Source: a bacterium 1XD21-70 | GTDB lineage: Bacteria > Bacillota > Clostridia > Lachnospirales > Lachnospiraceae | Assembly: GCA_003669055.1 (NCBI GenBank) | Contig: RAYB01000014.1 | Span: forward strand, 1 to 64,000 | DNA length: 64,000 nt | Direction of reading: 5' to 3' | In this document: positions 1-64,000 of the stretch, in pieces | Layout: each line of letters starts with the position of its first letter | Position numbering within the stretch: position 1 is the first letter of the stretch | Position numbers and translations under genes: made by a program | The notes under the pieces: generated by a model | What the model was told of the DNA's origin: nothing | The model's database searches: none | The model's input: only the letters and a program-made list of their open reading frames with translations

Positions 1-114
1 GAATAACCAAGGATATGCTACAATCCCGGTAAGGAAAGTCAGAGAGCAAAAGGCGGCTTACCCTCCAAAGCGGAGGGTTTTACCCTCCGGACGGAAGAAA
101 GGAGGGTGATGCGG

Positions 115-204
115 ATGGTTACATATGCTGAACTGTTTCAGTTTTGTATCTTTATCGTTGCCCTGGTTGGGTTGTGTTATACAATCTTCAGGGGAAAGAA
201 ATAG
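115..204 (+). CDS. Small holin-like type I toxin, copy 1
   Basis: This is a 29-residue peptide beginning MVTYAEL, with one hydrophobic stretch at about residues 8-23 and a basic tail ending FRGKK. That matches the general build of the small membrane toxins of Firmicutes type I systems (TxpA/BsrG-like, putative holin-like toxin). The ATG at 115 was chosen over the one at 109 because GGAGGG at 101-106 is 8 bases from it, while the earlier ATG is too close. CCCTCC at 61-66 and 83-88 can pair with GGAGGG at 72-77 or with the ribosome-binding site at 101-106, so translation is probably blocked by leader folding. Family membership is inferred from size, topology and locus layout, not from a search. 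Confidence 0.72.
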   Translation: MVTYAELFQFCIFIVALVGLCYTIFRGKK

Positions 205-297
205 CCGCCACTACCACCAATAGTGACGGCTGATGCTATAAAGCATTAAGTATCGATTGCTTTGAGGGTAGGCCGCTTCTCTGGCTTTCCCCTTCTG
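180..297 (-). ncRNA. Putative antisense RNA antitoxin, copy 1
   Basis: A minus-strand promoter at 331-303 (TTGAAA, 17-base spacer, TATAGT) would start a transcript near 296 that runs back into the 3' end of the toxin gene. The inverted repeat at about 203-230, followed on the minus strand by a short T-rich run, is the likely stop. A convergent RNA overlapping the toxin 3' end is the arrangement of TxpA/RatA and BsrG/SR4. The ends are estimates. Confidence 0.6.
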
Positions 298-302
298 TCT
301 AG

Positions 303-331
303 ACTATAACATATTTGGGTTATGGTTTCAA
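303..331 (-). promoter_or_regulatory. Promoter of antisense RNA, copy 1
   Basis: On the minus strand TTGAAA (331-326) and TATAGT (308-303) are separated by exactly 17 bases, close to the vegetative consensus. It faces the toxin gene. Confidence 0.75.
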
Positions 332-494
332 CTGTTTTATGTGGATATGAGAAATCCTTTTATTCTGCAATGAGGAAGAGGGGGGTATCCATTAGTTGAG
401 CCGCAGACATCTGGCGCTTTCGTCACCGTTATTTCCGCAAGGCAGTACACTAGCTGTTTTTCTTCATTCATTGGGATGCATGGCGAAAAAGAGA

Positions 495-523
495 TTGTCG
501 AATAACCAAGGATATGCTACAAT
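495..523 (+). promoter_or_regulatory. Promoter of toxin copy 2
   Basis: TTGTCG (495-500), a 17-base spacer and TACAAT (518-523), with a TG one base upstream of the -10 (extended -10). The same -10 is present at 19-24 for copy 1, whose -35 is cut off by the window edge. The start should fall near 530, giving an 80-base structured leader. Confidence 0.7.
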
Positions 524-613
524 CCCGGTAAGGAAAGTCAGAGAGCAAAAGGCGGCTTACCCTCCAAAGCGGAGGGGCTTACCCTCCGGACAGAAGAAAG
601 GAGGGTGATGCGG

Positions 614-703
614 ATGGTTACATATGCTGAATTGTTTCAGTTTTGTATCTTTATCGTTGCCCTGGTTGGGTTGTGCTACACAATCTTCAGGGGAAAGAAA
701 TAG
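614..703 (+). CDS. Small holin-like type I toxin, copy 2
   Basis: Its 29-residue peptide is the same as that of copy 1, because the base changes are silent (for example CTG to TTG and TGT TAT to TGC TAC). GGAGGG at 600-605 is the ribosome-binding site for the ATG at 614. CCCTCC at 560-565 and 582-587 and a spare GGAGGG at 571-576 allow alternative pairings that hide or free it. Silent differences with an unchanged protein suggest that the peptide is under selection. Confidence 0.72.
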   Translation: MVTYAELFQFCIFIVALVGLCYTIFRGKK

Positions 704-792
704 CCGCCACTACTGCAATAGTGACGGCGGCCTCATAAGAGGTTAGTCAGTTATCATTGAGGGTAGGCCGCTTCTCTGGCTTTCCCCTTCTG
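685..792 (-). ncRNA. Putative antisense RNA antitoxin, copy 2
   Basis: Promoter at 826-798 on the minus strand (TTGAAA, 17 bases, TATAGT) gives an expected start near 791. The RNA would cross the hairpin at about 703-731 and overlap the last codons of the toxin gene. The stretch just before the hairpin differs from copy 1 (735-760 against 232-262), so each antisense RNA may prefer its own target. The ends are estimates. Confidence 0.6.
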
Positions 793-797
793 TCTAG

Positions 798-826
798 ACT
801 ATAACATATTTGGGTTATGGTTTCAA
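798..826 (-). promoter_or_regulatory. Promoter of antisense RNA, copy 2
   Basis: TTGAAA (826-821), 17 bases, TATAGT (803-798) on the minus strand, identical to the copy 1 promoter. Confidence 0.75.
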
Positions 827-894
827 CTGTTTTTTCTGCCCTCAGCGGACAAACCATGCGTCCCCTTGTCCCCTGAGGGTGGCAGTCCCCAATA

Positions 895-927
895 ATAAAA
901 AAGCCAAAAGCCTGCTTTTGGCAGGCT
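895..927 (-). terminator. Intrinsic terminator of the regulator at 970-2970
   Basis: On the minus strand a 7-bp stem (AGCCTGC with GCAGGCT, bases 927-909) with a 5-base loop is followed by TTTTGGCTTTTTT. It lies about 40 bases past the stop codon of the minus-strand gene. Confidence 0.7.
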
Positions 928-969
928 CGAATCAATAAGCCTGCCTGGCTTGCAAAAAAGCAGGAGAAC

Positions 970-2970
970 TCACCCGCCCCGCACCAAAAGCGCCAGCCCC
1001 TCCTCCGTGATCTCACAGCCTCCCTTGGTGCGGTGAACCAGGATGAGTTCCTGGTCAGACAGTTCCTTTAACAGCCCCCGCAGCTTTCCGTCACTGATCT
1101 GGGCGCCGGATTCTGACAGGGCTTTTTGTATGGAGGCGCGCCCGCTTTTGGGCGTGTTTTTTATGATGGTAAGAACCTGGCGCTTGAGGGCAGTCAGATT
1201 ATCTCCGGTGTTGGCCAGGCTGTCCCGGATGTAGGAGGGAAGCTGGGAGAGGATTAGGGGGTGGGCAGCGTAAAGGGAGGAAAAATACTGAGCCAGGTTC
1301 ATGAGTTCCTTCACATTGCCCGGGTAGTCGTAACTTAGCAGGAACTGGTACAGGCTTTTGGAGAGGATTGCATCCATCTGAAAGGGGGAGTGGTGGAACA
1401 GGCTGCGGAAAAAATGTTCCAGCAACAGGGGGATGTCCTCCCGGCGTTCCTTTAAGGGGATGGTATCCAGCACTGCTGTGCTGAGATGGAAAAACAGGTT
1501 TTCCTGGAAAGCATTTTCCTGTACCAGGGAGTATAAGTTGGGGGCAGAGGTGGCGATTACCCGGATGTCCCAGGAACGCTGGGGGAGCAGGGAGTCGCTG
1601 GCCGTATTCTGAAGGAGCTGCGCCAGGAAATCCTGCATCTTCGGGGACAGCTTTTCGATGTGGTCTACCAGGAGCGTTCCGTGGTTGGCGGCTTCCAGGA
1701 TCTCGGGCAGGTCGCAGCCGGACAGGGTGAGCAACTGGTTGAGGCTGACAAAGGGGCAGCGGCGCCTGCTCGAACTTTGGTGGATGGCTTTGGCCAGCAT
1801 CTTTTTCTGGGTTCCGCTCTCCCCCTGAATCAGTACAGGAAAGTCGTAGAGGGAAAGCCTCCTGGCATAAGAGAGCACCTCCTGGAAACGCTCAGAAACC
1901 GTAACCAGGTTGGAAAAGCTGCTGCGCTGCCGCTCAATGGGGGAGGTGTCTGGTTCCTGCCCCTGGGAGAGCGCCGGATCGGAAAGCAGGGGGGGCGCAT
2001 TGATATCAGTTTCCTGATTGACAGCGGGCTTGCTGGTCAGCAGACAGACACGGGTGTGGTTGGGGAAGGACAGTTCCATGACGCTTAACAGCATGGGGAC
2101 ATCCATGTGGTTGGCAATCCGGTAATCAGCAGTCTGGTTGAACAGGATTCTGGAATAGGCATGGGGAAGGCAATGGGAGAAGGGAGTTCCGATGCCCTGC
2201 TTTTTGGAAAAGCCCCAGTCCTTTGAAAAATGCTTGTTTACCGCCATGATGGTTCCGCCTTCGTCCAGGAGGCAGACGGCAAAAGGCAGGTTGGAGACCG
2301 TGGCCAACAAAAGCTGCTGGGAAAATACAAAGCTGCTGTAGTAGCTTCCGGCGGTCTTTACCACCTTTAAGATGTGGGAAATGTAATTTCTGGTAATCTG
2401 GTTGCCCAGCCTGGCAGGCAAATGAAACAAAACACACAGTTCATTGATGGTGGAAATGTCGATAATCCGGTTGCCGATGTTGATGACATTGCGGATATGG
2501 CCGGGAACCAGCCGGGGTTCTCCTACGGTGATGGCATAGCGGATGGAAAGGTCGGTCTCCTGGGTCTCGGAGGAGTAGGGGATAAACTGGTACTGGCTGA
2601 GGCCGAACTCTTCAAACTGCTGGATGGTGCTTAGGGTGGAGTCAAAAAAGTCATTGACCACATAGACCTTTTCCCCTGGGGGGATGCGGATAATCTGGTC
2701 TAAAAAGGCATGGTTGAAGGTTCGGGTGCAGACAATCTGACTGATGGAGCCCGGGATAGGGATGGAAAATTCGTCCTGAACCTTGGTGCTGGAAAAAAGG
2801 ACACACTGGTAGGGAAGAAGCTGGGAACTGTCTGTGATGTCTGAGGGGGCGCTGGTGTCAAAAAGGATATGGTCTCCTAAGACGGAATGGAGATAATCCT
2901 GGAATTCGATACGGATGTAGGGGTTGATGCAGATGATCAGCACGTGTGGTTTTTTCTGGGAAAGGGACAT
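970..2970 (-). CDS. AAA+ regulator of sigma-54 activator type, degenerate
   Basis: This is a 666-residue protein. The N-terminal part (about 1-200) resembles a PrpR-type sensor, a PAS-like segment follows (about 215-330), then an AAA+ domain (about 360-590) and a winged-helix-like C-terminus instead of the usual Fis helix-turn-helix. The fold is recognisable from segments such as YPGNVKEL, but Walker A reads GESGTQKK (a glycine replaced by Gln), Walker B reads LLVDHIEKL (Glu replaced by His) and the GAFTGA loop that contacts sigma-54 is missing. It therefore probably does not hydrolyse ATP or activate sigma-54. AGGAGG lies 6 bases before the ATG at 2970. It is the nearest regulator to the peptide operon, but that link is only inferred. 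Confidence 0.8.
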   Translation of the reverse strand: MSLSQKKPHVLIICINPYIRIEFQDYLHSVLGDHILFDTSAPSDITDSSQLLPYQCVLFSSTKVQDEFSIPIPGSISQIVCTRTFNHAFLDQIIRIPPGEKVYVVNDFFDSTLSTIQQFEEFGLSQYQFIPYSSETQETDLSIRYAITVGEPRLVPGHIRNVINIGNRIIDISTINELCVLFHLPARLGNQITRNYISHILKVVKTAGSYYSSFVFSQQLLLATVSNLPFAVCLLDEGGTIMAVNKHFSKDWGFSKKQGIGTPFSHCLPHAYSRILFNQTADYRIANHMDVPMLLSVMELSFPNHTRVCLLTSKPAVNQETDINAPPLLSDPALSQGQEPDTSPIERQRSSFSNLVTVSERFQEVLSYARRLSLYDFPVLIQGESGTQKKMLAKAIHQSSSRRRCPFVSLNQLLTLSGCDLPEILEAANHGTLLVDHIEKLSPKMQDFLAQLLQNTASDSLLPQRSWDIRVIATSAPNLYSLVQENAFQENLFFHLSTAVLDTIPLKERREDIPLLLEHFFRSLFHHSPFQMDAILSKSLYQFLLSYDYPGNVKELMNLAQYFSSLYAAHPLILSQLPSYIRDSLANTGDNLTALKRQVLTIIKNTPKSGRASIQKALSESGAQISDGKLRGLLKELSDQELILVHRTKGGCEITEEGLALLVRGG

Positions 2971-3046
2971 AGGCGGCCTCCTGGCTGTTGGTAAATGGAT
3001 GATGGTTCTTTGCTTGTCCGGAAGTTTTGCCGGAATCCTGGTTTTT

Positions 3047-3075
3047 ATTATACTTCCTAATTTTTTTTATGTCTA
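3047..3075 (-). promoter_or_regulatory. Promoter of the degenerate AAA+ regulator
   Basis: Minus strand TAGACA (3075-3070), 17-base spacer, TATAAT (3052-3047). The start would be near 3040, about 70 bases ahead of the coding region. Confidence 0.6.
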
Positions 3076-3116
3076 TATCCGGATTTTATTTCCGCAGGCA
3101 ATGAGTCAGTACAATT

Positions 3117-3323
3117 TTGAGAACCTTGATACTGACCGGAGAATTATGGACATATCTTGCAGACCTGAACGAACAGGCACAGGAACGGTTAGGCACCATC
3201 ATGGAGCAGATGAAAACAGCCGAGGGTGTAACCGAGGAAGTGAAGCGTACCCGTCAAATGGAATGGGTGCAGCGTTGCAATAACATTCACAACCGGACAG
3301 AAGAAATATTCATAATGGTATAG
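3117..3323 (+). pseudogene. TnpV-like transposon protein, C-terminal remnant
   Basis: The 68 residues include GELWTYLADLNEQAQ and EGVTEEVKRTRQMEW, which match the C-terminal half of TnpV, a small protein carried by clostridial transposons. The N-terminal half is absent, the only start is a TTG with no ribosome-binding site, and the end runs into unrelated sequence. No terminal repeats or transposase are visible nearby. It marks a past insertion between the regulator and the peptide operon. Confidence 0.65.
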
Positions 3324-3453
3324 TAGAATGATTATGACAAATAAGAATTTGTAAGGAAATATAAGGAAATTTTTATGGTATCCAGACAGTGGTTCTTTTA
3401 TAATGATAATAGAAATGTTGTTTTGCAGCGAAAAAGTGCAGAAAGGCGGTACT

Positions 3454-4245
3454 ATGATAAGCAAAAAATTATTTATGACTTTAGGGCTTTCCTGCCTGCT
3501 TCTGGTCGGCTGTCAGACTGCACACAAGACAGTGCCGGAATCAAGCACTCTTACCTCCACAGGTTATGCTTCCGAAGAGGTACAACTAATCTCTCTTTTT
3601 TATGACAGCGCTCTGTATCTGTACAATGACAATGGCTTTGGCCTTCCAAAAGAGGAAAGCTGGGAATTTTTAGGTCAGGTAGCTTTTGTGAATAATTTGG
3701 AATTTCCCACGGAAGATTTCTGGGGCACTCATTTAAACGTGGGTCAGGAAGTTTACTGGGATCCGAAAATTCCTCAAAAATTATATGTAAAATACGACTC
3801 TGGTTTCGCACTCTTTGAAGCAGAGGAAACGAAAAAGGAAGAAACTACAGAGATTGTGTTAGAAATTATACGAAATTTGGGTGCTGATACCACAAATATA
3901 AAGATTGATTATGGAACTTCGTCTATTTATACGAAAGCGGAAATGGATGCAGCGATAGAATTGATTAAAAAGGAATTCAGTACCTGGGATGGATGTGAGC
4001 TGCACAGTATTTCATATTCAACAGATGATGAATGCAGTGAATCCAATATTGCATGGATGAACAAAATGGAAAAGGCGACTGATGCAGAGGAAACTTTTAC
4101 GCAATGTATTATGTTTAAGAGTAACTTCCATTCTCCGCTGAATGGTGGCAGCGGATTCAACCCGGATGAAGAATATACCGATTGGCAATGGTGGTTAGCC
4201 CGTTCTGAAGGTGGACAATGGAAACTGATGACCTATGGATATTAA
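3454..4245 (+). CDS. Predicted lipoprotein of unknown function
   Basis: The product is 263 residues and starts at the ATG at 3454, which follows AAAGGCGG; an earlier in-frame start at 3403 has no signal peptide. A lipoprotein signal (MISKKLFMTLGLS, lipobox LLVGC with Cys20) directs it to the outer face of the membrane. The mature part is acidic and ends in a segment with WDGC, ASNI-like and DWQWWLARS motifs that I recall from uncharacterised clostridial lipoproteins. The gene is more AT-rich than its neighbours and sits between two gene remnants, so it may have been acquired. No function is claimed. Confidence 0.7.
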   Translation: MISKKLFMTLGLSCLLLVGCQTAHKTVPESSTLTSTGYASEEVQLISLFYDSALYLYNDNGFGLPKEESWEFLGQVAFVNNLEFPTEDFWGTHLNVGQEVYWDPKIPQKLYVKYDSGFALFEAEETKKEETTEIVLEIIRNLGADTTNIKIDYGTSSIYTKAEMDAAIELIKKEFSTWDGCELHSISYSTDDECSESNIAWMNKMEKATDAEETFTQCIMFKSNFHSPLNGGSGFNPDEEYTDWQWWLARSEGGQWKLMTYGY

Positions 4246-4250
4246 AGAAT

Positions 4251-4547
4251 CTACAAGTTTAAGTATATTAATATGAAAAGAGTTAAAAAAATTGAAGTTT
4301 TCCGCTCTTGTATTTCATTTTTCACGTGGCTTGGCGGTGCAATCATGGCTTCACAGAAAATGCGCTGATAAGCCAGCTGTTCTTTTCCATCTCCGTTTAT
4401 TTCCTGCATTTTTTGGGTAAGATGTTCTTTGAGCATAAGAAAACATTCTTCTACACAAGACAGGAATAAATCATCTTTTGTGCGGAAGTAATGGTAGATG
4501 ATGCCTTTGGAAATCCCCTGGGCAGCATAAATAGGCCAATTGGTCAA
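4251..4547 (-). pseudogene. TetR family regulator, internal fragment
   Basis: The reading frame contains GISKGIIYHYFRTKDDLFL, the recognition helix and following helix of TetR DNA-binding domains, then about 50 residues of a helical ligand domain (CVEECFLMLKEHL). The first half of the helix-turn-helix is lost and the usual 190-residue length is not reached. There is no ribosome-binding site. It is read as a broken gene. Confidence 0.65.
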
Positions 4548-4686
4548 TATTGTTCTTTTGGGATTTGTTTGCGGGAGAAGGGAGTGGATTTGGGCTGATT
4601 ATATATAAAAATGAACGATAAATCTACCTAATTACTTAATAAAATTAAAAGGCGAGAAAAAAGGGTGTAAATTTCAGCACTTTACT

Positions 4687-4715
4687 TTGACAAAGAAGGA
4701 GTGCGCAATTAGAAT
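4687..4715 (+). promoter_or_regulatory. Promoter of the peptide-use operon
   Basis: TTGACA (4687-4692), 17 bases, TAGAAT (4710-4715), one base from consensus. Transcription should start near 4722, about 97 bases ahead of oppA. No second promoter of similar quality is seen before 13855. Confidence 0.75.
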
Positions 4716-4722
4716 AATAAGA

Positions 4723-4767
4723 TAGCAAAACGAAGGCTTTTCTGGAAAAAGTTGCCTTTGCTTTTTT
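4723..4767 (+). terminator. Terminator-like hairpin in the operon leader
   Basis: AGCAA/TTGCT and AGGC/GCCT can pair with a small bulge (about 4724-4762) and are followed by TTTTTT. The structure begins within a few bases of the expected transcript start. It could be an attenuator or just a stabilising 5' stem; no competing antiterminator was identified. Confidence 0.45.
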
Positions 4768-4818
4768 ATTGCTTGCTTGTATTTCATATTCGGGAAGAAT
4801 AAGATTAGGAGGAGTTTT

Positions 4819-6513
4819 ATGAGAAAGACAGGAAAGAAGTTGTATGCACTGCTGTTGGCAGTGTCCATGGCAGCCCTGACTGCCTGCGGAGGCGGTTCCG
4901 GCGATTCGGGTTCTGGTTCCGGGACAGCCGGTTCTACGGCAGCCCCGGCGGCCGGCGGTGAAACCCAGGCTCAGGCGGAGATCGCAGAAGGGGCATCGGT
5001 TTCCCAGGAGACTGATATTGTGGCAGCAGTCAATGTGGACTTTACCACCATGGATCCCATGGACACCAGCGATACCTTGTCCGGCGGTATCCAGCGTATG
5101 ATTTCTGACAGCTTGTTTGGATTTGATGACGATATGGGGATTATTCCCATGCTGGCTACCGGCTATGAGGCCAATGACAATGCCACAGAGTTTACCATCA
5201 CCCTGCGGGAAGGCATTTCCTTTACGGACGGCACTCCCTGGGATGCGGATGCAGCCCTGGCCAATTTTGCCAAGTGGGATGACGAGTCTTTAGGGCTTAA
5301 GAGAACTACCTTCCTCTGCAATGTGCTGGATACCTTTGAGAAGGTGGACGACTATACCATCAAAGTAAAGCTGACCGAGCCTTTCGGCGCTTTCATCAGC
5401 AACCTGGCTCATCCTGCCTGTGTGATCATGAGCCCCAAGACCATTGAGGCCGGTGTGGAGGAGTGTGCCAGGAATCCGGTGGGAACCGGACAGTATAAGT
5501 TTGTGGAATGGATTGAGGGCGACCATCTGACCCTGGAACTGAACAAGGACTGGTGGGGCTATAATGCAGAGATCTGCGGCGGCACGGCTCTGGCAGATGC
5601 AGACGCAGGCTTTAAGACCATTACCTTTAAGCCGGTTCCGGAGAGTGCCACCCGTGTGGCTATGATTCAGTCCGGGGATGCCCAGTTAATCTGGCCGATT
5701 CCAACAGAGAGTGTGTCTGTGCTGGAGAGCGACCCCAATGTGACCTCCTACCGGGATGACGGTATTGTGGTTCGCTATCTGATGATGAATACCCAGAAGG
5801 AACCGCTGAATAACGTGAAGGTTCGCCAGGCTATGGACTATGCGGTTAACAAGGAAGCATACATTCAGGTTGTAGATAACGGGATGTCGGCTGTGGCTAC
5901 TTCCATCATCGGGCCGGCAGTTCAGTACTATAAGGGAAATGAGGCCCGTCCCTATGACCCGGAGAAGGCCAAGGCACTTCTGGCAGAGGCCGGATATCCG
6001 GATGGGTTTACCACCTCTTTGATGTATGCCAACACCACGGCAAACCAGAAGCGTGCCGAGTTCTTAAAGCAGCAGCTGGAGCAGGTAGGCATTACCCTGG
6101 AACTGAAGGGCATGGAGAGTGCGGTTCTGAACCAGAAGATTCAGGATGTGGATGTTCCCGGCTCTGAGGCTGAGGTGGAGTGCTACATCATCGGATGGTC
6201 TCCCTCCACAGGTGATGCGGACTGGGGAATCCGTCCTCTGGTGGCGATTGAGTCTGAGCCGCCTATGAGTTACAATATCTGCTATTTTGAGAATGAGGAG
6301 CTGGAGGGCTACATCAAGACCGGCCTGGAGAGTGCAGATGACGCTACCCGGAAGGAAGCGTATGAGAAGGCTCAGGATCTGCTGTTTGAGGAGATGCCCA
6401 TGCTGTACTTAAGCCTGGAGTCCAATACCTGGGCTACCGGAGCGAAGCTGCAGAATGTAAAGATTTATCCGGATGGCGCTATTAATATGAAGAACGCAAA
6501 AATGGCGAATTAA
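4819..6513 (+). CDS. oppA: Oligopeptide ABC transporter, substrate-binding lipoprotein
   Basis: The 564-residue extracellular solute-binding protein is of family 5 (SBP_bac_5). It has a lipoprotein signal with lipobox LTAC (Cys23), a Gly/Ser/Ala-rich linker to about residue 65, then the binding domain with typical segments such as DGTPWDADAAL and NNVKVRQAMDYAVNKEAY. It is anchored outside the membrane and hands peptides to the permease encoded downstream. AGGAGG lies 5 bases before ATG 4819. The gene is first in the operon and is followed by a terminator, so it is probably made in excess over the membrane parts. Peptide is the likely substrate because of the peptidase genes downstream; nickel or sugar binding cannot be excluded from sequence alone. 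Confidence 0.9.
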   Translation: MRKTGKKLYALLLAVSMAALTACGGGSGDSGSGSGTAGSTAAPAAGGETQAQAEIAEGASVSQETDIVAAVNVDFTTMDPMDTSDTLSGGIQRMISDSLFGFDDDMGIIPMLATGYEANDNATEFTITLREGISFTDGTPWDADAALANFAKWDDESLGLKRTTFLCNVLDTFEKVDDYTIKVKLTEPFGAFISNLAHPACVIMSPKTIEAGVEECARNPVGTGQYKFVEWIEGDHLTLELNKDWWGYNAEICGGTALADADAGFKTITFKPVPESATRVAMIQSGDAQLIWPIPTESVSVLESDPNVTSYRDDGIVVRYLMMNTQKEPLNNVKVRQAMDYAVNKEAYIQVVDNGMSAVATSIIGPAVQYYKGNEARPYDPEKAKALLAEAGYPDGFTTSLMYANTTANQKRAEFLKQQLEQVGITLELKGMESAVLNQKIQDVDVPGSEAEVECYIIGWSPSTGDADWGIRPLVAIESEPPMSYNICYFENEELEGYIKTGLESADDATRKEAYEKAQDLLFEEMPMLYLSLESNTWATGAKLQNVKIYPDGAINMKNAKMAN

Positions 6514-6601
6514 CAAAAAGCCGGAAAATGCCGTGCTGGCACAGGGATGTGTTTTGCCGGTGCCGGCAGGCGGGAAAGCTGCCAGGTTAATTTGATGTTT
6601 C

Positions 6602-6645
6602 AGGCGCTGCAAGGCTGTAGGTTCAGTTTGCAGCGCCTTTTGTTT
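6602..6645 (+). terminator. Internal terminator between oppA and oppB
   Basis: AGGCGCTGCAA (6602-6612) pairs with TTGCAGCGCCT (6628-6638) and is followed by TTTGTTT. Partial read-through would give much oppA message and less of the downstream genes, a common pattern for transporters. No promoter was recognised between it and oppB. Confidence 0.75.
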
Positions 6646-6722
6646 CCTTTCCGGGAAACTTCCTTCTATAATGCCCAATGTGAAATATTTGTTGCCTGAA
6701 AACAGTAAGGAGATGAGAGAAA

Positions 6723-7643
6723 ATGTTGCGATATACCTTAAAGCGAATCGTGGGGGTGCTTCCCACTCTGATCATAGTAGTAACCTTTGTGTTCTTTTTT
6801 GTCCGGATGATTCCCGGCGACCCGGCCCGTCTGGTGGCGGGAGAGCAGGCTACCCTGGATGCCGTGGAGGCGGTGAGGGTTCAGCTTGGCCTGGATAAGC
6901 CTATCCACATCCAGTATCTTAAGTATGTGGGCGGCCTTTTGCGGGGAGATTTGGGGATGTCTTTGCGGACGAAACGGCCGGTGCTTACGGAGGTGGCGGC
7001 ACGGTATGGCAATACCATGGCCCTGACCTTTGCCAGCCTGATATGGAGTACCATTGTGGGGGTGATTTTAGGGGTCTGGTCAGGGAAAAACCGGGGCAAA
7101 TGGCAGGATTTCACAGGCATGACCCTGGCAGTGTCCGGCATTTCCCTGCCCAACTTCTGGATAGGGTTCCTTTTGATTATGTTCTTTTCTGTGAAGCTGC
7201 GCTGGCTCCCTACCACAGGTGTGGGAAGCTGGAAAAACCTGGTTCTCCCGGCCATTGCACTTGGCACCAGCATTGCGGCGATCATTGCGCGGTTTACCCG
7301 TTCTTCCATTGTGGAGGTGCTGAAGGAGGATTATATCCGCACGGCCAGAGCCAAGGGTCTGAGGGAAAAGACCGTGACCTGGGGGCATGCCTTCCGCAAT
7401 TCCATGATTTCCGTGGTCACGGTGGTGGGGCTTCAGTTTGGCTTCCTGCTGGGCGGTTCTGTGGTCACGGAGGCAGTATTTGCTTACCCGGGGCTGGGGC
7501 AGCTTCTGGTGGAGTCGGTGAATTACCGGGATTATCCGGCCATACAGTCCCTGATTTTGATTTTCTCGCTGCAGTTTATTATTATTAATCTGATTGTGGA
7601 TATCCTCTATGCGATTCTCAATCCGGAAATCAAGCTGTCGTAG
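6723..7643 (+). CDS. oppB: Oligopeptide ABC transporter permease OppB
   Basis: This 306-residue inner-membrane permease of the DppB/OppB type has about six membrane segments. The N-terminus (LKRIVGVLPTLIIVVTFVF) and the segment MIPGDPARL are typical, and the cytoplasmic loop YIRTARAKGL (about residues 200-210) is the EAA motif that docks on the ATPases. AAGGAGATG lies before the ATG at 6723. It pairs with OppC to form the channel. Confidence 0.92.
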   Translation: MLRYTLKRIVGVLPTLIIVVTFVFFFVRMIPGDPARLVAGEQATLDAVEAVRVQLGLDKPIHIQYLKYVGGLLRGDLGMSLRTKRPVLTEVAARYGNTMALTFASLIWSTIVGVILGVWSGKNRGKWQDFTGMTLAVSGISLPNFWIGFLLIMFFSVKLRWLPTTGVGSWKNLVLPAIALGTSIAAIIARFTRSSIVEVLKEDYIRTARAKGLREKTVTWGHAFRNSMISVVTVVGLQFGFLLGGSVVTEAVFAYPGLGQLLVESVNYRDYPAIQSLILIFSLQFIIINLIVDILYAILNPEIKLS

Positions 7644-7676
7644 GGGAGTGAGCATCGAGCATCTGAGATGTGTGAC

Positions 7677-7824
7677 AGGATGTCCGGGAAACGTGGGGAA
7701 TAAGGAGGAAACCCCCTGCGGGGATACCAGGATGTCCAAAAAGCATGGACAATAAGGAGGAGACCCCCTGCGGGGGTACCAGGATGTCCAGAAAAGCGTG
7801 GACAATAAGGAGGAAACAAAAGCC
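7677..7824. repeat. 52-bp tandem repeats carrying ribosome-binding sites
   Basis: Three units begin at 7677, 7729 and 7781 (period exactly 52; the last is 44 bases). Each starts AGGATGTCC and contains AATAAGGAGG; the first two also contain a CCCCCTGCGGGG hairpin. The third unit supplies the ribosome-binding site of oppC. In the other two AAGGAGG is followed by no suitable start codon. The repeats fill the whole gap between oppB and oppC. Confidence 0.9.
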
Positions 7825-8718
7825 ATGATCGGTAAGAAAAAGGCCGCGAAAGCGGAACTGAATGAAAAGACAGATATTAAAACTCCGGTCTCGGAGATGG
7901 TGAGGAAGTTTAAGAAGCAGAAGAATTCGGTGGTTGCCTTGTTCTTTATTCTCTTTTTGGTGTTTTTGGCCTTGTTCGGGGAGGCTTTGGCGCCGTTTAA
8001 GATCAATGAATATGATTACAATTCCATTCTTCAGGGGCCCAGCATGGCTCACTGGTTTGGGACGGATGAATTTGGCAGGGATTTATTTTCCAGAATTATC
8101 ACAGGGACGAAGATTTCCCTGGCTGTGGGCCTCTCGGCAGTGTCTGTGGGCGCTGTCTGCGGCACGGTGCTGGGGCTTCTCGGCGGGTATTACCGGGGGG
8201 CAGTGGATGCGGTTATCATGCGAATCTGTGATGTGCTGTTTGCCTTTCCGGGGATTATCCTGGCGATTGCCATTGTGGCTATCCTGGGAAGCGGCATCGG
8301 GAATGTGGTGATTGCGGTTTCCGTGTTCTCCACCCCTACCTTTGCCCGGCTGGTGCGGAGCCGGACCCTGGCTCTCAAAAACTCCGTGTTTGTCCAGGCA
8401 GCCAGGAACCTGGGCGCCTCGGATGCCAGAATTTTGTTCCGCCATATTTTGCCGGGGGCAGTGCCGGAAATCATCGTGCAGTTTACCATGTCTGTGGGCT
8501 CCTCGATTCTTACGGCCTCTTCCTTAAGTTTTCTGGGAATGGGGGCGCAGCCGCCGACCCCGGAGTGGGGACTGCTCCTGGCCAACGGGCGGAATTACAT
8601 GATGACCAGTATGCATTGCACCGTGTTTCCGGGACTTGCGATTTTCCTGACTGTGCTGAGTTTTAATATTCTTGGGGATGGGCTTCGGGATGCCCTTGAC
8701 CCGAAGCTGACGGATTAA
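7825..8718 (+). CDS. oppC: Oligopeptide ABC transporter permease OppC
   Basis: The 297-residue permease is the partner of OppB, with an N-terminal cytoplasmic stretch and about six membrane segments. HWFGTDEFGRDLFSRII (about residues 75-90) and the docking loop FVQAARNLGASDARILFRH are signatures of OppC/DppC. ATG 7825 is used because AAGGAGG is 11 bases upstream; an in-frame GTG at 7798 would place the ribosome-binding site inside the gene. The start depends on the last unit of the 52-bp repeats. Confidence 0.9.
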   Translation: MIGKKKAAKAELNEKTDIKTPVSEMVRKFKKQKNSVVALFFILFLVFLALFGEALAPFKINEYDYNSILQGPSMAHWFGTDEFGRDLFSRIITGTKISLAVGLSAVSVGAVCGTVLGLLGGYYRGAVDAVIMRICDVLFAFPGIILAIAIVAILGSGIGNVVIAVSVFSTPTFARLVRSRTLALKNSVFVQAARNLGASDARILFRHILPGAVPEIIVQFTMSVGSSILTASSLSFLGMGAQPPTPEWGLLLANGRNYMMTSMHCTVFPGLAIFLTVLSFNILGDGLRDALDPKLTD

Positions 8719-8796
8719 GGCAGCAGTTGGGGATGGCAGAAGAAAAAAGGCGGAAACAGGAAGGCATCCGGACGGAGAAAGGATAACAGGAGACAG

Positions 8797-9786
8797 ATGG
8801 AAGATAACAGAAAGAATATATTGGAAGTGAAAAACCTCCACACTTATTTTTACACGGACGGCGGAGTGGTGAAGTCTGTGGACGGGGTGGATTTTGAATT
8901 GAAGGAAGGTGCCACCTTAGGAATCGTGGGGGAGTCGGGAAGCGGAAAGAGTGTGACTTCTCTTTCGATCATGGGGCTTTTGACAGGAACCACCGGAAAG
9001 ATTGCGGAAGGTGAGATTTTGCTGGAGGGAAAGGATATTGCCCACATCAGCGAGGAGGAGAAGCGGAAGCTTCGGGGCAGCCAGATTTCCATGATTTTCC
9101 AAGAACCCATGACCAGCTTAAATCCGGTGATGAAGATCGGGAAACAGCTGACAGAGTGTATTTTGCAGCACCAGGACATTTCCAAGGAGGAGGCATGGAA
9201 GAAGGCGGAAGATATGCTGCGCCGAACCGGGGTGCCCCGGGTGGAGCATATGATGAAAGAATATCCTTTCCAGCTTTCCGGCGGCCAGAGGCAGAGGGTG
9301 ATGATTGCCATGGCGCTGGTGTGCCGCCCCAAGATACTGATTGCCGACGAGCCGACCACGGCTCTGGATGTGACCATTCAGGCGCAGATCCTGGATTTGA
9401 TGAACGGGCTGAAAAAGGCCATCGGCACATCGATTCTGTTTATTACCCATGATTTGGGGGTAGTGGCAGAGGTGTGTGACGAGGTGGTAGTCATGTATTG
9501 CGGCCGGGTGGTGGAAAAGGGCGATGTGAAGGAGTTGTTTGCCCATCCGTCCCATCCTTACACCATTGGCCTCTTGAATTCCATTCCCAAGCTGGGGGAG
9601 GCAGTGGAGGAGCTGGAGGCCATTCCGGGGAATGTGCCCAACCCCAAGTATATGCCCAAAGGGTGTAAGTTTGCCCCCCGGTGCAGCAGGGCGTTTGAGA
9701 AATGCCAGGAAGAAGAACCGGGTTTTTATGAGGTGGGCGATGGCCATGTAAGCCGGTGCTGGCTGTGTGAGAAAGGGGGCAACTGA
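8797..9786 (+). CDS. oppD: Oligopeptide ABC transporter ATPase OppD
   Basis: The 329-residue ATP-binding subunit carries Walker A GESGSGKS, signature LSGGQRQR, Walker B ILIADEPTTALD and the switch histidine in FITHDLG. The C-terminal extension with GCKFAPRC and two more cysteines is the region of Opp/Dpp ATPases that binds an iron-sulfur cluster in some family members. CAGGAG precedes the ATG. It ends two bases before oppF. Confidence 0.93.
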   Translation: MEDNRKNILEVKNLHTYFYTDGGVVKSVDGVDFELKEGATLGIVGESGSGKSVTSLSIMGLLTGTTGKIAEGEILLEGKDIAHISEEEKRKLRGSQISMIFQEPMTSLNPVMKIGKQLTECILQHQDISKEEAWKKAEDMLRRTGVPRVEHMMKEYPFQLSGGQRQRVMIAMALVCRPKILIADEPTTALDVTIQAQILDLMNGLKKAIGTSILFITHDLGVVAEVCDEVVVMYCGRVVEKGDVKELFAHPSHPYTIGLLNSIPKLGEAVEELEAIPGNVPNPKYMPKGCKFAPRCSRAFEKCQEEEPGFYEVGDGHVSRCWLCEKGGN

Positions 9787-9787
9787 T

Positions 9788-10780
9788 ATGGCAGTTACAA
9801 CGGATATCCTCTTGCATGTGGAGGGGATGAAGATCTATTATCCGGTGGCAGGCAAGCGGTTTGGCACCACGGATTATGTGAAGGCAGTGGACGGCGTTTC
9901 CTTTGAGGTAAGGCGGGGCGAAGTGTTTGGCATTGTGGGGGAGTCGGGCTGCGGAAAGTCTACCCTGGGGCGGGGCATCTGCAAGCTGGAAAAGCCTACC
10001 GGGGGAAAAGTGGTTCTGGACGGAGAGGACATTTCCGGGTATAATGACAGACAGATGCGGCCAGTGCGCAAAAAAGTCCAGATGGTATTTCAGGATCCGT
10101 ATGCGTCCCTGAACCCCAGAATGTCAGTGTTTGACATTATTGCGGAGCCGCTGATTATCCATAACCTGACAAAAGACAAGGCGGAACTGGAGGAAAAGGT
10201 GCTTAAGCTTCTCAGAAAGGTGGGGCTGGACGATTACCACGCCAACCGTTATCCCCATGAGTTTTCCGGCGGCCAGAGACAGAGGATTGGCATTGCCAGG
10301 GCGCTGGCGGTGCAGCCTTCCCTGATTATCGCGGACGAGCCGGTGTCTGCGCTGGATGTGTCTATCCAGGCGCAGGTACTGAACCTGATGAACCAGTTAA
10401 AGAAGGATTTTAACCTGACCTATATTTTTGTGGCTCATGATCTGAGCGTGGTGGAGCATATCAGTGACCGGGTGGGGGTCATGTATCTGGGGAATTTTGT
10501 GGAGGTGGGAAACAAGGAAAGCCTGTATACCAGTCCCCTCCATCCCTACACCCAGGCTCTCCTTTCAGCAGTGCCGGTTCCGGATCCCACAGCAAAGAAG
10601 GAGCGGGTGATTCTGGAAGGAAATATTCCTTCGCCCTTAAATCCGCCCAAGGGCTGTAAGTTCCATACCCGGTGCCCGAAGGCCATGGAGTGCTGCAAGG
10701 TGGAGGCGCCGAAGAAATATCAGGTCAGCGAGGATCACTATGTGTATTGCCATCTCTATGATGAGGTGAGCGGGAGATAG
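9788..10780 (+). CDS. oppF: Oligopeptide ABC transporter ATPase OppF
   Basis: The second ATPase subunit (330 residues) has Walker A GESGCGKS, signature FSGGQRQR, Walker B LIIADEPVSALD and FVAHDLS. The C-terminal cysteine-rich extension (GCKFHTRCPKAMECC) matches that of OppD. ATG 9788 was chosen because AAAGGGGG is just upstream, and the oppD stop codon nearly touches it, which suggests coupled translation. OppD and OppF act as a heterodimer under OppBC. Confidence 0.93.
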   Translation: MAVTTDILLHVEGMKIYYPVAGKRFGTTDYVKAVDGVSFEVRRGEVFGIVGESGCGKSTLGRGICKLEKPTGGKVVLDGEDISGYNDRQMRPVRKKVQMVFQDPYASLNPRMSVFDIIAEPLIIHNLTKDKAELEEKVLKLLRKVGLDDYHANRYPHEFSGGQRQRIGIARALAVQPSLIIADEPVSALDVSIQAQVLNLMNQLKKDFNLTYIFVAHDLSVVEHISDRVGVMYLGNFVEVGNKESLYTSPLHPYTQALLSAVPVPDPTAKKERVILEGNIPSPLNPPKGCKFHTRCPKAMECCKVEAPKKYQVSEDHYVYCHLYDEVSGR

Positions 10781-10845
10781 GACTGCCACGGCCAAAGACG
10801 TGCTGCAGGCTCTGGAGCAGAATCAGGGAAAAAGAGGAAAAAACG

Positions 10846-11649
10846 ATGAGGAAGCTTTTTATCAGTGGGGATATTGAGGGCTGCGCAGGGCTGGCGATTC
10901 CGGCGGAGGCTCACAAGCAGGAGGCAGTGTATGGGGCGTTTGCCCGGGAGATGACCCGGGAAGTGCTGGCAGCCTGTGAGGCGGCAAGAGAGATGGGAGC
11001 CACAGAGATCGTGGTGAAGGACGGCCATGGGGATGCCTCCAACATCGACCCGCTTGAGATGCCGGATTATGTCAGGCTCATTCGGGGGAAAAGCGGACAT
11101 CCCTATAATATGATGTGGGGGCTTGATGAGAGTTTTGACGGGGTGCTGTATGTGGGGTATCACGCACCGGCAGGGAACCCGGAGTTTTCCATCAGCCACA
11201 CCTCCACCGGCAACAGCCTGTATATCCGGCTCAACGGGGAATATATGAGCGAGTTTATGCTGAATACCTTTACGGCGGCCAGCCTTGGGGTGCCGGTGCT
11301 GTTTTTATCCGGGGATGAGGCCATCTGCGGCCTGGCAAAGAGGCAGGTGCCCGCGATTGAGACGGCGGTGACGAAAAGAGGCACAGGAGGGGCGACTGTC
11401 TGTGAGCCGCAAAAGGTTGTGCTGGAGCGGATTCAGGAAGGAGTGAAAAGGGCTCTGGGGCGGGATTTTTCAGCCTGCCGGGTGGAACTTCCCCCCAGAT
11501 TTGTCTATGAGGTGACGTTTAAGGACTGGAAAAAGGCGTACCAGATGTCCTTTTATCCGGGGATGGAGAGGGTGGACACGTTTACCAACCGGCTGGTGAC
11601 AGAGCGGTGGATGGATGTGGTGACAGCGCATTGCTTTGTGGTGTATTAG
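10846..11649 (+). CDS. M55 family metallopeptidase, D-aminopeptidase DppA-like
   Basis: The 267-residue zinc peptidase is of the DppA family. MRKLFISGDIEGCAG near the start carries the Asp9-x-Glu11 metal ligands, and DGHGDASNID and YVGYHAPAG (about residues 63-110) supply other metal and catalytic residues of M55. Known members remove N-terminal D-amino acids such as D-Ala from short peptides in the cytoplasm. Being directly after oppF, it probably processes imported peptides, for example from cell-wall turnover. AAAGAGGAAAAAACG precedes the ATG. Confidence 0.88.
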   Translation: MRKLFISGDIEGCAGLAIPAEAHKQEAVYGAFAREMTREVLAACEAAREMGATEIVVKDGHGDASNIDPLEMPDYVRLIRGKSGHPYNMMWGLDESFDGVLYVGYHAPAGNPEFSISHTSTGNSLYIRLNGEYMSEFMLNTFTAASLGVPVLFLSGDEAICGLAKRQVPAIETAVTKRGTGGATVCEPQKVVLERIQEGVKRALGRDFSACRVELPPRFVYEVTFKDWKKAYQMSFYPGMERVDTFTNRLVTERWMDVVTAHCFVVY

Positions 11650-11777
11650 AGAGCGGTTTTTCCCCAGGCCATGGGAAGGTGCAGGGAGGGTGAGCTTGCT
11701 GCCGGGGCTGTGGGGCTGCCAGGGAATGAGAAAAATGAAAAAGATTCATAAAACAGATTGAAGGAGACAGCAAAGTC

Positions 11778-12875
11778 ATGGATATGCAGATGTTTGGCCG
11801 GATTTCCGATGCGTTTGGGCCCAGTGGATTTGAGGAAGAGGTGATTCGCACCATTGCCGGGTATTGCCGGGAGTTTGAGAGGGAAAATGATGCGATGAAC
11901 AACCTCTATGTGAGAATGCCGGGGGCGGATAAGAAAAAGCCGGTGCTTCAGCTGGATGCCCACACGGATGAATGTGGGTTTATGGTGCAGGCCATTCACG
12001 AGAACGGGGTTCTGGGGATTGTGATGCTGGGAGGATTTGTGCTCACCAATATTCCGGCTCATACGGTGGTTATCCGAACCAGGAGCGGGAAGCGGGTGAG
12101 GGGAATCATTACCTCCAAGCCGGTTCATTTTATGAATGATAAGGAAAGAGCCTCCCAGGAACTGGACATTGAGAAGATTTATGTGGATATCGGCGCGGTC
12201 AGCAAAAAAGAGGTGGAGGAAGTCTTCGGGGTTTCCATCGGGGATCCGATGATGCCGGAGGTAAGCTTTTCCTATGATGAGGAGCACGGGGTCTGTTTTG
12301 GCAAGGCATTTGACAACCGGGCAGGATGTGCCTGCATTGTGGATACCATGAAGAAGCTGTTTGAGGAGCGGGAGCATCTGGCCGTCCAGGTGGTGGGTGC
12401 GTTCGCGGCCCAGGAGGAAGTGGGCATGCGGGGCGCCACGGTGACATCCCAGGTGGTGAAGCCGGATTTGGCCATCGTGTTTGAGGGGTCTCCCTCGGAT
12501 GATTTCTATTTCAGTGCGGCCGAGGCGCAGGGAAGGATGAAAAACGGCGTGCAAATCCGGCGGCTGGATAAAAGCTATGTGTCCAATCCGGCGTTCATGG
12601 AATATGCCATGGAGTTGGCAAAAAAGCACGGGATTTGCTATCAGGAGACCGTGAGAAGGGGCGGCAGCACCAATGCAGGCAAGATCAGCCTTACGGGCAA
12701 GGCGGTTCCGGTGCTGGTGCTGGGAGTACCCAGCCGCTATGTGCATACCCACTATAATTTCTGCGCCAGACAGGACTTGGAGGCAGCAGTTGCTCTGGCC
12801 ACCCAGGTAATCCGGGAACTGGACGGGGAGAAATTGCAGCATATCTTCAGGCAGGATGTGTTGGAAGGGATTTGA
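11778..12875 (+). CDS. M42 family metallopeptidase (glutamyl/endo-aminopeptidase type)
   Basis: This 365-residue cytoplasmic aminopeptidase has metal-binding segments QLDAHTDECGFMV (about 55-67), AFDNRAGCA (about 177-185) and AAQEEVGMRGA (about 210-220, catalytic Glu-Glu). M42 enzymes form large hollow dodecamers that trim free peptides. Located between the M55 and C26 genes of the same operon, it should finish breakdown of peptides brought in by Opp. GGAGACAGCAAAGTC precedes the ATG. Confidence 0.9.
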   Translation: MDMQMFGRISDAFGPSGFEEEVIRTIAGYCREFERENDAMNNLYVRMPGADKKKPVLQLDAHTDECGFMVQAIHENGVLGIVMLGGFVLTNIPAHTVVIRTRSGKRVRGIITSKPVHFMNDKERASQELDIEKIYVDIGAVSKKEVEEVFGVSIGDPMMPEVSFSYDEEHGVCFGKAFDNRAGCACIVDTMKKLFEEREHLAVQVVGAFAAQEEVGMRGATVTSQVVKPDLAIVFEGSPSDDFYFSAAEAQGRMKNGVQIRRLDKSYVSNPAFMEYAMELAKKHGICYQETVRRGGSTNAGKISLTGKAVPVLVLGVPSRYVHTHYNFCARQDLEAAVALATQVIRELDGEKLQHIFRQDVLEGI

Positions 12876-13064
12876 GAACCCGCCATCTGCATCCTGCCTG
12901 GCGGCAGGGATTCGTAAAGGCCGCCCGGGTGCCCCGCAGGCTGCCACGCCAGGCGGGAAGCATTTCCGGGCAGGCTTTTAGGGGCACGGCGGCCGCAGTG
13001 TTAACCGGATGGTTATGGCACGGATTGGGGCAAGGAGAAAGGAAAGACGAAAGGAATTAGGAAA

Positions 13065-13814
13065 ATGACCAATGGGAGAAAGCCTGTGATCGGAATCCTG
13101 GGACTTACCAGAAAGACAGACCCCGGGCTGTTTATCAGCGGAGAGCATGTTTTTACGGGAAGCACCAATGTGCGGGCAATTCAGATGAATGGCGGTGTGC
13201 CGGTGTTGATTCCGGCGGCAGCGGCAGCAGAGGATGTGGAGGCGGCCGTTTCTTTTTGCGACGGGATTTTGCTTCCCGGCGGGGAGGACATGACTCCCTG
13301 GTATTACGATGAGGAGCCGCTTCCGGTGATCGGGGTATTCCGGCCGGAGATTGATGATGCCTGGCTGAAGGCGGGAAGGTATGCCCTGGAAAAGAAGATT
13401 CCCATGCTGGGGATATGCAAAGGGCATCAGACCTTAAATGTGCTGATGGGGGGAAGCCTGTATCAGGATTTGTCGCTTCAGGAAGGGGAACGGATTCAGC
13501 ATTTGCAGAAGCTTAACCGGACTTACCTGACCCACCATGTGGAAGTGGAAGCGAATACCCGCCTGGCGTCACTTTTGGGAGCCGGGAGGCAAAAAACCAA
13601 TTCCATGCACCACCAGGCGGTGAAAAAGCTGGGCAAGGGCTTAAAGATCTCGGCCAGAGCCTGTGACGGCACGGTAGAGGGGATTGAGGACGAGGAGGGC
13701 CTGATCATGGGCGTGCAGTGGCACCCGGAGGATTTGGTGGACTCGGCACCCGTGATGAATCAGCTGTTTGTGGATTTGGTGGAACGGGCGCTGAGGCGGC
13801 AGCAGGAAAAGTAA
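13065..13814 (+). CDS. C26 family gamma-glutamyl hydrolase (PuuD-like)
   Basis: The 249-residue class I glutamine amidotransferase-like hydrolase has its nucleophile Cys118 in LGICKGHQ and His/Glu partners in GVQWHPE near residue 226. This family splits gamma-glutamyl amide bonds, as in gamma-glutamyl-GABA. As last gene of the peptide operon it could handle gamma-linked peptides, such as D-Glu containing muropeptide fragments; that substrate is inferred from context only. Stop is followed by a good terminator. Confidence 0.87.
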   Translation: MTNGRKPVIGILGLTRKTDPGLFISGEHVFTGSTNVRAIQMNGGVPVLIPAAAAAEDVEAAVSFCDGILLPGGEDMTPWYYDEEPLPVIGVFRPEIDDAWLKAGRYALEKKIPMLGICKGHQTLNVLMGGSLYQDLSLQEGERIQHLQKLNRTYLTHHVEVEANTRLASLLGAGRQKTNSMHHQAVKKLGKGLKISARACDGTVEGIEDEEGLIMGVQWHPEDLVDSAPVMNQLFVDLVERALRRQQEK

Positions 13815-13825
13815 AGACGGAAGAT

Positions 13826-13855
13826 GGCACGTAGGCTTTTAGGCGTGCCGTTTTT
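13826..13855 (+). terminator. Terminator of the peptide-use operon
   Basis: GGCACG (13826-13831) and CGTGCC (13844-13849) pair across a 12-base loop and are followed by GTTTTT. It lies 12 bases past the C26 gene. Confidence 0.8.
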
Positions 13856-13912
13856 CATGCCAGGAAGGAAAACCACAAGGGAAAAAAGAGACTTTTCTAA
13901 GTTGTTGATTTG

Positions 13913-13921
13913 TGCTACAAT
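13913..13921 (+). promoter_or_regulatory. Extended -10 promoter of the chemoreceptor gene
   Basis: TG at 13913-13914 plus TACAAT at 13916-13921 form an extended -10; no good -35 lies 17 bases upstream. The leader would be about 50 bases. Confidence 0.5.
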
Positions 13922-13977
13922 AGAAAACAGAAATGATCAGTTCTACCTATTACTGAGAACATAAGGGGGATTTAGAT

Positions 13978-15654
13978 ATGGAAGGAATCCATAGGAACGA
14001 GAGCGGGAAAAAGGGAAAATACAGAAGAATCGGAGTAAAAATCGGGGGAGTCGTGATAGTCATGCAGGCGATTTCTGTGCTGCTGGTCATGATGATCTGC
14101 GTTTTTATGTACAATTCCCTGATTACCAAGATGCAGAAGGTCCGCTGCACCAATGGCACGAATATACTGGCCAATGAACTGAGCCGTCTGACCGGGGAGG
14201 AGGATATGAATCAGCTCCTGGATGGTTTAAAGAGCCGTATGGGCTGTGAATTTACCATTTTTGAAGGGGATACCCGGGCTTACAGTACCGTGACCCAGAA
14301 TGGGCAGCGGGTGGTGGGAACCAGGCTGTCCTCTGATTTGAGCAGCATTGTGCTTCAGCAGGGGAAGTCCTATGTGGGAGAGGCACAGATTCATGGAGAG
14401 AGTTATCTGTGCTCCTATGTTCCCACAAAGGGGGCTGACGGAAAGGTCAACGGATTGATTTTTGCCGGAATTTCCCGGACAGAGGCCAGGCAGGAGGTTG
14501 TGATAGTGGTAGCGCTGGCGGTTGCGGCAAGTGCGATTACCATAATCCTGTGCACAATGTTCCTGGCAGCTTACTTAAAGAAACGGGTTTCGGAGCCTCT
14601 GGGTGAGATTACCCGCATAGCCGGGCAGCTGGAAAAGGGAGACTTGGGGCTGGCAAGCAAGGAAGAAGTCCGGGTCAATGTCTCCTCCAATGATGAGGTC
14701 GGCATGCTGGGAGAAATGTTTGAGGACACGATCCGCCGCCTGCGTTCTTATATCGGTGAGATTTCCAGCGTGCTCGGCGCCATGGCAGGCGGTGACCTGA
14801 CTCAGAGCGCCCGCCAGGATTACATGGGTGATTTCCAGTCCATTAAGAGGTCTCTGGACGGAATCCAGGCAGCATTTAACAATGCCATGGGTCAGATTAC
14901 CAACAGTGCCGGACAGGTTTCCTCCGGGGCGGAGCAGGTATCCAGCAGTGCCCAGGCGCTGGCTCAGGGCGCCACGGAGCAGGCAAGTTCCATTGAGGAG
15001 ATTTCCGCCACCATGATGGACATCTCCAAAAATGCCTTGCAGACCTCTGCTGCTGCGGAGGAGGCCGGGGAGTACGTCAACCAGGCCGGTTCCCATCTGG
15101 GAGTCAGCATTGGATTTGTCAATGAATTGAATGTGGCGATGGAGAACATTTCCGGTTCCTCCAAGAAGATCGGCACAATTATTGCGACCATTGAGGATAT
15201 CGCTTTCCAGATCAATATCCTTGCCCTCAATGCTGCCGTGGAGGCAGCCCGGGCAGGAACAGCGGGCAAGGGCTTTGCTGTGGTGGCGGATGAGGTGAGC
15301 AATCTGGCTTCCAAGTCGGATGAGGCTGCCAAGGCTACCAAGAAGCTGATTGAAAGTTCCATTGCTGCCGTTACCGAGGGCGGCCATATCGTTGACAAGG
15401 TTACGGAGTCCCTGGATCAGACCAGCCAGAGTGCAGGCCATGTAACTGCCCAGATGGCGATCGTGGTGGAGGCTGTGGAAAAACAGACTGCCGCCCTTTC
15501 CCAGGTTACGGATGGAATTGACCAGATCTCCTCTGTGGTGCAGACGAATTCCGCCACCAGCGAGCAGTGTGCCGCTGCCAGTGAGGAACTGTCATCCCAG
15601 GCCAGTTTGCTGAAGAACCTGATGCGCTCTTTTAAGCTGAGGGATGTGCGATAA
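13978..15654 (+). CDS. Methyl-accepting chemotaxis protein
   Basis: The 558-residue membrane chemoreceptor has a first membrane segment at about 20-45, an extracellular sensor of about 130 residues (Cache-like by size, with EDMNQLLDGLKSRMGCEFTI), a second membrane segment at about 175-200, HAMP, then a long cytoplasmic coiled coil. The signalling tip contains IEDIAFQINILALNAAVEAA near residue 405. It passes ligand state to CheA and CheW. The ligand is not predictable from sequence. AGGGGG is 9 bases before the ATG. It is transcribed alone. Confidence 0.9.
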   Translation: MEGIHRNESGKKGKYRRIGVKIGGVVIVMQAISVLLVMMICVFMYNSLITKMQKVRCTNGTNILANELSRLTGEEDMNQLLDGLKSRMGCEFTIFEGDTRAYSTVTQNGQRVVGTRLSSDLSSIVLQQGKSYVGEAQIHGESYLCSYVPTKGADGKVNGLIFAGISRTEARQEVVIVVALAVAASAITIILCTMFLAAYLKKRVSEPLGEITRIAGQLEKGDLGLASKEEVRVNVSSNDEVGMLGEMFEDTIRRLRSYIGEISSVLGAMAGGDLTQSARQDYMGDFQSIKRSLDGIQAAFNNAMGQITNSAGQVSSGAEQVSSSAQALAQGATEQASSIEEISATMMDISKNALQTSAAAEEAGEYVNQAGSHLGVSIGFVNELNVAMENISGSSKKIGTIIATIEDIAFQINILALNAAVEAARAGTAGKGFAVVADEVSNLASKSDEAAKATKKLIESSIAAVTEGGHIVDKVTESLDQTSQSAGHVTAQMAIVVEAVEKQTAALSQVTDGIDQISSVVQTNSATSEQCAAASEELSSQASLLKNLMRSFKLRDVR

Positions 15655-15692
15655 GCAAAAGGGGCTATCGGGAAATAGATAACCCTACACAG

Positions 15693-15726
15693 GGTCAGGT
15701 GTGAACCATGCGGATCACACCTGACC
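15693..15726. terminator. Perfect 12-bp inverted repeat after the chemoreceptor gene
   Basis: GGTCAGGTGTGA (15693-15704) and TCACACCTGACC (15715-15726) pair perfectly across 10 bases. It lies 39 bases after the stop. There is no run of T after it, so it may be a weak terminator, a message stabiliser or a binding site. Confidence 0.5.
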
Positions 15727-15888
15727 TTGAAATTTATCCATGAAAAAGAAAAAAGATACATCCAGTTCAATGTTTCCGTCCCGAACCTGCCAATTTCCTT
15801 ATTTATTTTTACTTCCAATCCATAATGATCCTTTGAAACATAAAAAACCGCCACTCTATAATAAGTGACGATTCCTTTTCTAATTATT

Positions 15889-16212
15889 TCATTGTTGCCG
15901 TATAAGCCATCCATAATCCTGCCTGCAATCCATTACATAATCTGCATAAACAATATCATCCACGATTTGGAAGATTACCATATACCGTTTTTCAAACAGG
16001 ATAAACCGATAAGCGTTTCTGGGAATATATTCCCCTGTGAGCCACGGACATCTCTGCGGCATGATTTCCAGTGAATTTGCGGTCTTTTCAAACTCTACGG
16101 TCAACCGTTCCGCAGCTTCGGGACTTACCTGCGCCAAAAATGCAGCATGGGAAACGAGCATCTGCGTTGCACGTTCTGACACAATAACATGGTATTTATT
16201 CTGCTGTTCCAT
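15889..16212 (-). CDS. RelE/ParE-family toxin
   Basis: The 107-residue protein starts at ATG 16212 (AAGGAGG about 10 bases upstream). It resembles RelE/ParE-type toxins, with a helical N-terminal pair (ATQMLVSHAAFLAQVSPEAAE) and the strand-rich C-terminal half RFILFEKRYMVIFQIVDDIVY. It overlaps the end of the upstream antitoxin gene by 17 bases, the usual coupling of type II pairs. RelE members cut mRNA on the ribosome and ParE members hit gyrase; sequence alone does not settle which applies here. Confidence 0.8.
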   Translation of the reverse strand: MEQQNKYHVIVSERATQMLVSHAAFLAQVSPEAAERLTVEFEKTANSLEIMPQRCPWLTGEYIPRNAYRFILFEKRYMVIFQIVDDIVYADYVMDCRQDYGWLIRQQ

Positions 16213-16483
16213 TACCTGTCGCCTCCTTGATGGCATTACGCATCATTGCAGCTACTTCATCAACGGAATAGCCTTTGCTGCCACGCATCCTGTCCTCCTC
16301 AACCGCTAAAAGTTCCTCACGGAGCTTAAGCATTTTTTCTCTGCGGTTATAAGTCCCAATATCCATAACCACCAAATCCCCCTCGCCGTTCTTGGTAAGG
16401 AAAACTGGCTCTGCGGTTTTTCTGCACTGCTCGGCAATCTCATTGTAATTCTGCCTGATTGCTGCTGACGGGCGAATATTCAA
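16196..16483 (-). CDS. Phd/YefM-type antitoxin
   Basis: The 95-residue product has an N-terminal Phd/YefM fold (IRPSAAIRQNYNEIAEQC, then EPVFLTKNGEGDLVVMD) that binds the promoter, and a charged C-terminus that should wrap the toxin. It starts with TTG at 16483, 7 bases after AGGAGG; no ATG lies in a better place. With the toxin downstream it forms a self-repressing operon under the promoter at 16526-16554. Confidence 0.85.
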   Translation of the reverse strand: MNIRPSAAIRQNYNEIAEQCRKTAEPVFLTKNGEGDLVVMDIGTYNRREKMLKLREELLAVEEDRMRGSKGYSVDEVAAMMRNAIKEATGNGTAE

Positions 16484-16525
16484 AACGGCACCTCCTCAAA
16501 TCAACAATAGTAATATTCTATCCAT

Positions 16526-16554
16526 ATTATATCCATTTCATGCAATGAAGTCAA
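16526..16554 (-). promoter_or_regulatory. Promoter of the YefM/RelE-type operon
   Basis: Minus strand TTGACT (16554-16549), 17 bases, TATAAT (16531-16526), close to consensus. The transcript starts near 16519, 36 bases before the TTG codon. Confidence 0.75.
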
Positions 16555-16957
16555 CAGGATATAGCATTTTTACAAGCCCATCCTTTCCCCCTCAAGGCAC
16601 ACGGCAGAGTAGCCTTTGATAAACCACAAACGAGATACGCTCGTCAAATACCAATGCTTCCGTCATTTTCTGCGCCATAATAAAATCTTACTACTACAAT
16701 AGATTTATGGTTAATATCCCTGACAGCCAGTAAGGAATTATCCATCTTGTTGTTTAAGCTGTTAGAATGATAAGAGCAATTGGTATATCGGAAACCTCCT
16801 TGGGCTTCGCGTCACATCACCGTAGATTGAATGGGCAATGAGTAAAACTGGCACTGGCCAATTGCAATCTTTATTTTTGCCTCGCCGTTTTTCAGGCTGC
16901 CCGTGCGGGAGGCTTTTGTATAAAACTGTGCTGCCGGAAATCTGTAAAACATCTTTT
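16555..16957. other. Intergenic stretch without a recognised gene
   Basis: About 400 bases between the toxin-antitoxin promoter and the transporter gene. The minus strand has short open stretches (about 16,640-16,790) with an apparent ribosome-binding site near 16,800 but stops in all frames, which looks like the remains of a mobile-element gene. I cannot name it. Confidence 0.4.
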
Positions 16958-18760
16958 TTATCTGGCTTCCTTTTGGTGAATCATCCGGAAATAATCATCA
17001 TGGGTTTTTTGGTAAACCTGGTTGAACTCTTCGTCCCGGCCGGAGTGCAGCATGGAGATATAGTTATGTATCTGGTGGTTGATCCCGGGGGTAGACCTGG
17101 CCACCGTTGCCACACCGATGTTGGAGCAGGCGTCGGAGATCCGTTCGGACTCAGAAAGAAGGTTGAAGAATTCTGACCCGTTGAAGACCCCGCATTCCCC
17201 GCCCCGGAGCCGTTTTAGGTGGTGTTCCTTTAACAGGCTTACCATATCGTCAACCACCTGCTCCAATGGCTCAACCTGGCGGGCTTCCGTTAGGTTTTGT
17301 TTCCGGAATGCCTCATTTGTATGGCTTAAGATGGTGTCTAACAGCTGCCACAGCACGGACAGTTCGGACAAGGCATCCTTGGAAAAAGAGGTGTTTTTCT
17401 CATTGAGCGATGCAGCAATTTCCGCAATGTTCAGGGCATGGTCCCCTAAGCGCTCAAACTCTGTAATGGCAGAAAAGTAGTAGTTCATGATCTCCACATG
17501 ATAGTGGGAGGTGATCGTGGCAGAGATCTGGACCAGGTAATTGCTCACATGGTCAGCCATGCTGTCGATATAATTCTCATCCTCTTCGATCTGCGCCATG
17601 ACCTCCGGCTCGTATTGGCTAAACATGCCAAATGCACGGCTGATATTGGTTTTGGCCAGCTGGAACATTACCAGGAGGATGTCATAGCAGCGCCCGAAAG
17701 CCATGGCCGGGGTACTGATGAATACCGGGTTTAAGGCATCCAGCATCTCGTCATATTTCCCGGCAGCTACAGGTTCGTCCTTTACCAGCTTATGGCTGAT
17801 CCTCTCATAGATTCCCACAAAGGGGAGCAGGAGGATGGCGCAGGACAGGTTGAAGATGCTGTTGGCATTGGCGATGCCCCCCGAATAGATGGCCTGATCC
17901 CAGATATGGTCTAACAGCCCGGCTCTGTGGACGGCCACAACAACGGTAAGGGTGAGGACGGATTTGCACAGGTTGAATAAAATATTTACCACGCCGACCC
18001 TTTTGGCTTCCGGCTTGGCGCCGATGTTGCAGACAATAGCCGTGGTCACACAGTCGCCCAGGTAGATGCCTACCAGCACGGCGTAGATTTCCCCAAAGGT
18101 CAGCTGGCCGGAGGTAGAAAATGCCTGGAGGATGCCAACGGTTGCAGAGGAACTTTGCAGGATAAAGGCAACGCTTGCCCCGGACAGATAGGCAAGCAGG
18201 GGATTTGCCCCCAGGCGGGAAAACAGCCGTTCCACAATTCCGCTGTCAGACAGGACGCCTACCGCATCGGACATGTTCATGAGCCCGGTAAACAAGATGC
18301 CAAAGCCGATGATAATATGGCCTATTTTGGCGGAATCGCTGGATTTGATGCCCATGATGATGACTATGCCGATGATTAGTGCCAGGGGCGCTAAGGTGGA
18401 TGGCTTTAAAAGCTGTAAAAACCAGGTTCCGGAGGAATTGATATCCAAAAGCCGGATAATCTGCCCCGTGACGGTGGTACCTACGTTGGCACCGATAATG
18501 ATCCCTAAGGACTGGTGAAGGGAGAGGATGCCTGCCCCTACCAGGCCGGAGGTGAGGACAATGGTTGCCGTGGAGGACTGGATCACTGCAGTGACAGTGA
18601 GCCCTAAGAGGAATGCCTTGAGAGGGGTTCCGGTGATTCGTTCCATTGCTTTTTTCAGGGTGCCGGAGGAACTGGCCTTTAAGCCGTCCCCCATCATACG
18701 CATGCCGTAAAGGAACATGGCCAACCCTCCGAAAAGGGTGATGATGTTGAAAATATTCAT
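16958..18760 (-). CDS. Na/Pi cotransporter family protein with PhoU-like domain
   Basis: This 600-residue inner-membrane protein contains two inverted Na/Pi-cotransporter repeats, with the conserved QSSTATIVLTSGLVGAG (about 60-76) and QSSSATVGILQA (about 200-212). The C-terminal third is a PhoU-like helical bundle in the cytoplasm (about 350-560). Members take up phosphate with sodium or control phosphate balance. It stands alone, with a ribosome-binding site (AGGTGG) 5 bases before ATG 18760. No phosphate genes flank it. Confidence 0.9.
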   Translation of the reverse strand: MNIFNIITLFGGLAMFLYGMRMMGDGLKASSSGTLKKAMERITGTPLKAFLLGLTVTAVIQSSTATIVLTSGLVGAGILSLHQSLGIIIGANVGTTVTGQIIRLLDINSSGTWFLQLLKPSTLAPLALIIGIVIIMGIKSSDSAKIGHIIIGFGILFTGLMNMSDAVGVLSDSGIVERLFSRLGANPLLAYLSGASVAFILQSSSATVGILQAFSTSGQLTFGEIYAVLVGIYLGDCVTTAIVCNIGAKPEAKRVGVVNILFNLCKSVLTLTVVVAVHRAGLLDHIWDQAIYSGGIANANSIFNLSCAILLLPFVGIYERISHKLVKDEPVAAGKYDEMLDALNPVFISTPAMAFGRCYDILLVMFQLAKTNISRAFGMFSQYEPEVMAQIEEDENYIDSMADHVSNYLVQISATITSHYHVEIMNYYFSAITEFERLGDHALNIAEIAASLNEKNTSFSKDALSELSVLWQLLDTILSHTNEAFRKQNLTEARQVEPLEQVVDDMVSLLKEHHLKRLRGGECGVFNGSEFFNLLSESERISDACSNIGVATVARSTPGINHQIHNYISMLHSGRDEEFNQVYQKTHDDYFRMIHQKEAR

Positions 18761-19035
18761 AGTTGTCCACCTGTGGAGTTAAATTTATAGAAAATTGTTA
18801 TAGGCAATTGCTTTTTGGAAAAGCCTTACTTGGGATTTTACTAGAGTTTGACAGAAATTGCTATAGTTTTTTTATTTTTGGTGAGATTTGCTATAAGGGG
18901 CGGGGAAGGGCAGGTTTGGGTTAGTAAGTAATTGAATTATTTATGGTTTTCGGTTACACTATAAAACAGATAAGCTTTTTTGCCCGGGAACCACAAAACG
19001 GCAAAAGAGGAAGAAGCGAGGAGGAGAAAGAACAT

Positions 19036-21081
19036 ATGTTTTGCAGGGAATGCGGCAAAGAGATTGAGGACGGGGCATCCTTTTGCAGGTTTTGCGGAAC
19101 CAGGGCAGAAGGGGCATCCGGCATGGGGGAACCCTTGGGCGGGCAGGCAGGCGTGCAAGGCAGGGGGACGGTATGGAAAGTGATGTTTGTTTTTGTGGCA
19201 GTTCTTGCGGCTGCTGCCGTGGCGGTGTTTTTGTATTTTTCCGCCAGGAACCGTGCATCAAGCATAAGGATGGCAAAAACCACGGGGAGCATTGATGTCC
19301 AGGACAAGGAGGGGAAGGAACTGGCTCTGGCTGAGGACATGATGCTTTATAAGGGTTACCAGGTGGGCACGCAGGAGGAGAGTTATGCCTGGCTGGATTT
19401 AGACAGCGTAAAGCTTGCCAAGATGGATGAGGAGAGCCGGATCCAGATCCGCTCCGCGGGCAAGCAGCTGGAGGTGCAGGTGGATTCCGGAAATTTATTT
19501 TTCAACATAAAGGAACCGCTGGGCGATGAGGAAACTTTGGATATCCGTACCTCCGACATGGTAGTGGGCATCCGGGGGACTTGCGGATGGGTGGAAGTGC
19601 CGGATGGGGACCACATGAGGGTTTATATCCTGGAAGGGAAAGTGAAATGTTCGGTTACAGACCCGGATTCCGGGAAGGTGCAAAAAGAGAACATCCAGGC
19701 AGGGGAGATGGCAGAGATGTCCTTGTCAGGGAAGGATGGGGAATGGATCCGCACCGGCAGTTTTACGGGAGCGGACATCCCTGATTTTGTGAGGGAGGAA
19801 CTGGAGGAAGACGAGGGGCTGAAAGCAAAAATCCTGGACGGGTCTGGGCCGGATATATCATTGGAAGAGGTGCCGCAGGAGGATCCGGCAGCAATATTTG
19901 AGAGGGTATTGTCAGAATTGATATCTGCTTACGGGATTTTCAATGCAAACCAAAGCGGGGTGATGGTAAATACCTCTGATGTATGGATGGATCCGGGCGG
20001 GGTAATAAGTGCAACATTTTTAGACTTTGACTTGGACGGGGAAGAGGAAATGCTGGTCTGCCATGCAGAACCGTCGGCAGAAGATCCCGTTGATTACGTT
20101 ATCCTGTTAAGCATGTATGAGGCGGTGGAGGGAAATGCCGTCCTTGCTTCCCAAGCCCCGTTTATTGCCTATAATGACTACAGGGCAAGTGATGCCTCCC
20201 TGTCAGGGAATGATTGGTCCAATAAGGAACTCCGGGTGAATGCCGTGAGGACTGACAGCGGCTGCTATATTATGTGTGAGGAATTCTGGATATGCGGCGG
20301 TTTTGCCGACGGGATGGCCGAGAATTACTGGGCGATGGTTTACAGGGACGGGAAATTGGATTACGCAGGCTCCTTTACCCAGGTTGCGGGGGGGAGTGCC
20401 GGTTTTGCCTATACAGGATATGAATTTGAAAATGGTACGCTTGTGAATTCCCAGATTTATTATGATGAAGTTGCGCGGCAGGAGGGCGGTGCCTTGTATA
20501 TGGACTTTGGGGATGCAATCAAGGCGTTCTTCGGCAAGTTTGGCATCCGGTTAATAGACGACCTAAGCCAATATGGCTATAACCAGACATCCCTGCTCTC
20601 GGATAGCAGCGACAAGACGGCTATCTTTGAATTTATCAATCGTCTGGAGCCGATACAAGGGGGATACCAATGCAATGCCGTTTTGCGCGTGGATGCGGCT
20701 TCTGCGGTTTTCGGGGATCCGTCTCTTGAAGCAGGGCAGCCCGCGCCGGGCCGGCTGCCAGGGGATCCGTCTGCATCGGAGGGCGCTTTGCCGGCACCTT
20801 CCTCACCGGACGGGGAGTACCTCCTCCCGGATATCAGCAGCAGATACTTAACCGGGGAGGAACTCAGAAGGCTGTCAAAGGAAGAACTTAGGCTGGCAAG
20901 GAATGAGGTTTATGCCCGCCATGGGAGGATGTTTAACTCGGAAGACCTGCAGCAATATTTCAACAGCAAGAGTTGGTACCATGGCGAGATTTTGGCAGAC
21001 CGGTTTGACGAATCGGTTTTAAACGAGTATGAGAAGAAAAACCTGGACTTGATCCGGGATATTGAGGGAAGCATGCAGTGA
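19036..21081 (+). CDS. Zinc-ribbon, FecR-like and YARHG-domain membrane protein
   Basis: The 681-residue protein is probably tethered to the membrane with most of it outside. In order it has a zinc ribbon (Cys3, Cys6, Cys17, Cys20), one membrane segment (about 48-70), a FecR-like domain (about 85-215, with TSDMVVGIRGTCGWVEV), an Asp-rich segment like an EF-hand (DFDLDGEEEM), and a YARHG domain near the C-terminus (LRLARNEVYARHGRMF). GAGGAG precedes ATG 19036; an earlier in-frame start at 18943 would add an odd 31-residue tail. The zinc ribbon faces the cytoplasm by this topology. Function is unknown; envelope sensing is a guess. Confidence 0.75.
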   Translation: MFCRECGKEIEDGASFCRFCGTRAEGASGMGEPLGGQAGVQGRGTVWKVMFVFVAVLAAAAVAVFLYFSARNRASSIRMAKTTGSIDVQDKEGKELALAEDMMLYKGYQVGTQEESYAWLDLDSVKLAKMDEESRIQIRSAGKQLEVQVDSGNLFFNIKEPLGDEETLDIRTSDMVVGIRGTCGWVEVPDGDHMRVYILEGKVKCSVTDPDSGKVQKENIQAGEMAEMSLSGKDGEWIRTGSFTGADIPDFVREELEEDEGLKAKILDGSGPDISLEEVPQEDPAAIFERVLSELISAYGIFNANQSGVMVNTSDVWMDPGGVISATFLDFDLDGEEEMLVCHAEPSAEDPVDYVILLSMYEAVEGNAVLASQAPFIAYNDYRASDASLSGNDWSNKELRVNAVRTDSGCYIMCEEFWICGGFADGMAENYWAMVYRDGKLDYAGSFTQVAGGSAGFAYTGYEFENGTLVNSQIYYDEVARQEGGALYMDFGDAIKAFFGKFGIRLIDDLSQYGYNQTSLLSDSSDKTAIFEFINRLEPIQGGYQCNAVLRVDAASAVFGDPSLEAGQPAPGRLPGDPSASEGALPAPSSPDGEYLLPDISSRYLTGEELRRLSKEELRLARNEVYARHGRMFNSEDLQQYFNSKSWYHGEILADRFDESVLNEYEKKNLDLIRDIEGSMQ

Positions 21082-21091
21082 CGGTGCGGCA

Positions 21092-21895
21092 TCATGCGGG
21101 GGAGCCGAAAAATCGGGATAAGTACTCTACCGCATGCAACAGCCCATCCTCGCCTATGGGGCCGGTGACAAAATCTGCCGCCGCCTTCACCTGGTCATTG
21201 CCGTTTCCCATAGCGATGCCGATGCCGGCATAGCGGATCATGGGGATATCGTTGTATCCGTCCCCGACGGCGGCGATTTCGTTTTGGGAATATCCATAAT
21301 GTTCCATGATTTTTTGGATTCCCAGACGTTTGCCGCCGCCTTTGGGCGTAATGTCAAAGGCTCCGCCGTCATGCCAGCTGGTGACATCGCACAGTGGGAG
21401 CCGGGCGGCAAAAAATTCGGCGGGCAGGTTCTCGGAAAAAGGGCTCATCTGATAGATGGGATGAAGCAGCCCCCGTTCCATATGCGGCTCGACAGGAGGG
21501 ATGGCTGTGCCGATCTGAGCCTGGAGTTTCTCAAGCTGGGAAGTGATATGGCTCACATACAGGGAACTTTTTTCCATAAAAAGCAAGGCAAAGCCCAATT
21601 CTTTTTGCAGTGTAAGGATGGTTTTTACCTGGGAGGCAGGGATAGGGTTCTCATACAATGGAAAAAGGCCGGCGTCCAGGCAGAGGCTGCCGTTCAGCAG
21701 CACATAGCCGTCAAAAACAAGCCCATCCAGAAGGTTTTCCTCTTGGATTTCTAAAAGATGCCTTCCGGTGGCGATGAAGCAGCGGACACCGTGGTTTTTG
21801 GCCAGGCTGATGGCCTGGCGTGTTTTTGGGCGGATCCCTTTTTCCGTAAAATCTCTTAAGGTTCCGTCAATGTCAAAAAAGATCGCTTTTATCAT
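21092..21895 (-). CDS. HAD superfamily Cof-type phosphatase
   Basis: The 267-residue cytoplasmic sugar-phosphate or nucleotide phosphatase belongs to HAD class IIB. The nucleophile motif FFDIDGTL is at the N-terminus, motif II lies in FIATGRH, and the metal motif GDGYNDIPM comes near residue 220. It overlaps the end of the WYL gene upstream by 23 bases, so the three minus-strand genes form one unit. It converges on the zinc-ribbon gene with only 10 bases between stops. AAAGGAG precedes the ATG. Confidence 0.88.
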   Translation of the reverse strand: MIKAIFFDIDGTLRDFTEKGIRPKTRQAISLAKNHGVRCFIATGRHLLEIQEENLLDGLVFDGYVLLNGSLCLDAGLFPLYENPIPASQVKTILTLQKELGFALLFMEKSSLYVSHITSQLEKLQAQIGTAIPPVEPHMERGLLHPIYQMSPFSENLPAEFFAARLPLCDVTSWHDGGAFDITPKGGGKRLGIQKIMEHYGYSQNEIAAVGDGYNDIPMIRYAGIGIAMGNGNDQVKAAADFVTGPIGEDGLLHAVEYLSRFFGSPA

Positions 21896-22910
21896 AATAG
21901 CTGTCTCCTTTCCTGCCCATGGGCAGCGCCTGGTTCCCGACCCGCTCCCGTATCCGGTCCAGGAAGGGTTTGGGTCCTAGTACTTTCACCACCGGGCCGA
22001 AGGAGAGCACCTGGACTAAAAGTTCCGTCTCCCAGCGCTTGTCATAGTAGATGGTGCAACGGTAGGTTTTTCCGTCTTCCTGCCGTTCCACCTTCTTTTG
22101 ATAGCAGGCGAAGTGGAGCATGGCACGTTCCAGGGCATTCCGTTTGGTGGTGACCTCCAGCACCAGCGGCTTTTCACACAAAGACCGGTCCAGGAAATGG
22201 TCCACATCAACCAAGGCAGGGTAATACCTGCCTGTTTTTTGGATGGAAAGGATCCTGGCCACATTCAGGACATCCATCCGTTTCCTGCCCGTCTTGCCAA
22301 AAGCCATGGCATAGAGCCGGAATTTCCCGTCCCTCTGTCCGTATTCCAGGCGGCAGGGAAGCCAGGTATGGGTAAGGATCTTTTTCTTGCGGGAAAGGTA
22401 ACCGACAGACAGGAAATGCCTCTCACAGATGGCGTTTAAAATAACCAGCATATGCTCCCGGTACATGGCAGATGAAAAGGGGTCATGGTCCCCATACTGG
22501 TCAAAGAGGGAGAAATCCGTGGTGCGGTAGAGGGGAGGCGTGTCCCAAAGCGCTTCCTCCAGTTCCTTTAACTGGGAATCCGTAAAAAACAGACGGAACC
22601 GGGCATCTGCGGCCAGTGCCTTCAGCCAGGATTTCTGCAGCCCGGTGAGGGGTTGGGGGAACGGGTCATTTTTCAGGACAGAGGCATAGGTATCAGGGGG
22701 ATGCCCATCCTGGCTAAAAAAAGGCCAGTCCCCCTGGATCAGCCGCGGGACGATGGAGAGCGCGCTTTCATCATAGCCATGCTGCCGGGCCAGATTTTCC
22801 ATCTGGCGGCGGGTGAGGGGATGGCGGGCGGCCTCGCTGAGGATCCGGGCAACCACCTGGTAATAGCAGGTATAAAGTTCGGAAAAAAGGGAAAAATCAT
22901 GGCTTTTCAT
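21873..22910 (-). CDS. WYL-domain transcription regulator, second of a pair
   Basis: The 345-residue protein has a helical DNA-binding N-terminal part and a WYL-type domain in the middle (about 160-260, LEYGQRDGKFRLYAMAFGK), followed by a WCX-like C-terminus with VVKVLGPKPFLDRIRER. ATG 22910 lies inside the last codons of the first WYL gene, which suggests coupled translation; an in-frame start at 22934 is possible. WYL domains bind ligands, in known cases often nucleic-acid or nucleotide-type molecules. Their position, divergent from a tRNA-like RNA and a slipin, suggests they control that unit. Confidence 0.82.
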   Translation of the reverse strand: MKSHDFSLFSELYTCYYQVVARILSEAARHPLTRRQMENLARQHGYDESALSIVPRLIQGDWPFFSQDGHPPDTYASVLKNDPFPQPLTGLQKSWLKALAADARFRLFFTDSQLKELEEALWDTPPLYRTTDFSLFDQYGDHDPFSSAMYREHMLVILNAICERHFLSVGYLSRKKKILTHTWLPCRLEYGQRDGKFRLYAMAFGKTGRKRMDVLNVARILSIQKTGRYYPALVDVDHFLDRSLCEKPLVLEVTTKRNALERAMLHFACYQKKVERQEDGKTYRCTIYYDKRWETELLVQVLSFGPVVKVLGPKPFLDRIRERVGNQALPMGRKGDSYYDKSDLF

Positions 22911-24180
22911 GTTCGGCGGCATCTCCTGTGGCAAAATAGTATTCCTTCATTTTCTGCATATCATCCCAGAACCGCTGTTCCACGGCAGGGTTGGAGCAGT
23001 AAAAGGCACGGATCCTCCCGGTAAAGCTTTTGGCCCAGGGGAGGAACTCTGTGGCATCTGCACAGAGGCGTGTATATTGGTAGACCCCAGGCTTAAGCCG
23101 GTTTAAGGATCCGCCCCGTCCTTCCCTCTGCAGCCGGTTGAGGATAAAATCCTCTTCCTTTTCGTCAAAGCAGACCTCCATGGTGACGGTTTCCGGCCCG
23201 GTTTTTGGCAGGCTGCCAAAGGAAACGCCCCAGACATAGGGGAGGGCACGCTGGAGGGAGGCCATGTGGGTATCGTAAAGGGCATCCGGCAAAAGCAGTT
23301 CCACATTTTGGATGGAGTCCAGGCGGAAGGTGGAAAAGCAGCGGGTACGTTCCTGCCAGGCACAGAGGTACCTCCGTCCTGTCTGGGTGCTGGTGAGGAT
23401 CTTTAGGGGGGTGGCGTCCAGAAAACGGGCAGGGCGGCTGGAGGGCACGGCTGTGTTCTTGGTGCTTTTGGCTGTGATGCGGATCTGGCATTTCTGCTCC
23501 ATGGCACGTAAAATGGGCAGAAGTACCTCATCTTCTAAAGTGTGGATCAGGTAATCGCTGCGGAAACGGAAGAAATCATTTTTCTGGTTCCAGAAATCAA
23601 GGATCGTGCTGCCAATAAAGCCAAAGGGGGCAGCACCCTGGAAAAAGCTGACGGCCAGCCAGAGGGCAGGGAACAGGCCGGGGTGGGCCTGGGGGAGAGG
23701 GGCGGTGATGCCGTACAGGTATTGCTTCCCCTCTTTTTTCCGTATGGCCAGGCCTTCTTTTTCATAGAACGCCAGTTTCCGGCGGATGGTTTGGGTGTCA
23801 AACAGGCAGTGGTACTGTTTTTGCAGTTCATCGGCAATGGTTTCTATGCTTCTTGGCCGCCCGTCGGAGAGCAGGTCCGGCAGGAAAAAGCGCAGGGAGA
23901 TATCATTGCCGGTGAAGGCCTTTGATTTCCAGGCCTGGTATAAAGGGTTTACGGCCATGCGGCCGGAGTCTAAGGTGAGGAATACCGATTTTTTGTGGCC
24001 ATTCTGTTCCGTGCGTATGTAACCGGAGAACCAGCTTTCCATGCGGCGGCGCTGGTTGTCGTAGGTTCGGCCGCTTTTCTCGCAGAAATCGTCCCTGGTT
24101 TTAAAGCCGTAGATATAGAAGTCGCGGACATAGGAGCGTATTTTGTCAAATTGTTTGATCAGTTCTTTGTATTCGGACAT
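22897..24180 (-). CDS. WYL-domain transcription regulator, first of a pair
   Basis: This 427-residue regulator has an N-terminal helical section (about 1-60), a winged-helix part (about 85-160, with LLSDGRPRSIETIADELQK), a WYL domain (about 240-320, with TGRRYLCAWQ and FRLDSIQNVE) and a C-terminal WCX-like domain. AAGGAA lies 6 bases before ATG 24180. It starts the minus-strand operon and is transcribed away from the structured RNA region at 24303-24871, with about 90 bases between its start and the opposing promoter. Paired WYL regulators may work as a heteromer. Confidence 0.83.
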   Translation of the reverse strand: MSEYKELIKQFDKIRSYVRDFYIYGFKTRDDFCEKSGRTYDNQRRRMESWFSGYIRTEQNGHKKSVFLTLDSGRMAVNPLYQAWKSKAFTGNDISLRFFLPDLLSDGRPRSIETIADELQKQYHCLFDTQTIRRKLAFYEKEGLAIRKKEGKQYLYGITAPLPQAHPGLFPALWLAVSFFQGAAPFGFIGSTILDFWNQKNDFFRFRSDYLIHTLEDEVLLPILRAMEQKCQIRITAKSTKNTAVPSSRPARFLDATPLKILTSTQTGRRYLCAWQERTRCFSTFRLDSIQNVELLLPDALYDTHMASLQRALPYVWGVSFGSLPKTGPETVTMEVCFDEKEEDFILNRLQREGRGGSLNRLKPGVYQYTRLCADATEFLPWAKSFTGRIRAFYCSNPAVEQRFWDDMQKMKEYYFATGDAAEHEKP

Positions 24181-24269
24181 GTGTATTTCCTTATATAGGC
24201 AGGGAGTAGCAAATTAATTCAAGTATACAGAAAAAACGGTTTAAAAACAACAAAAACTTCGCAGTGTTT

Positions 24270-24298
24270 TTGAAATGATCCTTATTTCCTCTTATGGT
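24270..24298 (+). promoter_or_regulatory. Possible promoter of the tRNA-like RNA
   Basis: TTGAAA (24270-24275), 17 bases, TATGGT (24293-24298). It would start transcription near 24305, just ahead of the structured region. The -10 is imperfect, so an activator may be needed. Confidence 0.45.
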
Positions 24299-24302
24299 AG
24301 GA

Positions 24303-24551
24303 TATAGGTACCGAAGAGGTGATGGTTCCGGCTTACAGACATGGCATTTAAGCCATGCGGTGCCGCTGCCCTGCAGTACGGTATGCCGCCGGAGGCATGG
24401 AATGACACTCAGTTAGGGACTTGAGAATGTCAAATGACTTGATTTACGTGGGTTCAAATCCCACCGGTGAAAAGCCGTTGCTTAGTGGTAAAGCGATCAA
24501 ACGACACCTTCCAAGTGTCTCTCCAGATGAGGAAGACGTGGAACCAGCCGG
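24303..24551 (+). ncRNA. Bacterial Y-RNA-like transcript with permuted tRNA mimic
   Basis: A tRNA T-arm (stem GTGGG/CCCAC, loop TTCAAAT, 24448-24464) is followed by a short capped stem CGG/CCG (24465-24477) and then a D-arm (GCTTAGTGGTAAAGC, 24480-24494). Next comes a hairpin with stem GACAC/GTGTC and the 7-base loop CTTCCAA (24503-24519), an anticodon arm with UCC in anticodon position. T-arm before D-arm, joined by a closed acceptor-like hairpin, is the permuted order reported for YrlA-type bacterial Y RNAs. TGGTTCC (24323-24329) and GGAACCA (24540-24546) can close the whole domain. CATGGC/GCCATG (about 24342-24360) makes a 5' hairpin. It cannot be a working tRNA as there is no acceptor end or CCA. 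The ends are estimates. Confidence 0.7.
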
Positions 24552-24871
24552 CATATCCCGCTGTTTTCGGCGGGGATGCAGCAGAGGGATTGCCTGTGCC
24601 GCCGAAGACGGCAAAACCGTATCTGATCCCATGGTTCGTACCAGAAAGCCAATGCTTTGGCAAACCTATGTGCTTTGGCCTTAGGGAAGCAAAAGGCAGG
24701 AAGCCCCATGGGGACGGAAAGCCGGATAAGATATGGTTTTGATGGTCCGGACGGCCCGCAAAGCCTTCTGCGGCGGGTTCCAGGTTGGAATCACAAGCCA
24801 GGGAAAGAGTGCAGGAACAAAGAGAAGAGAAACAAAAGGAGCGGGGGATACCCGAATGGAGGAGGGAAGAC
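24552..24871 (+). other. Hairpin-rich leader between the tRNA-like RNA and slipin
   Basis: This has no plausible gene but several stems: ATCCCGC/GCGGGGAT near 24555-24577, GCCG/CGGC at about 24600-24615, GCCA/TGGC near 24648-24663 and CCCCATGGGG near 24705-24714. The stretch may be the 3' part of the same RNA or a structured leader of the slipin message. The order of stems does not match any riboswitch I know. Confidence 0.5.
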
Positions 24872-25966
24872 ATGAAAATTCAGATCAATCAGAACCAGTG
24901 CGGATTTTTATTAAAGGACGGATGCTTTGTAAAGACGCTTGCCAGCGGAACCTATCATTATATGAAGGCATTGGGCTATGAGGCCGTGGTGGAAGAGATG
25001 GAGGGCGCTGTGAAGTTTGACAAGGTGCCAAGGGAGGTTCTGCTGGAACGGGATCCGGCATTTGCAGGGAAGGTGCTTCCTGTCATGGTTCCCGAGGGCC
25101 ATATCGGGATCCTGAAGGAAAGCGGGGTGGCAAGGCAGATCCTTGTGGAGGCGGAGTATCTGTACTGGAATGTGTGGAACCGCTATAGCGTGGAACTTTT
25201 GGACATGAGGGAGCCGGAGGCGGCCAATGAGGTCAATAAGGCTTATCTGGCACGCATTCCGCTGAAATATTACAAAAAGGTCGAGATCCAGCCGGGAGAG
25301 TTGGGGATCCTGTATTATGATAACCAGGTGGTAAAGGAACTGGGTGCAGGAACCTACTATTACTGGGTGTATTCCAGGGATGTGCTGTGCAGGGTCGTGG
25401 ACCTGAAGGTAAAGCCCCTGGAGATAACCGGCCAGGAGATCCTGACTGCGGACCGGATCGGGGTGCGGATTAACCTGATGTGTACATACAAAGTGGTGGA
25501 TCCGGGAACCATGATCGAGACCATCAAAAACCTGGAGAACCAGGTATATGCCTGTGTGCAGCTGGTGATCCGGGAATATATCGGCAGATACCGCCTGGAT
25601 GAACTTTTACAGCAGAAGGAGGAGATCTCCCAATTTATTTTTAAGCGGCTGAAAGAGGCAGAAGGGGATTACTGCATTGAGTTTCGCAGTGCAGGGATCA
25701 AGGATATCATCCTGCCGGGGGAGATCCGGGACATCATGAACACGGTGCTGGTGGCGGAGAAGAAGGCCCAGGCCAATGTGATCACCAGGAGGGAGGAGGT
25801 GGCCTCCACCCGGTCCTTGCTCAACACGGCGAAGCTGATGGATGAGAACAAGACGTTGTATAAACTGAAGGAAATGGAATGCCTGGAGAGGATCTGCGCC
25901 CAGGTGGGGAATATCCAGGTGGGCGGAGGTGCGCTGCTAGAGCAGCTGCAGGCATTGGTGAGATAA
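24872..25966 (+). CDS. Slipin (SPFH/band-7 family protein)
   Basis: The 364-residue member of the stomatin/prohibitin family begins at ATG 24872, with AGGAGG 8 bases upstream. The SPFH domain spans about 130-300 (ELGAGTYYYWVYSRD, then VRINLMCTYKVVDP and YIGRYRLDELLQQKEEI). The C-terminal part (AEKKAQANVITRREEVA) is a predicted coiled coil for assembly. No clear membrane segment is seen. In other bacteria slipins occur in operons with RNA ligase RtcB or other RNA-repair genes (Burroughs and Aravind's surveys of RNA repair), but no rtcB is in this window. The gene may be co-transcribed with the tRNA-like RNA. Confidence 0.85.
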   Translation: MKIQINQNQCGFLLKDGCFVKTLASGTYHYMKALGYEAVVEEMEGAVKFDKVPREVLLERDPAFAGKVLPVMVPEGHIGILKESGVARQILVEAEYLYWNVWNRYSVELLDMREPEAANEVNKAYLARIPLKYYKKVEIQPGELGILYYDNQVVKELGAGTYYYWVYSRDVLCRVVDLKVKPLEITGQEILTADRIGVRINLMCTYKVVDPGTMIETIKNLENQVYACVQLVIREYIGRYRLDELLQQKEEISQFIFKRLKEAEGDYCIEFRSAGIKDIILPGEIRDIMNTVLVAEKKAQANVITRREEVASTRSLLNTAKLMDENKTLYKLKEMECLERICAQVGNIQVGGGALLEQLQALVR

Positions 25967-26082
25967 CGGTATTGGAGGTGGTTTAGGCCAGACGGGCGGA
26001 ACCTAGGCGGCAATAGCCGGAGGTGCTGCCTGGCCAGACAGGCGGAAAAAGGGCTGGGAAAGAGGAGGCAGGCAAAAAGGAA

Positions 26083-26111
26083 ATGACAAAGCGCGCAGGA
26101 CCGGTTATAAT
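26083..26111 (+). promoter_or_regulatory. Promoter of xth
   Basis: ATGACA (26083-26088), 17 bases, TATAAT (26106-26111). It lies 51 bases ahead of the coding region and separates xth from the slipin unit. Confidence 0.65.
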
Positions 26112-26162
26112 AAACGGACAGCCGGGAAGACGGCTGGAGAAAGGAATACATGGCAAAGGAAA

Positions 26163-26918
26163 ATGAAAAAACTATATTCATGGAATGTCAACGGCCTGCG
26201 TGCCTGTATGGAAAAAGGCTTTATGGAATTTTTAACCAGGGAAGACCCGGATGTGCTGTGCGTGCAGGAGACCAAGATGCAGCCGGAACAGGCAGATTTT
26301 GAGTTCCCGGGATATGAAGTGTACTGGAACAGCGCGGTGAAGAAGGGGTATTCGGGGACAGCGGTGCTGACGAAGGAAAAGCCGCTGGCTGTATTTTATG
26401 ACTTGGGGACGTACAAGCACAATACGGAGGGCCGGGCGCTGACATTGGAATATCCGGATTATTTCCTGGTCAATGTCTATGTGCCAAACTCGCAGAACGG
26501 GCTGGCACGGATTGGTTACCGGATGGAGTGGGAAGATGATTTCCGTGCCTACTTAGGGTCATTGAAGGAGAAAAAGCCTGTTATTGTGACCGGGGATTTC
26601 AACGTGGCCAAGGAAGAGATCGACTTGAAGAACCCGAAGGCCAACCGGGGAAACGCAGGGTTTTCCGATGAGGAGAGGGAGAAGATGAAAGAACTTTTGG
26701 CCTCCGGGTTTGTCGATTCCTTCCGCTATCTGTACCCGGACAAGACGGATGCCTATAGCTGGTGGTCGTACCGTTTTAAGGCCAGGGAGCGGAATGCAGG
26801 CTGGCGGATTGACTATTTTTTGGTGTCGTCCGGGTATGAAGGGCATATTGCGGACAGCCTGATCCTTGCAGAACAGACAGGGAGCGACCACTGCCCGGTG
26901 GAACTTATACTCAAATAG
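26163..26918 (+). CDS. xth: Exodeoxyribonuclease III (AP endonuclease)
   Basis: The 251-residue base-excision repair enzyme of the ExoIII/APE1 family cuts DNA at abasic sites. The conserved blocks are all present: WNVNGLRA, VQETKMQ (metal-binding Glu), GDFNVA, SWWSYRFKARERNAGWRIDY and the terminal SDHCPVEL. Length is normal. AAAGGA lies close before the ATG. It is monocistronic by its own promoter and the shared terminator downstream. Confidence 0.95.
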   Translation: MKKLYSWNVNGLRACMEKGFMEFLTREDPDVLCVQETKMQPEQADFEFPGYEVYWNSAVKKGYSGTAVLTKEKPLAVFYDLGTYKHNTEGRALTLEYPDYFLVNVYVPNSQNGLARIGYRMEWEDDFRAYLGSLKEKKPVIVTGDFNVAKEEIDLKNPKANRGNAGFSDEEREKMKELLASGFVDSFRYLYPDKTDAYSWWSYRFKARERNAGWRIDYFLVSSGYEGHIADSLILAEQTGSDHCPVELILK

Positions 26919-26919
26919 A

Positions 26920-26971
26920 AAAATACCCTCCGTAGGAAAGAGGTGTTTCCCTGCCTGCGGAGGGTATTTTT
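26920..26971. terminator. Bidirectional terminator between xth and the MATE gene
   Basis: AAAATACCCTCCG (26920-26932) pairs with CGGAGGGTATTTT (26958-26970). T runs on both strands let it stop xth on the plus strand and the MATE gene on the minus strand, whose stop codon overlaps it. Confidence 0.85.
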
Positions 26972-28316
26972 AATAATGGTACTTTTTCCTTTTCCCCACC
27001 AGGAATGCCGCGGAGACCAGGACTGCCAGAAATTCTGCCACAACCATGGAAACCCAGATGCCGTCAAGCCCCCAGATGAGCGGCAGGAGCAGCACGGCGG
27101 CTACCTGGAATACGAGCGTCCGCAAAGAGGAGATCAGTGCAGAGGTCAGCCCGTCGTTGAGAGCCGTGAAAAATCCGGAGCCGAAGATGGCAAACCCGGC
27201 AAACAGGAAAGAAAATGCGTAAATCGAGAACGCATGGAGGGTCATCGCCAAAAGCCCTTCATCGTAGCTGGCAAACATCAAAGACAGAGGCCTGGCCAGC
27301 ACCAGGGAGGAGGCAAACATGAATACGGCAAAGGAACTGACGACGGTGAGGCTTTTTTTCAGCAGGCTTTTCAGTTCGGCAAAGCTGCCGGCGCCATAGT
27401 GGTACCCGATTACCGGCGCTGCTCCCACGGAAAAGCCGATGTAGGAGGCCAGAAAAATAAAATTGACGTACATCAGTACTCCGTAGGCAGCTACGCCGTC
27501 TTCCCCGGCATAGCGCAGAAGCTGGACGTTGTACAGCATGCCGATGAGGGAGGAAGATATATTGCTCATCAGTTCGGAGGAGCCGTTGGCGCAGATTCTC
27601 ACAAGGGCGCTGCCGTCAAAATGTGCCCTTGTGAGGCGCAGGAGGCTGGTATTAGGGCGGGAAAAGTAAAGGAGCGGGAGTATGCCGCCCACAACCTGCC
27701 CGATCGCGGTGGCCGCTGCCGCCCCGAAAAGCCCCCAGGGAAGTACGGCGACAAACAGGGCATCCAGCACAGCATTGGTCAGGCCTGCGGCAAGGGTGAT
27801 ATACAATCCTAACTGGGGCTTGCCGGCCGTGGCAAACAGGCATTGGAATTCGTATTGGAGGATCGCCGCCGGGATCGCCGGAAGGATCGCCCTGCCATAG
27901 GCCACACAATCTTCCAGGAGCGCGCCCCTGGCGCCGAGGAAGGCCATGGCAGGCCGTAAGAAGGCCAGCCCCAGGATGGCCAGCACAATGCCAAAGACGG
28001 CCGAGACAACGATCAGCATGGAAAAGAGGGAGTTGGCCTTTTCCTTGTCGCCCTTCCCCAAAGTCAGGGCAATCAGGGCACCGCCGCCGGTGCCGAACAT
28101 GAGGCCGACACTGCTCAAAGCCATCAGTGCAGGCATGATAAAGTTGACGGCGGTAAAGGCCGTCTTCCCCACATAGTTGGAGACAAAAAATCCGTCCACT
28201 ACCCCATAAACAGAGGTGAATATGAGCATGATAATGGATGGGAAGGTAAAACGCAGCAGGCGTTTGTAATTAAAGTGGTCAGATAATTGGATCAAATCGC
28301 GTTGTTTCTTAAACAT
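26970..28316 (-). CDS. MATE family efflux transporter
   Basis: This 448-residue inner-membrane antiporter of the multidrug and toxin extrusion family has 12 predicted membrane segments. The start region RFTFPSIIMLIFTSVYGVVD and the segment ISSSLIGMLYNVQLLRYAGE are typical of the DinF-like/MepA-like branch. ATG 28316 follows GAGGG; a longer frame to 28454 runs into the marR gene and is not used. It lies 31 bases after marR in the same operon, so the MarR protein should control it. Substrate is unknown. Confidence 0.9.
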   Translation of the reverse strand: MFKKQRDLIQLSDHFNYKRLLRFTFPSIIMLIFTSVYGVVDGFFVSNYVGKTAFTAVNFIMPALMALSSVGLMFGTGGGALIALTLGKGDKEKANSLFSMLIVVSAVFGIVLAILGLAFLRPAMAFLGARGALLEDCVAYGRAILPAIPAAILQYEFQCLFATAGKPQLGLYITLAAGLTNAVLDALFVAVLPWGLFGAAAATAIGQVVGGILPLLYFSRPNTSLLRLTRAHFDGSALVRICANGSSELMSNISSSLIGMLYNVQLLRYAGEDGVAAYGVLMYVNFIFLASYIGFSVGAAPVIGYHYGAGSFAELKSLLKKSLTVVSSFAVFMFASSLVLARPLSLMFASYDEGLLAMTLHAFSIYAFSFLFAGFAIFGSGFFTALNDGLTSALISSLRTLVFQVAAVLLLPLIWGLDGIWVSMVVAEFLAVLVSAAFLVGKRKKYHY

Positions 28317-28347
28317 AGTACCCTCGTCCTTTAATGGTTTATTTAGG

Positions 28348-28785
28348 CTACAGATCTTTTGCCTTCTCCTGCAGGGCACGGAGGAAAGCCTCTGTAAGCC
28401 CCAAGTAATTCTGTACATCTTCCTGCGGCCAGGAGGCGAAAATCTCATTCTCAATTTGGATCACCCGCCCTGCGGTCTGCCCGGCTAAGTGTATGCCTGC
28501 TTTTGTAAGGCAGACGTTTTTCGATTTTTGGCCGGCGGATTCCAGGTAGAGGATACCGTCAGATTCCAGCTTACGGATGGCGGAATTGACGGTCTGCTTG
28601 CTAAGGCCGGAACGGCGGCAGATATCCTGCAAAAGGCAGCTGGTTCCGTTGTCGCAGATGGTGTAGAGGACAATCATCGCGCTGTCAGACAGCCCCAGCT
28701 TTAAGGACATCTCATGGTATGCGGCGTCAATCTCGCCGATCAGGTGGTTATAGCGCTTCATGATTAGGGATGGGTTGCAGTTCAT
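28348..28785 (-). CDS. MarR family transcription regulator
   Basis: The 145-residue winged-helix repressor contains the recognition region CRRSGLSKQTVNSAIRKLES (about 60-79) and wing GQKSKNVCLTKAG. ATG 28785 is 11 bases after GGAGG. The operon promoter has one palindrome inside its spacer and a second over the start site, so the protein most likely represses itself and the MATE pump until an inducer binds. Confidence 0.9.
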   Translation of the reverse strand: MNCNPSLIMKRYNHLIGEIDAAYHEMSLKLGLSDSAMIVLYTICDNGTSCLLQDICRRSGLSKQTVNSAIRKLESDGILYLESAGQKSKNVCLTKAGIHLAGQTAGRVIQIENEIFASWPQEDVQNYLGLTEAFLRALQEKAKDL

Positions 28786-28837
28786 GGGCAATGTCACCTC
28801 CGGTTAGTGTGAAACTGAAATATTCATAGGAAATATT

Positions 28838-28886
28838 GGTATGAAATCGTACCGGGAATTATAGTATGAATTCATACCAATGTCAA
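28838..28886 (-). promoter_or_regulatory. Consensus promoter with two MarR operators
   Basis: Minus strand TTGACA (28886-28881), 17 bases, TATAAT (28863-28858), a perfect match to the vegetative consensus. The spacer holds the perfect palindrome GTATGAATTCATAC (28864-28877). A related site GGTATGAAATCGTACC (28838-28853) covers the start of transcription. Confidence 0.85.
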
Positions 28887-29032
28887 GAGGAAATTAAATT
28901 TAATGAAATATTCTCTTGTAAAAATACAGGGAACCGTTAAAATAAAGGCATAACGATTAAATTAGCTATCAATAAGCAAACAGAAAGGTGAATTTTTTCA
29001 ATATAATACCTGGGAAAGGGATGGAGGAAGGC

Positions 29033-29830
29033 ATGGATAACATAAAATATTACGATATCGGGCTGAACCTGTTTTGTAAGCAGTTTCCGGATCCGGAAAG
29101 GATTGTAAAAAATGCTGCTTCTGCAGGGGTGTGCTGTATCTTAACCGGGACAGACCGCCGAGAAAACCAGCTGGTTGATGCATTTGTCAGGAAGCACGAA
29201 GTTTTCGGGACTGTGGGCATCCACCCGCACAATGCGGATTCTGCGAAAAAGGAAGATTTTGAACAGATCGGGCAGCTGGCTGCAAAAAACGGCCGGATTG
29301 TTGCAATCGGGGAGTGCGGCCTGGATTTTGACCGCATGTTTTCTTCACGGGAAAATCAGGTCAGGTGCCTGGAAAAGCATATTGTGCTGGCAGAACGGCT
29401 GGATAAGCCGCTGTTTTTGCATGAACGTGCGGCTGCCGGGGAGTTCGCTAAAAGATTTAGGAAGCATCCGGATATCTGCAAAAGGTCGGTGGTTCATTGC
29501 TTTACCGGGGATAAAAGGACGCTGGACCAGTATTTATCCATGGGATTTTCCATTGGGATTACCGGGTGGATCTGTGACGACCGGAGGGGAGGGGAACTGA
29601 GGGAGGCGGTGAAGATGATCCCTCTTGACCGCGTCTTAATCGAGACGGACGCCCCCTACCTGACGCCGCGCAGCATTGCAGGGCTGGCAAGAACCAATGT
29701 GCCGGAGAATATCGTGTATGTGGCGCGTGAACTGGCCAAGCACATGAAAATAGAGGAAGAGGAACTGATTCTGCATGCAAGGCAGAATACGGAGAGGATT
29801 TTTGGGATCAAGAGGGAGAAGATGGCATGA
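29033..29830 (+). CDS. TatD family metal-dependent hydrolase
   Basis: The 265-residue TIM-barrel hydrolase is of the TatD family (DNase/RNase-type in characterised members). Metal-binding elements are visible: GTVGIHPHNAD, IGECGLDFDRM, LFLHERAA, SVVHCFTG and LIETDAPYL. The start at 29033 follows GGAGG by 5 bases; earlier in-frame starts have poor sites. It overlaps DUF503 by 4 bases (ATGA). A minus-10 TAAAAT at 28938-28943 with TTGTAA upstream is the probable promoter. Divergent from marR. Confidence 0.88.
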   Translation: MDNIKYYDIGLNLFCKQFPDPERIVKNAASAGVCCILTGTDRRENQLVDAFVRKHEVFGTVGIHPHNADSAKKEDFEQIGQLAAKNGRIVAIGECGLDFDRMFSSRENQVRCLEKHIVLAERLDKPLFLHERAAAGEFAKRFRKHPDICKRSVVHCFTGDKRTLDQYLSMGFSIGITGWICDDRRGGELREAVKMIPLDRVLIETDAPYLTPRSIAGLARTNVPENIVYVARELAKHMKIEEEELILHARQNTERIFGIKREKMA

Positions 29831-30108
29831 GAATCGCAGTGCTGAAGATAAAATTATATGCCCCCTGGGTGCATTCTTTAAAGGAGAAGCGGATGGTTGT
29901 AAAAAGCATCCTGGCCAAAATCCGCAACAAATTCCAGGTGTCGGCGGCAGAGGTGGAGGATCAGGATATCCATCAGTCGATTGTCGTCGGCGTGGCGGCG
30001 ATTGTGCCCCACAGCGCCCAGGCGGACAGCATGATGGAGGAAATCGCCAGGTTTGTGGAGCAGAATACAGAGGCGGAGATTGTGGCGGAGGAGAGGGAAC
30101 TTCGGTAA
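29827..30108 (+). CDS. DUF503 (YlxP-like) protein
   Basis: The 93-residue protein matches the DUF503 family: hydrophobic N-terminal strand (IAVLKIKLYAPWVHSLKEKR) and KSILAKIRNKFQVSAAEV. B. subtilis YlxP belongs to this family and is linked to ribosome genes; no biochemical role is established here. It shares an ATGA overlap with tatD, so the two are translated together. Confidence 0.85.
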   Translation: MRIAVLKIKLYAPWVHSLKEKRMVVKSILAKIRNKFQVSAAEVEDQDIHQSIVVGVAAIVPHSAQADSMMEEIARFVEQNTEAEIVAEERELR

Positions 30109-30123
30109 AGGGGGAAGAGAGAT

Positions 30124-30695
30124 TTGAAACAGGATCTTTGCAATTTTTATGCGGTGGACCATCTGCTGGTGGCAGATGCATCTATACTAAATAAGCTGTC
30201 GCCGTTTTTTGCCATCATTTTCTCTTACCTGCTGCTGAAAGAACGTATCACTTTTTTCCAGGCAGCCTGTGTGGGGGCGGCTTTTGCGGGATGCCTGTTT
30301 ATCGTAAAGCCTGGCTTCCAGAACACGGCCTGGCCTGCGGCCATGGTAGGGGTGTGCGGCGGCCTTGGGGCAGGGATTGCCTATACTATGGTGCGGAAAC
30401 TAGGTTCCATGGGAGTGAAGGGGCCTGTGATCGTGTTCTGCTTTTCCCTGGCCTCCTGTTTGATCGTGGCGCCGAGGCTGTTATTCCGTTTTGCCCCGAT
30501 GTCTCTGCGCCAGCTGGCGGTGCTTTTGTTAGCAGGTGTGTGCTTTATGACTATTCCCAGATTATCTTCGCCACGGTGCTGGGATATGTAATGTTCGGGG
30601 AGATGCCGGACAGGTATAGCTTTGTGGGATATTCCTTGATTGTGGCTGCATCCCTGGTGATGTTTGCCTATAACCGCAGGGCAGAAAATATATGA
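30124..30695 (+). pseudogene. EamA/DMT-family permease, truncated and frameshifted
   Basis: About the C-terminal two thirds of a drug/metabolite transporter remains. One frame encodes NFYAVDHLLVADASILNKL and three membrane segments to about 30540. The sequence then continues one frame over as YDYSQIIFATVLGYVMFGE and SLIVAASLVMFAYNRR to 30695. The N-terminal segments are missing and the join around 30540-30550 has lost sequence. It cannot make a complete transporter. Confidence 0.8.
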
Positions 30696-30748
30696 CAGGC
30701 CGCAGCCGGGCTAAACCGGCCGGTTCGGTGAAAGGAAGGTGGATAATT

Positions 30749-31219
30749 GTGAAACTGCTTTTTAAACAACGCTTTTTTTCATGGTTTGACAGCTATGATA
30801 TCTATGATGAAGAGGGAAATACCGTATATGTGGTTAAGGGGCAGCTTTCCTGGGGGCATTGCCTGAAGATTTTTGACAGTGCGGGGAAAGAGGTCGGGAC
30901 AGTGCAGGAGAAGGTCTTCACCTTGCTGCCGGAATTTTGTCTGTATCTGGGAGATACCTGTATCGGGAGTATTTATAAGGAATTTAGCCTATTTAAGAGT
31001 AAATTTGTCATTGATTATAACGGCTGGCGGGTAGAAGGGGATTTTATGGGATGGGATTACCAGGTGCTGAACCGGGCAGGAAGGCAGGTGGCGAAGGTAT
31101 CCAAGCAGCTGTTCAACTGGACGGATACCTATGTGATTGATGTCTGTGACCCGGCGGACAGTGTGTGCGCCCTTATGCTGGTGCTTGCCATTGACGCGGA
31201 GAAATGTTCCCGGGATTAG
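30749..31219 (+). CDS. LURP-one-related family protein
   Basis: The 156-residue protein resembles the LURP-one/DUF567 beta-barrel fold, with FSWFDSYDIYDEEGNTVYVV, a second repeat-like strand set and the TDTYVIDVCDPAD segment. The fold resembles Tubby and phospholipid scramblase domains. GTG 30749 is chosen because AAGGTGG precedes it. Bacterial members have no settled function; membrane association is possible. Confidence 0.75.
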   Translation: MKLLFKQRFFSWFDSYDIYDEEGNTVYVVKGQLSWGHCLKIFDSAGKEVGTVQEKVFTLLPEFCLYLGDTCIGSIYKEFSLFKSKFVIDYNGWRVEGDFMGWDYQVLNRAGRQVAKVSKQLFNWTDTYVIDVCDPADSVCALMLVLAIDAEKCSRD

Positions 31220-31301
31220 TGTGTGGGCATCGTTGGGTGAAGCCAATGCGGCAAAGAAAAATGCAGGAAGGATATTGGAAGAAAGAAAGGAGACGAGAAT
31301 A

Positions 31302-31661
31302 ATGGGATGTTTGGGAAATGTGATCTGGTTTATTTGCGGAGGCTTTATCAGCGGCCTGAGCTGGTGTCTGGCGGGATGTCTGTGGTGCATTACGGTTATT
31401 GGGATACCGGTGGGGCTGCAGTGCTTTAAGCTGGCTTCGATGAGTTTCTTCCCTTTTGGGAAAGAGGTGCAGTACGGCGGCGGGGCGGGGTCATTTCTGT
31501 TAAATGTGATCTGGCTTTTGGTGTCAGGCTTGCCGCTTGCCCTGGAGCATCTGTTTTTGGGGCTGCTGCTTTGTGTGACTGTTGTGGGGATTCCTTTTGG
31601 CCTGCAGCAGTTTAAGCTGGCAAAGCTGGCGCTGATGCCTTTTGGGGCAGTGATTGTATGA
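31302..31661 (+). CDS. YccF domain membrane protein
   Basis: The 119-residue membrane protein of the YccF (DUF307) family has two copies of a motif around GIPVGLQCFKLA and GIPFGLQQFKLAKLAL, each following membrane segments. AAAGGAG precedes ATG 31302; a longer frame to 31137 overlaps the upstream gene. Its stop overlaps the next start (ATGATG). Function unknown. Confidence 0.85.
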   Translation: MGCLGNVIWFICGGFISGLSWCLAGCLWCITVIGIPVGLQCFKLASMSFFPFGKEVQYGGGAGSFLLNVIWLLVSGLPLALEHLFLGLLLCVTVVGIPFGLQQFKLAKLALMPFGAVIV

Positions 31662-32020
31662 TGGATTTTAAGGAACTGATACAGACTGAGGAATATGGTT
31701 TTCTGCGGGACAATCCCAGGCTGGGGGACAGGATTATGCTGTTGGGGCTGGGGGGAAGCCATGCTTATGGGACGAACCAGGAGGGGAGCGATGTTGACCT
31801 TCGGGGAGTTACCCTTCAGCTTCCATCTGATCTGATCTGGATGACGCGGTTTGAGCAGTATGAGGACAACAAAACCGATACCGTGGTCTATGGATTTAAC
31901 AAGATCATCCGGCTTTTGCTGGAATGTAATCCCAACACTTGTGAGATTCTGGGGCTGGATGAGGGCAGGGATGTGATTGGATATGGTGGCTGGAAGAAGG
32001 AAAGGGAGGCTCATTTCTGA
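31658..32020 (+). pseudogene. RlaP-type nucleotidyltransferase, N-terminal fragment
   Basis: The 120 residues cover the N-terminal catalytic part of a predicted nucleotidyltransferase (polymerase beta-like, RlaP family). GGSHAYGTNQEGSDVDLRGV holds the GS and DxD motifs. Family members run to about 250-350 residues, so most of the protein is missing; the frame ends in unrelated codons at 32020. RlaP proteins are linked with RNA-repair operons containing rtcB. It lies just ahead of kptA. Confidence 0.75.
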
Positions 32021-32046
32021 TAGCTGCGGGGAGGGATGGGAGGAAA

Positions 32047-32628
32047 ATGAAGAGGAAAAGCGGAAGGAATTCAGACAGTACAAGTAAATTTATCAGCCTG
32101 GTTCTCAGGCATCGTCCGGAGGCGGTTGGAATCACCCTGGATGAACATGGGTGGGCTGATGTGAAGGAACTGATCAGGGGGATTCAGGAAAGCAGGCCTT
32201 TTGACCGGGAAATGTTAGAGGAGATCGTGGCTTTGGATGAAAAGCAGCGTTATTCTTTCAGCCCGGATAAGAGGCTGATTCGGGCAAACCAGGGACATTC
32301 CATCCCGGTGGATGTGGAACTGCCGGTGGCAAAGCCGCCGGAGTATCTGTATCATGGAACGGGGAGAAAGTATGTGGAGTCGATTGAGCGGTCAGGGCTG
32401 ATGCCAAAGGGCAGGCTGTATGTCCATCTTTCCGGGGATACGGACACGGCAGTTAAGGTCGGCAGCCGTCATGGGGAGCCGGTGGTCTACCGGGTCAGCA
32501 GCGGGAGGATGCAGAAGGCAGGGCATGTGTTTTACCGGTCTGTGAATGGAGTGTGGCTGATCAAGGCTGTGCCAGTGGAGTATCTGGAAAGAGCGGAGAT
32601 TGTGCGTGAGAGAGGTGATAGCCGGTGA
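32047..32628 (+). CDS. kptA: RNA 2'-phosphotransferase
   Basis: The 193-residue Tpt1/KptA enzyme moves a 2'-phosphate from spliced or repaired RNA to NAD, giving ADP-ribose 1''-2'' cyclic phosphate. SKFISLVLRHRPEAVGITL, RANQGHSIPVDVEL, LYHGTGRKYVESI and GLMPKGRLYVHLS give the catalytic Arg-His-Arg-Arg set of the family. Length and order are normal, so it appears intact. Bacteria lack the 2'-phosphate-producing tRNA splicing pathway, so its role is open; its neighbour is an RlaP fragment. Confidence 0.92.
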   Translation: MKRKSGRNSDSTSKFISLVLRHRPEAVGITLDEHGWADVKELIRGIQESRPFDREMLEEIVALDEKQRYSFSPDKRLIRANQGHSIPVDVELPVAKPPEYLYHGTGRKYVESIERSGLMPKGRLYVHLSGDTDTAVKVGSRHGEPVVYRVSSGRMQKAGHVFYRSVNGVWLIKAVPVEYLERAEIVRERGDSR

Positions 32629-32718
32629 TGGTGGGAGGAAGGCAGATATTTTATCATCCTGTGTGTAAACCGGCAGTTAGGAGTGATTAAGAGAGAGTGA
32701 AGGAAGAGGGAGAGGATT

Positions 32719-33093
32719 ATGGACAGAGATTTTCCGTTAAACCGATTTGATTTTTCGTCTTTCTTGGAATGGATTCAAGGGATTGAGGTGATTCCTGATA
32801 CCATAACGGATCGTGAAACAGGAATAGAATTTTATGGGGGAAATACGGTTTCAAGAGAGGATTTCATCTGTTTCCTGGAAAATTTTAATGAAATTGACAA
32901 CCTTGCCCAGAATGATGCGAAACAAGACTATGAAAAGCACCCGCAGTTTGGTGTTGAAAGTTACCAGTTTGAACCGTCATGGGTTGAGGTTAGTGGTGAC
33001 AAAGTTCGTGTTGAATATATTGGCAGTTTCGTAAATACTGAGTTTAATCTGACTTTTAAAAACAGAAATGGTGTGTGGGTTTTGGATAAATAA
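32719..33093 (+). CDS. Small acidic protein of unknown function
   Basis: This 124-residue soluble protein is rich in Asp, Glu, Phe and Trp, with a segment WVEVSGDKVRVEYIGSFVN that looks like an antiparallel sheet. AGAGGG precedes the ATG. AT content is higher than in kptA. Small acidic proteins of this type are often immunity proteins, but no toxin is nearby and I do not recognise a family. Confidence 0.6.
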   Translation: MDRDFPLNRFDFSSFLEWIQGIEVIPDTITDRETGIEFYGGNTVSREDFICFLENFNEIDNLAQNDAKQDYEKHPQFGVESYQFEPSWVEVSGDKVRVEYIGSFVNTEFNLTFKNRNGVWVLDK

Positions 33094-33221
33094 CAGGAAA
33101 TTGCAGTTTGCAGAGTGGTTCAGTGAGCAGAAATTCAGCAATCTGTGTGGCATAAACTTCTTTCTAAAGAGGGAGATAAGGGATAGCGGTAATATGTAGG
33201 ATTATGGTGGGAGGGAATATT

Positions 33222-33746
33222 GTGATAAGGGCATTTCAAAGTGGCGATTTAGACACAGTGATGCAAATATGGCTGGATACGAATATTCAAGCGCATGATT
33301 TTATCTCTGAAAAGCATTGGGGAGATCATCTTGAAACGGTGAAAAGCAGCTTGCCGAAAGCGGAAGTATATGTGTATGAAGAGAGGAATACCAATCAGAT
33401 AGAGGGTTTTATTGGATTGGTGGGCGATTATATCGCGGGGATTTTTGTAAGGGATGGTGCTCAGTCAAAGGGGATTGGGAAACAGTTGCTGGATTATGTG
33501 AAAAAATTCAAATCCAATCTGACTTTAAATGTTTATCAAAAAAATGTACGTGCCATGCGTTTTTATCAGAGAGAAGCTTTTGTGCTGAAGTCCGAGAGTA
33601 CGGATGAGAGTACAAAGGAAAAGGAGTTTGTGATGGTTTGGGAGCGTTATAGTATCTTGGCAGAAAAGGCGGGAAAGGGAAAGGGCGCTGAAAATGATAA
33701 GAGTGACAAGAGACCATGTAATCTATGCGTTCAGCAAAGAGGATAA
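33222..33746 (+). CDS. GNAT family N-acetyltransferase
   Basis: The 174-residue acetyltransferase carries the acetyl-CoA binding loop RDGAQSKGIGKQLLDYV (about 83-99) and a closing NVYQKNVRAMRFYQREAF. GTG 33222 is preferred because GGAGGG lies 6 bases upstream. The C-terminus extends about 20 residues beyond the fold and overlaps the amidase gene by 53 bases, so the end may have been changed by a nearby deletion. Substrate unknown. Confidence 0.8.
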   Translation: MIRAFQSGDLDTVMQIWLDTNIQAHDFISEKHWGDHLETVKSSLPKAEVYVYEERNTNQIEGFIGLVGDYIAGIFVRDGAQSKGIGKQLLDYVKKFKSNLTLNVYQKNVRAMRFYQREAFVLKSESTDESTKEKEFVMVWERYSILAEKAGKGKGAENDKSDKRPCNLCVQQRG

Positions 33747-34605
33747 GCCGGCGGCATTTGCAGAGCCGGGGCAGTGTGTGGAATTTGAGACCTATGACTG
33801 TTATCAGGGGGTGATGCTGAGGGAAGGCAGCAGCTTTGGGGATTTTGACCGCCGTTTCGGCAATCCGGCCACAGGGCCGCTGTATGTCAGGGGCGCCATG
33901 CCGGGAGACACTTTAAAAATTGAGATTCAGAAGCTTGAGGTGGGGCCGGTGGGGATACTGGATATCGGCGGATCCAGTGGTGCCTTAAAGGAGGCATTTG
34001 CCGGGAGGGAGCCGGTGATCAAGCGGCTTTGCGTGAGGGACGGCGTGATTGATTATGAGGGGATTGCAGTGGCGGCAAAGCCAATGATCGGTGTGATTGG
34101 CGTAGCGCCTGCCGGGGAGCCGGTGGGAACCCTGACTCCCATGAACCATGGCGGCAATATGGACTGTACCAGGATTGAGGAGGGGGCTGTCTTGTATCTT
34201 CCGGTCAGCGTGCAGGGCGCCCTGCTTTCTGTGGGTGACTTCCATGCCATTATGGGTGAGGGGGAAGTGGCCAATTGTGGGGTGGAGATTGAGGGGCGCA
34301 CGGTGTTGAAGGTGGATGTGCTCAGGCAGACAGGCATTTCCTGGCCCATGGTGGAAAATGGGGAGAGGTGGATAGCAATCGCCTGTGGAGACACCCTGGA
34401 TGATGCTGCCCATAAGGCAGTGGAGCAGATGTTTTGGTTCCTCTGCCAGAAAATGGGTTTGAGTGAGGTGGATGCGGGGATGCTGCTTGACATGGCCGGG
34501 GATTTGATGATCTGCCAGATAGTAAATCCTCAAAAGACCGTGCGGATGGAGGTGCCCAAGTGGCTGGTACATTCCATGCAGGAGAAGGGGCGGAAAGGCC
34601 AATAG
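33694..34605 (+). CDS. Acetamidase/formamidase family protein
   Basis: The 303-residue FmdA/AmdA-family hydrolase has segments GPLYVRGAMPGDTLKIEI, PMNHGGNMDCTRIEEGAVLYLPV and GDFHAIMGEGEV with the metal-binding His and Asp residues of the family. It probably releases ammonia from a short amide. It starts inside the acetyltransferase gene, but the overlap may be a chance junction. GGGCGCTGAAA precedes the ATG, a weak ribosome-binding site. Confidence 0.88.
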   Translation: MIRVTRDHVIYAFSKEDKPAAFAEPGQCVEFETYDCYQGVMLREGSSFGDFDRRFGNPATGPLYVRGAMPGDTLKIEIQKLEVGPVGILDIGGSSGALKEAFAGREPVIKRLCVRDGVIDYEGIAVAAKPMIGVIGVAPAGEPVGTLTPMNHGGNMDCTRIEEGAVLYLPVSVQGALLSVGDFHAIMGEGEVANCGVEIEGRTVLKVDVLRQTGISWPMVENGERWIAIACGDTLDDAAHKAVEQMFWFLCQKMGLSEVDAGMLLDMAGDLMICQIVNPQKTVRMEVPKWLVHSMQEKGRKGQ

Positions 34606-34630
34606 TTTTTGTGGAGGGCGAGAAGGAAGC

Positions 34631-35161
34631 ATGAAAAACATTCATTTATTTCTTGCGATGAGCCTTGACGGATATATTGCCGATCGTCAGGGCGGTGTCG
34701 GTTGGCTGGAAGGGCAAGGCAACGACAATGAGAATATTGATGTCTATTCTGAGTTTGTAAAGAATATTGATACGATTCTGATGGGCTGGAATACTTATCA
34801 TCAGATTATTACGGAACTTTCACTCACAAAATGGGTATATGATGATTTTACAACGTATGTCATTACGCATCGTGAGTGTATTTCTTCTGAAAAGATCCGA
34901 TTTGTTGATACCGATCCTCTTGATTTGGTAAAAAAGCTGAAGGAGGAGAACGGAAAGGATATTTGGGTATGTGGTGGCGCTAACCTTGTCGGGCAGTTGG
35001 TGAATGGGGATTTGATTGACTGTTATTATATTACCGTAATCCCGACTATTTTAGGCTCTGGTATTCGGCTTTTTGAAAATGCCAGGCGTGAGATTAAGCT
35101 GCGGTTGCTTCATACACGGTCGTATAATGGCATGACGGATTTAATCTATAAGCGCCGGTGA
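34631..35161 (+). CDS. RibD C-terminal/dihydrofolate reductase-like protein
   Basis: The 176-residue NAD(P)H-dependent reductase fold begins HLFLAMSLDGYIADRQGGVGWL and has the dinucleotide segment IWVCGGANLVGQL (about 115-127). YwjB/YyaP-type proteins have this size. GAGGGCGAGAAGGAAGC lies before the ATG. It is not the housekeeping folA by length and motifs. Substrate unknown. Confidence 0.85.
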   Translation: MKNIHLFLAMSLDGYIADRQGGVGWLEGQGNDNENIDVYSEFVKNIDTILMGWNTYHQIITELSLTKWVYDDFTTYVITHRECISSEKIRFVDTDPLDLVKKLKEENGKDIWVCGGANLVGQLVNGDLIDCYYITVIPTILGSGIRLFENARREIKLRLLHTRSYNGMTDLIYKRR

Positions 35162-35319
35162 CTGTTTATATATGTCTGAAATGGGGCAGGACGATTTTCC
35201 GTGTCGTCACATGGATAATTTCCGGGTGGCGGTATTGTCCTGCCATGCCATGGAGATGAGTATTGGCAAAAGGTGTGCCGGAATGGAGGCAAGGAATCAT
35301 TTTGGATGGAGGGGAAGAT

Positions 35320-35736
35320 GTGGAGATAAAGGTGGTAACAGACCGTGACAAGAAATTTGTGATGGGTATAGATAGCCATGTGGATGATACAGGCTATGCC
35401 AACCGGGTGTATACAAAGTCCGCTTATGTCATATGGGAAGAGGGGCAGCGTATTGGAGTGATCGTGCATTGTATTTTGTGGGATTATCTTCCTTTTATCA
35501 ATTATTTATATATAATAGAAGATTATCGTGGCAGGGGATATGCAAAGCAGGCGGTCATCTGCTGGGAGAATGAGATGAGAAGTCAAGGCTATCAGATGGC
35601 TTTGCTTTCCACGCAGGCTGATGAGGGGGCGCAGCATTTGTATCGAAAACTGGGGTATATTGATTGTGGTGGGTTAGTATTTCATGGTACGCCATTTGAC
35701 CAGCCTATGGAAATGTTTTTTAGAAAAGTTTTATAG
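35320..35736 (+). CDS. GNAT family N-acetyltransferase
   Basis: The 138-residue acetyltransferase has acetyl-CoA motif IIEDYRGRGYAKQAVICWE (about 65-83), then STQADEGAQHLYRKLGY. GTG 35320 follows GGAGGGG; an upstream TTG at 35263 would add 19 residues with no family match. Substrate unknown; the final FFRKVL fits a complete fold. Confidence 0.8.
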   Translation: MEIKVVTDRDKKFVMGIDSHVDDTGYANRVYTKSAYVIWEEGQRIGVIVHCILWDYLPFINYLYIIEDYRGRGYAKQAVICWENEMRSQGYQMALLSTQADEGAQHLYRKLGYIDCGGLVFHGTPFDQPMEMFFRKVL

Positions 35737-35855
35737 AAGATCTGTGTTTGGTTTCATCGGTGTTTATTCTTTGGGGATAGCTGTTGGTTTTTTTCTGTTC
35801 CGGGTATTACCGAAGAAAAAAACAGGGCTGATTCCGGAAAGCAGGGGGGAATTAT

Positions 35856-36448
35856 ATGGCTTACTTCAAATACGGCGGTAAAAAAGTTTATTATGAGGAA
35901 ATTGGCAAGGGAAAACCGCTTGTGTTTTTACATGGAAATACTGCTTCGTCTAATATGTTTCTGGAAGTTATCAATCATTATACAGATAATTTTAAAGTGA
36001 TTTTAATTGACTTTCTGGGACATGGAAAATCAGACAGGCTTCCGGATTTTCCGGCAGATTTATGGTTTGATGAAGCGATGCAGGTTCTTGCTTTTTTAAA
36101 AGAAAAACAATACGGGAAGGTAAATATGATTGGAAGCAGCGGAGGTGCATTAGTTGCCATTAACGTAGCTTTGGAAGCACCGGAACTGGTATCGAAGATA
36201 ATCGCGGATAGTTTTGAGGGCGAAGTACCTTTCAGGGAATTTACATCAAATATTGTCAATGACAGGGAACATTCTAAGAAAGATAAAGATCTGTGTCTGT
36301 TTCTCATGACTATTTGGAAAATGCTTATGGGAAAATGCTTGCAAAAATAGGGCATGGAAAAATGTATTTATTTGATTCTGGCGGGCACCCTGCCATGTTG
36401 ACGAATGCTGAAGAATTTGCGGGGGCGGCAAAGGGATTTTTGGCATAG
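35856..36448 (+). pseudogene. Alpha/beta hydrolase with internal deletion
   Basis: The first 150 residues are a normal alpha/beta hydrolase: FLHGNTASSNMF, VILIDFLGHGKSDRL and nucleophile elbow GSSGGALVAI. After 36285 the frame is wrong and stops at 36350, while the neighbouring frame encodes the true C-terminus (ENAYGKMLAKIGHGKMYL, then HPAMLTNAEEF with the catalytic His) up to 36448. About 80-100 residues carrying the acid residue and cap are missing. One deletion explains both. Confidence 0.85.
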
Positions 36449-36577
36449 TTATCGGAAGTCTACTGCCGTTTTTTCCAATTACTATTTTGCAATAGTATTT
36501 TTCCAGGGTGAAGCCAATAGAGATTTAATCTTTAACCTTATAGGGTAATATTGGCCGGACGGCGGTAGACAGGGAGG

Positions 36578-36706
36578 ATGGCCTGTGTTATACTTTATGA
36601 AGAATTTGCAGCAAGAACCGGTAAGGAAAATCCTTTAAATTATGGCTGCAGGGATTACACGGCTGACGGTTATGCTTGGAGTTTTGAAGACAAAGTCGGC
36701 ATTTGA
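36578..36706 (+). pseudogene. Short 3' gene remnant
   Basis: A 42-residue open stretch (YEEFAARTGKENPLN, then DYTADGYAWSFED) has protein-like composition but no proper ribosome-binding site. It ends 17 bases before the next gene start. It looks like the tail of a lost gene. I do not know the family. Confidence 0.4.
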
Positions 36707-36722
36707 ATGGGAGGTTTCGTTT

Positions 36723-37460
36723 ATGGAAGGGATATTGATTTCTTTAGACCCGGGGGCAAAAAGAGGGAGAGTAGATACAAGAAATGACGGTATAGGGATA
36801 CTGCCAATTTATTTTCAGGAAATTCCTGAATCTGTAAAAATAAACTGTACCGTTGTATTTAATGTAGCCATAAGCAGCGGAGGAAGACGGTATGCAAAGT
36901 TTATCTCAGTTGCAGATAGGAATCAGGCATTGTTTAACACGGAAGACCGGACACAATGGTACAATTGGGGAGAAGAGGAGGAGAAGGATTTTGTTAAACA
37001 TATTGTTCCTAAGTTAGGCATAGACTTGCGGATTAATCCCGAAAAAGTTGAAAGGCCGTGGGAAATTGATTTGTTTGATTATACGCATAACCGCTATGCG
37101 GATTTAAAGTCACAGAAAACCCCGTTTTTTACGGCAGGAAAATATATGTATGGAGGAGTGCCGTATGATCCGACCTACACCGTTACCTTTAATAAAAAGG
37201 ATTATGAGAGTTACAGAGAGAAACACCCGGATTCTGATATCTATTTTTGGGTATATTGGATGCAGTTAACCTATAAAAACATCAGGGTAAACGAACTGTA
37301 TGGTGTCTGGAGGGGGTCTTTTTCCAAAATGGCAGAAAAGATCCAGGCTGGAGAAGTGGCCTTGCATGTTTATAGACATAGGGTAGATGACGACCACAAT
37401 GCGAAGGAAAGTTATTTGTTTCATTTGGAGGATGCTGCTGTCTTTGAAAGGCTGATTTAA
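36723..37460 (+). CDS. Predicted OB-fold plus nuclease-like protein
   Basis: This 245-residue soluble protein was not recognised by name. ATG 36723 follows GGGAGG by 8 bases. Residues about 1-65 (GRVDTRNDGIGILP, then CTVVFNVAISSGGRRYAKFI) look like a cold-shock/OB-type strand set. The rest contains WEIDLFDYTHNRYADLKSQ and DIYFWVYW, where Asp-Leu-Lys after an Asp-rich strand resembles a PD-(D/E)XK nuclease core. The link is pattern-based only. An OB-nuclease fusion would fit a DNA- or RNA-directed defence or repair role. Confidence 0.55.
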   Translation: MEGILISLDPGAKRGRVDTRNDGIGILPIYFQEIPESVKINCTVVFNVAISSGGRRYAKFISVADRNQALFNTEDRTQWYNWGEEEEKDFVKHIVPKLGIDLRINPEKVERPWEIDLFDYTHNRYADLKSQKTPFFTAGKYMYGGVPYDPTYTVTFNKKDYESYREKHPDSDIYFWVYWMQLTYKNIRVNELYGVWRGSFSKMAEKIQAGEVALHVYRHRVDDDHNAKESYLFHLEDAAVFERLI

Positions 37461-37635
37461 GGGAAGGCATGCATCTTATGGGAGTGTATGTCGCGAGGCT
37501 ATGGGAGACTATGAAAAAAGGCTGTAAATGCAGATCTTCTATGATAATGATGGCGAAAGGCTTGGAAATCTTACAAAAGAAGCCTGAGGAATTAACGGAA
37601 TTTTCCAAAACTTTTTTCATATAAATACAAGAATG

Positions 37636-37667
37636 GCAGGGATTATGATAAGTTCCTGCTATTTTTG
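37636..37667 (+). terminator. Terminator after the OB-nuclease-like gene
   Basis: GCAGGGA (37636-37642) pairs with TTCCTGC (37653-37659) and is followed by TATTTTTG. It lies 176 bases past the stop codon. Confidence 0.5.
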
Positions 37668-38126
37668 TACTCTCAAGCCAACCTGGGCACTTTCGGAAAC
37701 TCTTTGTGCCCGGATTTGTGTGCTTCTGGCGGAAAATCAGTCACAAAGATGGGGGCAGGGGAGTTTCCGGGAGGCGGGTCATCCTCCTTTTGGGGAAGCG
37801 GATCGGTCCCGAGGGCTGGAGGCAGTTCTGCCAGTTCGGGGATGAGCATCAAAAAACCGTATTATGTTCATTCCACAGCCGGCGGACGTGAGATGTCAGA
37901 AACCAGGCCCGGGTGGAGACTCAGAAAACCGGACGGGAGTTATAAGACGGGCTGGCTCATCCGGGAAGGGAAACGGTATTATCTTGACGCGGCGGGCGGA
38001 TCCATGAAGACAGGATGGGTTCTGCTGGAGGGCAAGTGGTACTTCCTCAGCCCGGACGGAATGCTGGTGACAAACGGATATACTGTTTTTTCATTGGTTG
38101 ATTTTTCTAGTCGATTGTATGCTTGA
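37665..38126 (+). pseudogene. Cell-wall-binding repeat protein, fragment
   Basis: The frame ends with two or three choline-binding-like repeats: GWRLRKPDGSYKTGWL, GKRYYLDAAGGSMKTGWVLL and GKWYFLSPDGMLVTNGY. These anchor surface proteins. There is no signal peptide and no ribosome-binding site, and the frame then runs out in unrelated codons after about 38085. It is the tail of a lost surface protein. Confidence 0.65.
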
Positions 38127-38182
38127 TATGTTTATATTGCCTATTTGGTACAGATCTAGCAGGCGGTATTTAATTTCAAAAG

Positions 38183-38725
38183 TTATTCCAATAATTTTGA
38201 TAGAGTAACCATTAATTCCGGGAAAAGACCAAAGGAAACCGGCATATCAAAGGGATAGATGGTTGGCGCTGCATCCTCCTCGAATAGGTAAATCATGGTG
38301 GTCTCCTTTTGCAGATCCACAATCCAGTATTCCCTGACCCCGGCATCTGAGTAAAGGGCACTTTTGGTTATATAATCCATCTTCCGGCTGGATGGCGATA
38401 AGATTTCGATAATAAGGTCAGGGGCGCCGGAGCATCCTTTTTCTGTTAGCTTATCAGGATTGCATATAACAGATATGTCTGGTTCTACCCAGTTTTTGTC
38501 CTTGGCATCCAGGTTAACCGCAAACGGGGCAGGATAGACTTTACAACCACCATGATGGGAATCGATGTAGTTTCCAATAATTTTAGTAAATTGTGCTACA
38601 AGTTCCTGATGGAGACGGCTGGGAGGAGCCATGTCATAGATTTGCCCATTGATTAACTCTGCCCGCTGCCCATCCGGAAGATGCCAGTAATCCTCCGATG
38701 TATATTGTTTTTGTGGTAATGACAT
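38183..38725 (-). CDS. Uma2 family endonuclease-like protein
   Basis: The 180-residue protein is of the Uma2/DUF820 family, a PD-(D/E)XK nuclease fold. Signature segments are ELINGQIYDMAPPS, NWVEPDISVICNPDKL and GAPDLIIEILSPSSRKMD with the catalytic Glu/Asp residues, then YSDAGVREYWIVD. Length is normal and it appears intact. The family is widespread, often in many copies, and its role is unproven. Confidence 0.9.
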   Translation of the reverse strand: MSLPQKQYTSEDYWHLPDGQRAELINGQIYDMAPPSRLHQELVAQFTKIIGNYIDSHHGGCKVYPAPFAVNLDAKDKNWVEPDISVICNPDKLTEKGCSGAPDLIIEILSPSSRKMDYITKSALYSDAGVREYWIVDLQKETTMIYLFEEDAAPTIYPFDMPVSFGLFPELMVTLSKLLE

Positions 38726-39002
38726 ATAATGGCCTCCTATTTAATCTTTTCTGCTTTTCAGACATTATGGCCGTAGAGGTCTATATTTTGTAATTATATA
38801 AATTTTATGTTTTTATCCTGCATTTCACTCAAAATAGATCCCTCGTAGTTCTGCAACTTTATCCATTTGGCACTGGCCATGCCTACAGGCGGCTGTTAAA
38901 ATGCCGCAAAAAACAATTTCCTCTTGCCCGGCTTCCGTTGCAGTTCTCCGATGTACGGTTCTTTTGTGAGGGTTGCGCATAACCGTTGTTGCTATCTGCC
39001 GT

Positions 39003-39359
39003 TCATTCCGTGAATTCAACTATTATCCCGTCGGGGTCTTCCACTGTGAAATGCCTCGGTTTTGGGCCTTGTTTGATAATATCTGAGGGAGAGTTCCCAA
39101 GCATAATCGCTTTTTCCCTAAGCATTTCCAAGGGTTCCTTAGCCAGATAACTCATAACCATCCCTTTTACCTGAACCTTTTCTCTATCCTTAAATTCAAT
39201 CAGTTCAAGCTTTGTTTCTTCTTTGCCGTTTGCGAGAAAAACGATTTCTCCCTGTTCCAGGCTCATATGTCTCACTTCCTGTAATCCGACAAGTTCCTGA
39301 TAAAACGTCAGAGATTTTTCCATACTCCGTACCATAATGGTAATGAAATTCAGCTTCAT
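39003..39359 (-). CDS. VOC family (glyoxalase/bleomycin-resistance-like) protein
   Basis: The 118-residue single vicinal-oxygen-chelate domain begins LNFITIMVRSMEKSLTFYQ and ends FTVEDPDGIIVEF with the metal-site Glu. GGAGGAAAGTAAAA precedes ATG 39359. Members act as glyoxalases, isomerases or drug-binding proteins; substrate not predictable. Confidence 0.9.
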   Translation of the reverse strand: MKLNFITIMVRSMEKSLTFYQELVGLQEVRHMSLEQGEIVFLANGKEETKLELIEFKDREKVQVKGMVMSYLAKEPLEMLREKAIMLGNSPSDIIKQGPKPRHFTVEDPDGIIVEFTE

Positions 39360-39842
39360 TTTTACTTTCCTCCTTACTTCTGTTTCGTAATTTCAGCTTA
39401 ATAGTTTCTTGAAATTTGCTGGCGCGTGAATCTGTAGAAGGATTTTCTGCCAGGTGCAGGTAAAGCCATGCAAAGGATGGGGGTGCGGTGGATACAGGTA
39501 TGTAGTGAACAGCGCTATGTGGTGGACAAAACGAAACAATGGACAAACTTAGCTGTTGGATAAAGCGAAGCGGCGTGCACGATTGATCTTTTGAATAGTA
39601 TAAACAAAGTGGTACTTAATGGTGATGATTATAAACAATCTATGTGGTAAAGTCAATAAAAACATGATTTGTCTGTTATGGTAAGTCTTTGCCTTTCGGA
39701 AGAATTTTATAGTGCTGCAAGATTGTGAAAGCTGGTTCTGAATGGCTATGATACGAACTCATCTACTATAGTAAACGGTTGTTCTCGTATTGCATTTCTC
39801 ATTTTCTTATGCCAGAATAAAACCAGGATAGGGTAATATCAC
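39360..39842. other. Intergenic stretch without a recognised gene
   Basis: About 480 bases upstream of the VOC gene, AT-rich with stops in every frame. I see no RNA structure, no clear repeats and no promoter other than the one expected for the VOC gene. Confidence 0.4.
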
Positions 39843-39905
39843 TGGGACATCAATGACGACAATGTGCTGACAGTGACCATTACCTGGACACCGGATGCAG
39901 AATAA
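39843..39905 (+). pseudogene. 3' end of a lost gene
   Basis: Twenty codons ending WDINDDNVLTVTITWTPDAE then TAA read like the last strands of a beta-sandwich or pilin-type surface protein. Nothing upstream continues the frame with sense, so the rest has been deleted. The evidence is residue composition only. Confidence 0.35.
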
Positions 39906-39909
39906 GAAA

Positions 39910-39966
39910 AGCAGGAAGGAAAGCAGAGGGAATGCCGTATGAAGCATTTTTTCTGTTTTCCTTCCT
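39910..39966 (-). terminator. Terminator of the serine dehydratase operon
   Basis: AGGAAGGAAA (39913-39922) pairs with TTTCCTTCCT (39957-39966), plus CAG/CTG inside and a second hairpin AATGC/GCATT in the loop. On the minus strand it is followed by GCTTTTCTTATT. It lies about 170 bases past sdaAA. Confidence 0.65.
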
Positions 39967-40134
39967 GTCTTTTTGGCATGTTTTGGCTCTCTGGCCGGGG
40001 GATGGCCTGTACCCTGTCAGCAGCCTGGGGAAATGTCCCTGATCTGGTTTTGGCTGTCCTGGCGGGGGCATTGCCTGTGCTCCTTTCGGGAAGCCTGTGG
40101 GGAATATCGTGATTTTTACCGAAGGGTAGGGAAA

Positions 40135-41004
40135 TCACCTGCATTCCCCACAGGCGGCGCAGCCTGCGGGGGTAGTGGCGCATCCGCCCATGGCAGTTTC
40201 TTTAAACTCCGGCGCCAGCCGCCGTCCTACATGGTACATGGCAGAAAGCATTTCGTCAAAGGGAATCAGCTGTTTCACCCCGCTTAAGGCCAGTTCGGCT
40301 GCTGTCAGGGCATTGGCCACACCGATCGCGTTGCGGTACTGGCAGGGGTATTCCACCAGGCCGCCCACCGGGTCGCAGACCAGCCCCAACAGGTTCATCA
40401 GTGCGGTGGATGCCGCATCCAGGCATTGCGCCGGGGTGCCGCCCATCAGTTCCACGGCGCCGGAGGCGGCCATGGCGGAGGCTATCCCCACCTCGGCCTG
40501 GCATCCGCCCACGGCACCGGCTACGGTGGCATTGCGCATGGCAAGGAAGCCTACTGCACTGGAGTTGCAGAGTGCGGCCAGCAATTCCTCATCCGAGACC
40601 CCGTGCTCCTCCTGAAGTGCCAGAAATACGCCGGGAACCACCCCGGAGGAGCCGGCAGTGGGAGCAGCCACGATCAGTCCCATGGAACTGTTGACCTCCA
40701 GCACACCCATGGCAAAGGCCACAGCCCGGGAGAGCACGTTTCCGCAGATGGATTTTCCCATTTGCCGGTGCTGCTCTACCAGCTGTGCCTCGCCGCCTAA
40801 AAGCCCGCCCATGGAGCGGCGGGGGCGGGTGAGAGGCCCGGAGGAGGATTTCCTCATGATTGCAAGAGCCTTGCGCATCCGTGCTTCTAATTCTTCCCTG
40901 GTGGTTTCTGCCAGGTCACATTCCCGGCGTTTCATAATCTCTGAGATTGGGCAATTCTCTTTTTCACAAAGTAAAAGCAATTCTGCTGCATTTTTAAAAT
41001 CCAT
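40135..41004 (-). CDS. sdaAA: L-serine dehydratase, iron-sulfur-dependent, alpha subunit
   Basis: The 289-residue catalytic subunit deaminates L-serine to pyruvate and ammonia using a 4Fe-4S cluster. VAAPTAGSSGVVPGV, AGAVGGCQAEVGIASAMAA and LVCDPVGGLVEYPC contain cluster cysteines and substrate residues. ATG 41004 follows AAGGAGG by 8 bases. It lies 70 bases after the beta subunit gene in one operon, giving the two-subunit clostridial form. Oxygen-sensitive, in keeping with an anaerobe. Confidence 0.95.
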   Translation of the reverse strand: MDFKNAAELLLLCEKENCPISEIMKRRECDLAETTREELEARMRKALAIMRKSSSGPLTRPRRSMGGLLGGEAQLVEQHRQMGKSICGNVLSRAVAFAMGVLEVNSSMGLIVAAPTAGSSGVVPGVFLALQEEHGVSDEELLAALCNSSAVGFLAMRNATVAGAVGGCQAEVGIASAMAASGAVELMGGTPAQCLDAASTALMNLLGLVCDPVGGLVEYPCQYRNAIGVANALTAAELALSGVKQLIPFDEMLSAMYHVGRRLAPEFKETAMGGCATTPAGCAACGECR

Positions 41005-41074
41005 CAATGTCCCTCCTTGTGTGATCGGAAATATTTTTGGTGGTAAAGGGGATGTGTGGCCGGGCGTTCTGACT

Positions 41075-41743
41075 CTAAATACGGATGACCATTACTTGGG
41101 TTACGTCTTGTTTTTCTCTGATTTTTTGCTGGACATCTTCGGAGAGTGTGCCGTCAAATTCCACGATGCTGTAGGCGGTGTCGCCTTTGGCTTCCCGGAA
41201 CAGGCGCATGAAGGCGATGTTTACCATGCCTTCGCTCAGGCATCTGGTAATGTGGGCGGCCATGCCGATGCGGTCTTTATGCACCACGATCAGGGTGTTG
41301 TAGTCGCCGGAGAAATCCACCGCGATTCCGTTGATGCGGGAAATGCGGATTTTCCCGCCGCCGATGGACTCACCCCGGAGGGAAAAGGCGTGTCCGTGAA
41401 TCCCTGTCAGATGGATATCCACGGTGTTGGGATGAATCTCTGTCTCTGTGTGGTCGTAGGAAAATTGGTAGGCGATTCCCTGTTGATCGGCCAGGGCGTA
41501 TGCCTGTGGAATCCGTTCGTCATCTGTGGAAAAGCCCATGATTCCGCCGAGCAGCGCCCGGTCTGTGCCGTGTCCCCGGTAGGTTTTGGCAAAGGAGCCA
41601 TAGAGGGTGAATGCCACCTGGCGGACAGGCTCGCCCAGCATTTTCCGGGCAATCAGGGCGATGGAGCAGGCTCCTGCGGTGTGGGAACTGGAGGGGCCGA
41701 CCATGTTGGGGCCCAGGACATCGAACATACTGATAAATGACAT
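41075..41743 (-). CDS. sdaAB: L-serine dehydratase, iron-sulfur-dependent, beta subunit
   Basis: The 222-residue subunit begins MSFISMFDVLGPNMVGPSSSH, the typical start with substrate-binding Ser and His, and ends in an ACT domain (about 148-222, LIVVHKDRIGMAAHITRCLS) that may bind serine. ATG 41743 has GAGG 8 bases ahead; a longer frame to 41992 adds a low-complexity stretch unlike the family. The 250-base leader upstream has no clear second gene. Confidence 0.95.
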   Translation of the reverse strand: MSFISMFDVLGPNMVGPSSSHTAGACSIALIARKMLGEPVRQVAFTLYGSFAKTYRGHGTDRALLGGIMGFSTDDERIPQAYALADQQGIAYQFSYDHTETEIHPNTVDIHLTGIHGHAFSLRGESIGGGKIRISRINGIAVDFSGDYNTLIVVHKDRIGMAAHITRCLSEGMVNIAFMRLFREAKGDTAYSIVEFDGTLSEDVQQKIREKQDVTQVMVIRI

Positions 41744-42023
41744 AAGTTTTTCCTCGCTTTGTTTTGTGGGAATTTTGCTGCAAGATGGTTGCTGCTTTTC
41801 TTCTCCGGCAGTTGTCTTGCTGGTTGGCCTGGATTTCCTGCAAAGAGCAGCTGGTTTGTTCGGGTTTTGGCAGGCCTTCGCCTTTGTTGTGTCGGCTGTA
41901 TGGGAAGCTGGGTCAGAGAGCAAAAATTCCATCTTTGCTGGTGATTTTTGTGGGTTTTTTGGCTGCCGTGAAAAGAAACGGAACAAAACCATGGTTTGAT
42001 AGGATTAGTCTACCACAAAAAAC

Positions 42024-42046
42024 AAATATATCAAATTCATATATTT
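42024..42046. promoter_or_regulatory. Palindrome between sdaAB and the LysR gene
   Basis: AAATATAT and ATATATTT form a perfect 8-bp inverted repeat around 7 bases, a T-N11-A type LysR site. It lies about 60 bases before the LysR start and in the shared control region of the divergent serine dehydratase operon. Confidence 0.6.
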
Positions 42047-42105
42047 TATGGTATCATTGAATTTAATTCATAGATATTCGGGCACAGACCAGAGGAGGGG
42101 CAGGC

Positions 42106-42987
42106 ATGGAATTTCGGCAATTGAATACTTTTATCACCATAGCCAAGGTGGAAAGCTTTTCTAAGGCAGCAGAGATTCTGGGGTATTCCCAGTCAGCAGT
42201 CACAGTGCAGATTCGCCTTTTGGAGGAGGAGTTGGGAACCCGGCTTTTTGACCGGCTGGGGAAGAGCATTTCTCTGACCACCCGGGGACAGCGGTTTTTG
42301 GAGCAGGCGCAGCATATTGTGAAGGAGGTCAGCCAGGCAAAGGAGATCGCCAGGGAGGAGGAGGAACTGCGCCATCCTCTTCATATCGGCACTCTGGAAT
42401 CCCTGTGTTTTGCCAAGCTGCCGCCAGTGCTCCGTTATTTCCGCACCTGCCATCCCCAGGTGTCTGTGAAAATCACCACCGCGCCGCCGGGACAGCTTTA
42501 TGGGATGCTGGAACAGAACCAGCTGGATTTTATTTATCTGTTAGACCGGCCCCGCCACAGCAAAAACTGGATGAAGGTGATGGAGCAAAAAGAGCCGATT
42601 GTGTTTGTCACTTCCCCCGGCTACTGGGGCGGCCGCAGCCGCAGCATCCGGGTGGCTGATTTGCAGAAAGACCCGTTTTTCCTCACAGAGAAGAATGAAA
42701 ATTACCGCCGGGAACTGGACATTTTTCTGGAAGCGGAAAGCCTGGAACTGGCATTGGCCGTGGAGATCGGCAACACGGAATTTATCATCCGGCTGCTGAA
42801 GGAAAATGGGGGAATCTCCTATCTGCCTTTTTTTGCGGTCAGGGAGAGCCTGGAAAAAGGGGAACTGATGATACTGGAGGCAGAGGAACTTCAGACGGTG
42901 ATGTACCAGCAGATTTTTGTCCACAAGAATAAATGGATGAGCCGGGAGATGGAGGAGGGGATTGAGCGGATTCGGGGGTTGTCTTAG
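42106..42987 (+). CDS. LysR family transcription regulator
   Basis: The 293-residue regulator has an N-terminal helix-turn-helix (TFITIAKVESFSKAAEIL, YSQSAVTVQIRLLEEELG) and a periplasmic-binding-like effector domain (about 90-290). AGGAGGGGC precedes ATG 42106. It is divergent from sdaAB/sdaAA with a palindrome between, so it probably controls serine breakdown. The effector is unknown. Confidence 0.9.
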   Translation: MEFRQLNTFITIAKVESFSKAAEILGYSQSAVTVQIRLLEEELGTRLFDRLGKSISLTTRGQRFLEQAQHIVKEVSQAKEIAREEEELRHPLHIGTLESLCFAKLPPVLRYFRTCHPQVSVKITTAPPGQLYGMLEQNQLDFIYLLDRPRHSKNWMKVMEQKEPIVFVTSPGYWGGRSRSIRVADLQKDPFFLTEKNENYRRELDIFLEAESLELALAVEIGNTEFIIRLLKENGGISYLPFFAVRESLEKGELMILEAEELQTVMYQQIFVHKNKWMSREMEEGIERIRGLS

Positions 42988-43122
42988 AGGGGGTGGGAAT
43001 GGACGAGAAACTAAATGAACCAAGACAGCACATCCAGACGTGACGAGGGTACAGGTATATACAAGAGCAGGAAAGATTTGGTATAATGGTCTGTGATCAG
43101 GCGATACAAGGGAGGATGAAAA

Positions 43123-43722
43123 ATGCCAATCAAAAAGGAAACCTTGAATTATTATAAAAAGAACGTACAAAACTTTGTAAAAGGAACCATAAATGCAGAT
43201 ATGGGAATGAATCGTGGGAAATTCCTGGCCAGGATTCCAGCGCATGGGAGCATCCTGGATCTTGGATGTGGTTCCGGGCGGGACACAAAAAAATTTCTTG
43301 AGATGGGGTATGCGGTGGAGGCGGTGGACGGCTGCCGGGAATTGTGTGAAATGGCTGCCGCATATACGGGGATTCCCGTGAGGCAGATGGATTTTTTGGA
43401 ACTGGATGACAGAGGGAAATATGATGGGATATGGGCCTGTGCGTCTGTTCTTCATTTGCCCTATGAGGAACTGAGGATTGTGATGGCAAAAATGGCGGTA
43501 GCACTGAAGAAAAACGGGGTGCTTTATGTTTCATTTAAGTATGGAGATTTTGAGGGGTGGAGGAATGGGCGGTATTTTACGGATATGACGGAAGATGGGG
43601 TGAAGCAGTTGATGGAGGAGATCAAAGGGGTGTCGGTGGAAGAAATTTGGGTCACAGCAGATGTGAGAGAAGGAAGGGAGGATGAGAGATGGGTGAATGG
43701 GGTGGGGAGAAAGGATGGATGA
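43123..43722 (+). CDS. Class I SAM-dependent methyltransferase
   Basis: This 199-residue methyltransferase contains motif I ILDLGCGSGRDT (about 43-54), an acidic motif II AVEAVDGC and the later DGIWACASVLHLP. Size and motifs resemble the TehB/Tam-type small-molecule group rather than DNA methylases. GGAGGATGAAAA precedes the ATG. Its last 34 bases overlap the start of the helicase gene, so translation of the two is linked. Confidence 0.85.
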   Translation: MPIKKETLNYYKKNVQNFVKGTINADMGMNRGKFLARIPAHGSILDLGCGSGRDTKKFLEMGYAVEAVDGCRELCEMAAAYTGIPVRQMDFLELDDRGKYDGIWACASVLHLPYEELRIVMAKMAVALKKNGVLYVSFKYGDFEGWRNGRYFTDMTEDGVKQLMEEIKGVSVEEIWVTADVREGREDERWVNGVGRKDG

Positions 43723-46208
43723 AAGTGAAAAAAGAAATTGATCCAGGTCAGGAGAAGATAAGCTATCCGGTTATGATGGAACGAATTGATGTACTGACCG
43801 GAGGGACAGATTACAGGAAATTTTTGTATTATCAGTTAAAAATGAGCATGGCTCGGGCAAAGGCAATGGATATTATTGTTTCTTTTCTGATGGAGTCTGG
43901 TGTAAGGATGATTCTAAAGGATTTACAACAGGCTGTTGAGCGTGGTGCAAGAGTAAGGATTTTGACAGGAAATTATTTGGGAATTACTCAGCCGGGAGCG
44001 TTATATCTTTTGAAGAAAGAGTTAAATGACCAGGTGGATTTGCGTCTTTATCAAGAAAAGAACAGATCTTTTCACCCTAAAGCATATATTTTTCACTGGG
44101 AAAATGGAAGCGAGATGTATATCGGTTCTTCTAATATTTCAAGAAGTGCGTTGACTTCAGGAATCGAATGGAATTATCGATTTGAGCGCCATAAAGATCC
44201 GATAAATTTTATGTTATTTTATCAGGAATTTGAAAATCTTTTTTATCATCATTCCATAAAAATTGATGATAAAACGCTAAGTGATTATTCAAAAAGATGG
44301 AAAAAACCTGCAATTCAAAAAGAACTGAATCAATATGAAGAACAAGATAAAAATACAAGAAAATCAATGATTTATGAGCCAAGAGGTGTTCAGATTGAAG
44401 CATTATATGCCTTGAAATCTTCACGGGAGGAAGGTGCTAAGAGAGCATTGATATATGCTGCTACAGGTGTTGGAAAAACTTTGATTGCAGCGTTCGATTC
44501 ACAGAAATTCAAGCGAGTTTTGTTTGTTGCACATCGGGAAGAAATATTGAAACAGGCAGCATGCAGCTTCCAGAATGTACGTCAATCAGAGGAGCAGGGT
44601 TTTTTCGACCGAAAAAGAAAAGATATAGATAAACCTGTTATATTTGCTTCTGTTTCAACCTTGGGAAAAGAAGATTACCTGCAAGAGAAGTATTTTTCAA
44701 AAGATTATTTTGATTATATTATAATTGATGAATTTCATCATGCAGTCAATGAGAACTATATGCGGATTATCCGTTATTTTAACCCACAATTTTTACTAGG
44801 GCTGACGGCAACACCAGAACGGATGGATGGAAGGAATATTTATGAGGTCTGTGATTATAATGTGCCTTATCAAATTAGTTTGAAAGATGCGGTCAACAAA
44901 GGAATGCTGGTGCCATTCCATTATTATGGAATTTATGATAAGACAGTGGATTATTCTCAGCTACGTGTAATAAAAGGAAAATATCAAGAGAAGGATTTGA
45001 ATGAAAAATATCAGTCGTCAGAGCGATATGAATTGATATACAGACATTATCAAAAGTACCGTTCCCAAAAAGCGCTAGGCTTTTGCTGTTCTCGGATTCA
45101 TGCAGAGAATATGGCAAGGGATTTTTGTAGTCGGGGAGTTCCAGCAGTAGCCGTTTATAGCAACGCAGATGGAGAGTTTTCGGAAGATCGAAAGATTGCA
45201 ATTGATAAATTAGAAAACGGAGAGATTAGAGTGATATTTTCTGTCGATATGTTTAATGAAGGTGTAGATATTTGTGCAGTGGATATGGTAATGTTTCTGC
45301 GCCCGACCGAATCCTCTACTGTATTTTTGCAACAGCTGGGAAGAGGGTTAAGGAAGGGGAAAAATAAAGAATATTTGAATGTTTTAGATTTTATCGGCAA
45401 TTATGAAAAAGCGGGAAATGCACCATTTCTTTTAAGTGGACAGATTTATTCACGGGAAAATGCAATTCATATGAGTGAACGAGAGTTTGTATATCCGGAT
45501 GATTGTATTGCGGATTTTGATTTGCAGCTGATTGATATTTTTCAGAAAATGGCTAAAAAAAATGTTCGGATTCGGGAGCGAATATGGGAAGAGTATAAGC
45601 GGGTAAAGGAGTTTTTGGATGGAAAAATTCCGAGCAGAGTAGATCTTTTTACCTATATGGAGGATGAGGTTTATCAGCTTTGTATGAGAAATTCCGCAGA
45701 GAACCCGTTCCGCAGATATCTGGAATTTTTACATAATATAGGGGAATTAAGCATAGAGCAAGAGAATATTTATAATGGGATTGGAAGAGAATTTCTTCAG
45801 GTAATTGAAACTACCAGTATGACGAAATCTTATAAGCTTCCAGTTTTAATGGCATTTTATAATGATGGGGATGTGAAAATGGAAATTTCGGAGAAAGATA
45901 TTTATAAGAGTTATATGAAATTTTATGGGATGGGGATGAACTGGAGGGACTTGGAGAAGGACAAAGGTACCAGTGATTATAAGGAGTGGGATATAAATCG
46001 CTGTGTAAAGGAAGCAAGGAAAAATCCAGTGAGATTTTTGATGGAATCGGGTAAAGGATTTTTTGTGGAAAGGGAGGGATATGTATTGGGGCTGCGGGAG
46101 GAATTGAGAAGTGTAGTGGGATTAAAAGGTATGTCAGAACAGATTTGGGATGTAATTGAGTATCGAATGATGGAGTATTATCGGAGGAGGTATGAGGGAA
46201 TAGAATAG
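43689..46208 (+). CDS. PLD-nuclease/superfamily 2 helicase fusion
   Basis: The 839-residue protein has a phospholipase-D-like nuclease domain (about 30-180, with SFHPKAYIFHW and GSSNISRSAL, one HKD-type motif) and a superfamily 2 helicase (about 215-600: Walker A AATGVGKT, box II IIIDEFHHA, TATPERMDG, QQLGRGLRKG). A C-terminal domain of about 230 residues is not recognised. GGGAGG lies 7 bases before ATG 43689. The gene is clearly AT-rich against its flanks, suggesting transfer. Such fusions (COG3886/COG1061-like) are common in defence islands, but this is context knowledge, not proof. Confidence 0.85.
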   Translation: MGEWGGEKGWMKVKKEIDPGQEKISYPVMMERIDVLTGGTDYRKFLYYQLKMSMARAKAMDIIVSFLMESGVRMILKDLQQAVERGARVRILTGNYLGITQPGALYLLKKELNDQVDLRLYQEKNRSFHPKAYIFHWENGSEMYIGSSNISRSALTSGIEWNYRFERHKDPINFMLFYQEFENLFYHHSIKIDDKTLSDYSKRWKKPAIQKELNQYEEQDKNTRKSMIYEPRGVQIEALYALKSSREEGAKRALIYAATGVGKTLIAAFDSQKFKRVLFVAHREEILKQAACSFQNVRQSEEQGFFDRKRKDIDKPVIFASVSTLGKEDYLQEKYFSKDYFDYIIIDEFHHAVNENYMRIIRYFNPQFLLGLTATPERMDGRNIYEVCDYNVPYQISLKDAVNKGMLVPFHYYGIYDKTVDYSQLRVIKGKYQEKDLNEKYQSSERYELIYRHYQKYRSQKALGFCCSRIHAENMARDFCSRGVPAVAVYSNADGEFSEDRKIAIDKLENGEIRVIFSVDMFNEGVDICAVDMVMFLRPTESSTVFLQQLGRGLRKGKNKEYLNVLDFIGNYEKAGNAPFLLSGQIYSRENAIHMSEREFVYPDDCIADFDLQLIDIFQKMAKKNVRIRERIWEEYKRVKEFLDGKIPSRVDLFTYMEDEVYQLCMRNSAENPFRRYLEFLHNIGELSIEQENIYNGIGREFLQVIETTSMTKSYKLPVLMAFYNDGDVKMEISEKDIYKSYMKFYGMGMNWRDLEKDKGTSDYKEWDINRCVKEARKNPVRFLMESGKGFFVEREGYVLGLREELRSVVGLKGMSEQIWDVIEYRMMEYYRRRYEGIE

Positions 46209-46352
46209 TTTTAAAATAAGCCCTTTCAACTCGAATTTTCCGCTCGATATGCTTCATTTTAGTATAACATAGAGTGATATTTTATAATAAGAATTATTTA
46301 ATGGAGTACAATTCAGTCAGTACATTAGATACAGAGGTACAAAACAGTGGAT

Positions 46353-46754
46353 ATGGATGCTTATAAAGTAAAAGAAGTGATAGGGAACAATCCGAGATTT
46401 GTTTCTCCTTTTTGTGAACCATGTAGTTACTACATATGGAAGAAGCACGATGAAACTGTAAGAAATGAAGAAATTGAGATATATTGGAGAAAGCTAAAAT
46501 ACATGTCAGATAACATAGATCGATTCATACAGCAAGCATTTCATCCGGATTTTTATGAATTTTATGGTGTGAAACAGAGTTTAGTTGAATCTCCGGTTCA
46601 AATGTGTCAAGAATTGGTGGTTGACAGTTTTGTTTTCGATGCTGATAATCAAACAATAGGATGTTGTTTATCAAATTCACGATTTATGTTTGGACATTAT
46701 ATAGATTGTTTATGGAACAATCACTGGGAACTGATGGATTCGTATATCTGTTAA
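46353..46754 (+). CDS. Hypothetical protein downstream of the helicase
   Basis: The 133-residue protein, AT-rich like the helicase gene, has aromatic-rich segments (PCSYYIWKKHDE, HPDFYEFYGVKQS). It does not match any family I know. ATG 46353 or GTG 46347 may be the start; the ribosome-binding site is weak. It may travel with the helicase and methyltransferase as one acquired block. Confidence 0.5.
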   Translation: MDAYKVKEVIGNNPRFVSPFCEPCSYYIWKKHDETVRNEEIEIYWRKLKYMSDNIDRFIQQAFHPDFYEFYGVKQSLVESPVQMCQELVVDSFVFDADNQTIGCCLSNSRFMFGHYIDCLWNNHWELMDSYIC

Positions 46755-46959
46755 ATTCCCATTTGCATTTGATTCTGATAGAAATTTTGTAGGTTTGATT
46801 TTGATAGAATTTTGATAGAAATATAATTTTGGCCGAATCGTCCCACCAGACAAAATCTGAGCAACCAATCACCATAAAATAAACCCTTTCAACTTTCCAT
46901 AATAAAAGCACAGGGAACTCCACGTAAGCAAATCCATAAAAGATAACCCAACAAAAAAG

Positions 46960-47124
46960 AACCAACCAGGGAGAAGCCAATCAAAGAAGAACCAGCCAAA
47001 GATGAACCAACCAGGGAGAAGCCAATCAAAGATGAACCAGCTAAAGATGAATCAACCAGGAAGAAGCCAATCAAAGAAGAACCAACCAAAGAGAAGCCAG
47101 CCAAAGATGAACCAGTCAAAAGAA
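46960..47124. repeat. 15-bp degenerate tandem repeats, 11 units
   Basis: Units of 15 bases (types AACCAACCAGGGAGA, AGCCAATCAAAGAAG, AACCAGCCAAAGATG) follow without gaps from 46960 to 47124. The plus frame reads as pentapeptides such as MNQPG, RSQSK, KNQPK. They lie over the start codon region of the lipoprotein gene, and several units carry possible ATG codons (47002, 47032, 47047). Confidence 0.9.
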
Positions 47125-48855
47125 CCCCAGCCCAAAAGAACCCAACACCCAAAAACCAAACAAAAGCTCCCCCACCCCCAGGCAACGCTCCTCCTTTCCC
47201 ACCCCATACCTGCAATCCTCTTAACCAGCCTGCTCCTGATTGGCTGTGGATACAACCAGAACAAAGGCGCCGTTTCGGTGCCTGCTTCCCCCGCGCAGTC
47301 CCAATCGTCCCGGCAGTCCCAGTCTCCATTTCCGGCTTCCTCCGAACCCGCCTCAGGGAAAACCTCAAAAACACAGGAGGAGACCACAGAAAAGATGGCA
47401 GAAGATCCGGGAGAGGAGACCACAGAAAAGACCGAAAAAGAAATCATCCGCCAGGCCAAGTCCATGGATTTTACAATCCAGGAATCTCCGGTAGACATGG
47501 CTCGTTATGATAAACAGACAGATCAGCGATACAAGGAAGCATTTCTAAAAGCTGTCACAAATCAGATCCCCATCCATTTTCCAAATCAGGGAGGGACTTC
47601 TTTTTACAAGGATTTGGTCTTTGGGGCAGAGGAAATGGAGGAGGATGAATTCCAGGATGCGGTCCGGCAATCGGATTATTTTTATCAGGATTTTGATGGT
47701 GACGGACTTCCGGAACTGACAGTGAATACCAGAGGGACTTGTGTATTGAAATATCATCCCAGGGAGGATAAAGTGGAGTTGTATCACCAAAAGGGAGAGG
47801 GCTGGAATCTGCTGGGAAAAGGGCAGATGGTTGCTGAATTTACCGAATATACGAAGGACACAACGGAACTGCTTTATTGCTATGAAGACTCAGGCCGGGA
47901 ATTTTGCCTGCGGGATGTTCTTACTCGCTTGTGGGACGGGTGGGAGAGTACTTACCGGATATCCCTGGATGGATGTCCGGAGATGGAGGTGGAAGAGGAG
48001 ATTGCTTTGGAAATATTGGAGGGTTATTTTCAGGCAGCGAAAAATGCACCTCATCCCATGACTTTTACCCAGCTATTTGGGGATGGGGAACATCCGGGAT
48101 ATCAGCCGGGGGAGGAGTTGCTTCTCTGGTACTGGATGGAAGACAGAGAACACCTTCCTGTCAATGAGGAGAAAGGGGAGGAGTGGGAGGCCTACAAGGC
48201 GATGCTGGAGGGGGATTTTTCCCTTGTGGAGGATGAGCGCTGGGGTAGCCTGCAGAGTAACTATGAGGATAGCCTGGAAGAGGGGGACGGGAGATGCGGA
48301 TGGAGTTATTTTCTGATGGATTTTAACCAGGATGGGGTGAAGGAACTGGTGGTTCGCCTTTACCGGGAAGGGGTGAATAATACAGCCTCCTTTTATTATG
48401 ATAAGGGGAAGATTAAAATGTGGGGGACGTACCATTCGGCGGATTCCCATGGGTATGCGCTTCCCCTGGCGAATGGGAGGATGCTCAGCGTATACTGGTA
48501 TCAGGATACGAAAGTCTGGTGGATCAAGAGGCTGGATTCCCAGTGCCGTGAGATTAAGGAGGGCAGTTACAGTACGGGAGAAATCCGGGAAACCTCAGAC
48601 AGCATGGATGAACCCGGGGAATCCCCGGATAGCAAAGAGACAGGGGCTGGTGAAGCGAAAAAGAATTATTATTATCAGTTCCTGGATTATTACCATGACG
48701 GGACGCGCTGCGGCGATTTGATTAACCTGTCAGAAGAGGAGTGGGGGCAGGTTGAGGAATGGATAGAGGGGCTGCAGATTCCGGAAGATGTGTGGAAGCC
48801 CTGCTCTGTATTTACGCCCAGAAAGGACAGGCCAGCCGTGCCGGATGTGGGATGA
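47002..48855 (+). CDS. Lipoprotein with calcium-loop-like repeats
   Basis: This protein has up to 617 residues. The first 50 are the translated 15-bp repeats, then a hydrophobic stretch with lipobox LLIGC at about residue 77 marks a lipoprotein signal with an unusually long basic lead. The mature part has two Asp-rich loops, DFDGDGLPELTV and DFNQDGVKELVVRL, like EF-hand/FG-GAP calcium loops in surface proteins, in a mostly acidic protein. The true start is uncertain (47002, 47032 or 47047; GGGAGA lies 11 bases before 47032). A surface role is likely, the ligand unknown. Confidence 0.7.
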   Translation: MNQPGRSQSKMNQLKMNQPGRSQSKKNQPKRSQPKMNQSKEPQPKRTQHPKTKQKLPHPQATLLLSHPIPAILLTSLLLIGCGYNQNKGAVSVPASPAQSQSSRQSQSPFPASSEPASGKTSKTQEETTEKMAEDPGEETTEKTEKEIIRQAKSMDFTIQESPVDMARYDKQTDQRYKEAFLKAVTNQIPIHFPNQGGTSFYKDLVFGAEEMEEDEFQDAVRQSDYFYQDFDGDGLPELTVNTRGTCVLKYHPREDKVELYHQKGEGWNLLGKGQMVAEFTEYTKDTTELLYCYEDSGREFCLRDVLTRLWDGWESTYRISLDGCPEMEVEEEIALEILEGYFQAAKNAPHPMTFTQLFGDGEHPGYQPGEELLLWYWMEDREHLPVNEEKGEEWEAYKAMLEGDFSLVEDERWGSLQSNYEDSLEEGDGRCGWSYFLMDFNQDGVKELVVRLYREGVNNTASFYYDKGKIKMWGTYHSADSHGYALPLANGRMLSVYWYQDTKVWWIKRLDSQCREIKEGSYSTGEIRETSDSMDEPGESPDSKETGAGEAKKNYYYQFLDYYHDGTRCGDLINLSEEEWGQVEEWIEGLQIPEDVWKPCSVFTPRKDRPAVPDVG

Positions 48856-48904
48856 GATATGAGCAAAAGGAAAAGAAGGAGTGGGGGAAGGCGTGGAGGA
48901 AAAT

Positions 48905-49306
48905 ATGAGAGAAATCCAGGTGGTCGCTGCTGTCATCAGACACAACAATGCTGTTTTTGCAACGCAGCGGGGGTACGGGCCTTATAAGGGCAAGTGGGAA
49001 TTTCCCGGCGGCAAGATGGAACCAGGGGAAACCATGGAGCAGGCTCTGGTTCGTGAGATTCGCGAAGAACTGGCCGTGGAGGTTACAATGGTTGCAAGGG
49101 TTGCTACTGTGGAATATGATTACCCGGAATTTCATTTGCGGATGCATTGCTTTTTGTGTGAAATCAAAGAGGGGGAGCCAGTGCTTTTGGAGCATGAAGC
49201 GGCTAGGTGGCTGACAAGGGAAACCATAGAGGAGGTGGACTGGCTGCCGGCAGACCGCGTGGCGCTTCCTCAGATAAAAGGATTATGGGATGGGGAAAAG
49301 AACTGA
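48905..49306 (+). CDS. Nudix hydrolase, MutT-like
   Basis: The 133-residue protein carries a complete Nudix box (G, then EPGE, then REIREEL) at about residues 35-57, in the order that defines the family. MutT-type members remove oxidised nucleotides such as 8-oxo-dGTP. ATG 48905 follows GGAGG by 5 bases; an upstream GTG at 48881 lacks a site. It follows the lipoprotein by 49 bases, perhaps in one transcript. Confidence 0.88.
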   Translation: MREIQVVAAVIRHNNAVFATQRGYGPYKGKWEFPGGKMEPGETMEQALVREIREELAVEVTMVARVATVEYDYPEFHLRMHCFLCEIKEGEPVLLEHEAARWLTRETIEEVDWLPADRVALPQIKGLWDGEKN

Positions 49307-49456
49307 CATTTCTTTTTCCGGATATCAGTTCAGGCAATGGGAGAGGGAGAAAAATCCGGCTTGTGAAAACGGGAACAGCGCAAGAATGATGAAAACAAGG
49401 TTCTTACAGTCTGGTAAAATGTCATAACAGCAACAGGAGTAAAGGAGAGAATGGGG

Positions 49457-50431
49457 ATGAAAAATCGTGATATTGAAAACATTTCCGCTGTTATTTCATA
49501 CATTGAGGATTGTGTGAAGGGGGACAGACCGGCAGGGCGCTGTGAGGAGGATAAGCTGGATTTGGACAGGATTGCTGCCATGTTTCACTATTCCAAATTT
49601 TATCTGCACCGCATGTTCACTCAGACGGCTGGAATCACAATCCATGACTATATCCGGCGCAGGCAGCTGACGGAAGCAGCGAGATGGCTGGTATTTTCGG
49701 AGAAAGCCATCTTGGAGATCGCATTGGCAGCAGGGTATGAGAGCCAACAGGCATTTACAGGGGTTTTTAAGTCCATGTACAAGAAAACGCCGATGGAATA
49801 TAAAAGGAACCGGATGTTTTATCCTTTGCAGCTAAAGCTTGATCTCAACCGGAATCCATTGGTTCATGGCGATCTGGCGGGGGAGATTGCCTATGTGGGG
49901 AAGGAGGATATTCCGGCATGGATGGAATTTGTTTCCCTGGTGATTGACGGCTTTCCCGGCTATGACGAAGAGCAGCACCGAAGGCAGCTTGCGGCCTGTG
50001 TGGAGGAAAAGCAGGCCCTTTTTATGCGGGACGGGGCGGCCATGATAGGGGCAGCGGCATTTTCCCGCCAGGACGGGAGGATTGACTTTTTGGGGATACA
50101 TCCTCAGTACCGCCGCTATGGGGCAGGGAGAAAGCTGCTGGATTTTATGCTGGAACATGTATTTGCAGCTGACAGGGAGGAGATCAGTATCACAACCTTC
50201 CGCGAGGGAGACCGGGCAGATACGGGGCAGCGTGCGGAGTATAGGAAACTTGGCTTTGGGGAGGCAGAGTTATTGGTTGAATTTGGCTATCCTACGCAGA
50301 GGATGGTTTTGCGAAGGGGTGGGAGAGGCGATTCGAGGAAATCCGGAAAAGCCGAACCAGAAGAACCTGGAACTGGCAAAAGGAACAAGCCTAAAACCAG
50401 TGAGCAAGACAGCCGCAGAATCCGTATATGA
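49457..50431 (+). CDS. AraC-type regulator fused to GNAT acetyltransferase
   Basis: The 324-residue protein has an AraC/XylS double helix-turn-helix first (about 25-115, DRIAAMFHYSKFYLHRMF, EIALAAGYESQQAF) and a GNAT-type acetyltransferase domain after it (about 190-290, LGIHPQYRRYGAGRKLLDF is the acetyl-CoA loop). ATG 49457 is 9 bases after AAAGGAG; 49451 is possible. The acetyltransferase may sense acetyl-CoA or modify a partner. It ends 12 bases before the MATE gene, which it probably controls. Confidence 0.85.
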   Translation: MKNRDIENISAVISYIEDCVKGDRPAGRCEEDKLDLDRIAAMFHYSKFYLHRMFTQTAGITIHDYIRRRQLTEAARWLVFSEKAILEIALAAGYESQQAFTGVFKSMYKKTPMEYKRNRMFYPLQLKLDLNRNPLVHGDLAGEIAYVGKEDIPAWMEFVSLVIDGFPGYDEEQHRRQLAACVEEKQALFMRDGAAMIGAAAFSRQDGRIDFLGIHPQYRRYGAGRKLLDFMLEHVFAADREEISITTFREGDRADTGQRAEYRKLGFGEAELLVEFGYPTQRMVLRRGGRGDSRKSGKAEPEEPGTGKRNKPKTSEQDSRRIRI

Positions 50432-50443
50432 GGTGGTGGCCAT

Positions 50444-51811
50444 ATGAGTGAGAATGTCTTAGATCAGGAATGGAACGTTTCCTCCCTGCTGAAATTTGCC
50501 TTCCCTACCATTGTAATGATGATATTTATGGGGCTTTACACGATTGTGGATACCATTTTTGTGGCGCGGCTGGTTAATACGGACGCCCTTTCTGCCATCA
50601 ACATAGTCTGCCCGGTAATCAATCTCACCGTTGGCCTGGGAACCATGCTGGCGGCGGGGGGCAATGCCATTGTTTCCCGCAAGATGGGGGAAGGGGCGGA
50701 ACAGGAAGCCAGGGAAGATTTTACCCTGCTGGTGGCTGTAGGTGTGGCCATGGGGATGGCACTTCTGGCGGCGGGGCTTTTCTGGATGGAAGAAATCATC
50801 ATCTTCCTGGGCGCCAGTGGCCGGCTTTTTCCCTATTGCAGGGATTATCTTACCGTGTTGGTTCTCTTTATTCCGGCCAATATTTTACAGACCTTATTTG
50901 CCAATTTTCTGGTGACTGCAGGCAGGCCGGGACTGGGGCTGGGGCTGTCGGTCCTGGCTGGTGCGGCAAACATTATTTTTGACTATCTGTTTCTTGTGCC
51001 CCTGGGGATGGGGATACGGGGAGCGGCTTTGGGGACAGGGATCGGCTATCTGATTCCGGCAGCTGCGGGGATGGTTTTTTTTATGGGAAAAAGGGGGACA
51101 CTTTTCTTTGTTCCCCTGAGGAGAGAGGGAACGGCGCCTGGATGGGTTCAGGCATCCAGGCGGATGAAGGTGGTGGCGGAAAGCTGCATCAATGGCTCCT
51201 CGGAAATGGTGAGCCAGCTGGCGACAGCCCTGACTACTTATCTGTTTAATATTACCATGATGGGTTTGGCGGGGGAGGATGGAGTTGCGGCCATTACCAT
51301 TATGATCTATTCCCAATTTCTTCTGAATACCTTGTTTCTGGGCTACTCCATGGGGATTGCCCCGGTGATCGGTTTTCATTACGGGAATAAAAATCACGCC
51401 CGGCAGAGGCGGGTGCTTCGCATCAGCGCAGGGTTCCTTGCCGTGGCATCCCTGGCAGTGTTTGGATTTTCCCGGACAGGCGGCGGATATATTGCGGGGA
51501 TGTTTGCGCAAAAAGCATCTGAAGTTTATAAGCTTGCGGTACATGGCTTTGGGATTTTTTCCTTTGGATTTCTGTTTTGTGGGTGGAATATTTTTGCCTC
51601 CGGGATGTTTACTGCATTGTCCAACGGAAAAATATCGGCAGCGCTTTCCTTTTTGCGGACGTTTGGCCTGCTGGCTGGCAGCATCCTGCTGCTGCCGCGG
51701 CTGTGGGGAATTGCAGGGGTGTGGCTGGCGGTTCCGGCGGCAGAAGGGGTGATGTTTGTGGTGTCGGCGGGGTGCCTCGGCTCTTTTTACTCCTCTATCC
51801 GGTCCGGCTGA
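50444..51811 (+). CDS. MATE family efflux transporter
   Basis: This 455-residue membrane antiporter has 12 predicted segments. FAFPTIVMMIFMGLYTIVD near the start and SCINGSSEMVSQLATALTTY are typical. GAGGTGG precedes ATG 50444. It belongs to one operon with the AraC-acetyltransferase gene and differs from the MATE at 26970-28316. A drug or metabolite is the likely substrate. Confidence 0.92.
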   Translation: MSENVLDQEWNVSSLLKFAFPTIVMMIFMGLYTIVDTIFVARLVNTDALSAINIVCPVINLTVGLGTMLAAGGNAIVSRKMGEGAEQEAREDFTLLVAVGVAMGMALLAAGLFWMEEIIIFLGASGRLFPYCRDYLTVLVLFIPANILQTLFANFLVTAGRPGLGLGLSVLAGAANIIFDYLFLVPLGMGIRGAALGTGIGYLIPAAAGMVFFMGKRGTLFFVPLRREGTAPGWVQASRRMKVVAESCINGSSEMVSQLATALTTYLFNITMMGLAGEDGVAAITIMIYSQFLLNTLFLGYSMGIAPVIGFHYGNKNHARQRRVLRISAGFLAVASLAVFGFSRTGGGYIAGMFAQKASEVYKLAVHGFGIFSFGFLFCGWNIFASGMFTALSNGKISAALSFLRTFGLLAGSILLLPRLWGIAGVWLAVPAAEGVMFVVSAGCLGSFYSSIRSG

Positions 51812-51830
51812 CTGCCGGATGGGATAGAGG
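51792..51830. terminator. Hairpin between convergent MATE and ABC permease genes
   Basis: CCTCTATCC (51792-51800) pairs with GGATAGAGG (51822-51830), with an inner CCGG/CCGG stem, and contains the MATE stop codon. No T run follows. It may end or protect the message. Confidence 0.5.
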
Positions 51831-51880
51831 ATATGCACCGGGCAAGCTGCATTGATGACAAAAGAATAGTGGATTTCCCC

Positions 51881-52531
51881 TCACATTTCTTTGTTTTGCA
51901 CTATTTTGACAGATACCAAAATAGAAAGAATATACATGGCAGCGGCAGCTGCTATTGCCAAAATAACGGATATTGCAGGAAAACGGATCACGGTAAAAAA
52001 CAGGGTGCTGTTTTTGGCCGGATCCATGGTAATGAATGACAATGTTGCCAAAAAGCATGCAGCTGGGATATACAGAAACATCCTGCCTTTGATGGATCCT
52101 AGCTTATAATATCCGGGCAGCAGGAAAACGGTATAAAGGGCAAACAGAAATATTCCCATGGCGGCGGCATTTCCTATATCGGATAAACGGATGGTTTCAC
52201 CCAAAACCACTAATAGGATGGGGTGGGCAATTAGAGAAAATAGCAGCGCAATCAGCCCCATAATGATGATAAAAATATATCTCCCTATTACAATCTCGCT
52301 TTTTCGGACCGGCAAAATACCGTATAGCCGTTCCATGGAATTTCTTTCCGTGACAGAAAATGTGTATCCTGTAGTCATTGCCATAAAACACATGGCAAAG
52401 GAGATCCCGGTCAGCAGTGAGCGGTTAATTGCCGCAAAAACAGAAGGCAATACCAGGGCAAAGAGGATAGTTTTTGTATAGGGTTCCACTAAAGAAAAAT
52501 CTAATTTTACGGATTTCCAAATATTACTCAT
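51881..52531 (-). CDS. ABC-2 type permease
   Basis: The 216-residue membrane protein has six predicted segments and resembles the ABC-2 permease group found next to YtrB-like ATPases. It starts 8 bases inside the ATPase gene, so translation is coupled. It probably exports a peptide or lipid; the operon has no substrate-binding protein. Confidence 0.85.
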   Translation of the reverse strand: MSNIWKSVKLDFSLVEPYTKTILFALVLPSVFAAINRSLLTGISFAMCFMAMTTGYTFSVTERNSMERLYGILPVRKSEIVIGRYIFIIIMGLIALLFSLIAHPILLVVLGETIRLSDIGNAAAMGIFLFALYTVFLLPGYYKLGSIKGRMFLYIPAACFLATLSFITMDPAKNSTLFFTVIRFPAISVILAIAAAAAMYILSILVSVKIVQNKEM

Positions 52532-53384
52532 GCTGTCCTCCTATCTTGTTGGTGAAAACCACGATATCGTCAATGGTTGCCGGTTCTGCACTGAGATGTG
52601 CAAACTGTTTTTGGTCTTGGGTTCTGATCAGTGCCTCAAACCCTGTCGTGAATTCCCGGATGCCGAATGCTTTTGCGCTCAGGTCCGCAGGGAGTTCTCC
52701 GTGTCCCCCTTTGACAATTTGAAAGCTATCGATGAATTCATCTTTGCCGCCGCTGAAAAACAGTTCCCCATAACGGATATAGGTGATATAATCTGCAACG
52801 CGTTCCAAATCTCCGGTGATATGGGTGGAGAACAGCACACTATGCCCGCCGTCTTCTATATATTCTGATAAAATGTTCAGAAGTTCGTCTCTTGAAACAG
52901 GGTCAAGGCCGCTGGTAGGCTCATCTAATATCAGCAATTTCGCGTCATAGGAAAAAGCACAGGCCAGCATAAGCTTCATCTGCATGCCTTTGGAAAGTTC
53001 GTTTACCTTTTTTGACGGTAATATACGGAATTTTTCCAACAGATCCGAAAATTTGTGTGTGTTCCAATTCGGATAAAATGCGGATATTGATTTTTCAACC
53101 TGTGGGATTTTCCAGTCATCACTAAAGTAATTTGTATCAAAAACAACGCCTAAGTTGCTTTTTGCTGCCTGCTCATCGGTTATATTGTCCAACCCTAGTA
53201 TTTTCACTTCGCCGTTGGTGCGTTTTAACATGTTCAATATCAGCTTGATTGTGGTCGTTTTTCCGGAGCCGTTCGGACCGATCAGCCCCATGATATATCC
53301 TTTCGGCAATGTGAAAGTGATATCGCGCAACTGGAAATTGCCAAAGGATTTTGACAGGTTTTTCACTTCGAGACAGTTATCCAT
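52524..53384 (-). CDS. ABC transporter ATP-binding protein (YtrB-like)
   Basis: The 286-residue ATPase has Walker A GPNGSGKTTT, a divergent signature at ELSKGMQMKL and Walker B LLILDEPTSGLDP. The C-terminal 70 residues are typical for exporters with ABC-2 permeases. It overlaps the GntR gene by 8 bases. GntR-ATPase-permease is the YtrA/YtrB layout, often induced by cell-wall antibiotics. Confidence 0.9.
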   Translation of the reverse strand: MDNCLEVKNLSKSFGNFQLRDITFTLPKGYIMGLIGPNGSGKTTTIKLILNMLKRTNGEVKILGLDNITDEQAAKSNLGVVFDTNYFSDDWKIPQVEKSISAFYPNWNTHKFSDLLEKFRILPSKKVNELSKGMQMKLMLACAFSYDAKLLILDEPTSGLDPVSRDELLNILSEYIEDGGHSVLFSTHITGDLERVADYITYIRYGELFFSGGKDEFIDSFQIVKGGHGELPADLSAKAFGIREFTTGFEALIRTQDQKQFAHLSAEPATIDDIVVFTNKIGGQHE

Positions 53385-53760
53385 CTGTTGTTACCTCCAT
53401 TAAAATATCCAGAAGATGATGTAATTCTTCCGCTGAAAGGTTAGCGGTACGCGCTGCTTTTATTGCTTCTGACAGATTGCTTTCTATTTTGCAAATCAGT
53501 TGTTCTTTTAGCAGTTCCGAGCCTTGCCCTAAAACAAAACACCCCCGCCCTTGGATATTCTTTACGAAACCCTCCTGCTCTAATTCCGTATATGCCCTTG
53601 TTACAGTCAAAACACTGATTTTTAAATCCTTGGCGAGCGTCCGCAAGGAGGGAAGCGTTTCATTTTCTTGTAAATTGCCGGACATAATGGCAGCTTTTAT
53701 TTGCTGCTTAATTTGCTCATATATTGGCACCCCCGATATATTGGAAATAATGAGTTTCAC
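53377..53760 (-). CDS. GntR family regulator (YtrA-like)
   Basis: The 127-residue protein has a GntR winged helix (PIYEQIKQQIKAAIMS, LPSLRTLAKDLKISVLTV) and a short C-terminal dimer helix. GTG 53760 is chosen because AGGAGG is 6 bases upstream and the product then starts MKLIISNISG, the usual family start; ATG 53766 sits right on the ribosome-binding site. It probably represses its own operon. Confidence 0.88.
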   Translation of the reverse strand: MKLIISNISGVPIYEQIKQQIKAAIMSGNLQENETLPSLRTLAKDLKISVLTVTRAYTELEQEGFVKNIQGRGCFVLGQGSELLKEQLICKIESNLSEAIKAARTANLSAEELHHLLDILMEVTTDG

Positions 53761-53766
53761 ATCCAT

Positions 53767-54175
53767 CCTCCTGACTGTTATACTGTTATTCTGATATGCA
53801 TAACACTATAACACAAAAAACAGTTGGAGGCAAGAGGTTAGCGGAAAAACATAAAAATTTTTTGGACGCCAGTCCCGGCATGTCAGCCCGGACAAAAACA
53901 AAGTTACATTTTCATATAAATCAGTAAAAATTATTCTGTACATCTTTCAAAGTTTTTTTTAAAATGATAAAGAGGGACAAAGGGTTTTCTGTGGCAGGAA
54001 ATTCCCAACATGGAAAATGACGTCACAAAAGAATAAAACAGAGCGCAAGGCTGCAAGACACAAAGGGGTAAAACACGAAATTAAAATATAAGCCCACAAA
54101 ATATAAGCCGCAAGGCATATGGCCAAAATAGGGAGCGCCGCAAAATTACAAAACGCAAGGAGGATGGAGAAAACC
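53767..54175. other. Control region between gntR and the GH13 gene
   Basis: The first 60 bases hold TGTTATAGTGTTATG-type sequence on the minus strand, expected to be the gntR promoter and operator. The rest is A-rich with short repeats of GCAAGG and CACAAAA. I see no gene and no clear promoter for the alpha-glucosidase. Confidence 0.4.
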
Positions 54176-55879
54176 ATGGAGCAAGAGAGAAATAACCAAA
54201 GCCAACATCAGCCGCAGGAGCAGGCTCCTGCACAGGAGAAAATGCAGCCTTCTGCCACAAGGTGGTGGCAAAATGCGGTGATTTACCAGATCTATCCCCG
54301 CAGCTTCCAGGACAGCAATGGGGACGGGATCGGGGATCTGCAGGGGATCATCCGGAGGCTGGATTACTTGGAAAGGCTGGGGATAGACGGGATCTGGCTT
54401 TCTCCGGTGTGCAAGTCCCCCCAGGATGACAACGGGTATGATATTTCCGATTACCAGGATATCGACCCGATGTTTGGGAGCCTGTCAGATATGGAACAGC
54501 TGATTGAGGAGGCGAAAAAGCGCAATATCCGCATTATTATGGATTTGGTGTTAAACCATACCTCAGATGAGCATCCCTGGTTTGTGGAGGCAAAGTCAGG
54601 AAGAGACAACCCCTACCACGACTACTATGTGTGGAGGGACGGGGTGGAAGGGATCCCTCCCAATGAAATGCGGGCGTGCTTTGGCGGCTCGGCCTGGCAG
54701 TGGGTGCCGGAGGTAGGGCAATATTACTTTCACCAGTTTTCCGTAAGGCAGCCGGACCTGAATTGGGATAATCCCAAGGTGCGCCAGGAGATTTATGAGA
54801 TGATCCGCTGGTGGATGGACAAGGGGGTGGGGGGCTTCCGCCTCGATGTGATTGACCAGATTGCCAAAGTGCCGGATAAAGGAATCACAAACAATGGGCC
54901 GATGCTCCATACGTATATCCAGGAACTGAGCAGAGAAACGTTTCAAAAGGGAGATTTGGTGACCGTAGGGGAGGCCTGGGGAGCCACCCCGGAACTGGCC
55001 AAGCTTTACAGCAGCCCGGACGGGCGGGAATTTTCCATGGTGTTCCAGTTTGAGCACATTAATCTTGACCAGCAGGAGGGAAAGGAAAAGTGGGATTTGG
55101 CGCCCCTGCCTTTTCTAAAGCTGAAAGAAGTCCTAAACCAATGGCAGACAGGCCTGTATGGATGCGGCTGGAACAGCCTGTTCTGGGACAACCATGACCT
55201 GCCGCGGATTGTGTCCCGGTGGGGGGATGACGGGAAGTACCGGGAAGAATCGGCCAAAATGTTGGCAACCCTGCTTCACGGGATGCAGGGAACCCCCTAC
55301 ATTTACCAGGGAGAAGAGTTGGGGATGACCAATGTGAAGTATTCCATCGAGGAGTACCGGGACATTGAGACATTGAACATGTACCGGGAACGGATGGGGG
55401 CGGGCTGCAAAAAAGAGGAGGTCATGGCTTCTGTTTATGCCAAGAGCAGGGACAATGCCAGAACCCCCATGCAGTGGGACGGGGGGGAATACGCCGGTTT
55501 TTCCGGCAGCACGCCCTGGATCCGGGTAAATCCCAATTACCAAAAGATCAATGCGGCATCCCAGGTGGGGGTGGAAGGATCTGTGTTTGAGTATTACCGG
55601 AGGCTGGTGAAGCTGAGGAAGGAGCACCCGGTTCTAATTGACGGCCGCTTCCAGCTGCTCCTTGAAAGGGATGGGCAGATATTTGCCTACTTAAGAGAAA
55701 ATGGACAGAGCAGGCTTTTGGTGGTATGCAATTTCTTTGGGGAGCCGGTTAAATGTGGATTGGCGGGGGAATGGGACAAAGCAAAACTTTTGATCGGCAA
55801 TTATGAAGGGGCGGGAGAAGAAGCTGGATTTTCAGAGGTGCTGCGCCCTTATGAGGCAAGGATGTACCTGGTGTCATGA
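54176..55879 (+). CDS. GH13 alpha-glucosidase (oligo-1,6-glucosidase type)
   Basis: This 567-residue cytoplasmic enzyme is of glycoside hydrolase family 13. Catalytic residues lie in GGFRLDVID (Asp224 nucleophile), TVGEAWG (Glu266 acid/base) and FWDNHDLPR (Asp341). The start YQIYPRSFQDSNGDGIGDL is typical. A 25-residue Gln/Glu-rich lead precedes the domain. ATG 54176 was taken with AAGGAGG 12 bases upstream; ATG 54164 is too close to it. It should split isomaltose- or maltose-type sugars. No transporter is adjacent. Confidence 0.92.
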   Translation: MEQERNNQSQHQPQEQAPAQEKMQPSATRWWQNAVIYQIYPRSFQDSNGDGIGDLQGIIRRLDYLERLGIDGIWLSPVCKSPQDDNGYDISDYQDIDPMFGSLSDMEQLIEEAKKRNIRIIMDLVLNHTSDEHPWFVEAKSGRDNPYHDYYVWRDGVEGIPPNEMRACFGGSAWQWVPEVGQYYFHQFSVRQPDLNWDNPKVRQEIYEMIRWWMDKGVGGFRLDVIDQIAKVPDKGITNNGPMLHTYIQELSRETFQKGDLVTVGEAWGATPELAKLYSSPDGREFSMVFQFEHINLDQQEGKEKWDLAPLPFLKLKEVLNQWQTGLYGCGWNSLFWDNHDLPRIVSRWGDDGKYREESAKMLATLLHGMQGTPYIYQGEELGMTNVKYSIEEYRDIETLNMYRERMGAGCKKEEVMASVYAKSRDNARTPMQWDGGEYAGFSGSTPWIRVNPNYQKINAASQVGVEGSVFEYYRRLVKLRKEHPVLIDGRFQLLLERDGQIFAYLRENGQSRLLVVCNFFGEPVKCGLAGEWDKAKLLIGNYEGAGEEAGFSEVLRPYEARMYLVS

Positions 55880-56210
55880 CCGCATTATATTCAATCAAAC
55901 CTCCTTGTCTATTTGCTCACCTGCTGCGTTGGATTTTCTAGCCGTAGCCACCGCTACGCCGTCGAAAATCCGCCTTGCAGATGAACAAATATGCCCGGTA
56001 AAGCGGGGCACGCTGTCCTGCGGAGTTTCGCCAGACATAATGTGGTCAAGACACTAGTGTACTGACTCATTTAGCTGAAAGCAAATGCGGTCAGCACACT
56101 AGCCTGATGGCCGCCTGGAGATAAGGCCAGGCAGAGGGAGGTGAAAGGCAAATCCAGCAGCCTTTTTCGCACATCGGGAAGGGTAAGCCGCCATTGCAAC
56201 GGATTTTTTG
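55880..56210. repeat. Two large palindromic intergenic repeats
   Basis: Bases 55911-55990 form an imperfect 80-base palindrome: ATTTG/CAAAT at the ends, GGATTTTC/GAAAATCC in the middle and CGTAGC/GCTACG at the tip. A second hairpin at 56054-56102 has arms CTAGTGT and ACACTAG with CTGAC/GTCAG inside. They resemble the dispersed palindromic (MITE- or REP-like) elements of gut clostridia. Only one copy of each is visible here. They lie between the tails of convergent genes. Confidence 0.65.
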
Positions 56211-57551
56211 TCACTGGCTTGTGAGGCTTAATGCTTTTAAAAAGAAATCCTCTTGTCCGAAATTTCCAGATTTCAGCACCAGCCGGATATCCGGGCGGTT
56301 TTGGGGAACCATCACAGGGACGCCGGGAGCCACGCTTTCTCCAATGAGATAGGAGTCAAAGCCCAGGGCTTTGGTAACAGCACCGGAGGTCTCCCCGCCA
56401 GCCACAATGATCCGGGTGTATCCTGAAGCTACAGCCTGCCCCGCCAGCCAGGCCATGGTTTGCTCCAGCAGCTGTGCAACCCTTTCTTTGCCGGATTCCT
56501 GGACGGATTGGACATTTTCAGGGGAGTCGGAACTGTAGATTAAAACATCCTGGCCTTGATGAGACCGGATAAAATGCCATAATTCTTCCTGGGTCTGGCT
56601 CCCGTCCAAAAGCCTTTGGGGAATAATCTTTAGAGAAGGGATGTGGTGGCTTCTGGCCCAGGCAATCTGGCGGCGGGTCATATCCGAACAGCTTCCTGCC
56701 AGCAGAAGGCCGGAGCCGGGAGCCTTTGGCTGGTCATCCCGGTTTCTGCCATTTTCCCGATTCGCCCCCGGTTCATATTCTGTGGCGCCATCCTTGTGGC
56801 TTTTCCGTTCCGGCAAGGATGCCCCTTTCCTGCCGTGAGACATGCGGCGTGCCAACTCGGACACAAGGCCGGAACCGCCGGAAAGGAGGGGGAGATGTCC
56901 GAACCGGTCCGCAATGGCGGCGGCATCTCCCTCCTCTTCATAGTCGGGAATGATATAAAAGCGGGGATGCTCTGCATAAAAGCGTTGGATTTTGTCGGCA
57001 GTCCGGCCGATGGGAAGGGCATACAAGCCTCTGCCCACATGGACGGAGGGATATTTGCTCTGAGCCTCCATCAGCACGGAAATGCGGGAATCCCACATAG
57101 GCGTTAAGGGATGCTGGCTCATAGGGCTTTGATCCAAGGGCACGCCGTTTACGTACAGCCTTCCCTGGATGACCTGACGCCCGTTGACGGGAAGGGCCGG
57201 GCAGAGAATGGTGCAGGGGAGATTGTACTCTTCTAGCAGGGCGTCCAAAACCGGGCCGATATTTCCTTTTGGGGTGGAGTCAAAGGTGGAGCAGTATTTA
57301 ATATAGAGTTGCTTTGCCCCCTGGCCTTTCAGCCATCTGGCAGCAGAAAGGGAATCCTGCACAGCGAAAGGGGTTTCCTGTGTCCTGGTTTTTAAAGCGA
57401 TGACAACAGCCTGGCAATTGCCAACAGAAGCAGGGGAGGGAAGGCCGTTAAACAGAACGGTCTTCAGGCCGCCTTTTACAAAGAAGGAGGCGGCATCGCT
57501 GGCGCCGGTAAAATCATCGGCAATACATCCCCACAATATGGAATCTTTCAT
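56211..57551 (-). CDS. DUF1537 four-carbon acid-sugar kinase
   Basis: The 446-residue kinase is of the DUF1537 (OtnK/DtnK) family. The start GCIADDFTGASDAASFFVKGG is the substrate-binding N-terminal signature; the C-terminal ATP-binding domain has RIIVAGGETSGAVTKALG. Known members phosphorylate 3-oxo-tetronate or D-threonate (work of Zhang, Gerlt and co-workers). GAGGTG precedes ATG 57551. It is the second gene of the minus-strand operon. The class II aldolase starting at 63852 suits an OtnK-type role. A middle insertion (SHKDGATEYEPGANRENGRN) is unusual. Confidence 0.9.
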   Translation of the reverse strand: MKDSILWGCIADDFTGASDAASFFVKGGLKTVLFNGLPSPASVGNCQAVVIALKTRTQETPFAVQDSLSAARWLKGQGAKQLYIKYCSTFDSTPKGNIGPVLDALLEEYNLPCTILCPALPVNGRQVIQGRLYVNGVPLDQSPMSQHPLTPMWDSRISVLMEAQSKYPSVHVGRGLYALPIGRTADKIQRFYAEHPRFYIIPDYEEEGDAAAIADRFGHLPLLSGGSGLVSELARRMSHGRKGASLPERKSHKDGATEYEPGANRENGRNRDDQPKAPGSGLLLAGSCSDMTRRQIAWARSHHIPSLKIIPQRLLDGSQTQEELWHFIRSHQGQDVLIYSSDSPENVQSVQESGKERVAQLLEQTMAWLAGQAVASGYTRIIVAGGETSGAVTKALGFDSYLIGESVAPGVPVMVPQNRPDIRLVLKSGNFGQEDFFLKALSLTSQ

Positions 57552-57612
57552 TTTACACCTCGTTTCTCAATCGGTTTTCAGCCAGGAACTAATCTTTGGC
57601 CAAGTGCCGTCT

Positions 57613-58986
57613 TCATTCAAGTGCCATACCCTGCTGATACAGTTCATACAACCGCTGCCCCTTCAGATCCACATCAGACAGAGTAACCGGGGCGCCTTTT
57701 TTTATGTCATTAAGCAGAAGCATGCCGTTTAGCAGATAGAAGGGAGCGATATCCGCCGCATCCTTTTTCTCCCAAAGCTGCGGAGCGACATGGTCAATGG
57801 AATGGTGGTGGCCATGTACCTGCAGCAGGGTGCCCTTAGGGATGTCCTTCTGGGCCACTGCGGCCATGACAGCAGTCTGGCGGCAGTTTTCATTGGCTCC
57901 GATTCCCATCAGATCCCCTAGGAGAACGGAGATGGGGGATTCCAGTCCCATATAGTGGTAGGGAAGGTACACACAGGCATATTTTCTGTTTCGGCTGACC
58001 ACATGCCCTTTTCCGGCAAGGATTTTCCACACCTTTTCATTTTCACAGCGGATGATGATAAATACCCCGCCGGCAAAGCTCGCTTCATCCGGGCGGCGGA
58101 GATGGCAGAATACATCCACAACACCGGTTTTCTCTAAGATGCCCCCATCTTTTCTGGGGATAAAGACATCTGCAAGTTCGCTGATTTTGGCAATGGGATA
58201 ATGCATGCTTTTGCATGCGGGAGCCATGCCGGAGGCATTGGATACAAGATTCATCTCACAGAGGTCAGCGGATATGGAAGTCCTGTATTTTTCCAAAAGA
58301 GCCTCCCTTTTTTCCAAGGTTCCGGTTCCCTGATAGTCCCACAAAGCTTTCATGCCGGGCATAGGTTCATGAGGCTGGTCCGTATCATTGAGGTAGGTAA
58401 ATTCACCGGTGTCCGGATTCCAGACAAAATCGTATTCGCTGGATTTACCGGCGCACACAATGTCCAGCCCAAGGACACGGCCCCAGGAGATCAAATCTAA
58501 GAGATTCCGGGGCTGGTCTCCGTTTACCAGGGTGTAGAGGCTGTGATTTTCTTTGGCAATCTGATTCAAGGCAGTTCCGCATACGCTGTCCGTTTCCTTG
58601 GAAACCATGTACACATGGATGCCCTTTTTCAGGGCAGCCTCGGAAAGGCCTGCGCCAACGAAGGTATTGCCGGTACATTCCACCAGGGCAGTGATGCCGG
58701 TTTCCGGAACCAAACGGTAGTCAGTGAGAATCAGGATGGCATGGTCCGGGGCATCCTGAATCTGCCGGGTATTTTCACAGATAACCATATTTTCTTTGCT
58801 ATAGCCTAGTTCAAGAAGAACTCTCTGGCAATCCCCGGCGTCTAAGGCACAGATCATGCGCAGTTCCATAAGAGATACTTGGGATATCTGGGCGAGAAGG
58901 GTATAGCCGTAGCCGCTGGTGGCTCCCACAATGCCCACCCGTGATTTTCTGCCTTTGCTGTTTTTTATGAGAAAGCTGTAATCCAT
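57613..58986 (-). CDS. SAF-domain homoserine-dehydrogenase-like oxidoreductase
   Basis: The 457-residue protein has a Rossmann N-terminus (RVGIVGATSGYGYTLLAQI, about 16-34), a homoserine-dehydrogenase-like middle (LVECTGNTFVGAG) and a C-terminal SAF domain (about 380-440, AVAQKDIPKGTLLQVHGH). This build is COG4091-like. No substrate has been shown for this type to my knowledge. As first gene of the sigma-54 operon with a DUF1537 kinase it probably oxidises or reduces an acid sugar or its phosphate. AAAGGAGG precedes ATG 58986. Length is normal. Confidence 0.82.
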   Translation of the reverse strand: MDYSFLIKNSKGRKSRVGIVGATSGYGYTLLAQISQVSLMELRMICALDAGDCQRVLLELGYSKENMVICENTRQIQDAPDHAILILTDYRLVPETGITALVECTGNTFVGAGLSEAALKKGIHVYMVSKETDSVCGTALNQIAKENHSLYTLVNGDQPRNLLDLISWGRVLGLDIVCAGKSSEYDFVWNPDTGEFTYLNDTDQPHEPMPGMKALWDYQGTGTLEKREALLEKYRTSISADLCEMNLVSNASGMAPACKSMHYPIAKISELADVFIPRKDGGILEKTGVVDVFCHLRRPDEASFAGGVFIIIRCENEKVWKILAGKGHVVSRNRKYACVYLPYHYMGLESPISVLLGDLMGIGANENCRQTAVMAAVAQKDIPKGTLLQVHGHHHSIDHVAPQLWEKKDAADIAPFYLLNGMLLLNDIKKGAPVTLSDVDLKGQRLYELYQQGMALE

Positions 58987-59031
58987 GTAAAAATCCTCCT
59001 TTTTGTTATTCTTTTGCTAACCATTATTGCA

Positions 59032-59046
59032 GCAAATCCGGTGCCA
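59032..59046 (-). promoter_or_regulatory. Sigma-54 promoter of the minus-strand acid-sugar operon
   Basis: Minus strand TGGCACCGGATTTGC gives GG and GC separated by exactly 10 bases, matching TGGCAC-N5-TTGC. The expected start is near 59020, about 34 bases before the SAF-dehydrogenase ATG. Confidence 0.85.
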
Positions 59047-59152
59047 GATTTTAAGTATAGCAGAAAATGGAAAAAAACCTATGGAGAAACCGGAAAATAG
59101 AGGGAAAATTTTCTATATTTCCGGATTTTGCTGTTGAAGCAGTATTGGAAAA

Positions 59153-59168
59153 TGTTTCATATGCAACA
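59153..59168. promoter_or_regulatory. Candidate activator site, left operon
   Basis: TGTTTCATATGCAACA is a 16-base near-perfect palindrome 107 bases upstream of the -24 element of the left operon. A 12-of-16 match (61209-61224) lies at a similar distance from the right operon promoter. Confidence 0.5.
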
Positions 59169-59260
59169 AAATACCACAATTGTGTTGACGGACAGGGGGA
59201 AGGGAGATTACAATCGATAGAGATTATATTGAGAAAACATGTTGGGAAATGAGGTGGAGA

Positions 59261-61165
59261 ATGATTCGGCTGTTATTTATTGTCCCTTATCCGGAACTGG
59301 AAAAAACCATTCGGTATATATTGGAAAACCACCCGGAAAGGCAGCGCATTTCGGCAGAGGTGTTGGTGCGGAGTGTGGATGAGGTGGAGGGGCTATCCGT
59401 TACCGGCTATGATGCAGTCATAGCAAGGGGCTACAGTGCCAGGCTGCTGCGTTCTGTCTGCCCCCAGACTCCTGTGCTGGATATGGTGATTTCGGGTTAT
59501 GATATCATGCGGACTGTGATGGAGTGTAAAAATGCCTATGGGGCGAAAAAGATTGCCATCTGTGGATTTTTCGGAAAGATTTACGAGGCTGCTGCCCTTT
59601 GCCGGGAATTTGGCTGCGAGGTGGAACTGTACTCACCGGAAACATACCGGGAGTTGGAAAAAAATGTAGAAGATGCAAAGAGAAACGGGTGCGACGCCCT
59701 CATAGGGGGTTTTTCTTCAGGGAGATATGCAAAAGAATATCACCTCCCTTTCAAGCTGATCCGGACAGGGGAGGACACGGTTCTTCAAGCGCTCAACGAG
59801 GCGATCCGCACGGTTGACGAGGTCCGGAAGGAACGGCTCCGCTCGGAGACCTACAAGACCATTATCTATTCCTCCAAAAACGGAATTTTGTTTGTGGACT
59901 GCAATGGCATAATCCGGGTGCGCAATCACATGGCCCGGGCCATGAACCAGGAAGCCGGCTTGCTGAACCGTCCCTTAAAAGAGGCCTTTCCTTTGCTGTA
60001 TCCTGTGTACAGGGAAGTGCTTTGCTCAGGGCAGGAGACGGGAGGGAGAATTTTTAAGCTGCCGGGGAACCAGGCCACGGTGTCGGCATCCTTTACGCCG
60101 GTGATTGCCAATGAGAAAATATCAGGCATTGTGATTTTGATGAGTGACATTACCCAGGTTCAGAAGTTAGAGGGGCAGATCCGGCGGAAGCTAAGTGAAA
60201 AGGGGCTTAGGGCCAAATACACATTTGAGGACATAATCCATGAGAGTAAAATTATGGAAGATACCATTGAGACGGCAAGGCGGTACGCATTGTCTGAGTC
60301 CAATGTGATCCTGGTGGGGGAGACGGGGACGGGAAAGGAGATGTTTGCCCAGAGCATACATAATGCAAGCAACCGGAAAAACGGTCCCTTTGTGGCCATC
60401 AACTGTGCGGCTCTTCCGGAGAATCTTTTGGAGAGCGAACTGTTTGGATATGTGGAGGGAGCCTTTACCGGCACGGTGAAAGGAGGGAAAATGGGGTTGT
60501 TTGAGCAGGCTCATGGGGGAACCCTGTTTCTGGATGAGATTGGGGAGATCTCCCTGGCGATCCAGACAAAGCTGCTGCGGGTGCTTCAGGAGCGGGAGAT
60601 CCGCCGGATTGGGGACAACAAGGTGATTTCTGTGGATGTGCGGATTGTTTCTGCTACCAATAAAAGTATCCACAGGCTGTCGGAGCAGGGGATGTTCCGC
60701 AGGGATTTGGCATACCGCCTGGATGTGCTGCGCATTTTTTTGCCCCCCTTAAGGCAGCGGGGGCAGGATATCCCTCTTTTGTTCCTCCATCTTCTGCAGC
60801 AGCTGGGAAAGTCCCAGAACCGGCTGGTTCCCCGGATAGAGCCGGAGGATTTAAAAGCCTTGGAGGAGCATTCCTTTTTGGGAAATGTGAGGGAACTTCA
60901 CAATGTGGCAGAGAGGGCCTGTGCCCTGAGCAGCGGCAGCAGGATTACGAAAGAGGCTCTGGCGGCTGCCATGGAGCCGCCGGATTTGGAGCCGGAGGAG
61001 GATAGGAGGAAAGATAAGGAAAGGGTTATGGAAGAGGGGCTGCCAGATGAAAGAACTATGATTCAGCAGGCTCTGGCCTTGTGCAGGGGGAATCAGACAA
61101 AGGCGGCAAAAATGCTGGGGATTGACCGGTCTACCTTGTGGAGGAAGATGAAGAAATACGGGTAA
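59261..61165 (+). CDS. Sigma-54-dependent activator with PrpR-type sensor
   Basis: The 634-residue regulator has a PrpR_N-like sensor (about 1-190, RLLFIVPYPELEKTIRYIL), PAS domain (about 195-300), AAA+ domain (about 325-560) and C-terminal Fis-type helix-turn-helix (QTKAAKMLGIDRSTLWRKM). Walker A GETGTGKE and Walker B GTLFLDEIGE are intact and the sigma-54 loop reads GAFTGT. ATG 59261 has AGGTGGA just upstream; 59249 is possible. Sigma-54 promoters on both flanking operons make it the shared activator. The inducer is probably a pathway acid. Confidence 0.93.
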   Translation: MIRLLFIVPYPELEKTIRYILENHPERQRISAEVLVRSVDEVEGLSVTGYDAVIARGYSARLLRSVCPQTPVLDMVISGYDIMRTVMECKNAYGAKKIAICGFFGKIYEAAALCREFGCEVELYSPETYRELEKNVEDAKRNGCDALIGGFSSGRYAKEYHLPFKLIRTGEDTVLQALNEAIRTVDEVRKERLRSETYKTIIYSSKNGILFVDCNGIIRVRNHMARAMNQEAGLLNRPLKEAFPLLYPVYREVLCSGQETGGRIFKLPGNQATVSASFTPVIANEKISGIVILMSDITQVQKLEGQIRRKLSEKGLRAKYTFEDIIHESKIMEDTIETARRYALSESNVILVGETGTGKEMFAQSIHNASNRKNGPFVAINCAALPENLLESELFGYVEGAFTGTVKGGKMGLFEQAHGGTLFLDEIGEISLAIQTKLLRVLQEREIRRIGDNKVISVDVRIVSATNKSIHRLSEQGMFRRDLAYRLDVLRIFLPPLRQRGQDIPLLFLHLLQQLGKSQNRLVPRIEPEDLKALEEHSFLGNVRELHNVAERACALSSGSRITKEALAAAMEPPDLEPEEDRRKDKERVMEEGLPDERTMIQQALALCRGNQTKAAKMLGIDRSTLWRKMKKYG

Positions 61166-61188
61166 AAGCCGACTATAGTTTCCTGGTA

Positions 61189-61338
61189 TGGCATATATGT
61201 TGCAATATTGTTGTATCTGCTACAGTATTTTGGCGGGATGAGTTTTGGATTTATCTGATAAAGCTATGATTTTCTGCTGGTTTTTCGATATTTTAGGCGC
61301 ACTTGGAGATGTGTTTTAAACTCTGGCACAGAAGTTGC
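61189..61338 (+). promoter_or_regulatory. Sigma-54 promoter region of the right operon
   Basis: TGGCACAGAAGTTGC (61324-61338) has GG-N10-GC spacing and matches consensus very well; its start lies near 61350, 28 bases before the permease ATG. TGTTGTATCTGCTACA (61209-61224) is the candidate activator site about 100 bases upstream. TGGCATATATGTTGCA (61189-61204) also has GG-N10-GC spacing and may be a second promoter or only a half-site for the activator. Confidence 0.8.
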
Positions 61339-61377
61339 TTAATAATCTGGTATCAAATAAAAACGGAGGGTTTATTT

Positions 61378-62706
61378 ATGGCAACTGGATATGTGTTAGG
61401 GGTATTTGCAGTGGTGATTGTACTGATGATTTTCCTGATTTCCAAATGCAAGGTTCATGCGGCGATGGGAATTCTCTTTTCTGCCATTGTCCTGGCTATT
61501 GCGCTGAAAACGCCCTGGCAGGATATTGAAGGTACGATCAACGGAGGTTTTTCAGGCACGATTAAGAGTGTGGCGATTGTGATCTTTCTTGGTTGTACCA
61601 TGGGGACAGTGCTGGAAAAGACAGGGGCTGCCATCCGCATCACCAAGTGGGCCATCGGGCTTTTCGGGGATGACAAGATGATCTGGGGGATTGCCCTGGC
61701 ATCCTTTATCCTGGGAATCCCCATCTTTGCGGACACGGTTGTGATTCTTCTGATTCCCATTGTGTCCCTTTTGGCAGTGCAGACAAAGAAATCCATGATG
61801 TGCTATGGAACCGTTCTCTATCTGGGGGCTCTTGTGACGGCATCCCTGGTTCCTCCCACTCCCGGACCGGTGTCTGCGGCCGCTCTTTTGAACGTTCCGT
61901 TGGGGCAGGCGATCATCTGGGGGCTGATCACAGCTGTTCCTAGTGTGATTGCCGCCACCCTTTACTGTATGACACTGAAAACCCCGGTTATGCCGAAAGA
62001 AGAGTTTATCAAGGCGGCTCAGGAGGTGGTGGAGGGCAGTAAACTGCCCGGCCTGGCGAAATCCCTGGCTCCGATTATAGTCCCTCTTGGTTTAATCGTG
62101 TGCAATACGGCGGCTTCCATTCTGGTTCCGGATACAGCGGCTGCCAATTTCCTGGCATTTGTGGGAAGCCCGCTGGCAGCGCTGTTTACCGGCTGCCTGG
62201 TATCCCTGACACTGACCGGCAAGGAGTGGAAGACGAAAAAGGTTCTGGACAGCTGGGTGGGAGAGGGGGTCACCGCAGCGGCCATGCCGATTATCGTCAC
62301 CGGCATGGGCGGCGCCCTGGCGACCTTTGTCAAGAATGCAGGGGTTGCTGACCGGATTGCAGAAGTGGTGGTTTCCTCCCCCTTCCCGGCGATTCTGATT
62401 CCGATTATCATTGCGGCCATCATTCATGTGGTGACTGGCTCGAATGCCCTGGGAGTCATGACGGCGGCAGCCTTGGTGGAGCCGATGCTCGGCACCCTGG
62501 GGATTTCCCCGGTGGCGGCATTTCTTGCCTGCGGCACAGGCGCATTGATGTTTAAGCATGCCAATTCCAGCGGCTTCTGGGTGACAGTCTCCATGTCCAA
62601 CATGGATGTGAACCAGGGAATCCGGGCCGTGGGAGGTGCGTCTACGGTAGCGGGGCTGACAGGGGCGGTCTTTACCTGCATTTTCAACGCGCTGCATTTG
62701 ATTTAA
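61378..62706 (+). CDS. GntP family permease
   Basis: The 442-residue membrane transporter of the gluconate permease family has about 12-14 segments, with GIPIFADTVVILLIPI and SLVPPTPGPVSAAALLNV typical for GntP. ACGGAGGG precedes ATG 61378. Relatives move gluconate-type acid sugars with protons; E. coli YgbN, next to a DUF1537 gene, is a close parallel. It is first in the right sigma-54 operon and should import the acid sugar. Confidence 0.92.
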   Translation: MATGYVLGVFAVVIVLMIFLISKCKVHAAMGILFSAIVLAIALKTPWQDIEGTINGGFSGTIKSVAIVIFLGCTMGTVLEKTGAAIRITKWAIGLFGDDKMIWGIALASFILGIPIFADTVVILLIPIVSLLAVQTKKSMMCYGTVLYLGALVTASLVPPTPGPVSAAALLNVPLGQAIIWGLITAVPSVIAATLYCMTLKTPVMPKEEFIKAAQEVVEGSKLPGLAKSLAPIIVPLGLIVCNTAASILVPDTAAANFLAFVGSPLAALFTGCLVSLTLTGKEWKTKKVLDSWVGEGVTAAAMPIIVTGMGGALATFVKNAGVADRIAEVVVSSPFPAILIPIIIAAIIHVVTGSNALGVMTAAALVEPMLGTLGISPVAAFLACGTGALMFKHANSSGFWVTVSMSNMDVNQGIRAVGGASTVAGLTGAVFTCIFNALHLI

Positions 62707-62764
62707 GGTAACTGGAAGACAAATAGAGGAATTTCGCGGGAATAAAACAGCACAGGAGGTTATC

Positions 62765-63754
62765 ATGGAAAAATTCATAACAAAAGCGGCATGTCTTAAC
62801 GGTGCCTATGACATTGAACTGATTGACAGGGAACTGGTGTGTGGGGAAGACGACATTATTGTAAAGAATCATTTGATGGGAATCTGCGGATCGGATAAAA
62901 GCTTCTATCGGGGCTTTATGCCCCCTCAGACGGCAGAGTTCCGCCAGCCTCCCCAATTCCCCTTTTTGCTGGGGCATGAGAGCGGGGGCACGGTGGTGGC
63001 CGTGGGAAGCCGGGTCAGCGACTATAAGGTGGGAGACAAGGTGATTGCCTTTGGCTGGAACAATAATTTTGCAGAGTATTTTATGGCAAAGGCATTTCAG
63101 CTGCAGCCCGTTCCTTTTGGCCTGGATATGGATATTGCCAGCCTGGGCGAGCCTACGTCATGCGCCATGTATTCGGGCCTGAATTGCCGGGTTCAGCTAG
63201 GAGACTGTGTGGTGGTCATGGGAGGCGGTTATGCCGGGCAGATTATTGCCCAGTGCGCCAAGCTTAAAGGGGCTTATCAGGTGATTGTGGTAGACGTGCT
63301 GGAAGGAAAGCTGGATCTGGCAAAAGCGCTGGGGGCAGACCTTGTGATTAACAGCAGCGAGGAGGATCCGGTGGCAAAGGTAAAGGAGATTACCGGAGGC
63401 ATCGGTGCAGATGTGGTGGTGGAGGCGGCCGGAACAGAGGAATCCTTCAACGCCGCCAGCGCCATGGTCCGCCATAACGGAAAGTTTGTATTTTATAGCT
63501 GGGTGACCAAGCCGGTGACACTCAATATCAGCCGGTGGCATGATGACGGGCTGGAATTTGTCAATACCTGCCTGGTCCATCACACCTGGCAGCAGAGGTA
63601 TGTGTGGTTTCCTGAAACCATGCGCCCCATTGCCCAGGGCCTGGTGGAGATCCGGCCGCTCATTACCAACGAATTTAAACTGGAAGATTTGAAGGCAGGT
63701 TTTGAACTGGCAGACAGGGACGATGCTGCTATTAAGATTGTATTCCGCCCGTAG
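62765..63754 (+). CDS. Zinc-type medium-chain alcohol dehydrogenase, short form
   Basis: The 329-residue MDR dehydrogenase has the catalytic zinc site GICGSDKSF (Cys and Asp), GHESGGTV (His-Glu) and GEPTSCAMY, then the NAD-binding fold VVMGGGYAGQIIAQC. The usual four-cysteine structural zinc lobe (about residues 90-115) is missing: the sequence goes directly from VGDKVIAFG to NNNFAEYFM. CAGGAGG precedes ATG 62765. The position implies oxidation of a polyol or acid sugar. Confidence 0.9.
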   Translation: MEKFITKAACLNGAYDIELIDRELVCGEDDIIVKNHLMGICGSDKSFYRGFMPPQTAEFRQPPQFPFLLGHESGGTVVAVGSRVSDYKVGDKVIAFGWNNNFAEYFMAKAFQLQPVPFGLDMDIASLGEPTSCAMYSGLNCRVQLGDCVVVMGGGYAGQIIAQCAKLKGAYQVIVVDVLEGKLDLAKALGADLVINSSEEDPVAKVKEITGGIGADVVVEAAGTEESFNAASAMVRHNGKFVFYSWVTKPVTLNISRWHDDGLEFVNTCLVHHTWQQRYVWFPETMRPIAQGLVEIRPLITNEFKLEDLKAGFELADRDDAAIKIVFRP

Positions 63755-63851
63755 GCGGAAAGGCTGAAAATGAGGGGCAAAGGAAATAATGGGCATAATT
63801 AGGAAAGGAAGGGAACGGCCCAGGGTGCATGGGCGGTCAAGGGGATGGCGC

Positions 63852-64000
63852 ATGGAGAAAGAGTTGAGGCAGAAGATGGAGGAGGCAGTTTGGGTTGCAT
63901 GCAGTTTGTTTGCGCGCAACCGGGTTACCGGCTCTTCGGCAAATCTGAGTTTCTTACATAACGGGAGCATGTATATCACTGCAAGCGGAAGCTGTTTCGG
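63852..64000 (+). CDS. Class II aldolase/decarboxylase, OtnC-like, partial
   Basis: Only the first 49 codons are inside the window. They contain ARNRVTGSSANLSFL and SMYITASGSCF, the start of the class II aldolase/adducin fold. Family members in tetronate clusters (OtnC/YgbL) decarboxylate 3-oxo-tetronate 4-phosphate. ATG 63852 follows AAGGGG. It continues past the right end of the window. Confidence 0.85.
   Translation, partial: MEKELRQKMEEAVWVACSLFARNRVTGSSANLSFLHNGSMYITASGSCF

What the first reader, a model, noticed from the sequence alone, without database searches (positions are those of the whole stretch)
24303..24551. Circularly permuted tRNA mimic beside slipin and paired WYL regulators
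The sequence shows a canonical T-arm (24448-24464), then a capped acceptor-like stem, then a canonical D-arm (24480-24494) and a 5-bp/7-base anticodon-type arm with UCC (24503-24519). T before D, with no free acceptor end, is the permuted order described for YrlA-type bacterial Y RNAs, which partner Ro60 and mimic tRNA. Here no Ro60 gene is in view; instead a slipin follows and two overlapping WYL regulators diverge. This suggests an RNA-sensing unit in which the tRNA-like RNA is ligand, decoy or sensor for WYL proteins or slipin. The motif is seen; the role is inferred.
Basis: partly seen in the sequence, partly recalled or inferred. Interest (0 to 1): 0.9.

Follow-up and report, generated by a model that had tools for sequence, protein, structure and literature searches.

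The report
Y-RNA-like tRNA mimic before slipin gene
In front of a slipin gene this gut bacterium carries an RNA that folds like a transfer RNA whose ends have been rearranged; relatives keep the same RNA beside RNA-repair genes, which suggests a partner RNA like those of the Ro60 protein but working without Ro60.

Summary
Window 24439-24500 folds as a circularly permuted tRNA: exit stem in the anticodon-stem position, 4-nt variable loop, T-arm, capped acceptor, U8, D-arm. Across 77 aligned loci the helices covary strongly, the exit stem is fully paired in 65 of 78, and the tertiary pair 15-48 is G-C in 64 and A-U in 8 of 76.

The element lies upstream of slipin in 75 of 80 related loci. Of 55 loci with long upstream sequence, 45 have WYL genes, 41 RtcB, none Ro60/TROVE. 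It is an RNA-repair operon; the window lacks its local RtcB. In Proteobacteria relatives of the slipin sit with RtcR, RtcB or RlaP, with tRNA-mimic leaders. The same core precedes Ro60 in 5 of 5 clostridial TROVE genomes, with a different 5' "foot".

Best reading: a Y-RNA-like RNA partnering slipin rather than Ro60. Partnership is inferred; transcription and binding are untested. In wider samples the element is patchy. New variant of a known kind.

The parts
22897..24180 (-). WYL-domain regulator A (427 aa), divergent from the RNA
   Evidence: PF13280 24.3 bits over cut-off 21.8; at least one WYL-type gene in 61 of 80 related slipin loci
21873..22934 (-). WYL/WCX-type regulator B (353 aa, TTG start), overlaps regulator A
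   Evidence: PF25583 WCX 22.2 bits, just under cut-off 23.9; 58 of 80 loci have WYL matches spanning room for two genes (the two references cross-hit)
24252..24271 (.). AAAAACTTCGCAGTGTTTTT, conserved block that overlaps the -35 hexamer by two bases; possible operator (inferred)
   Evidence: same or nearly the same in L002, L003, L006, L007 of alignment A1; located
24270..24298 (+). sigma-70-like promoter TTGAAA-17-TATGGT; start of transcription about 24305 inferred
   Evidence: 9 of 12 consensus matches; not tested by experiment
24359..24387 (+). 5' 'foot' hairpin GGTGCC...GGTATGCC, conserved in many slipin-type leaders
   Evidence: alignments A1 and A7, consensus fold of A6, model R2; in 3 of 13 more distant slipin loci at E<=0.02; not found in 5 TROVE leaders
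24439..24443 (+). exit stem, 5' strand (anticodon-stem 3' strand of the permuted cloverleaf), TTGAT
   Evidence: pairs with 24496-24500; 65 of 78 loci 5/5 pairs
24444..24447 (+). variable loop TTAC; last base = position 48
   Evidence: 15-48 pair G-C or A-U in 72 of 76 loci, shuffled maximum 66
24448..24464 (+). T-arm, 5 bp, loop TTCAAAT
   Evidence: 100% of cells paired, 3 of 5 pairs with double changes
24465..24477 (+). acceptor stem capped by a short loop (no free 3' end)
   Evidence: all 5 pairs of the helix show double changes, 83.9% of cells paired
24478..24479 (+). positions 8-9 (U8 conserved)
   Evidence: U8 in 72 of 76 loci
24480..24494 (+). D-arm, 4 bp, loop with A14, G15, G18G19
   Evidence: 96.1% of cells paired; A14 75 of 76, GG 76 of 76 (GG was required by the search script, so it is by construction)
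24496..24500 (+). exit stem, 3' strand, ATCAA
   Evidence: 32 of 76 loci have a 7-nt loop in the first hairpin after the exit stem; 5 of these are T-arms, and of the other 27, 25 have U at position 33
24858..24866 (+). ribosome-binding site GGAGGAGGG of slipin
   Evidence: read from sequence
24872..25966 (+). slipin-type SPFH protein, 364 aa, three N-terminal beta repeats, no transmembrane segment seen
   Evidence: PF01145 5.6e-26; AF2 models; repeats; hydropathy

Best explanation
The leader of the slipin transcript contains a structured RNA of the bacterial Y-RNA type: a 5' foot hairpin and a circularly permuted tRNA domain, with further tRNA-like pieces 3' of it. I propose that it works as the RNA partner of slipin. 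The foot binds the SPFH protein, which would oligomerise. The tRNA-shaped domain recruits or occupies proteins that handle damaged tRNA, such as RtcB, RlaP or RNases, or gates access of broken tRNA to the particle. The WYL pair would switch the unit on when RNA damage is sensed. Shown here: the fold and its conservation, the position next to slipin in varied gene orders, the RNA-repair neighbourhood, and the same core next to Ro60 without the slipin-type foot. Inferred: that the RNA acts in trans, binds slipin, and that WYL senses RNA damage.
For: The tRNA fold is supported at secondary and tertiary level. The element is upstream of slipin in 75 of 80 loci (most of these loci were in the model, so this count is partly by construction). 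It lies directly upstream of slipin whether the order is RtcB-RNA-slipin or WYL-WYL-RNA-slipin-RtcB; tRNA-mimic leaders also lie directly upstream of slipin in RtcR-type loci with RtcB or RlaP behind it. Genomes not used for the model: a strong match beside slipin in 4 of 7 other slipin-bearing Clostridia genomes, plus one weak hit. All 5 TROVE-bearing genomes among 293 have the same core upstream of Ro60, where Y RNAs are the known partner (PMC7790460, passages read), and 3 of these 5 loci also have the WYL pair. The foot seems to go with the protein: the slipin-foot model hits 30 of 47 held-out slipin loci at E<=0.02 but none of 5 TROVE leaders. Rfam YrlA scores a TROVE-type leader highest (46.5 bits, full length), against 36 bits over positions 23-89 for slipin-type L096 and 27.7 bits for the window.
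Against: No transcript, binding or phenotype data. No intrinsic terminator was found between the tRNA core and slipin in the window or in two relatives (in L048 the foot itself scores as terminator-like), so the RNA is at least partly mRNA leader, which suits a cis role equally well. In the phylum-wide sample only 1 of 4 other slipin genomes had a convincing match (G625's hit lies in what reads as a tRNA array), and in the class sample G102 and G265 had none. L058 keeps the foot but lacks the tRNA core. The foot model reached E<=0.02 in only 3 of 13 more distant slipin loci (3 more at E 0.17-1.6 in the right place, 7 none) and in none of 6 proteobacterial leaders, where the mimic is linear or minimal. 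The own genome has only distant RtcB matches.
Confidence: 0.5

Rival explanations
1. Cis-acting sensor: the tRNA-shaped leader is recognised by a tRNA-handling protein, or its anticodon-like hairpin is cut by an anticodon nuclease, and this changes stability or translation of the slipin mRNA.
For: Long leader (about 560 nt in the window if transcription starts near 24305) with no terminator-like site before slipin; in RtcB-RNA-slipin loci it lies between the two genes; a downstream hairpin with a U33-type 7-nt loop recurs with varied triplets.
Against: The same core precedes Ro60, where such RNAs act as RNP partners; the anticodon-like hairpin is not universal (7-nt loop in 32 of 76 loci, 5 of them T-arms). 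Sequestration of the ribosome-binding site was not tested.
Confidence: 0.27
2. Decoy: the RNA soaks up anticodon nucleases or tRNA-modifying enzymes, or is a substrate that RtcB ligates, and slipin is only a neighbour.
For: Anticodon-loop-like hairpin and in one subgroup a second T-arm; RtcB in 61 of 80 loci. PMC7790460 suggests that the YrlA tRNA-like domain may act as a competitive inhibitor of a nuclease (passage read).
Against: In the non-tRNA matches examined the element sits directly upstream of slipin or Ro60, also where RtcB is absent, as in the window; PMC7790460 reports that YrlA fragments were not detected.
Confidence: 0.15
3. Decayed tandem tRNA genes: T-arm of one tRNA followed by D-arm of the next.
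For: Tandem tRNA arrays do match the model R1 and were the main source of false positives.
Against: Short covarying cap, exit stem and 15-48 pair; only 15 nt lie between T-arm and D-arm in the window; ARAGORN finds no tRNA apart from one odd call.
Confidence: 0.02

Closest known systems
Bacterial Y RNA / YrlA (Rfam RF02553)
   Same: Circularly permuted tRNA-like domain with capped acceptor; linked to RtcB-type RNA-repair operons (PMC7790460, passages read; permuted superposition of Y RNA 6CU1 on tRNA in PMC11472068, passages read).
   Different: No Ro60/TROVE in the locus or genus; a 5' foot not found in TROVE leaders; slipin downstream; Rfam score below the gathering cut-off.
rtc RNA-repair operon (RtcR-RtcB with SPFH protein)
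   Same: A slipin of the same family lies with RtcR in 6, RtcB in 5 and RlaP in 6 of 8 proteobacterial loci. An SPFH gene inside the rtc locus of Pseudomonas aeruginosa is described in PMC13086221 (passage read).
   Different: Clostridia have a WYL pair instead of RtcR; no RtcA-like cluster noticed among the frequent neighbours; the tRNA-mimic leader is not mentioned in the passage read.
Eukaryotic vault (major vault protein, vault RNA, TEP1 with a TROVE domain; PMC13174449 and PMC13347060, passages read)
   Same: SPFH-type protein with tandem N-terminal beta repeats and long helix, no membrane segment seen, next to a small structured RNA; in the 50 entries listed only MVP entries align from residue 1-2 on.
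   Different: Three repeats, not nine; the N-terminal model alone fits SPFH proteins such as erlin and prohibitin better (Z up to 6.4) than MVP (Z 4.0 or less); no Pfam vault family listed.

Membership tests
bacterial Y RNA (YrlA type) | circularly permuted tRNA-like domain | tested here: met
bacterial Y RNA (YrlA type) | Ro60/TROVE protein encoded with it | tested here: not met
   0 of 24 genomes of the genus; 0 of 80 related loci with one TROVE reference
bacterial Y RNA (YrlA type) | Rfam RF02553 gathering score (69 bits) | tested here: not met
   27.7 bits, none of 8 relatives, 36 bits L096; a TROVE-adjacent clostridial RNA also fails with 46.5 bits, so the cut-off does not separate the two
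bacterial Y RNA (YrlA type) | Ro60-binding stem | tested here: inconclusive
   L096 matches only YrlA positions 23-89, the window 1-114 but weakly; the slipin-foot model finds no TROVE leader; binding not tested
bacterial Y RNA (YrlA type) | accumulates as separate non-coding RNA | not testable with these tools
   no expression data
RtcB RNA-repair operon | RtcB in the locus | tested here: inconclusive
   61 of 80 relatives yes; not beside the window's slipin, and the own genome has only distant RtcB matches on other contigs
RtcR-regulated rtc operon | RtcR activator beside the operon | tested here: not met
   0 of 80 clostridial loci; present in 6 of 8 proteobacterial loci
slipin / SPFH | Band 7 domain PF01145 | tested here: met
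   54 of 54 sequences of A4
slipin / SPFH | N-terminal membrane segment | tested here: not met
   highest 19-residue Kyte-Doolittle mean 1.46 among 54 sequences; a simple test without a positive control
major vault protein | vault families by sequence | tested here: not met
   no vault family among the 16 families listed at E<=0.1 for 54 sequences
major vault protein | fold of N-terminal repeats | tested here: inconclusive
tRNA gene | free acceptor end and cloverleaf in linear order | tested here: not met

The most novel reading that the evidence does not exclude
A Ro60-free Y ribonucleoprotein: an RNA-repair particle made of a soluble, repeat-bearing SPFH cage with its own permuted tRNA-mimic RNA. 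It would be a bacterial counterpart in layout to the vault, with Ro60 and slipin as interchangeable shells for one RNA module.
Probability: 0.2. Interest if true: 0.95.

Novelty: new variant of a known kind. Interest (0 to 1): 0.78.

Why it matters
Bacterial Y RNAs have been understood through Ro60. A tRNA mimic of the same build that keeps company with an SPFH protein instead would separate the RNA's role from Ro60 and give this slipin family a testable role in RNA repair. It also offers a natural swap experiment: the same tRNA-shaped module and WYL regulators, with two different protein partners. The element reached no Rfam gathering score in the window or 8 relatives and occurs in many Lachnospiraceae and some other Clostridia.

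Tried and rejected
Rejected: a chance fold (the MFE of the stated region alone is unremarkable, z -1.55, but the comparative evidence is decisive); a tandem-tRNA relic; coding origin (helices covary and loops vary in length).

Led nowhere or inconclusive: the Rfam gathering scan of window and relatives; a megablast E. coli genome search with the Citrobacter region (no match); a phage search (one partial hit); the N-terminal fold alone in PDB (no Foldseek match at E<=0.001). A vault reading on the full-length model was weakened by the N-terminal-only search. A count on A6 failed on string length and was not repeated; the RNAalifold table was used instead. A long-range closing stem around the tRNA domain in the window (24380-24392 with 24548-24558) looked possible by eye and was not tested. 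In one search the stretch printed for L174 was not the leader, so that leader was not examined.

Literature: five searches on slipin/WYL/RtcB/Y RNA combinations and three vault-related ones listed no paper whose title or abstract start describes a tRNA mimic upstream of slipin; one search listed the YrlA papers. The library lacks key works on bacterial Y RNAs and RNA-repair diversity, so prior description there cannot be excluded.

Rows dropped: from A3, L003, L005, L006, L008, L009 (same genomes' loci held under other ids), repeat sequences such as L050, and L011, L031, L076, L093, L112, whose automatic parse was wrong or doubtful; L055, L058, L074, L078, L102 gave no parse. L093, L076 and L055 were later found by R1, L112 marginally (E 0.0098). 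L010 and L032 were also dropped. The L083 parse is shifted by one and was counted as a failure. WYL counts were rechecked because the two references cross-hit (L042 for example).

Full report
WHAT IS THERE. The window is contig C22 of a 4.3-Mb genome of 137 contigs. Among the 80 fetched contigs the slipins nearest in identity come from a Lachnospiraceae MAG (89%), a Clostridiaceae isolate (87%) and Hungatella MAGs (83-86% among the nearest). At 24439-24500 (+) lies a circularly permuted tRNA-like fold: exit stem TTGAT/ATCAA, variable loop TTAC, T-arm, a short capped acceptor stem, UU, and D-arm.

IS IT MORE THAN CHANCE. A single-sequence fold of 24303-24551 is not exceptional (z -1.55); the whole leader folds better than shuffles (z -3.41). 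The comparative evidence is strong. On 77 loci (A3) 93.1% of cells pair, against a shuffled mean of 69.7; 251 cells show compensatory changes against 84.0; the covariation score is 0.596 against 0.156 shuffled and 0.169 for the best slid control. The loci were found by a script that asked for a paired T-arm and D-arm, so the percentage paired is partly by construction; the exit stem and the 15-48 pair were not asked for. The exit stem is fully paired in 65 of 78 loci, 75 of 78 with at least 4 pairs, against 23.5 fully paired on average when partners are shuffled, maximum 33 in 500 shuffles. The tertiary pair 15-48 is G-C in 64 and A-U in 8 of 76 loci; 10,000 shuffles reach at most 66 against the observed 72. 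These shuffles do not correct for relatedness, but A-U appears in Lacrimispora and a related record (L041-L043), in other Lachnospiraceae (L069, L097, L109) and a Roseburia record (L094), and in a Coriobacteriia record (L110). An RNAalifold of 23 longer leaders predicts foot, exit stem, T-arm, cap, D-arm and a second T-arm without being given a structure.

DISTRIBUTION. The model R1, built largely from these loci, finds the element upstream of slipin at E<=0.01 in 75 of 80; misses are L058, L074 and L078 (64 and 221 nt upstream held), L102 (701 nt) and L112 (marginal). In L055 it lies about 2.9 kb upstream. Independent samples: slipin occurs in 8 of 293 Clostridia genomes including the own one; of the other 7, four have a strong R1 match beside slipin, one a weak one (22.3 bits) and two none; one of these two, G102, has a foot match (E 0.0074). 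In 299 genomes of the phylum slipin occurs in 4 besides the own, of which one has convincing matches, two in tandem. Genome-wide R1 searches also hit tandem tRNA genes, so bare hit counts (287 of 293) mean nothing; I examined the 30 fetched best matches and used only those outside ARAGORN tRNAs: besides the window, six, four of them beside slipin and, on wider flanks, the other two beside TROVE.

NEIGHBOURHOOD. Clustering of neighbours in 83 loci gave slipin (83 loci), two WYL-type regulators (63 and 55) and RtcB (60) as the only frequent families; the next has 7. Of 55 loci with at least 6.5 kb upstream, 45 have WYL genes with room for two, 41 RtcB, 2 RlaP-type, none TROVE or RtcR. The usual order is WYL-B, WYL-A divergent from RtcB-RNA-slipin. 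Elsewhere it is WYL-WYL-RNA-slipin-RtcB. The window lacks RtcB at the locus; its genome has only distant matches to the RtcB profile (E 2.4e-63 and 1.9e-37, against 1e-110 to 1e-114 for the best RtcB of seven genus members). The RlaP family (RNA repair pathway DNA polymerase beta family) was identified in L043 and in Citrobacter.

PROTEOBACTERIA. Of 8 proteobacterial slipin loci fetched (slipin 34-38% to the nearest reference), 6 have RtcR, 5 RtcB and 6 RlaP; the two E. coli records have RlaP only. Seven leaders were read: Citrobacter, two E. coli records, three Burkholderia and Photobacterium all contain a T-arm; Burkholderia and Photobacterium also have D-arms in linear, not permuted, order. 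A sigma-54-like TGGCAC...GC element precedes several (motif recalled, read by eye). Of the four leaders scanned, R1 scores Photobacterium at 37.5 bits and the others at 12.3-15.8 bits on the T-arm alone, so homology of these leaders is suggestive, not proven.

LINK TO Ro60. R1 hits that were neither tRNA nor slipin led to TROVE genes. In the Clostridia sample 5 of 293 genomes have TROVE, and all 5 have the R1 core upstream of it; three of the five loci also carry the WYL pair. A string like GAGNTACTTC recurs in these leaders (by eye), and Rfam YrlA fits one over its whole length at 46.5 bits. The slipin-type L096 fits only positions 23-89 at 36 bits, while the window's weak hit (27.7 bits) spans the model. 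The slipin-foot model R2 hits 30 of 47 held-out slipin loci at E<=0.02, some of them close relatives of its training rows. Among 13 more distant slipin loci it reaches E<=0.02 in 3, weaker in place in 3 more, and misses 7; it hits none of 5 TROVE leaders and none of 6 proteobacterial leaders. So one tRNA-mimic module goes with two proteins, and the foot appears to go with slipin within Clostridia.

THE PROTEIN. Slipin has PF01145 in 54 of 54 sequences. AlphaFold2 (pLDDT 81.6, pTM 0.58) shows N-terminal beta repeats, the SPFH domain and a long helix, the last with pLDDT mostly 50-70; the N-terminal part alone is predicted at pLDDT 94.7. The three repeats are related to each other (hhalign probability 96.3-98.4%). 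No hydrophobic membrane segment was seen. On the full model stomatin and prohibitin rank first. In the 50 entries listed only MVP entries align from residue 1-2 on (seven of them, Z 10.1-11.5, rmsd 6.5-9.5, 8-9% identity); other MVP entries align only from residue 128 or later. The N-terminal part alone fits SPFH proteins best (Z 6.4 over 42 residues, erlin) and MVP at Z 4.0 or less. The vault parallel is therefore one of layout and remains open.

HOW IT MAY WORK. Committed reading (0.5): a Y-RNA-like partner RNA of slipin within an RNA-damage response. Main rival (0.27): a cis-acting sensor in the slipin leader. Third (0.15): a decoy or substrate. The anticodon-like hairpin is suggestive: of 32 seven-nt loops among 76 loci, 5 are T-arms and 25 of the other 27 carry U33, but the hairpin is not universal. 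In one subgroup a further T-arm follows it.

KNOWN OR NEW. The permuted tRNA mimic is known from bacterial Y RNA (PMC7790460 and PMC11472068, passages read). An SPFH gene in an rtc locus is noted for Pseudomonas aeruginosa (PMC13086221, passage read). I found no description of the RNA-slipin pairing in the searches listed under Tried and rejected; the library lacks key Y-RNA papers. Filed as a new variant of a known kind: the permuted domain is met, the Ro60 partner is tested and not met.

Noticed in passing
L126, L172, L173 (leader upstream of slipin), L127:4660-4820: Burkholderia and Photobacterium slipin leaders carry linear tRNA-like modules with a closed acceptor stem (two in a row in Photobacterium).
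   Followed up: partly
L058:7660-7990: Leader keeps the foot hairpin but the tRNA core is missing, a natural deletion or an assembly fault.
   Followed up: partly
L176-L179 (TROVE leaders): Clostridial Ro60 leaders seem to hold two or three Y-like stems in tandem, with GAGNTACTTC-like strings repeated, only one bearing the tRNA mimic (by eye).
   Followed up: partly
L186:511-641: Two permuted tRNA mimics in tandem upstream of slipin, with RtcB further upstream (L192).
   Followed up: no
L080, L090, L096, L100, L104 leaders: A second T-arm follows the anticodon-like hairpin directly, giving an anticodon-arm plus T-arm unit.
   Followed up: partly
window 24252-24271; L058:7670-7695; L067 leader; L106 leader: A TTCGCA...TTTTT block, often part of an inverted repeat, recurs before the leader; terminator of an upstream gene or an operator.
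   Followed up: no
window 24384-24473: ARAGORN reports a tRNA with a four-base anticodon that looks spurious apart from its T-arm.
   Followed up: yes
G005, G013 (loci L117, L119): Genus members with a high-scoring RtcB but no slipin of this family; others (G010, G012, G014, G022) have slipin with RtcB on a different contig.
   Followed up: no
L158:2601-4178: A HEAT-repeat protein follows Ro60 (TROVE) in a locus with the WYL pair and the tRNA-mimic RNA.
   Followed up: no
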